From: a virus
Strand: one strand, 5' to 3'
Length of the DNA stretch: 25,407 nt
IMG/VR virus record: IMGVR_UViG_3300017964_000064
Coordinates: 1-25,407 of that record
Shown: piece by piece, positions 1 to 25,407 of the stretch
Layout: every line of letters begins with the position of its first letter
Position numbering within the stretch: position 1 is the first letter of the stretch
Notes under the pieces: generated by a model
What the model was told of the DNA's origin: nothing
The model's input: the letters and a program-made list of their open reading frames with translations, nothing else
Databases searched by the model: none
Position numbers and translations under genes: made by a program

Positions 1-333
1 GTGCGAGCGCATGAGGCACTCGGCATCGAGGCGGTTAAGACGCCGCTCTCCGGCGCACTTGGCGGCCGGTACTCGGGCGACGTGCAGATCGCCGGGCTCA
101 TTGGCGAGTGCAAGCGCCGGCGCAAGTCTTACTCGAGCCTCTACAACGCGCTCGAACAAGGGACCGGCAGCGACATCATGTTCGCCCGCGACGATCACCG
201 CGAGACGCTCGTCATCATGCCTTGGGAGACGTGGGCAGCGATTCTCGGCTGGCTTGGATGGGCGAAGAAATACCCGGCGACGGGTTCCGTGGATGGCGGC
301 TCCATCCGGCAAACTGATGAGGAAGATGAATGA
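1..333 (+). CDS. PD-(D/E)XK nuclease, Holliday-junction-resolvase-like (5' end cut by window)
   Basis: The 110 visible residues contain a compact PD-(D/E)XK nuclease core: PLSGALGG, then D27 in GDVQI and E36-C-K38 in GECK, followed by an alpha helix and the strand LVIMPWETW. This is the pattern of small phage nucleases often annotated as Holliday junction resolvases, which cut branched DNA during recombination or before packaging. The frame is open at base 1 with GTG. Family members usually have a few more residues ahead of the first helix, so this GTG is probably an internal valine and the true start lies upstream of the window. The stop overlaps the next start as ATGA, with a GAGGAAG ribosome-binding site inside the gene end. 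The fold is fairly sure; the exact substrate (junction resolution versus general repair nuclease) is inferred. Confidence 0.7.
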   Translation: MRAHEALGIEAVKTPLSGALGGRYSGDVQIAGLIGECKRRRKSYSSLYNALEQGTGSDIMFARDDHRETLVIMPWETWAAILGWLGWAKKYPATGSVDGGSIRQTDEEDE

Positions 334-551
334 TCGAAACGCTTCTAACTGAGCAACAGGTCTCGGAGCGGCTTCAAGTAAGCCTGTCAACGCTGCGGCA
401 TTGGCGCTGCGACGAAACGGGGCCGCAAGCCATCAAGGTCGGCAGGCTGGTGCGATACCCGGAAACAAACCTACAGGCATACCTAGACGCCTGCCCGCAA
501 GTCGGCGGGGAACTGAACGCGGCCAATGGCCCTAATGAGGAGGCAAACTGA
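330..551 (+). CDS. AlpA/excisionase-type helix-turn-helix DNA-binding protein
   Basis: A 73-aa protein with a MerR-like winged helix: LLTEQQVSERLQVS forms the helix-turn and STLRHWRCDE the recognition helix, followed by GPQAIKVGRLVRYPETNLQAYL, the usual wing and C-terminal helix. This is the pattern of excisionase, AlpA and small phage regulator families (HTH_17 type). It begins in an ATGA overlap with the nuclease gene and ends with TGATG overlapping the next gene, so it is translated with the replication genes. In prophages such proteins act as excisionases or regulators. No integrase is visible, so a role as an early regulator or DNA-architectural factor is equally likely. Domain assignment is good; function is not resolved. 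Confidence 0.7.
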   Translation: MIETLLTEQQVSERLQVSLSTLRHWRCDETGPQAIKVGRLVRYPETNLQAYLDACPQVGGELNAANGPNEEAN

Positions 552-1096
552 TGAACAATCCATTCGACGCGCTCGATAGCGGCGCAGGTGCATATTTTAG
601 CTGGGGCAGCCAAGCCAACGCGTGGAAGATCGACGGTGCGGAGGTGCAGCTCACGGGCTTCCTGATCGACCCGGCGAGCCTCAAGACAGGCTTCGGCAAG
701 CTCGCGACTGGCGAGGCGCCGGATTGGGTGTGGGCCGAGATCCCAGGCACCAAGATGACACCGCCGAGCGACGAGCATAAGGCGGCGGTCTATGTCGATG
801 TCTATGTGACCGAGGCAGACGGCGCTCTGAGCGAGGGCTGGAAGCCTTGGGCCACAAATGCAGCGGCTTCGAGGACAGCTCTCAAGGCAATCTGGGGCGA
901 GATCCACGCCGGAGCAGCCAAGAACAAGGGCAAGGTAGCCGCAGTCAAGGTGACAGGAAGCGAGTCCGTGAAGATGGGGCCGGCCACGGTGCGTGTGCCG
1001 CAGCTCGAGGTCACGGGCTTTGTTGATCGTCCCGGCGACGCAGCGGTGGAGCAGCCCTCCCCGTCCTCCGATGATGGCGACGACGATTTGTTCTAA
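551..1096 (+). CDS. Putative single-stranded DNA-binding protein with acidic C-terminal tail
   Basis: A 181-aa protein preceded by a strong GAGGAGG ribosome-binding site that covers the end of the previous gene. The body is a beta-rich domain (VQLTGFLIDP, AVYVDVYVTE, VRVPQLEVTGFVDRP) followed by a disordered Pro/Ser/Asp segment that ends in DDGDDDLF. A globular nucleic-acid-binding-sized domain plus a flexible acidic tail with a terminal Phe is the layout of phage and bacterial SSBs, where the tail regulates DNA binding and recruits partners. It lies directly before the primase/helicase, as expected for an SSB. I recognise this as a family recurring in phage replication modules, usually left unnamed. 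The SSB assignment rests on tail and context, since the OB fold cannot be proven by eye. Confidence 0.5.
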   Translation: MNNPFDALDSGAGAYFSWGSQANAWKIDGAEVQLTGFLIDPASLKTGFGKLATGEAPDWVWAEIPGTKMTPPSDEHKAAVYVDVYVTEADGALSEGWKPWATNAAASRTALKAIWGEIHAGAAKNKGKVAAVKVTGSESVKMGPATVRVPQLEVTGFVDRPGDAAVEQPSPSSDDGDDDLF

Positions 1097-1101
1097 GCGT
1101 C

Positions 1102-3027
1102 ATGGAGGATTGGGGATCATACATCCTGCCAGCAGCCAGAGCTGTGTGGGGTGAACCGTCAAGTGTCACTGAGCACGAGGTCCGTTGGGGGACCCACGGC
1201 TCGAAGTCTGTGCGCCTCGACCGAGGCGTGTGGATGGATCACGAGACGGGCGAAAGCGGCGGCGTCGTGGACCTCGTGCGAACTCACCTGATCCCCGTGG
1301 GTGAGCGCGAGGAACGCGGCGCCGTTGCGCGTTATTTACACAGCGAGTTCGGCGCACCGCTTGATGACGCGCCGGTGGAAGATATGAGCGTGTTTAAGCC
1401 CGGGATGCAGCTCGTCGAGACGTTCTGGTACATGAGCGAACACGGCGACAAGCATCTGCGCGTCGAGCGGCATGAAGATGGCACCGGCGACAAGACGTTC
1501 CGGCAATACACGGTGCGCAACTTGGCGCCGAGCAAAGACAGCGCGTTTTACCCGGTGCCATACCGCCTGGACAAACTGCTCGCGGCGCCAGACAAGCCGA
1601 TCTTCATTGTCGAAGGCGAGAAGTGCGTCCACGCGCTGGAGCAGCTCGGATTGCTCGCAACCTGCAACGCCGGCGGCGCAAAGAACTGGCATGTAAGTCT
1701 GGGCAAATGGCTCGACGGCCGGCGCGTGTTCGTCCTGCCAGACAACGACCAAGCAGGCAGCGATCACGCAGACGACGTAATTGAGAAGCTAAAGCCGTGG
1801 GCAAGCGAGATCCGACGCGTCGAGCTGCCGGGGCTCGAGCACAAGGGCGATGTGGCGGACTGGATCGAAGCCGGCGGCACGAAGCTCGAGCTCGCAGCTC
1901 TGGTCAAAAGCGCAGAGCCTGTCGCTCTGGATGACATCACGACGACGTACAAGTATGCCGACCTGACTGACATACTTACGCGCGAGCCGGCGCATTGGCT
2001 CATCCCAAACTACCTGCCGCAGTCGAGCTTGACGGCCATCTATGGCGAGCCCGGCAGCTACAAATCGTTCCTCGCGCTCGACATGCTGCTGAGCCTCGCA
2101 TACGGCGTGCCTTTCGACGGCCACGAGCTCGAGCAAGGCTATGTCTGTTATGTGGCGGGCGAAGGTGGCGGCGCACTGCGTAAGCGTGTAGCGGCGTGGC
2201 ATCATTGGCGCGGTGTCGAACCGCAGCGTGGCGTGTTCGGCGTGATCGAGGAGCCGGTGCCGCTGCGCGAGGAAGGCGCAATCGACGCGCTGATCGCGGA
2301 TCTCGAGGCTATGAGGCGGCGCAAACCGCTGCGGGCAATCGTTTTCGACACGCTGGCAAGGTGCATGTCGGGCGACGAGAACAGCGCCACGGACATGGGC
2401 GAGGCAATCAAGGCGCTGGATGCGGTAAAGGCGCACTTCGCGCCCGACACGACGGTTATCGCGGTGCATCACCAGGGCAAGGTTGACCGTGGCTTGCGTG
2501 GCTCGAGCTCACTGCTCGGCGCATTAGATGCGGCGCTCCAGTGCAAGCGCAACGACACCACGCTCGAGGTCATCACGCAGAAGATGAAGGATTTCGAGGC
2601 GGCCGAGCCGGCGTGGTTCCAAGGCCACAAGGTCTATGTCCAGGCGCATGTGCTCGATGATGTGGAAAGCAGCATCGTGCTGGAGAGCCTCGGCGAGAAA
2701 CCTCAGGTCGAGGAACAGCTCACGACGGTACAGCAAGCCGTGCTTCACGCGCTGCATGAAGCGCTGCTCGAGAGCGGGCGGCCAAACCAGAACGGCGTCG
2801 ATTGGCCAACGGTGTCGCAGGAGCAATGGCGCGACATGGCACTGGGTTTGGAAATCAGCGAAGGCGACCGCACGGCGAAGCGAAAAGCGTTCAATCGAGC
2901 AGCCAATGCACTCGTCAAAAAGCGACGCGCAGGGGCTAGAAATGGCCGCGCATGGCCAATTCGGCAGGATGGAGAGGAGTTTGCCCGGGACACGCGCCGG
3001 GACACGTTGCGGGACACGGACCTATGA
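1102..3027 (+). CDS. Bifunctional primase/helicase-like protein (TOPRIM + RecA-fold ATPase)
   Basis: A 641-aa replication protein. Residues about 1-90 resemble the primase N-terminal region (WMDHETGESGGVVDLV) but lack the zinc-binding cysteines of a CHC2 finger. A TOPRIM domain follows (about 165-240) with the catalytic glutamate motif VEGEK at 170-174 and the metal-binding PDND at 213-216. A RecA-like ATPase then has Walker A GEPGSYKS at 315-322, Walker B IVFDT at 413-417 and AVHHQGK at 454-460, which resembles the sensor region of RepA/AAA_25 hexameric helicases. Together this suggests a primase-helicase that primes and unwinds phage DNA at the fork. The last codons (ARDTRRDTLRDTDL) are shaped by GGGACAC repeats. 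It overlaps the next gene as ATGA. Whether the TOPRIM half actually synthesises primers is unproven. Confidence 0.82.
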   Translation: MEDWGSYILPAARAVWGEPSSVTEHEVRWGTHGSKSVRLDRGVWMDHETGESGGVVDLVRTHLIPVGEREERGAVARYLHSEFGAPLDDAPVEDMSVFKPGMQLVETFWYMSEHGDKHLRVERHEDGTGDKTFRQYTVRNLAPSKDSAFYPVPYRLDKLLAAPDKPIFIVEGEKCVHALEQLGLLATCNAGGAKNWHVSLGKWLDGRRVFVLPDNDQAGSDHADDVIEKLKPWASEIRRVELPGLEHKGDVADWIEAGGTKLELAALVKSAEPVALDDITTTYKYADLTDILTREPAHWLIPNYLPQSSLTAIYGEPGSYKSFLALDMLLSLAYGVPFDGHELEQGYVCYVAGEGGGALRKRVAAWHHWRGVEPQRGVFGVIEEPVPLREEGAIDALIADLEAMRRRKPLRAIVFDTLARCMSGDENSATDMGEAIKALDAVKAHFAPDTTVIAVHHQGKVDRGLRGSSSLLGALDAALQCKRNDTTLEVITQKMKDFEAAEPAWFQGHKVYVQAHVLDDVESSIVLESLGEKPQVEEQLTTVQQAVLHALHEALLESGRPNQNGVDWPTVSQEQWRDMALGLEISEGDRTAKRKAFNRAANALVKKRRAGARNGRAWPIRQDGEEFARDTRRDTLRDTDL

Positions 3028-3152
3028 AAAAGACGCAGCAAAAACAACGACGTAGCAGGACGGGACACGGGCCGGGACACGCAGCGGGACAACAATCGCC
3101 AAATCACGCGAGCCGGGACACATGGGACACATCTTTAGTGTCCCGTGTCCCG
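2987..3152 (+). repeat. GGGACAC iteron-like repeat array with long hairpin (candidate replication origin)
   Basis: The 7-mer GGGACAC occurs at 2987, 2999, 3011, 3062, 3074, 3115 and 3124, with a one-mismatch copy GGGACAA at 3086. Its inverse GTGTCCC occurs at 3138 and 3145. Two blocks of three are spaced exactly 12 bp apart (2987/2999/3011 and 3062/3074/3086), just over one helical turn. The last two direct copies face the two inverse copies: 3124-3130 pairs with 3138-3144 around the loop ATCTTTA, and 3114-3121 pairs with 3145-3152, giving a stem of about 15 bp with a 2-nt bulge. Iterons beside a helicase gene and upstream of a winged-helix initiator-like gene are the usual layout of a plasmid- or phage-type origin. 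The repeats are seen directly; origin function is inferred. Confidence 0.65.
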
Positions 3153-3617
3153 TCCGGGTCGGCCATGATCGAGCATTTGGATCGCATCGCAACAGAGCTC
3201 GAGCTCGTGTGGGGCGGACATTTACAAAACCATGTCGCGCCGGAGTTGAAAGCCAAGTTCGAGGCGCAGCAGCAGAAGCTCGATGACGCGATTGCGTCGG
3301 GCGATGACGAGCTGATCGCAAAACGTGCCGGCGCAATGGCGAGAGCGTGGCGAGCCCTCGACGCAGCAGCTCGAGCAGATGGCATTAAGCCAGCCGATGA
3401 AGCGTTGTGGATTGGCAAGCGTCGCGATGGCCAGCTCGTGTGCATCTACACCAGCGCTGCGCAGTTCAGCGTGCTGCCAGATCACATGCCGCGCTTCTAC
3501 ATCGACGAGCTCGTCAACATGATCCCGACTGCGGCGCTGAAGGCGAAGGAGGTGTGGCCTGACGCCACAATCGAGGGCATCAACAAGCGAGATCTCGACG
3601 ATGAAATCCCATTTTGA
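3024..3617 (+). CDS. Replication-module protein with an SSB-type C-terminal tip
   Basis: A 197-aa protein if translation starts at 3024 in the ATGA overlap with the helicase; an in-frame ATG at 3165 would give 150 aa. The first 45 residues are basic low-complexity sequence dictated by the GGGACAC repeats beneath them. The conserved-looking body runs from MIEHLDRIATELE through a long helix pair (about 60-115), then LWIGKRRDGQLVCIY, FYIDELVNMIPTAAL and the C-terminus NKRDLDDEIPF. That tip is almost identical to the last residues of bacterial SSB (DFDDDIPF), the docking peptide for PriA, RecO, RecQ, exonuclease I and other repair factors. The body is not an obvious OB fold. It probably acts on DNA or recruits host SSB partners. 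The stop overlaps the next gene by 17 bp. Confidence 0.6.
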   Translation: MKKTQQKQRRSRTGHGPGHAAGQQSPNHASRDTWDTSLVSRVPSGSAMIEHLDRIATELELVWGGHLQNHVAPELKAKFEAQQQKLDDAIASGDDELIAKRAGAMARAWRALDAAARADGIKPADEALWIGKRRDGQLVCIYTSAAQFSVLPDHMPRFYIDELVNMIPTAALKAKEVWPDATIEGINKRDLDDEIPF

Positions 3618-4272
3618 CGGCAAGCCGGACACACGGCTCTACGCCATCATGCCAGCTCGAGCGATACAGGACGACGAGCTGCATCCAACGGGACTGCGTG
3701 TCCTGGGCGCGCTCTGCCTGCACGCCAACAAGTACGGGATTTGCTGGCCGTCGCGCATCACGGTGGCGCGTCATATTGGCAAGAGCGTAACCACGGTGTC
3801 GCGTCACTACGGCCGGCTGGTCAAAGCAGGCTACCTGCGCCGCTTGCAGGGCAAGGCGTATCCAGTGCCGCGCAGGCAGCCGGGGCGTTGGTACACAGCG
3901 CGCTTCCAAGTGCTCTACGAGGGCATCGAGACGCCAATGCCGACATATGAACAGTTCATCAGCCCAAAGCCGCGTGTGGTGGCTGAGCTCGATGAGGCGC
4001 CCGTCGAGGAGGCAGCGCATAAAAGTAAGGGGGTACGGGGGACGCAGGCGAAATCGCTGGCACAAGCGTTTGTCAGCGGCGTCGCGGCCGCGTCTGGCGT
4101 CCACCGCACGGCCGAATCGAGCCTCGCCGTGGCCGAAACCCTTGCTGAGCAAGGCGTAGAGCCCGAAGCGGTGCGGGATTACGCCATGCAGATGACGCTC
4201 GAGGCCCTGAAATCCGGGCGTCAGCCGCCGCTCACGCTCAATCAGGTGGCGTCATGGGCTGGCTTGAGCTAG
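3601..4272 (+). CDS. Winged-helix protein resembling phage replication initiators
   Basis: A 223-aa protein whose N-terminal 90 residues form a winged helix-turn-helix: LHPTGLRVLGALCLHAN, then CWPSRITVARHIGKS (helix 2) and VTTVSRHYGRLVKAGYLRRL (recognition helix and wing). This is the HTH_36-type domain found in phage O-like and plasmid RepA-like initiators. The middle is a linker rich in acidic and basic residues, and the C-terminal helices (VAETLAEQGVEPEAV and after) end in LTLNQVASWAGLS. It is the last gene before the dyad-rich gap and lies about 450 bp downstream of the GGGACAC array, the natural candidate for its binding site. A transcriptional-regulator role is the main alternative. Confidence 0.6.
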   Translation: MKSHFDGKPDTRLYAIMPARAIQDDELHPTGLRVLGALCLHANKYGICWPSRITVARHIGKSVTTVSRHYGRLVKAGYLRRLQGKAYPVPRRQPGRWYTARFQVLYEGIETPMPTYEQFISPKPRVVAELDEAPVEEAAHKSKGVRGTQAKSLAQAFVSGVAAASGVHRTAESSLAVAETLAEQGVEPEAVRDYAMQMTLEALKSGRQPPLTLNQVASWAGLS

Positions 4273-4431
4273 AGTTACAAAACCCAATCGGGGGATTAGC
4301 TTCGGGCATCCCGCAGCTACCTCGAGGTTGGCCCAGATCGGGCCGATTCGGCCTCGAGACCCCACCCCTAGGGGGGGCACCCCGGCCTTACTCACAGGGG
4401 GGCCTCGCGCAAAATTTTAGGAGTTTTGCCC
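4273..4431. promoter_or_regulatory. Dyad-dense intergenic region between replication and packaging genes
   Basis: This is the longest non-coding gap in the window. It holds several nested inverted repeats: CTCGAGG at 4321-4327 facing CCTCGAG at 4352-4358; a hairpin GGCCC-AGATC-GGGCC at 4330-4344; an overlapping, mutually exclusive hairpin GGCCG-ATT-CGGCC at 4341-4353; and the perfect palindrome CCCCTAGGGG at 4365-4374. No clear T-tract follows any of them, so a classical intrinsic terminator is not shown. A boundary of transcription units, an operator cluster or a packaging/processing site are all possible. I saw no confident -35/-10 promoter. Confidence 0.45.
4409..4429 (+). promoter_or_regulatory. 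Ribosome-binding site presented in a hairpin loop
   Basis: GCAAAA (4409-4414) can pair with TTTTGC (4424-4429) around the loop TTTTAGGAG, so the AGGAG Shine-Dalgarno (4419-4423), 8 nt ahead of the ATG at 4432, lies in the loop. It decides the ATG at 4432 over the in-frame TTG at 4426. A very similar arrangement precedes the capsid gene. Confidence 0.45.
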
Positions 4432-4680
4432 ATGAGATGTAATTGCGCCGATTGCCAGCGCCGCCGCGCGCTGCACAAGGCCGAGGAGCCGGACCCCATC
4501 GTCGCAACCGTGACGCGCCGGTTCCACGACCGCAGCGCCGAGGGAATCCGCCATTACGGATGCACGATGGCCGAGAACGACGCGCCGACACGCCAATGGA
4601 TCATCGACGCGCAGGAGGAGCTGATGGACGCGATCCTATACCTGGAGCGCCTCAAGCGGGATTTCCCACAAAATGCCTGA
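4432..4680 (+). CDS. Small Cys-cluster protein with MazG-like C-terminal helix
   Basis: An 82-aa protein begun at the ATG served by AGGAG. The N-terminus has a cysteine cluster (C3, C5, C8 in RCNCADC) and a basic run. The C-terminal half, with TRRFHDRSAEGIRHYGC and then WIIDAQEELMDAILYLERLK, has the RxxxGxxxYG and EExxDAxxYLxxLK pattern I associate with phage MazG-like / dNTP pyrophosphohydrolase-related all-alpha proteins. A full MazG domain would be longer, so it may be only a related helical module or a structural protein. It overlaps the next small gene by 8 bp and begins the transcriptional unit that runs into packaging. Function is not established. Confidence 0.5.
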   Translation: MRCNCADCQRRRALHKAEEPDPIVATVTRRFHDRSAEGIRHYGCTMAENDAPTRQWIIDAQEELMDAILYLERLKRDFPQNA

Positions 4681-4828
4681 CGCGGGCTGGCGGACATGCC
4701 CGGAGTGCGACGGCGCCGGCTACGAGGAGGTTATGCGCTACGGCGTCAACGGCCACGGGCCGTGGGTGACGTACTCCACGCAAGATTGCGTCGAGTGCGA
4801 CGGCTTAGGCGAGATCCCCGATGACTGA
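4673..4828 (+). CDS. 51-aa DnaJ-like zinc-finger protein
   Basis: A short gene whose product carries two zinc-binding knuckles of the DnaJ central-domain type: CPECDGAGY near the N-terminus and CVECDGLGE near the C-terminus, each CxxCxGxG-like, separated by about 30 residues. Two such knuckles make one zinc site. The start ATG overlaps the end of the preceding gene and its TGA overlaps the next ATG by 8 bp, so it fits exactly between two genes, which argues that it is real. Phages often encode such single-finger miniproteins; partners and function are unknown. There is no strong Shine-Dalgarno, so it is probably translationally coupled. Confidence 0.7.
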   Translation: MPDAGWRTCPECDGAGYEEVMRYGVNGHGPWVTYSTQDCVECDGLGEIPDD

Positions 4829-5216
4829 CAAACCCGTATCCGTCCGCGAGGCGCGCGCCGCGCTGCAAAGTCAGGACGACGAGCGCCGCGAAGCCGTGCG
4901 TCAGGAGCTCGAGGCGATTGCCGCGTCCGAGATCACGGACATTGTGGCGTGGGATGAGCACGGGCGCGTCGCGTTCAAGGGCTCTGAGCAGCTCAGCCAC
5001 GGCGCGAGGAAGGCGGTGAAGCGCGTGAAGGTCACGGCGACGCAGCATGGCCACAACGTCGAGGTCGAGATGCACGACAAGATCAGTGCGCTGCGCCTGC
5101 TCGCGAAGCACCACGGATTGCTCGAGGCGGACCCGAATGTAAATCGCCCGACGTTGATTGGTATCAACCTGAAGGGGCCTGAGGAAGATGAGCCACTGGA
5201 CGACAACACTGATTAA
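4821..5216 (+). CDS. Putative terminase small subunit
   Basis: A 131-aa protein located two genes before the large terminase. The segment EITDIVAWDEHGRVAFKG ... ARKAVKRVKV ... VEVEMHDKISALRLLAKHHGLLE has the pattern of the C-terminal half of the Terminase_2 small-subunit family: an Ile-rich strand with an acidic residue, a helix ending in a basic patch, then the KISALRLLAKHHGL signature. The N-terminal DNA-binding HTH that these proteins usually have is not obvious; the first 40 residues are a charged helix (REARAALQSQDDERREAVRQ). Small terminases recognise phage DNA and regulate the motor. The missing HTH is notable because the next overlapping gene is itself a free-standing HTH protein. It overlaps that gene by 29 bp. 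Confidence 0.65.
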   Translation: MTDKPVSVREARAALQSQDDERREAVRQELEAIAASEITDIVAWDEHGRVAFKGSEQLSHGARKAVKRVKVTATQHGHNVEVEMHDKISALRLLAKHHGLLEADPNVNRPTLIGINLKGPEEDEPLDDNTD

Positions 5217-5412
5217 CGAATTGCGTCGCGAAAAAGGCTGGACGCTGTTCCAGCTCGGTATCGAGGCCGACGTGCCGAGGCAGACGATCCAGAACGTCGA
5301 GCTGGGCGAGCATGTCCCGAGTGTCGAAACCGTTGACAAGTTACTCATGGCCTTGGGCTACGAGCTCGAGGCGCAACCGCTGGAAGCCGATGGCCCGCCG
5401 AAACGCCGATAA
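5188..5412 (+). CDS. XRE-family helix-turn-helix protein
   Basis: A 74-aa Cro/CI-type DNA-binding protein: LINELRREKGWTLFQLGIEA begins the fold, VPRQTIQNVELGEHVPSV is the recognition helix and turn, and TVDKLLMALGYELE closes it. A GAGGAAG ribosome-binding site lies immediately upstream. It overlaps the putative small terminase by 29 bp and the large terminase start by 23 bp, so it is an integral part of the packaging operon. It could be a transcriptional regulator, or supply the DNA-recognition function that the preceding small-terminase-like protein seems to lack; the latter is speculation. The 12-residue C-terminal tail is charged. Confidence 0.8.
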   Translation: MSHWTTTLINELRREKGWTLFQLGIEADVPRQTIQNVELGEHVPSVETVDKLLMALGYELEAQPLEADGPPKRR

Positions 5413-6943
5413 CTCCCCTCGCCGCAAGCGCGGCGCCCCTGACGCCGAAACGCTTGGGTCGCTGAACCTTGATTTCAGCCAATCGCCTACGACGTGGAAA
5501 TTCCTGGCTGATGATAGCTTCTTTCGCGGCCTGCTGGGTCCGGTGGGCAGCGGCAAGTCGTATGCTTGCGCCGCCGAGGTGATGCTGCGCGCCGCGAAGC
5601 AGCCCGCCTCGCCGAAGGACAATATCCGTTACAGCCGTTTCGTCGTCGTGCGGAACTCGTACCCCGAGCTGCGCACCACAACGCTCAAGACATGGACCGA
5701 GCTGTTTCCCGAGAGCCAATGGGGGCCGCTGCGTTGGTCGCCTCCGATCACGCACCATATCAAGCTGCCGCCGCGCGACGAGGTGCCTGGCGTCGATTGC
5801 GAGGTTATTTTTCTGGCGCTCGATCAGCCGAAGGATGTGCGCAAGCTGCTCTCGCTCGAGCTGACCGGCGGCTGGGTCAACGAGGCCCGTGAGCTGCCTC
5901 TCGCCGTCGTACAGGGCCTTACGCATCGTGTGGGGCGTTACCCCACCAAGAGCAACGGAGGCGCGCCGTGGCGCGGTATATGGGCCGATACGAACCCGAT
6001 GGATGATGACCATTGGTGGTTTAGATTGGCCGAGAAGGAACCCGTGCGCGGAAAGTACAAATGGACGTTCTTCAAGCAGCCCGCCGGCATGGTCGAGGTC
6101 GTCGCCGATGCGCCGGAAGCGATACCCGCAGCGGGTCGCCATTGGGCCGTCAATCCAAAGGCCGAGAACATAAACAACCTGCCCGCCGGCTATTACGAGC
6201 AGCAGCTCGGTGGCAAGGATCTCGATTGGATCCAGTGCTATGTCAACGGGCAGTATGTTTTCGTGAAGGATGGCCGCCCGGTCTGGCCCGAGTACGACGA
6301 TGTCACAATGGCGATGGAAGGTGTGCCGCTCGAGGAAGGCGCCACAATCCATGTCGGCCTCGACTTTGGCTTGACGCCGGCCGCCGTCTTTGGTCAGCGC
6401 AGCTCCGATGGCCAGTGGCGTATCCAGCATGAGCTGGTGACAGACGACATGGGCCTCGAGCGTTTCGGGCAGATGCTGCTTTACGAGCTCAACACGCGGT
6501 TCAAAGGTTGTGAGCCGATGATCTGGGGCGACCCCGCCGGCTCAAAGCGCGACGAGATCTTCGAGGTGACGAGCTTCGATCACCTGCGCACCCTTGGCTT
6601 GAACGCGAAGCCGACCGCCTCGAACGATTTTGGTGTGCGGCGGGAGGCGGGTGCAGCCCCCATGACGCGGCTGGTGGGTGGCAAGCCCGGGCTCCAGGTC
6701 GATGCGAGCTGTCGCCGCCTCCGCAAAGCGCTGGCTGGCGGCTATCATTTCAAGCGCGTCGGGATCTCCGGCGGCATGGACCGTTTCCGAGATGCCCCGA
6801 ACAAGGACCAGAACAGCCACGTCGGCGACGCCTATGGCTATCTGCTGTTGGGCGGCGGCGAGCATCGACGCCTGACACGCGGCGCTTTTAACTCGCGCCA
6901 TAACGCGCCGGTGCGCGCTTCGATGGATTTCAACGTGTTCTAA
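5390..6943 (+). CDS. terL: Terminase large subunit (packaging ATPase/nuclease)
   Basis: The packaging motor protein, 517 aa from the ATG at 5390; an upstream in-frame ATG at 5312 would add 26 residues that read as an out-of-frame translation of the HTH gene, so it is rejected. Walker A GPVGSGKS lies at 50-57 and the catalytic glutamate in GGWVNEA at E165. The RNase-H-like nuclease has D325 (GLDFG), D381 (WGDPAG) and D480 (HVGDAYGY), which fit the metal-binding triad. It threads DNA into the prohead through the portal and cuts the concatemer. The gene overlaps the HTH gene by 23 bp. The sequence is of the podovirus terminase type; the packaging strategy (cos, pac or terminal repeats) cannot be told from it. 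Confidence 0.93.
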   Translation: MARRNADNSPRRKRGAPDAETLGSLNLDFSQSPTTWKFLADDSFFRGLLGPVGSGKSYACAAEVMLRAAKQPASPKDNIRYSRFVVVRNSYPELRTTTLKTWTELFPESQWGPLRWSPPITHHIKLPPRDEVPGVDCEVIFLALDQPKDVRKLLSLELTGGWVNEARELPLAVVQGLTHRVGRYPTKSNGGAPWRGIWADTNPMDDDHWWFRLAEKEPVRGKYKWTFFKQPAGMVEVVADAPEAIPAAGRHWAVNPKAENINNLPAGYYEQQLGGKDLDWIQCYVNGQYVFVKDGRPVWPEYDDVTMAMEGVPLEEGATIHVGLDFGLTPAAVFGQRSSDGQWRIQHELVTDDMGLERFGQMLLYELNTRFKGCEPMIWGDPAGSKRDEIFEVTSFDHLRTLGLNAKPTASNDFGVRREAGAAPMTRLVGGKPGLQVDASCRRLRKALAGGYHFKRVGISGGMDRFRDAPNKDQNSHVGDAYGYLLLGGGEHRRLTRGAFNSRHNAPVRASMDFNVF

Positions 6944-6948
6944 AAAAA

Positions 6949-6975
6949 CGGGCCGCGCGCAAAAGCCACGGCCCG
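6949..6975. terminator. GC-rich stem-loop after the large terminase
   Basis: CGGGCCG (6949-6955) pairs with CGGCCCG (6969-6975) around a 13-nt loop. An A-run precedes it and no T-run follows, so it would act as an intrinsic terminator only for transcription on the minus strand. On the plus strand it could be an mRNA-processing or stability element ahead of the virion genes. Confidence 0.35.
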
Positions 6976-6996
6976 AGGTGTTAGGGAGGAGTCAAA

Positions 6997-7029
6997 ATGA
7001 ACCTTGCAAACCCTAAACGGTTCGTTTGA
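6997..7029 (+). CDS. 10-codon leader minicistron with strong RBS
   Basis: ATG at 6997 follows a strong GGGAGGA Shine-Dalgarno and encodes MNLANPKRFV before a TGA at 7027-7029. The TTG start of the next gene (7026) overlaps that stop as TTGA. The next gene has no Shine-Dalgarno of its own at usable distance, so ribosomes finishing the leader may reinitiate there. The peptide itself probably has no function. Start and stop are seen; the coupling is inferred. Confidence 0.45.
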   Translation: MNLANPKRFV

Positions 7030-7550
7030 TTAACGCAAGCATCCTCGAGGCCGCAATCCTGCGTCGCCTCCCCGCCACGGCCCGCGTGCTGCCGTTCGAG
7101 CGCCATCATGCCGTCGTGATGCGCCACGATAGCTTTCAGCAGTCGCTTATCGCGCGGATCCCCGACTACCTCGACCGCCTCGAGGCGCAAGCGGCCGCCG
7201 GCGCCGGCTTCACGATCCTCGAGCACGGCCGCGTTATGGCCATATTTGGCGTGACGCCAGTCATCCCGCTTGTTGTCGAGGCGTGGATGATGCGCGATTG
7301 CGACATTGCGGAACGCGGAAAGCCGACAGCGGTTGTGTCGCGGTACTTTTTTAACGCGCTCGATACCGCAACGGCGGTGCGGCGGTGTCAGCTCACCGTC
7401 GAGTGCTCAAATCTGGGCGCCCTGCGGTACGCCGAATGGCTAGGCTTTGAGCGTGAGGGCGTGATGCGCGCCTTTGGCAAAACCGACAGCTACATGATGA
7501 GCAGAATCTATGGGCGGCGTATTCTCGGCTCCGAAACCACCTCCTCCTGA
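7026..7550 (+). CDS. GNAT-like protein (T7 gp13-type, DUF2833-like)
   Basis: A 174-aa protein with the GNAT acetyltransferase fold pattern: an early strand region, FTILEHGRVMAIFGVTPVI (beta4-like), VEAWMMRDCDI, and the diagnostic late segment VECSNLGALRYAEWLGFERE (about 125-145), equivalent to the N-x-x-A-x-x-x-x-x-x-G-F motif near the CoA site. A GNAT-like gene near the virion genes corresponds to T7 gp13, which helps virion assembly and is not a proven acetyltransferase. The likely start is TTG at 7026, coupled to a leader minicistron; the first ATG in frame would remove a well-formed N-terminal helix. It overlaps the next gene by 41 bp. Catalytic activity is uncertain. Confidence 0.6.
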   Translation: MINASILEAAILRRLPATARVLPFERHHAVVMRHDSFQQSLIARIPDYLDRLEAQAAAGAGFTILEHGRVMAIFGVTPVIPLVVEAWMMRDCDIAERGKPTAVVSRYFFNALDTATAVRRCQLTVECSNLGALRYAEWLGFEREGVMRAFGKTDSYMMSRIYGRRILGSETTSS

Positions 7551-7749
7551 TCCGTCAATCGCGATCTCTCAGCAGAAGCAGGAAGATCGCCTTGCCAAGC
7601 AAGAGCAGCGCGCAGAGCAGCGTCAGGCATCCGAAGCGCGTCGCTTGCAGGCTGGCTCAGCGGCTCGCCGGCGTGGCGGCCTGTATCTCCTGCTTTCCGA
7701 GCAGCGTGATAACCCGCAGACGGGCCTCGACGACAAACTGGGAAGCTAA
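7510..7749 (+). CDS. Small conserved protein upstream of portal (MGG-type)
   Basis: A 79-aa protein starting MGGVFSAPKPPPPDPS, a proline-rich leader, followed by a highly charged helix (QKQEDRLAKQEQRAEQRQ) with coiled-coil character, and ending RRRGGLYLLLSEQRDNPQTG. I recognise this layout from small proteins that precede the portal gene in several podoviruses; they are usually unnamed. The RRxGGLxLLLS box looks like its most conserved part. It lies between the gp13-like gene (41-bp overlap) and the portal gene (directly abutting), so a role in the head-tail connector or virion interior is likely. No enzymatic motif is visible. Confidence 0.6.
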   Translation: MGGVFSAPKPPPPDPSIAISQQKQEDRLAKQEQRAEQRQASEARRLQAGSAARRRGGLYLLLSEQRDNPQTGLDDKLGS

Positions 7750-9285
7750 ATGCGCCTCAAACCCGAGGACGTGCTGAAGCGCGCTGACCGAGCTCAGTCG
7801 CGCAAAGACCAATGGCGCTCGATCCTCGAGGAGTGCTACGAGTTCGCGCTGCCACAGCGCAACTTGTACGGCGGATATTACGAAGGCCGCAGCCCGGGTC
7901 AGGGCAAGATGGATCGCGTGTTTGATTCGACTGCGATCAATTCAACGCAGCGCTTCGCCAACCGCCTCCAGTCCACGCTGTTCCCGCCGTATCGCAACTG
8001 GTGCCGCCTTGTTGCCGGCGACAATATCCCCGCCGAGCAGCGCCGCGACGTGCAGGTGGCGCTAGATCTTTACAACGAGCGGCTTTTCGCCGTCCTGCGC
8101 CAGACCAATTTCGACCTGGCTATGAGCGAGTTCTTGATGGATCTCGCCGTTGGCACGGCCGTCATGCTCGTGCAGCCGGGCGACGACCTGACGCCGGTGC
8201 GCTTCGAGGCTGTCCCACAGTTTCTTGTGGCGCTTGAGGAAGGCCCGCACGGCAAGATCGACAACGTGTACCGCAAGATGCGGCTGAAGGCCGAGGCGAT
8301 CCAGCAGCAGTGGCCAGACGCCGAGCTGTCGCAAAAGATCAGCGACGCGGTGCGCGACAAGCCGACCGACGAGATCGAGCTGCTCGAGGCGACGGTCTAT
8401 ATCCCGAGCGAGGATTACTGGTGCTATCACGTCATCGAGCCGACCGAGCGCGCCGAGCTGGTCTATCGCGAGATGTCGAGCTCGCCGTGGGTGATCGCCC
8501 GTTACATGAAAGTGGCCGGCGAGATCTACGGGCGGGGGCCTCTGGTTACGGCGCTGCCAGATATTAAAACGCTAAACGCGACCAAGCGGATGCTGTTACA
8601 GAACGCGTCGCTTGCTATCGCTGGCATGTTTACGGCGGCTGATGATGGGGTTCTAAACCCGCAGACCGTCACCATTGCGCCGGGTGCGATCATTCCCGTG
8701 GCGAGAAACGGCGGGCCACAAGGCCCAAGCCTAGCGCCCCTGCCCCGATCAGGCGATTTCAACCTCGCGCAAATTGTAATCAACGACCTGTCTGTCGCGA
8801 TCAAAAAGATCTTGCTCGACGACACGCTGCCGCCGGACACGATGTCCGCGCGCTCCGCGACGGAAGTAAACGCGCGGATGCAGGAGCTCGCCAGCAACAT
8901 GGGCTCCGCGTTTGGCCGGCTCATCACGGAAGCGATGCTGCCGCTGGTCGCGCGCGTCTTGAAGGTCATGGATATGCAAAACCTGATCGACATGCCGCTG
9001 CGGGTTGACGGCCAAGAAGTAAAGGTCGTGCCGATCTCGCCGCTGGCAAAAGCGCAGAACCTCGAGGAGCTCGAGAGCGTCCTGCAATTTATGCAGTACA
9101 CCTCGCAGCTCGGGCCGGCCGGCATGATGGCCGTCAATCAGGATCGCGCCATCGAGTTCGTCGCCGACCGTCTCGGCGTACCGCCGTCGCTACTTTCGAC
9201 GCCAGAGGAGCGCGAGGCGCTCATGGCGGACATGGCCGCAGCTATGCAGCAAGAGGAGGAGGCCGCAGCCGCGCCTCCACAGTAG
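7750..9285 (+). CDS. Portal protein (head-to-tail connecting protein)
   Basis: A 511-aa portal of the podovirus head-to-tail connector family (T7 gp8 is 536 aa). Twelve copies are expected to form the ring through which DNA is packaged and ejected. Characteristic stretches are DSTAINSTQRFANRLQSTLF and FPPYRNWCRL, AMSEFLMDLAVGTAVMLV, YGRGPLVTALPDIKTLNATK and PDTMSARSATEVNARMQELA, which correspond to the clip, stem and crown helices of this family. The C-terminus is an Ala/Glu-rich tail (AAAMQQEEEAAAAPPQ). It begins immediately after the stop of the small upstream gene and is followed 3 bp later by the Bbp19-like gene. The assignment is confident. Confidence 0.93.
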   Translation: MRLKPEDVLKRADRAQSRKDQWRSILEECYEFALPQRNLYGGYYEGRSPGQGKMDRVFDSTAINSTQRFANRLQSTLFPPYRNWCRLVAGDNIPAEQRRDVQVALDLYNERLFAVLRQTNFDLAMSEFLMDLAVGTAVMLVQPGDDLTPVRFEAVPQFLVALEEGPHGKIDNVYRKMRLKAEAIQQQWPDAELSQKISDAVRDKPTDEIELLEATVYIPSEDYWCYHVIEPTERAELVYREMSSSPWVIARYMKVAGEIYGRGPLVTALPDIKTLNATKRMLLQNASLAIAGMFTAADDGVLNPQTVTIAPGAIIPVARNGGPQGPSLAPLPRSGDFNLAQIVINDLSVAIKKILLDDTLPPDTMSARSATEVNARMQELASNMGSAFGRLITEAMLPLVARVLKVMDMQNLIDMPLRVDGQEVKVVPISPLAKAQNLEELESVLQFMQYTSQLGPAGMMAVNQDRAIEFVADRLGVPPSLLSTPEEREALMADMAAAMQQEEEAAAAPPQ

Positions 9286-9288
9286 TAA

Positions 9289-9549
9289 ATGGACTGGAAT
9301 GACCTGCTTGCGCCGCCGGCGCAGCTCGCCGTCGAAAACGAACCCGACGATCTGGACCGGCTATATGCCCGCGTATTTTCGACGCGCGACGGCAAGAAGT
9401 TATTGGCGCACCTGCGCGGTGCAACCATCGAACAACCAACCTGGTATCCGGGCGAGGACGCCAGCCACGGATACGCGCGCGAGGGGCAGAACAGCCTCGT
9501 GCGTGAAATCGAGCGTCGCATCTCACGAGTAAGGGAACAGCATGACTGA
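9289..9549 (+). CDS. Bbp19-like small phage protein
   Basis: An 86-aa protein with FSTRDGKKLLAHLRG, a variable loop, then AREGQNSLVREIERRI. The pattern of FxTxxGxxVLxxL followed by a REGQRxxxxxI helix matches the Bbp19 family named after a Bordetella phage BPP-1 gene found just upstream of the scaffold and capsid genes, the same position as here. Its role in assembly is not known. It overlaps the scaffold gene by 8 bp. There is no good Shine-Dalgarno, so coupling to the portal gene is likely. Confidence 0.65.
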   Translation: MDWNDLLAPPAQLAVENEPDDLDRLYARVFSTRDGKKLLAHLRGATIEQPTWYPGEDASHGYAREGQNSLVREIERRISRVREQHD

Positions 9550-10351
9550 CACCTCGACCGTCGAAACCGATAACGCCGAAAGCGCCGGTGCCGACGACAA
9601 TCAGAGCCTCCTCTCAGCGAAACCTGTCGAAACAAATGAAGCAGCTCCTGCCGATGAAGTTCCGCACCTTGTTCAAGAAAGCGACAGCTTGGTTGAAGAA
9701 CAAAGCGAGCAACCTGCGGAACGTCCTGCGAACATTCCAGAACAGTTTTGGAAAAATGGCAGCGTCGATACAGACGCGATGGCGAAGGCTTACAGCGACC
9801 TCCGCTCGAAAATGGACAGCGGTAAGCACAAGGCTCCAAAGGACGGCAAATATAGTCTGGACGCGGTTGAAGGCGTGGATGCAGAGGATCCGACGCTGGG
9901 CGAGTTCCTTGAGATCGCTCGCGACGAAGGTATGTCGCAAGGTACGTTCGAGCGTCTGACCAACTTCTACATGCAGCAGATGGGCGCGCTCGATGAGGAG
10001 ATCACTTATCGACGCGATCAGGAGATGGCCAAGCTCGGGCGCAATGCCGACAAGGTGATTGCGTCGATGGACAACTGGCTTACGAAGATGAACACGGCCG
10101 GCGTCCTATCTGCTGCTGAGATGGAGTCGATTGCCAACGCATCGACCAACGCCACGTTTATCTCCGCGCTGAACAAGATCCGGCGCAGCTACAACGAGCC
10201 CGACATCCCGCGCTCCGATGTAGTCGAGCCCGACGCGATCACTATGGACGACATCCAAGTAATGATGGCCGACCCGAAATACGGCGTCGATCCAGCCTTT
10301 ACGCGCCAAGTTGAGCGTAAGGTTTACGAGATGCACGGCGAGAAACTCTAG
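9542..10351 (+). CDS. Capsid assembly scaffolding protein
   Basis: A 269-aa protein with an acidic, low-complexity N-terminus of about 70 residues (rich in E, D, S and A, few hydrophobics). A helical region follows (IPEQFWKNGSVDTDAMAKAY, LEIARDEGMSQGTFERLTNF, a long charged helix), and the C-terminal segment is VDPAFTRQVERKVYEMHGEKL. Phage scaffolds are typically acidic, extended and helical with a basic C-terminal helix that binds the capsid shell; this fits. Its position directly before the major capsid gene and its length (T7 gp9 is 307 aa) agree. It is expected to leave the prohead during maturation. AAGGGA precedes the start. Confidence 0.85.
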   Translation: MTDTSTVETDNAESAGADDNQSLLSAKPVETNEAAPADEVPHLVQESDSLVEEQSEQPAERPANIPEQFWKNGSVDTDAMAKAYSDLRSKMDSGKHKAPKDGKYSLDAVEGVDAEDPTLGEFLEIARDEGMSQGTFERLTNFYMQQMGALDEEITYRRDQEMAKLGRNADKVIASMDNWLTKMNTAGVLSAAEMESIANASTNATFISALNKIRRSYNEPDIPRSDVVEPDAITMDDIQVMMADPKYGVDPAFTRQVERKVYEMHGEKL

Positions 10352-10494
10352 CCCAGATTTGGGCGCCTACTTGCGGCAAACATGAGTAAATGCAGGAGGT
10401 CCGATAACCGCGTTCAGCGGCCGGCCACGCGTACACGCGGCCCGCTTGGATAACCGCAAAATCGAAAATCAACCTTTCTTTAGGAGAAAGCTCT
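10352..10494. promoter_or_regulatory. Leader region of the capsid gene
   Basis: A 143-bp gap ahead of the capsid gene. It starts with a small hairpin at the scaffold stop (GCCCA-GATT-TGGGC, 10351-10364), contains a GC-rich block with inverted symmetry around 10414-10446, and ends with an SD hairpin. Capsid genes of podoviruses often have their own promoter or processing site here, but I see no convincing -35/-10 pair. Confidence 0.35.
10474..10490 (+). promoter_or_regulatory. Capsid gene Shine-Dalgarno in a short hairpin
   Basis: CTTTCT (10474-10479) can pair with AGAAAG (10485-10490) around TTAGG, placing the TAGGAG Shine-Dalgarno across the loop and stem 8-14 nt ahead of the ATG at 10495. 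The core TTTAGGAG is shared with the RBS at 4416-4423. Confidence 0.4.
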
Positions 10495-11352
10495 ATGGCT
10501 ACCATTAGCCCGGCTTTCGTCACGATCTTCGATAACGAGGTCAAGCAGGCATATCAGGCGTCTCGCGCTCTGGCCGGCCTCGTTCGCGAAAAAAGTGTCG
10601 AAGGCGACACCGTAAAGTTCAACAAGCTCGGCAAGGGTGTTGCGTCCGTTCGCACGCCGCAGGCCGATGTCTCGCCGATGAACCTGACCTACTCGCTGGC
10701 AACCGCGACGATGACCGATTACATCGCCGCTGAATACAGCGACATCTTCGATCAGTCGCACGTTGGCTTCAATGATCGACAGGAACTTGTCCAGGCTGTC
10801 GGCAACGCGATTGGCCGCCGCATGGATCAGGTCGTCATCGACGCCCTCGATGCAGCGACCCCGGTTTCCGTCGCCAACACCATTGCCAACGACGGCACCA
10901 CTGGTTCCGCCAGCGACCTCAATGTGGGCAAGCTCCGCGAGGCCAAGCGCGTCCTTGATGCCAACAACGTGCCGGCGAATGATCGCGTTTGCTTGATCCA
11001 CGCGAACAATTTGTCCGCACTTATCGGCAACACCGAAGTCCAGAGCTCCGACTTCTCGAACGTTAAGGCTCTGGTGGACGGTTCGATCAACCAGTTCCTC
11101 GGTATGCGTATCGTGGTGATTGGCGACCGTGACGAAGGTGGTCTGACCATCGACGGCTCGAGCGACCGTTCCTGCTACGCGTTCCACAAGAGTGCTCTGG
11201 GACTTGGCATGTCGATGGGACAGAAGTCCGAAGTCAACTACATCCCCGAGAAGGTGTCGTATCTCGTGGCTTCGATGTTCGGCGCCGGCGCTGTTGCTAT
11301 CGACGATGGCACGGCTGGCGGCATCGTCAAAATCACCTGCCGGGAGGCTTAA
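10495..11352 (+). CDS. Major capsid protein
   Basis: A 285-aa protein that forms the head shell. The sequence runs from AFVTIFDNEVKQAYQAS (N-arm helix) through EKSVEGDTVKFNKLGKG, SDIFDQSHVGFNDRQELVQ, the spine-helix region GNAIGRRMDQVVIDALDAA, KLREAKRVLDANNVP and DRVCLIHANNLSALIGN, to a C-terminal segment GAVAIDDGTAGGIVKITCREA. This is the layout of the phage capsid family in T7/BPP-1-like podoviruses with an HK97-type fold. It has a strong TAGGAG Shine-Dalgarno, as expected for the most abundant virion protein, follows the scaffold gene and precedes a small decoration-like gene. The fold is inferred from family and context. Confidence 0.9.
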   Translation: MATISPAFVTIFDNEVKQAYQASRALAGLVREKSVEGDTVKFNKLGKGVASVRTPQADVSPMNLTYSLATATMTDYIAAEYSDIFDQSHVGFNDRQELVQAVGNAIGRRMDQVVIDALDAATPVSVANTIANDGTTGSASDLNVGKLREAKRVLDANNVPANDRVCLIHANNLSALIGNTEVQSSDFSNVKALVDGSINQFLGMRIVVIGDRDEGGLTIDGSSDRSCYAFHKSALGLGMSMGQKSEVNYIPEKVSYLVASMFGAGAVAIDDGTAGGIVKITCREA

Positions 11353-11354
11353 TC

Positions 11355-11636
11355 ATGGCATTTTCTCGCGATGGCTGGGGTCCGATTGGCGGACAGTCCC
11401 GTAAGGGTTCTGCTCCGCAGATCTGGGTGTACACCAGCACCGACGCCAAGACCGTCATCGACGGCTCTGGCTACTTCAACGCGGTTAGCGATGACGTGAC
11501 TGTTGGCGACCTGATCTACTCGTGGGCCTCCACGGGCGGAACGGCGACGGCAACCCTGCACGTTGTCGTGTCGAACGCTGCCGGCGTCGTCGATGTATCC
11601 GACGGCACCGTCGTTAGCGTAACCGACGGCGACTAA
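11355..11636 (+). CDS. Small capsid decoration/cement-like protein
   Basis: A 93-aa protein starting MAFSRDGWGPIGGQSRKGSA, followed by beta-rich sequence with alternating hydrophobic and Gly/Asp residues (FNAVSDDVTVGDLIYSW, TLHVVVSNAAGVVDVSDG, VVSVTDG). No cysteine, helix or enzymatic motif is visible. GGGAGG inside the capsid gene end serves its start, 2 bp after the capsid stop, so it is made in step with the capsid. Position and beta-only composition match small cement or decoration proteins; BPP-1 has such a protein here. Homology is not shown, only role by position. Confidence 0.6.
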   Translation: MAFSRDGWGPIGGQSRKGSAPQIWVYTSTDAKTVIDGSGYFNAVSDDVTVGDLIYSWASTGGTATATLHVVVSNAAGVVDVSDGTVVSVTDGD

Positions 11637-11643
11637 GTTTTGC

Positions 11644-11667
11644 GGCGGGGGGCTTCGGCTCCCCGCC
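11644..11667 (+). terminator. Stem-loop after the capsid genes (UUCG tetraloop)
   Basis: A 10-bp stem with one G-T wobble, GCGGGGGGC (11645-11653) and GCTCCCCGC (11658-11666) extended by one outer pair, is closed by the loop TTCG and followed by CTTAACCTTT. It looks like a partial intrinsic terminator that reduces readthrough from the highly expressed capsid genes into the tail genes. The T-tract is short and interrupted, so termination is likely incomplete. Confidence 0.65.
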
Positions 11668-11688
11668 CTTAACCTTTGAGGACGACGC

Positions 11689-12312
11689 ATGGCCACGGGC
11701 GACACGAAGCTATCCATCTGCTCCGACGCCCTCATCATGCTTGGATCTTCGCCCCTCTCCTCTTTCAGCGAAGGCACTGACGCGGCGCAAATCACCGACC
11801 GCCTTTACGACGATCTTCGCGATACGATCATCCTTTCTTATCCTTGGTCGTTTTCAATCAAAAAGCAGCAGCTCGCGCGCAGTGTTGATGCGCCGCCAAA
11901 CGAGTGGTCTTACGCCTACCCCTTGCCCTCCGACATTTTAGGCAGTGGCCCGCGCGCATTGTTTACGAGCGGCAGCGCAGGCGCGCGCAGCACGACGCAC
12001 GGTTGGGAGGTGTACGGCAGCGAAGTGCAGACCGACTTCGACACCGTTTACATTGATTATCAGTTCCGTCCGTCCGAGGACGTGATGCCGGCCTACTTTG
12101 TGCAGCTTTTGAAATATTGGACTGCGTGGCATATTGCCGAGGCTGTCACTGACCAAGTAACGAAAGCTCAGTATTTCCAGACGCTCGCCGTGGGTGCGCC
12201 ATCCGAAAACATGCGCGGCGGCATGATGCGGCAGGCGATGCAGATTGACGGCGGCTCTAAACCTGTCGCTGGCTTCCAAGACTTTCCGCTCACTGTCACG
12301 CGAGCGAGCTAA
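11689..12312 (+). CDS. Tail tubular protein A (gp11-like gatekeeper/adaptor)
   Basis: A 207-aa homologue of the T7 gp11 type (196 aa): the start KLSICSDALIMLGSSPLSSF, then DRLYDDLRDTIILSYPWSFS, YAYPLPSDIL, YIDYQFRPSEDVMPAYFVQL and AWHIAEAVTDQ are the family signature. The protein forms a ring that joins the portal to the nozzle. GAGGA precedes the ATG. The stop TAATG overlaps the tail tubular B gene by 1 bp. The gene follows the capsid stem-loop. Confidence 0.9.
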   Translation: MATGDTKLSICSDALIMLGSSPLSSFSEGTDAAQITDRLYDDLRDTIILSYPWSFSIKKQQLARSVDAPPNEWSYAYPLPSDILGSGPRALFTSGSAGARSTTHGWEVYGSEVQTDFDTVYIDYQFRPSEDVMPAYFVQLLKYWTAWHIAEAVTDQVTKAQYFQTLAVGAPSENMRGGMMRQAMQIDGGSKPVAGFQDFPLTVTRAS

Positions 12313-14291
12313 TGTCTCGCGTCGTTCGCATCCAGACGGATTTCGCTTCCGGCGAGATCGACCCGCTTCTGCGCTCGCGCATTGATCTGAAGCAGTATTA
12401 TCAAGCGTTACAGACCGCGCAGAACGTCTTTATCCTGCCGCAGGGTGGCGCCAAACGCCGTGCCGGCCTCAAATATATTTCTGAGCTGCCAGCAGCCGCA
12501 AATCCGCAGGATGGTGTTCGGCTGATCCCTTTCGAGTTTAGCGTGGACGACAGCTATATGTTCGCGCTGGTCAATCAGCGGATCTATATTTTTAAGAACG
12601 GCGCGCTCGTTACAAATATCAACAATCTTCAAAAGGATTATCTCGACGTAACGGGGATCACTAGCGCCATGCTGTCCGAGCTGCGCCACGCGCAGGCAGC
12701 CGACACAATCATTTTTGTGCATGAAGATCTGGAGCCGCTGAAGATTGTGCGCGGCGCGACGGACTCTGATTGGACGGCTTCGACGATTAGCTTCACAAAC
12801 GCGCCACGCCACGCCTACTCGATCACGACCAGCAATCCGAGTGGCACGATCACGCCCGATCAAGCATCCGGCAACGTCACAATCACTTGCAGTTCTGGTG
12901 TTTTCACGTCGTCGCACGTTGGCCAATACATCAACATTCTCAATAATTTTGGCCGGCTTCGGATCATTAACCGGATCAGCTCGACAAAAGTGGCCTGCTT
13001 CGCCGAGGTCGCGCTGTTCGATACCACTGGTGTCACGTCTGGAAATTGGGAGCTCGAGGAGGGTTACGAGGACGCGTGGAGCGCATCACGCGGCTGGCCT
13101 AAATCCCTAACCTTCCATGAGGGCCGCCTCTATTTCGGCGGCGCCAAGAGCTTGCCCACAACTTTCTGGGGCAGCGTCGTAAACAGCTTTTTCGATTTTG
13201 ACCTGGGGGAAGGTTTCGACGACCGGGCGATTATCGCGTCGATTACCACTGAATCCCTAAACTCCATCGTTGATATTTTCAGCGGCCGAGTTCTCCAGAG
13301 CTTCACCACCGGCGGCGAGTTCTATGTGCCGCAAACCACCAACGATCCGATCACGCCAGACAATATCGTCGTAAAAGCCGCGACGCGAAACGGCGCAAAG
13401 CCGGGTGTCCCGGTCGTCGGCCTCGATTCCGGCACCTTGTTCATTCAGCGGAGCGGCAAGCAGCTCAACGAAATGCTCTTTACCGATGTAGAGCTTTCGT
13501 ACACGACCGGCAATATATCGCTGCTATCAGGCCACCTGCTTAAAACGCCGGTCGATATGGCAATCCGCCGCGCAACCTCGACTGAGGAGGCCGACCGTCT
13601 GTTTCTGGTGAACGGCGATGACGGCCAGATCACAGCCTACTCTCTCCTACGCGCGCAGCAGGTTGTTGCGCCGTCAACCATCGTGACAGACGGAGAGTTT
13701 AAGGCGGTCGGCATTGACGTGGACACGATCTACACAATCGTAAAGCGCACCATCAATTCGTCCGACGCTTACTACGTCGAGGTCTTTGACAGCAGCCTGC
13801 ACACTGACAGCGCCGTCTATTCTGCGTCGGCCAGCGCGACAGGCGCAGCCGCGCACCTCGAGGGCGAAAGCCTAAACGTCATTGTCGATGGGACGGTGCA
13901 GTCAAATAAAACCGTTAGCTCTGGAAGCGTCACATTCGAGCGTGCGTCCACGACAGAATATGAGATCGGCCTACCCTTTAGCGTCGAAATCAAAACAATG
14001 CCGGTCGAGCCGCGTCTCGCGTCGGGCTCTATCAAAGGCTTCAAGAAGCGCATCATTAAGGTCAACGCCGAGGTCTATGAGACGCAGGCCATGACCGTGA
14101 ATGGGCAGCAGGTAGCATTTCGTCAGTTTGGCGAAGGTGTGCTCGACGGCGCTGTCACCAAATTCACAGGCGTCAAATCCATTGGCCCCCTTCTGGGCTT
14201 TGTGGACGAAGGTGAAATCGTCGTGACCCAGGATCAGCCGCTCGACATGCACCTGCTCGCCCTCGATTACCAGCTCAGCGTGGGGCAATAA
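12312..14291 (+). CDS. Tail tubular protein B (gp12-like nozzle)
   Basis: A 659-aa beta-rich protein (T7 gp12 is 794). The N-terminus RIQTDFASGEIDPLLRSRID, then YYQALQTAQNVFILPQGGAK and RRAGLKYI, is the recognisable start of this family; later parts include SLTFHEGRLYFGGAKSLPTT and ASITTESLNSIVDIFSGRVL, beta-propeller-like repeats. Six copies are expected to form the nozzle below the gp11-like ring, where tail fibres attach. It overlaps the tubular A stop by 1 bp and is followed 1 bp after its own stop by the ejection-protein block. The shorter length may reflect missing loops relative to T7. The assignment is confident. Confidence 0.9.
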   Translation: MSRVVRIQTDFASGEIDPLLRSRIDLKQYYQALQTAQNVFILPQGGAKRRAGLKYISELPAAANPQDGVRLIPFEFSVDDSYMFALVNQRIYIFKNGALVTNINNLQKDYLDVTGITSAMLSELRHAQAADTIIFVHEDLEPLKIVRGATDSDWTASTISFTNAPRHAYSITTSNPSGTITPDQASGNVTITCSSGVFTSSHVGQYINILNNFGRLRIINRISSTKVACFAEVALFDTTGVTSGNWELEEGYEDAWSASRGWPKSLTFHEGRLYFGGAKSLPTTFWGSVVNSFFDFDLGEGFDDRAIIASITTESLNSIVDIFSGRVLQSFTTGGEFYVPQTTNDPITPDNIVVKAATRNGAKPGVPVVGLDSGTLFIQRSGKQLNEMLFTDVELSYTTGNISLLSGHLLKTPVDMAIRRATSTEEADRLFLVNGDDGQITAYSLLRAQQVVAPSTIVTDGEFKAVGIDVDTIYTIVKRTINSSDAYYVEVFDSSLHTDSAVYSASASATGAAAHLEGESLNVIVDGTVQSNKTVSSGSVTFERASTTEYEIGLPFSVEIKTMPVEPRLASGSIKGFKKRIIKVNAEVYETQAMTVNGQQVAFRQFGEGVLDGAVTKFTGVKSIGPLLGFVDEGEIVVTQDQPLDMHLLALDYQLSVGQ

Positions 14292-14292
14292 C

Positions 14293-14847
14293 ATGACAAT
14301 GACCGCAGTTATGGTGGCCGGGTCGCTGGTTTCAGCGATGGGCCAGATCCGCGCAGGCCAAGCCCAAAAGGCTATGTATCAGGCGCAGGCTCAGCAGGCC
14401 GAGATACAGGGTCGCAGCCAAGCGTTGCGGGCGCGGCAGGAAGCGCTCGCTTACAGGCAGGAAGGCATTAAGGCGCTCGAGGACACGCGTCGCAATATGG
14501 CCACAATCAACGCTCGGGGCGCAGCCGGCACACTAAATCCGTTTGCTGGTTCTACCGGCAATTTGATGACGGCGAACCTTGGCGAAGGCGTCGAGGATTA
14601 TTTCTTGGCGCTCGATAATGTCGCGATTGCAGAGGCGAACGCAGAGATCGCTCGAGGCGCAGCGCGATTCCAGGCGGGTATATATCAAGCCGCAGGCAAG
14701 CAGGCGATGAGCGCCGCTATTGGCAGCGCCATATCCTCTGTCGGTCAAGCCGCGATGGGTGGTTACAACGCAGGCGCGTTTAGTGGCGGCGGCACATACT
14801 ACGGCAGTTCGCCCATGACGCCGCTGCCCCACGGGAATCCGTTCTAA
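14293..14847 (+). CDS. Internal virion protein, gp14-like
   Basis: A 184-aa protein (T7 gp14 is 196). It starts with a hydrophobic helix MVAGSLVSAMGQIRAGQAQ, continues as a long Gln/Ala helix (AMYQAQAQQAEIQGRSQALR, QEALAYRQEG), has LNPFAGSTGNLM, and ends in a Gly/Ala region with a C-terminal NPF. These features match virion core proteins that are ejected first and make the outer-membrane channel for phage DNA. It is followed by gp15- and gp16-position genes, the canonical order. It overlaps the next gene by 1 bp (TAATGG). Confidence 0.8.
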   Translation: MTMTAVMVAGSLVSAMGQIRAGQAQKAMYQAQAQQAEIQGRSQALRARQEALAYRQEGIKALEDTRRNMATINARGAAGTLNPFAGSTGNLMTANLGEGVEDYFLALDNVAIAEANAEIARGAARFQAGIYQAAGKQAMSAAIGSAISSVGQAAMGGYNAGAFSGGGTYYGSSPMTPLPHGNPF

Positions 14848-17063
14848 TGGCGCCGCGTTATCCAACATATCAGCGCTCCGGCCGCCTATCCGCCGGCATA
14901 GCGGTTCCGCCAAGCGCGGACTTTGCGGCGCTCCGCGAGCAGGGCAAAAGCGCAACACTCGTGTCGCAGGCGGCAGACCGCGTGGTCGCCTTTGCCACCG
15001 ACAAGATCGAGCAGCAGTCCATTGCGCGCGGCCAGCGCGACGCTGCACAGAACCCGCGCGGCGTGTTGCAGCAGTATCAGGATGGCGCGCCGCAAACCGC
15101 CTACGACAAAGCGGCTTATGAGGCGGCTGTTAAGATCAGCTCTGCCAACATTGAGGTTAAAGCGCGCAAAGACATTGCCGACGCCCTGTTCCAATGGGAG
15201 CAGGAGAAAGGCGATCCGACAGCTCTGCAAGATCGCCTCGCGGCAATTAGCCAAGGCTACTCCAGCGCAATCGGCGAGCTCGATCCTGTTGAAGCGGCAA
15301 AGCTAAATCTGACGCTCGAGAGCGCCGGCAATTCCGCGTTCCTGCAATACTCGGAAACGCACCTAAAAGAGCAGCTCAAGCGCTTACAGGCCGGCGGCAT
15401 CGCGGCGCATAACAGCTACGGCGAGCAGATCGAGATCGGCGCCCGCAACGGCATAGATCCAGAGCCCACAATCGCGGCCTATCGCGCGACCGCTCAGAAC
15501 CTTGGTGTCGATCCTTCGACTGTCGAGCGCAATGTCATAAACCTGCGTGATCGCGCCTCGAAAGAGCGGGTGCGCGGTGACTTTGCGCGAGCCACCGATA
15601 AGGCGCAGTTCCTCCGTGATTTCATGGAGGACGCAGACGACCGCACTGGACCTGCGCGCGGCCTGGACGGCGACACGCACAAGACGTTGGCCGCTGAGAT
15701 GCGCGCTATCATTAAGGGCGACGGCTCGGCCGCCGCATCACGGAAGGCCGCAGTCAACAAACAGACAACTGAGCTCACGGCTGCGATCACCGGCGGATCT
15801 GATGTGAGTGAAGCTGCGGTGCAGGACAACCTCGCGCAAGCTCGAGCCACCGGCGATGAAACAGCCATTGCCAATGCGGCCCGCCTCGAGCAACTGCACC
15901 AAAGGCTCGGGATTGCCAATGGCCAAAACGTATTTGGCTTAGAGCAGCTCGTATATGACGCGCGCGCCCTGAGACAAAAAGAGACAAGCGCCGATAACGC
16001 ACAGCTCAACAATGATCTCGTCGCCGGGTTTGAGTCGAGATTAACCGCTATGCGAACCGCATTGGTGACAGATCAAGTCTCGTATCTGCGTGAGAACGGT
16101 CAGAGCGTCGGCGAGGTTGGTCCAAACGATGTGGCGCAATCGGCTGCTGGCGATGCAATGCTCGTCGATCCCTCCTCCCCGTTGATGGAACGCAAGAGAA
16201 GTATCGACGACTTTGCCGCCTCCAATAACGCCAAGCCAATCTATTTCAGCCAATCCGAGGCCCGCGCTTATACGCAATTTATGGCGAACGCAAACGTCCC
16301 CAACTCAGAAAAGACAATGTTTGTGATGGGGCTTGCAAACGCATTTGGCGACCAAACCGCGAACGTGATTAACCAGATCGACAGCGGCAATGGATCAGAC
16401 TGGGCTTTTGCGGCAGCCAATTTCTCGCGAACCGGCAACCAAAATTTCCTGGCTGATGCTCTCGAGGGCCGCAACTACGATGGCCCCACAATTACACCGC
16501 AAGCCGACAAAGACACGCGCGATAAAATCAGCGCTGGGATTGCCGGCCAAATCTTGTCTGGCTCCAAACGCGCGCAAGCCCTGAAAGCCGCCGAGCACGC
16601 CTACAAGCATCGCCTGGGTACGGGCGTGACCGAGGATTCTCGTGGATCCCTGTGGGAGCGCACTTTGCAGGAAGCGATGGGCGCGACGTTCCAAGGAAAC
16701 AGGCAGGTGAGCGGCGGCGTTTATGATTTCGGCAACAGCCAAATCATCCTCGATCCACGGACGCCAGTCAGCGACGCCGAATTTGTAGAGGACAATCGTC
16801 GATATATGACGCGCGAGGCCATGTCGGCGCTGGTCGGCTTTGAGATCACGCCTGATGAAATGTCTGACGATGACATTACAAATTTCCAGCTCAGATCTAC
16901 TGGCGTTGCGAACAGCGTCGAGATCTTAAACGCTCGAGGCCAAGCGCCGCGTGGTAACCCGAGGATCGTTACCTTTACCAACCTGCACACCGCACTTCGC
17001 CGGTCTCTTGAGAGCACCAAGGAGGTTCTCACAGAGGTTGGCCCAATGCGATTGCCGCAATGA
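14847..17063 (+). CDS. Internal virion protein, gp15-like
   Basis: A 738-aa, mostly alpha-helical protein, very close in length to T7 gp15 (747). The first 60 residues (YQRSGRLSAGIAVPP, ADFAALREQGKS, VSQAADRVVAFATDKIEQQ) form the amphipathic start typical of core proteins, and the rest is long helices with frequent Ala, Gln, Asp and no catalytic motif. Such proteins form the periplasmic tunnel with gp16 after ejection. The stop overlaps the next start as ATGA. I see no lytic transglycosylase or peptidase motif. Sequence similarity to T7 gp15 is not evident by eye, so the name rests on order, length and composition. Confidence 0.75.
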   Translation: MAPRYPTYQRSGRLSAGIAVPPSADFAALREQGKSATLVSQAADRVVAFATDKIEQQSIARGQRDAAQNPRGVLQQYQDGAPQTAYDKAAYEAAVKISSANIEVKARKDIADALFQWEQEKGDPTALQDRLAAISQGYSSAIGELDPVEAAKLNLTLESAGNSAFLQYSETHLKEQLKRLQAGGIAAHNSYGEQIEIGARNGIDPEPTIAAYRATAQNLGVDPSTVERNVINLRDRASKERVRGDFARATDKAQFLRDFMEDADDRTGPARGLDGDTHKTLAAEMRAIIKGDGSAAASRKAAVNKQTTELTAAITGGSDVSEAAVQDNLAQARATGDETAIANAARLEQLHQRLGIANGQNVFGLEQLVYDARALRQKETSADNAQLNNDLVAGFESRLTAMRTALVTDQVSYLRENGQSVGEVGPNDVAQSAAGDAMLVDPSSPLMERKRSIDDFAASNNAKPIYFSQSEARAYTQFMANANVPNSEKTMFVMGLANAFGDQTANVINQIDSGNGSDWAFAAANFSRTGNQNFLADALEGRNYDGPTITPQADKDTRDKISAGIAGQILSGSKRAQALKAAEHAYKHRLGTGVTEDSRGSLWERTLQEAMGATFQGNRQVSGGVYDFGNSQIILDPRTPVSDAEFVEDNRRYMTREAMSALVGFEITPDEMSDDDITNFQLRSTGVANSVEILNARGQAPRGNPRIVTFTNLHTALRRSLESTKEVLTEVGPMRLPQ

Positions 17064-20000
17064 CGATATTCGACTCAGAGCCCGACCTTCTTGGTCGTAC
17101 TTTTGACGAGGATTACGCACCTACGGCGTCACTGCTGGAGGCGCTCGAGGCTGACTACACGCGGGATCGCCTGGCGTTCCAGTACGAGTCCAATAACACT
17201 GCCAATCGAAACTATTGGCTGCCCATCCTCGACCGCATCGAGGAGGTTACGGGCCAGCGGCCAGAGCGCCCCGACATCGAGCTTAATGTCGAGTATGACG
17301 CGCTTGACCGCTTCGCCAACCGCTTTGGCCTGCTGTCGGATAGCTACTCGACCAGCGTCGAAAAGATAAACGCGCTTATCGGGCAGTACCCAGAGCTCGA
17401 GAGTGAGCTGGGCGTTCTTAGCGCCGACCAGCACATTAGCGCCACGCAGCAGCTCGCCCTAGACGCAGAGCAGCGCGCAGAGAAGCAAGGCCGCACAGCT
17501 CTTGGCGAGGTGTTTGGGTTTATCGGATCCTTGGGCGCCGACGCGCGGCTCATGGTGCAAGATCCTGCTTATGGCGCCATGAACGTGATGGGCGGCGTCG
17601 TTCGCAAGGCCGGCGACCTGGCGGTTAAAAACATCGGCAGGATCGCGCTGTTCGAGGGCTTACTTAACGCCGGCATCGAGGTGCAGGGGTCACCAAGCGT
17701 GGCGGCGTGGCGAGATTCGATTGGCCTCGAGTACGACGCCGGTACATTTGCAGCGGCGGTCGGAACCGGCTTCCTTGGCGGCACCGCGTTTGGCGGCGCG
17801 ATTGCTACACCGCTCGAGATCGCTGCGCGGCGGCTAGAGACACCGCTGGGTCTCTACGCTCGCGAGCTCAACCAAAGCATCGACGAGACATCGCTTGTCG
17901 AGCTGGACCGGCGCCTGCAAAGCCTAAGCGATAGAGAGGTCGCCGCCGGCCTCCGCGCATTAGAGGAAGCAGGTGTCGAGCTGCCGGCCGTGGCCCGTGG
18001 CGCGCAGGAGGAGATACAGGCGCAGGAGGATTTGTTTGACGACAATCCCCTCGAGGATGCAGAGCTCGAGCACATGCAGCGCACCCTCGAGGCCGAGGCG
18101 GTCATTAGTGACAGTGACAATGTGCGTCCATTGGTCGATGCGCCGTCCGCCCCTCCCCGGCAGCAAGATATTCATCACGCCGACAACCTCGACGCGACGA
18201 TATTTCGGTTTGAGCCAAACGACATCGAAGTCGATGCGCAGACCTTCCAGTTTAAAATGGGCGGCGATGAGTTCGGCGTTACAGAGCGCTTGCAGGGTAT
18301 TACGCAATGGGATCCCGTAAAGGCGGGCCTGATCGTTGTTTATGAGTTTGCCAACGGCCGCCGCTTTATAGCTGATGGACATCAGCGCCTTGGTTTGGCC
18401 AAGCGCATCATGGCGCAGGATCCCAGCCAAAAGCCCGTGATTTACGGCAATCTGCTGCGTGAATCAGACGGCATCACACCAGAGCAAGCTCGTGTGAGTG
18501 CGGCGATGAAGAACATTGCCGAAGGCAGCGGCACTGCTATTGACGCAGCGAAGGTGCTCCGCGTTGAGCCTGGTCGCATCGGCGAGCTGCCCCCTCGATC
18601 AAACCTTGTGCGCCAAGCGCGTGACCTTGTTGGGCTATCGGACGAAGCGTTCGGCGCAGTTGTCAACGAAGTCGTGCCAGCAAATTACGCCGCTATCGTT
18701 GGGCGCCTTGTGGCTGACCAAGATCGCCAGCTCCCCATCATGCAGCTCTTGGCGGAAGCCGAGCCGACCAACACGGTGCAGGCTGAAGCGATTGTGCGAC
18801 AGGCCCTCGAGGCGGAGTTCGACACGGCCGTACAAGTGGGTTTGTTCGGCGAGGAGCTAATTACCACCAGCCTATTCAAAGAGCGCGCTCGTGTTCTCGA
18901 CGCCGCGCTGAAGCAGTTACGCCGCGACCGCGCCGTGTTCAATTCCCTCGTCGAAAACCGCGCACGGATTGAAGGCGAAGGAAACGTGCTGGCGGCGGCG
19001 CAAAATCAAAGCAGGAGCGAAACAGATGGCCAAGCGATCCAAATCGTCCAGGCGGTCGCCAACAGACGCGGCGAGCTTAGCGACGCCCTCACAGCGGCAG
19101 CCCGGAGCTTCAAAGAAAGTGGAAACATCAGCCGATCTAGTCGAGCCTTCGTCGATGCTGTCCGAGCGGCAGTTGAGCGAGGCGATTTCAATGGGGCAGA
19201 TGCTGGCGATGCAGGACGCACTGTCGATGTTGCGGAGGAAGGCAATCGCCTCGCGGCGAGCCCTAGCCGGGAAGAACTAGCAGCGTTCGACGAGCCCGAT
19301 GGCCCAGCCGTAAAGCAGCAGGCTGACCAGCTCGAGCGTGACTATGTTGGCGCTGAGCCGCCGCGTGATCCTGACGCAATCGGGCCGGATTACCGCGACT
19401 ATCTTGAGCCCACACCTGACAGCATCGAGATCGCGCGCGAGGACATCGTGCCGATCCGCGCTCGCCCAGAGGGCATTGCCAACGCGCGCAAGTTTATGGC
19501 GCAGGCTGCTCGAGGCGAGACGCCCAAGCGCGGCCCGCTCACCGTCAAGGACAACGGCGACGGCAGCTATACGCTACTCGATGGCAACTCGACATATGCG
19601 ATTGCCACGGAAGCTGGCATGGAGACGCTGCCGGTCCGCGTCGTCACCGACGAACAGTTTGCCCAGGAAGTGGCGCAAAAGAACGCTGAGAGAATTCTCG
19701 AGCTCGGACCTGACGCGAAAAAGAAGCGCGTTGTCCTGGCGCAAGATCTGGAGCCGTTAGATTTAAGGCGTCTGGCCGCTACACTACAATCGCGCCAAGC
19801 GTATGCGTCTATCGACGACATCGTGGAGCGGAACAACATTTTTAATGTTGAGCTTAACGCGGCTGTAAAGCGAGCCGCTGGCGAACATGACGTTGAATAT
19901 CACCCAGGCCCGATAAAAGAGCGCAAGCGGATCGAGGATAAGGTCCAGGACAAGTATAACGGCAACCTTAACCGCATTGCCGACGTTAGCCGCGCGACGG

Positions 20001-20959
20001 TTACGGTTACGCGACCAGACGAGGCAGACGCTTTCGTTAAAGAGCTGGGTAAAACGTACCACATCGTCGATGAGGGATATAAAGGCGCTCCGGTCGGCGA
20101 AGAGGCGTATTCTGGTTATTTCGACAAGAAGCTGATGGTCATCAACGATGACGGCGTGATCGGCGAGGTTATCATTATCGAGCGCGGCCTCTTCGATGCG
20201 AAGCATGGTCGGGGCGGGCACAAACTTTATGAGATTGTGCGCGGCGACGAGGATCTCGACGAAGCCTTCGCCGGCATCCCTGACGAGGCGCTAAGAGCAC
20301 GACTTGAGGCGTTGCGAGACGACAGGCCCGCGCTTGAGGCCGCAGCTAATCAGGCGATGATTGAATTATACGAGGGTGTTTTGCCGCAGATGGACGCGTC
20401 GTTCGGTCAGGTCGTCGGCAACGTGCTGAGATCACCGCCAAACACGGCCAGCTCTGTGTCAAACTCTGCGGCGGTCAGCTCGTCGGTGCGCGTATCTGAC
20501 AGCAGCTCCTTGGCCGAGATCTCGCCCCAGGTGCCGTCGTCATCAAGTATGAACGCCGCGCCGTCGTCGCGCAGCACGGTGGGGTACTTACCCTCGAGCG
20601 AAAAAAACCGCATTGGCCAAACCTCCGACGAAAGTGTAGATGCTGCGCCGCAAAATTACAATACCGAAACGGTGCGTGAGGGCGAGCAAACGCTGGTTCC
20701 TGGCGTCGAGCCCGTTACCGACGCACAACGCGCGCAGCTCGAGGTAGATCGTCCGCTGCGTGGCGGCGACGCACCTATGAACGTCGGCCTATTCGACACC
20801 GACGCACAAGCTCAATCTGATCTCCTCGACTTCGTGCCACTAACGCGCGAAGCGGCTGACGGCACGCCTGTCGTTGATAACGTCAGCAAGCGCCAGCTCC
20901 TCGACGAGATCGAGCAAGATCAAAGAATGTTAGATCGCTTTGAAGGATGCGTCGCATGA
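17060..20959 (+). CDS. Giant ejection protein in the gp16 position with ParB-like and Rel/SpoT-like regions
   Basis: A 1299-aa virion protein (T7 gp16 is 1318), starting in an ATGA overlap with the gp15-like gene. In order: a helical N-terminus; hydrophobic segments at about 190-215 and 229-251 (AAAVGTGFLGGTAFGGAIAT) that could enter membranes; acidic linkers; a ParB/DdrB-like domain (about 385-500) with ADGHQR at 438-443 and MKNIAEGSGTAIDAAKVLR after it; a second, shorter ParB-like stretch at 825-862 (LLDGNSTYAIA); a RelA/SpoT-like region at about 945-1065 (KERKRIEDKV, NRIADVSRATVTV, GEVIIIE, HKLYEIVRG); a serine-rich linker at about 1118-1200; and a C-terminal helical piece. Such mosaics are polyvalent proteins delivered with the DNA. 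Catalysis by either region is unproven. Confidence 0.7.
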   Translation: MTIFDSEPDLLGRTFDEDYAPTASLLEALEADYTRDRLAFQYESNNTANRNYWLPILDRIEEVTGQRPERPDIELNVEYDALDRFANRFGLLSDSYSTSVEKINALIGQYPELESELGVLSADQHISATQQLALDAEQRAEKQGRTALGEVFGFIGSLGADARLMVQDPAYGAMNVMGGVVRKAGDLAVKNIGRIALFEGLLNAGIEVQGSPSVAAWRDSIGLEYDAGTFAAAVGTGFLGGTAFGGAIATPLEIAARRLETPLGLYARELNQSIDETSLVELDRRLQSLSDREVAAGLRALEEAGVELPAVARGAQEEIQAQEDLFDDNPLEDAELEHMQRTLEAEAVISDSDNVRPLVDAPSAPPRQQDIHHADNLDATIFRFEPNDIEVDAQTFQFKMGGDEFGVTERLQGITQWDPVKAGLIVVYEFANGRRFIADGHQRLGLAKRIMAQDPSQKPVIYGNLLRESDGITPEQARVSAAMKNIAEGSGTAIDAAKVLRVEPGRIGELPPRSNLVRQARDLVGLSDEAFGAVVNEVVPANYAAIVGRLVADQDRQLPIMQLLAEAEPTNTVQAEAIVRQALEAEFDTAVQVGLFGEELITTSLFKERARVLDAALKQLRRDRAVFNSLVENRARIEGEGNVLAAAQNQSRSETDGQAIQIVQAVANRRGELSDALTAAARSFKESGNISRSSRAFVDAVRAAVERGDFNGADAGDAGRTVDVAEEGNRLAASPSREELAAFDEPDGPAVKQQADQLERDYVGAEPPRDPDAIGPDYRDYLEPTPDSIEIAREDIVPIRARPEGIANARKFMAQAARGETPKRGPLTVKDNGDGSYTLLDGNSTYAIATEAGMETLPVRVVTDEQFAQEVAQKNAERILELGPDAKKKRVVLAQDLEPLDLRRLAATLQSRQAYASIDDIVERNNIFNVELNAAVKRAAGEHDVEYHPGPIKERKRIEDKVQDKYNGNLNRIADVSRATVTVTRPDEADAFVKELGKTYHIVDEGYKGAPVGEEAYSGYFDKKLMVINDDGVIGEVIIIERGLFDAKHGRGGHKLYEIVRGDEDLDEAFAGIPDEALRARLEALRDDRPALEAAANQAMIELYEGVLPQMDASFGQVVGNVLRSPPNTASSVSNSAAVSSSVRVSDSSSLAEISPQVPSSSSMNAAPSSRSTVGYLPSSEKNRIGQTSDESVDAAPQNYNTETVREGEQTLVPGVEPVTDAQRAQLEVDRPLRGGDAPMNVGLFDTDAQAQSDLLDFVPLTREAADGTPVVDNVSKRQLLDEIEQDQRMLDRFEGCVA
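20407..20613 (-). CDS. Candidate antisense gene, 68-aa acidic protein
   Basis: A minus-strand frame inside the serine-rich linker of the gp16-position gene. Its ATG (20613) is preceded by a consensus GGAGG Shine-Dalgarno (20626-20622) with 8-nt spacing. The product starts MRFFSLEGKYPTVLRDDG, continues with AAFILDDDGTWGEISAKELL and an acidic C-terminal half, and looks like a compact folded protein. First codon positions are G in 29 of 68 codons, against 20 of 68 when the same stretch is read on the plus strand, where 22 of about 68 residues are serine. That suggests the minus frame is the older coding frame. Third positions of the two frames coincide, so GC3 cannot separate them. No promoter or terminator is clear. 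I do not recognise the family. Confidence 0.5.
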   Translation of the reverse strand: MRFFSLEGKYPTVLRDDGAAFILDDDGTWGEISAKELLSDTRTDELTAAEFDTELAVFGGDLSTLPTT

Positions 20960-23418
20960 GCCTACGCGATTGTATTGCTGAAGCCGAAGCCGCTGGCGAC
21001 GTAACGCCGGAGCAGGCGCGATATTCGCGCGACCTTTTCGACGCCATCTACGACGAGAACGTCAAAACGATGGGGCCAGAGGAAGCTGACGCAGCAGCCG
21101 GGCGCCAGACTTTCGACCGTATGAAGGCAGACGCAGCGCACTCGAAGCGCGTCAAGATCTTGCAGGCTGTTAAGTTTCAAGCTCGAGCACAGGACATGCT
21201 CGCCTACCCCGAGCTGCGCGGCACGTTCCGCCCCGGCAGAGCGCTGCAAGCATTGATCGAGGCTGACAACTCTAGCCGGGGCGTGTCCCTTGCCTACTAT
21301 CAGCGAGGCGTCGAGAAAGAGCTGTTCGCGCACATGGACAGCGTGCTGTACGAGTTCCGACGCACCGTCACCGGCGGCGAGCGAAATCGCGCGACGCAGC
21401 TCGACCTAGTAAAAGAAGCGTTCGGCGAGGACAGCAAAAACCCGGCAGCACGCGAACTCGCAGAGGCGTGGAAGCAAACGCATGAGCTGGCGCGGCAGCG
21501 CGCAAACAATGCTGGGATGCGGATTGCAAAGCGCGCCGACTATGGGCTGCCGCAGCACCACGACCGCCGGCTGATCCGCGACGTATCCAAGGACGAATGG
21601 ATTAAATTTACCCGCGACCGCCTCGACATCGAGAACATGGTGGATGGCCGCACCGGGCTGCCCTTCAACGAGGACACAATCCGTGCGGCGCTTTCCGAGG
21701 TTTACGATTCAATCGCGTCGGACGGCCTGAACGATCTGATCCCAGGCACAACACCTCGAGGTCGAGCGCTTCACAACCGGCGCACCGATAGCCGCTTCCT
21801 CAAGTTCAAAGACGCAAAAAGCTGGAGCGAGTATCAGGAGCGGTTTGGCGACCCTGACGTATTTGAGACGATGGTCGATCACCTGCGCAACATGGCGCGC
21901 GATATAACCAAGCTCGAGGTTCTCGGCCCAAACCCGGACGCCACGATCTCTGCGCTGCGAGCCTACGCGCAAAAGAAGGCGTCAGAGCGCCCGGGCAATG
22001 AGGCGCTGGATAAACTACAGGGCGACCTCGTTAAGTTCGACACGATGTGGAAGCTCTGGGACAAGGGCGACACGACCGCGAACACTCGAGCTGCATTGAT
22101 TATGGGCGGCGCGCGCAACGTCGTCTCTGGCGCGCTGCTTGGTGGCGCACCGATCACGGCTCTGTCCGACTTCAATACCCAGCGCATCGCGGCGAACTTT
22201 ATTGGCATGCCGGTCACGCCGCTGATGTCTCGAGTATTCAGCGAAATGCGGCAGGACGCGGACGCCGCGAAGTTTGCCGCGCGCATGGGCCTTGTCGCTG
22301 ACTCCTATATCGAAGTCGGCACAATGAACGCCCGTTACTTTGGCGACCACATGCAGCCAGGTGTCACGCGCCGCATTGCCGAAACCGTACACCGCGCGTC
22401 TGGTCTAACAGGGTTTACACGAGCTGGCCGCCAAGCCTTCGGCCTCGAGTTCCAAGGCTATCTTGCTGACGAGGTGGCCAAGCGCTTCGACGAGCTGCAC
22501 CCCGGGCTTCAGCAGGTCATGGAGGCGGAAGGAATTAGCGCGGCGGATTGGGACGTGATCCGCGCCACACCGCTGCTCGACCGTGATGGCGCAACCTTTC
22601 TGCGCATCCTCGATGTCGCCTCCCGCGACGATCTCCCGCGCATGTATCGCGAGGAGCTGGCCATGAAGGCCATGTCGATGATGGAGCGGCAGATGGATCA
22701 GGCGGTGCCGGTTGCGACCTTGCGAGCTCGCGCAACGCTTGGTGGAGGCACTGCAAAAGGCACGTTTGTTGGCGAGGTTGTGCGCGGCGTCGCACAGTTT
22801 AAATCGTTCCCGGTCACGCTGTGGCATCAAAACCTCGGCCGCATGTGGGCAATCCAAGATCCTAAAAAGCGCTATGCGGCGATTGCCGGCTTCGTTGTGA
22901 GCACCACGGTCATGGGCGCGGCGATCCTCGAGGCCAAGCAAATCGCTTATGGCCGAGACCCACGGCCAATCAATGACGTTAATTTCTGGGTCGCAGCACT
23001 GCTGCAAGGCGGCGGTCTGGGCATCGTAGGCGACTTCCTGTTCTCAAACATCAACCGCTACGGTAGTGGCTTCGGCGCCACACTCGCCGGCCCTACCGCC
23101 GGCCTCGGCACAGACACAATCAACCTCACTCTCGGCAACATGCTGCAACTTGCACAGGGCGAGGACACCAACTTTGCTCGCGAGCTGACCGATTACGTCA
23201 CGCGATACACCCCGGGCTCGAGCATCTGGTATTTGCGCCTCGCTACGGAGCGGATGCTTATCGACCAGATAAGGCTGATGACCGATCCCGACGCCCGCAA
23301 GACCTTCCGACGCCGCGCTCAGCGCTGGGACCGCGACTACAATCAGAGATCATGGTGGGAACAGGGCGACTTCCTACCGGAGCGCGGCCCGGATTTGGGC
23401 AACGTGATTGGCAACTAA
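20956..23418 (+). CDS. Large ejection/virion-core protein with C-terminal membrane segments
   Basis: An 820-aa protein. The ATG at 20956 overlaps the previous stop (ATGA) and has GAAGGA 8 nt upstream, so it is preferred to the ATG at 20947. The N-terminal 400 residues are charged helices; the C-terminal part holds VAQFKSFPVTLWHQNLGR, the hydrophobic helix AAIAGFVVSTTVMGAAILEA (about 641-660), ALLQGGGLGIVGDFLFSNIN, a Gly-rich segment, YTPGSSIWYLRLATERML, and WWEQGDFLPERGPDLGNV at the end. That C-terminal architecture recurs in large phage virion proteins and polyvalent proteins encoded beside the internal core genes (possibly an LPD-type domain; I cannot verify the name). It probably enters the host envelope with the core. 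No peptidoglycan-hydrolase motif is visible. Confidence 0.65.
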   Translation: MSLRDCIAEAEAAGDVTPEQARYSRDLFDAIYDENVKTMGPEEADAAAGRQTFDRMKADAAHSKRVKILQAVKFQARAQDMLAYPELRGTFRPGRALQALIEADNSSRGVSLAYYQRGVEKELFAHMDSVLYEFRRTVTGGERNRATQLDLVKEAFGEDSKNPAARELAEAWKQTHELARQRANNAGMRIAKRADYGLPQHHDRRLIRDVSKDEWIKFTRDRLDIENMVDGRTGLPFNEDTIRAALSEVYDSIASDGLNDLIPGTTPRGRALHNRRTDSRFLKFKDAKSWSEYQERFGDPDVFETMVDHLRNMARDITKLEVLGPNPDATISALRAYAQKKASERPGNEALDKLQGDLVKFDTMWKLWDKGDTTANTRAALIMGGARNVVSGALLGGAPITALSDFNTQRIAANFIGMPVTPLMSRVFSEMRQDADAAKFAARMGLVADSYIEVGTMNARYFGDHMQPGVTRRIAETVHRASGLTGFTRAGRQAFGLEFQGYLADEVAKRFDELHPGLQQVMEAEGISAADWDVIRATPLLDRDGATFLRILDVASRDDLPRMYREELAMKAMSMMERQMDQAVPVATLRARATLGGGTAKGTFVGEVVRGVAQFKSFPVTLWHQNLGRMWAIQDPKKRYAAIAGFVVSTTVMGAAILEAKQIAYGRDPRPINDVNFWVAALLQGGGLGIVGDFLFSNINRYGSGFGATLAGPTAGLGTDTINLTLGNMLQLAQGEDTNFARELTDYVTRYTPGSSIWYLRLATERMLIDQIRLMTDPDARKTFRRRAQRWDRDYNQRSWWEQGDFLPERGPDLGNVIGN

Positions 23419-23454
23419 TGGGTAATTTTTCCATAACGCAAAGGGACCGTTTCG

Positions 23455-25218
23455 ATGGCTGACTACTCCATAACAGCGGTCGCGCGCCGCGTCGTTTACA
23501 CCGGCTCGGCCGGCGTGGGGCCTTACAACTTCAACTTCCCCGTGCTCGCAGAGACCGACCTCGCGGTGTACGTCAACGACAGTCTGCAAACGCTGACCAC
23601 CGACTACACTGTCTCGATTGGTGCAGCCGGCACAGGCTCGATCACGCTAGTCAGCGCCGCAACCGGCAGCGATAACGTCACCATTGTTGGCGCGCGCGAC
23701 ATCGAGCGCACGACAGACTTCGTGACCGCCGGCGACCTTCTTGCGTCGTCTCTTAATACTGAGCTCGACAGCCAGACGATATTTGTGCAGCAGGTGTCAG
23801 AAGATGCGGCGCGCGCGATTAAGGCGCCGGTCACGGATCCGACCTCTATTGATATGACGCTGCCGACCAAGGCGTCACGCGCCGGCAAAACGCTGGCTTT
23901 CGACACAAACGGCGATCCAGTCGTCGGCGAGGATATTGGCAACTGGCGCGGGGATTGGGCTTCCGGCACCGCTTATACCGTCCGAGATCTGGTGAAGGAT
24001 CCGACCAACAGCAATGTTTATCGTGTAAACACGGCGCACACCTCGAGCGGCTCCACGCCGATTTCAACAAACGCCGACGCGGCCAAGTTTGACCTGGTGG
24101 TTGACGCCGCAGCAGCGGCGGGCTCGGCGACAGCGGCGGCGGCCTCGGCGACAGCGGCGGCGGCTAGCGCCAGCAGCGCATCGACCAGCGCCAGTAATGC
24201 CTCGACCAGCGCCACCAGCGCATCGACCGCCAGCGCCTCGGCGACGACCGCTAAGACGGCGTCCGAAACTGCCCAGGCAGCATCTGAAGCAGCCCAAGCA
24301 GCAGCCGAAACCGCCCAAGCAGCGGCGGAAACTGCCGAGACCAATAGCGGCACCAGCGCCACTGCGAGCGCCGCCAGCGCAACTTCTGCTGCATCATCAG
24401 CATCGTCGGCCTCTAGCAGTAGCGCTTCGGCCAGCGCCTCGGCCACATCGGCATCCGGCTCGGCATCGACCGCGACGACCCAAGCGGGCATCGCGACCAC
24501 AAAAGCTGGGGAAGCCTCGACCTCGGCTGCTAATGCGGCGACCAGCGAGACCAATGCGGCGACTAGCGCGACTGCCGCCGCAGCAGCGCAGGCAGCAGCG
24601 GAACTTGCGGCTGATAACTTTGACGACACCTACCTGGGAGCGAAGGCGTCAGACCCGACGGTCGATAACGACGGGGACGCGCTGACGGCAGGCGACCTGT
24701 ATTTCAATACAACGTCAAACGAAATGAAGGTCTATAACGGCTCGTCGTGGCAGGTGACTGCGGTCACCACTGACGGCCTGCTGGCCGCGTCAAACAACTT
24801 GTCTGACCTTGCGTCGGCAGCAACAGCGCGCACGAACTTGGGCTTGGCTATTGGCTCAGACGTGCAGGCGTTCGATGCCGACACCGCTGTCACCGACGCG
24901 GCTCAGACGTTCACGGTCAGCCAGCGTGGCACGATCACCACCGACAACGATCTCAGCTTCGATCTCAGCGTCACGAATAACTTCAAATGCACCCCCACCG
25001 GCACCGGCACGCTGACGTTCACGAACCACACCGCTGCCGCCGGGCAATCTGGCAACATTCTGCTGGACAATAGCGGCGGCTATGCCATCAGCCTCGCGGC
25101 GACGACCAAGGGCGATGCCAATCTAGCCACGACGATCAGCACTGCTGGAACCTATTGGCTCTCGTATTACGACGACGGGACCAATGCTTATGTCACCACC
25201 AGCGCGGCGTTTGCGTAA
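23455..25218 (+). CDS. Tail fibre protein with T7-type N-terminal domain
   Basis: A 587-aa fibre (T7 gp17 is 553). The N-terminus VVYTGSAGVGPYNFNFPVL, then DLAVYVNDSLQTLTTDYTV, is the T7-type attachment domain that binds the nozzle. A chitin-binding-like module follows at about 162-195 (NWRGDWASGTAYTVRDLV). The shaft (about 215-385) is low-complexity Ala/Ser/Thr heptad-like repeat. The C-terminal part contains DLYFNTTSNEMKVYNGSSW (about 415-433), a short phage-fibre repeat, and a beta-rich tip. The start has AAAGGGA upstream. It is followed by a 1-bp overlap with a second adhesin. The tip may need the downstream gene for host recognition. Confidence 0.87.
   Translation: MADYSITAVARRVVYTGSAGVGPYNFNFPVLAETDLAVYVNDSLQTLTTDYTVSIGAAGTGSITLVSAATGSDNVTIVGARDIERTTDFVTAGDLLASSLNTELDSQTIFVQQVSEDAARAIKAPVTDPTSIDMTLPTKASRAGKTLAFDTNGDPVVGEDIGNWRGDWASGTAYTVRDLVKDPTNSNVYRVNTAHTSSGSTPISTNADAAKFDLVVDAAAAAGSATAAAASATAAAASASSASTSASNASTSATSASTASASATTAKTASETAQAASEAAQAAAETAQAAAETAETNSGTSATASAASATSAASSASSASSSSASASASATSASGSASTATTQAGIATTKAGEASTSAANAATSETNAATSATAAAAAQAAAELAADNFDDTYLGAKASDPTVDNDGDALTAGDLYFNTTSNEMKVYNGSSWQVTAVTTDGLLAASNNLSDLASAATARTNLGLAIGSDVQAFDADTAVTDAAQTFTVSQRGTITTDNDLSFDLSVTNNFKCTPTGTGTLTFTNHTAAAGQSGNILLDNSGGYAISLAATTKGDANLATTISTAGTYWLSYYDDGTNAYVTTSAAFA
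24097..24612 (+). repeat. Low-complexity repeat encoding the fibre shaft
   Basis: GC-rich Ala/Ser/Thr-coding repeats, including a 21-bp tandem (CTCGGCGACAGCGGCGGCGG from 24123 and again from 24144) and several GCCCAAGCAGC-type units between about 24270 and 24330. Such stretches are prone to slippage and recombination that changes shaft length. Repeat units are imperfect. Confidence 0.7.
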
Positions 25219-25407
25219 TGTCGATCATTCAGGGCAACACTAAGGTATCTGCTGCTGCTGGCGGTTACACCATCGACCAGTCGGTCCGGTTTGATAAGAC
25301 GACCAGTTCTAAGCTGCAGCAGACTCAGGTCACGCCAGACGGGAATAGCTGGACAATTTCGTTTTGGCTAAAACGAGGCAAGATCGATGCCTCTGAAATG
25401 TGGTTTA
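25218..25407 (+). CDS. LamG-like adhesin/structural protein, N-terminal part (cut by window)
   Basis: The 63 visible residues start in TAATG overlap with the fibre stop. SVRFDKTTSSKLQQTQVTP followed by DGNSWTISFWLKRGKID resembles the N-terminal strand pattern of the concanavalin/LamG-like domains that occur in large phage tail and capsid-surface proteins (x-S-x-R-F-x-x-x-x-S-x-L, then W-T-x-S-F-W-x-K-R). It is expected to be a second host-recognition or virion-surface protein. The gene runs off the window end, so its length and C-terminal domain are unknown. Confidence 0.6.
   Translation, partial: MSIIQGNTKVSAAAGGYTIDQSVRFDKTTSSKLQQTQVTPDGNSWTISFWLKRGKIDASEMWF

Follow-up and report, generated by a model that had tools for sequence, protein, structure and literature searches.

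A phased repeat array and hairpin beside a phage primase-helicase gene form a candidate replication origin that may be read by the helicase C terminus

Organization of the locus

We analysed a 25.4-kb virus record from IMG/VR (the window), which has the structural module of a T7-like podovirus. Its replication module comprises, in order, an AlpA-like HTH protein, a candidate SSB, a Toprim-AAA_25 primase-helicase, a protein that we call MID and a separate winged-helix protein (wHTH), and is followed by the small terminase. The features that concern us are the following, in window coordinates.

551–1096, + strand: putative SSB, ending in DDDLF, with no Pfam or PHROG hit in the window
1102–3027, + strand: primase-helicase, Toprim plus AAA_25 (SF4), from Pfam (AAA_25, 5e-37), an AlphaFold model and Foldseek
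2725–2958, + strand: C-terminal winged helix of the helicase (residues 542–619), proposed reader of the iterons on the basis of the model and of covariation
2869–2919, + strand: recognition helix of that winged helix (residues 590–606), as modelled, containing RKAFNRAANAL
2987–3017, + strand: first iteron triplet, (C)GGGACAC three times at 12-bp spacing, at the 3' end of the helicase gene, which encodes the predicted disordered tail
3024–3617, + strand: MID, of no known family or fold, its disordered N terminus overlapping the array
3042–3054, + strand: spacer with a putative IHF-like sequence, AAACAACGACGTA, a 7/9 match that is weak here
3062–3092, + strand: second iteron triplet, GGGACAC, GGGACAC and GGGACAA at 12-bp spacing
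3114–3152, no strand assigned: hairpin, GGGACAC twice, centre ATCTTTAG and inverted GTGTCCC twice, the same word as the iterons
3601–4272, + strand: wHTH, HTH_36 / phrog_270, replication initiation-like

The AlphaFold model of the helicase (pLDDT 86) has T7 gp4, Twinkle and RSF1010 RepA as its best Foldseek matches, the last (1g8y) with a TMt of 0.70. It also places a winged helix at the C-terminal end of the protein. A reading of this DNA made earlier from sequence only had taken 3601–4272 to be the window's only initiator-like winged-helix gene; it is not the only winged helix nearby, because the helicase's own C-terminal end is modelled as one. Residues 624–641 of the helicase and 1–44 of MID are predicted to be disordered. 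Searching PDB sequences gave no match for the helicase or wHTH and weak hits only for MID, for which a structure search returned no significant fold match. MID, a conserved protein, ends in DDEIPF, which resembles the C-terminal tip of SSB. The protein in the place of the candidate SSB in Roseobacter phage CRP-811 has sub-threshold ssDNA-binding Pfam hits.

Exact copies of GGGACAC start at 2987, 2999, 3011, 3062, 3074, 3115 and 3124 on the + strand and occupy 3138–3144 and 3145–3151 on the − strand, with a degenerate copy, GGGACAA, at 3086 within the second triplet. The inventory of the sequence-only reading, seven direct and two inverted exact copies plus a degenerate one in 166 bp, is thereby confirmed, as are its two triplets at exact spacing (12/12 and 12/12 bp) and its long imperfect hairpin (15 pairs, a 2-nt bulge and the loop ATCTTTA). 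Just two further exact copies exist in all 25.4 kb, and the resulting 11 were matched by none of 100 dinucleotide shuffles of the window. GGGACA, present ten times in the 166 bp, is the window's densest 6-mer cluster; the maximum 6-mer cluster count in 40 Markov-1 simulated windows was six. The array copies are translated in three different codon phases which, together with the predicted disorder of the flanking protein ends, fits the DNA-level selection that had been proposed for the array. With short direct repeats arranged in tandem, in phase with the helix and beside a replication gene, the locus has the make-up of an iteron-type origin. GC skew, suggested earlier as a check, is dominated by gene direction in ten contigs of 32–37 kb and shows no switch at the array.

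Array architecture in relatives

Relatives were gathered with wHTH, MID and the helicase as bait, giving 78 distinct loci with MID then wHTH, most with the helicase upstream; these loci were collected mainly through wHTH and are not independent. In the relatives examined, an array and a hairpin lie between the helicase end and the body of MID, laid out as two repeat clusters with copies 10–12 bp apart, a spacer of ~50 bp between the clusters and a hairpin whose centre resembles CTWWAG. Clades differ in the repeat word (GGGACA, CGGACA, TGGACA, CGAACA, CGCACA, GTGACA, TCACA, GGTCGG, CGAACC, GGCGC and others), and the layout varies far less than the word across 25 representatives. Measured from the hairpin centre, the ends of forward copies fall near −67, −56 and −45, the most conserved positions; the second cluster lies near −145 to −100, with the counterparts of the window's first triplet falling in clusters at about −145 to −100; and successive repeat spacings peak at 9–12 bp. 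In 10/10 long contigs no other cluster of the word is as dense as the array, which lies 770–950 bp before the wHTH start. In two loci (L098 and L100) the array stays beside MID while the helicase sits about 1.2 kb upstream. The spacer sequence of these two, CTAAGTCATTGAAT, resembles the spacers of L112 and of Rhizobium phages.

Hence the repeats are conserved despite divergent protein ends, as the sequence-only reading had envisaged, in their architecture and not in the word itself. Since position and geometry are kept in relatives whose protein ends diverge, an origin or DNA-level nucleoprotein site is supported, and placement and geometry conserved in this way are again those of an iteron-type origin. 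That part of the earlier proposal of a phage origin stands; its proposed binder is contradicted by the comparisons below.

The relatives also bear on whether the hairpin acts at the RNA level, as a terminator, an attenuator or a translational control of MID. The stable hairpin that several phages have close to where MID begins would suit such a role, but phages differ in whether the hairpin falls within the MID reading frame or ahead of it, its stem is made of the iteron word, and on this strand a U-tract and a terminator call are absent and no Rfam family was found. We regard an RNA function as very unlikely.

Between the triplets, 19/36 representatives have a match of at least 8/9 to the IHF consensus WATCAANNNNTTR (7/9 in the window). 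These matches lie mostly at −72, −85, −95 or −105, roughly helical steps, some in coding and some in non-coding DNA, and their combined p of 2e-7 comes from related sequences. We treat an often-present IHF-like bend site in the spacer as a lead only. The group of L051, L056, L075 and L079 is without an IHF-like site and has another conserved spacer block between the triplets, about ATGACGCGGGTTGTAG.

The repeat word follows the helicase C terminus

Natural recombinants allow the three neighbouring proteins to be compared as candidate readers of the repeat word. L077 has CGAACA and L081, L083 and L086 have CGGACA though their wHTH DNA-binding domains are 100% identical; their helicase C termini are 52–59% identical. 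L092 has CGCACA as against CGGACA in L079, L089, L091 and L093 (wHTH 95–97%), and L006 has GGGACA as against CGGACA in L009 despite identities of 94% in wHTH and 92% in MID. Conversely, L016, L018, L022, L025 and L026 share one array with L020 and L023, with helicase C termini 98–100% and wHTH 60–64% identical. Among the pairs compared, none with helicase C termini at least 85% identical differed in word. Partial correlations with the word are 0.40 for the helicase C terminus, 0.17 for wHTH and −0.22 for MID; for pairs with wHTH at least 85% identical, r is 0.74 for the helicase C terminus and −0.07 for wHTH. Across these recombinants the word goes with the C-terminal winged helix of the helicase, not with wHTH or MID. 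MID was also considered as the binder and rejected on the L006/L009 pair and its negative partial correlation.

The sequence-only reading had proposed wHTH (3601–4272) as the binder, which would make this an iteron origin served by a separate initiator like lambda O or RSF1010 RepC. Its HTH_36 and PHROG replication-initiation hits, and its adjacent and syntenic position in most relatives, are what such an initiator would have. The word, however, does not track wHTH as it would in a lambda-O-like arrangement: domains 95–100% identical occur with different words, wHTH domains only 60–64% identical occur with the same array, and cultured phages (below) have the array without wHTH. The assignment of wHTH as binder is probably wrong, and an origin bound by it is decidedly unlikely.

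The main confounder is linkage between the array and the helicase end. Because the array adjoins the helicase C terminus, the correlation of the two would arise partly from linkage alone, an effect that the discordant pairs reduce and do not remove.

Within the recognition helix, residue classes that were picked after seeing the data go with particular words: RKAFxR goes with GGGACA where x is N, Y or A, mostly with CGGACA where x is K, R, Q, V, G or T, and is intermediate where x is S. RM(A/S)WKR goes with CGAACA, RMAWIR with CGCACA and RQVWKR with GTGACA. The residue-base pattern is mixed in a few lineages (the L038 group, L054 and L072).

The wHTH gene itself appears to recombine as a cassette apart from its neighbours (L020/L023, L077, L092). 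In the L016 group its recognition helix is hypervariable while MID is 91–98% conserved.

Arrays in cultured phages

Cultured phages were chosen with the helicase as sole bait. Eight have an array directly after the helicase stop, with AT-rich-centred or similar hairpins: Idiomarinaceae phage 1N2-2 (GGTACA), Alteromonas phages PB15 and XX1924 (GGTTCA), Rhizobium phages RHph_N65 (GCGGAGAT) and RHph_Y3_1 (TGGGAA), Salicola phage CGphi29 (GGGACA), phage ST231 (ATAACA) and Roseobacter phage CRP-811 (CTACAA). In the region examined no homologue of the window's wHTH was detected in these phages, and only CRP-811 has a MID homologue. RHph_N65 has a primase part of the Prim-Pol/PriCT-2 type in place of Toprim; it is therefore the AAA_25 helicase, with its C-terminal part, that stays with the array. 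The link between helicase and array is common and not universal, because four phages (Kagunavirus, Gordonia phage Gustav, Microcystis phage Mae-JY30 and Caulobacter phage GB2A) have no clear array after a helicase of this type. In Methylophilales phage MEP301, the nearest isolate by portal (61%), no helicase of this kind is annotated.

A packaging (pac/cos) or partition site would be in keeping with the small terminase 1.7 kb downstream in the window; the array nevertheless stays beside the helicase in phages whose surrounding genes differ, and its word tracks the helicase, which makes such a site highly improbable.

The genome records of several of the cultured phages carry no origin annotation at the place of the array, and the word 'repeat' is absent from the paper describing CRP-811. 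In the literature on AAA_25 phages outside subscription journals, we did not find this arrangement described.

A candidate origin and its possible mechanism

We propose that the array is a replication origin read by the C terminus of the adjacent helicase, which we consider likely and the best of the readings compared here. Counting against it are the GC skew, the distant helicase of L098 and L100, the phages that have this helicase type and no clear array, and the weakness of the window's IHF-like sequence. The winged helix of the helicase would bind the iterons of the two triplets, one subunit per helical turn; many relatives have an IHF-like site in the ~50-bp spacer, at which bending would draw the triplets together. 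The complex might then spread to, or open, the adjoining inverted-repeat hairpin, which is AT-centred and CTWWAG-like, where the ring helicase would enter and its Toprim domain would make the first primer. Accessory roles in the replisome or in loading may fall to MID, whose tip is SSB-like, and to wHTH downstream.

The same array could instead be an operator, at which the helicase C terminus, MID or the AlpA-like protein regulates transcription of the replication operon. It spans the junction of two co-directional genes, and iterons often autoregulate too. A promoter-like site was, however, not found within 2700–3700, the conserved helical phasing and the hairpin go beyond a usual operator, and the word tracks a domain of the primase-helicase; we consider an operator unlikely.

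Relation to known origins

The helicase modelled here has a RecA-like/DnaB (SF4) fold, which P4 alpha lacks, and the two do not share the helicase class that homology would imply. As a single protein, P4 alpha does combine a primase and a helicase with a C-terminal winged helix that binds short origin repeats (PMC4234260). Toprim, AAA_25 and the modelled C-terminal winged helix likewise lie in one protein here, and the winged helix would likewise bind origin repeats; the added hairpin of the same word and the difference in word between clades set this locus apart. The plasmid pRN1 protein ORF904 and Bordetella phage BIP-1 offer further primase-helicases with a C-terminal winged helix, and a stem-loop origin directly 3' of the gene is required in pRN1 and proposed in BIP-1 (PMC4234260). 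The hairpin studied here is also directly downstream of a primase-helicase gene, but in pRN1 and BIP-1 an archaeo-eukaryotic primase is joined to an SF3 helicase and iterons are unreported at the stem-loop. The window helicase is of the T7 gp4/Twinkle/RSF1010 RepA kind and is therefore a member of neither the P4 alpha nor the pRN1/BIP-1 family.

RSF1010 oriV has iterons and stem-loops used for priming (PMC4234260). It shares with this locus a RepA-type helicase fold and the combination of iterons with stem-loops, whereas its RepA, RepB' and RepC are separate proteins and it is RepC, not the helicase, that binds its iterons. In V. cholerae PLE, the DNA-binding domain of the RepA_N initiator covaries with its iterons, the two forming an exchangeable module (PMC8263062). 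Covariation of origin word and DNA-binding domain is common to both, but the PLE initiator is a RepA_N protein with long semi-palindromic iterons and without a helicase fusion.

Our reading predicts where the origin lies, and what reads it, in several cultured phages and in scores of uncultured ones, marine and other. The loci would also supply a series of naturally occurring changes of specificity, with recognition helices set against iterons, for studying the evolution of origin recognition; switching of the word possibly avoids cross-talk or parasites, as may be compared with PLE/ICP1. More tentatively, and with odds that we put below even, these could be widespread tailed-phage origins served by a self-loading T7-gp4/Twinkle-like (SF4) primase-helicase, in which the winged helix reads iterons by an often-switched residue-to-base code, the two triplets are bridged by IHF into a synapse and opening or priming takes place at the CTWWAG hairpin, without a separate initiator or loader. 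DnaB-type helicases generally need loaders, and self-loading by an SF4 helicase at an origin that it locates itself would therefore be unusual.

The module also occurs on contigs binned into bacterial genomes, L140 (a Polaribacter MAG) and L141 (an Opitutae MAG), whose host assignment is uncertain. Finally, contigs G003 (36.2 kb) and G009 (34.4 kb) have end overlaps of 99 and 123 bp, respectively, and probably represent complete genomes.
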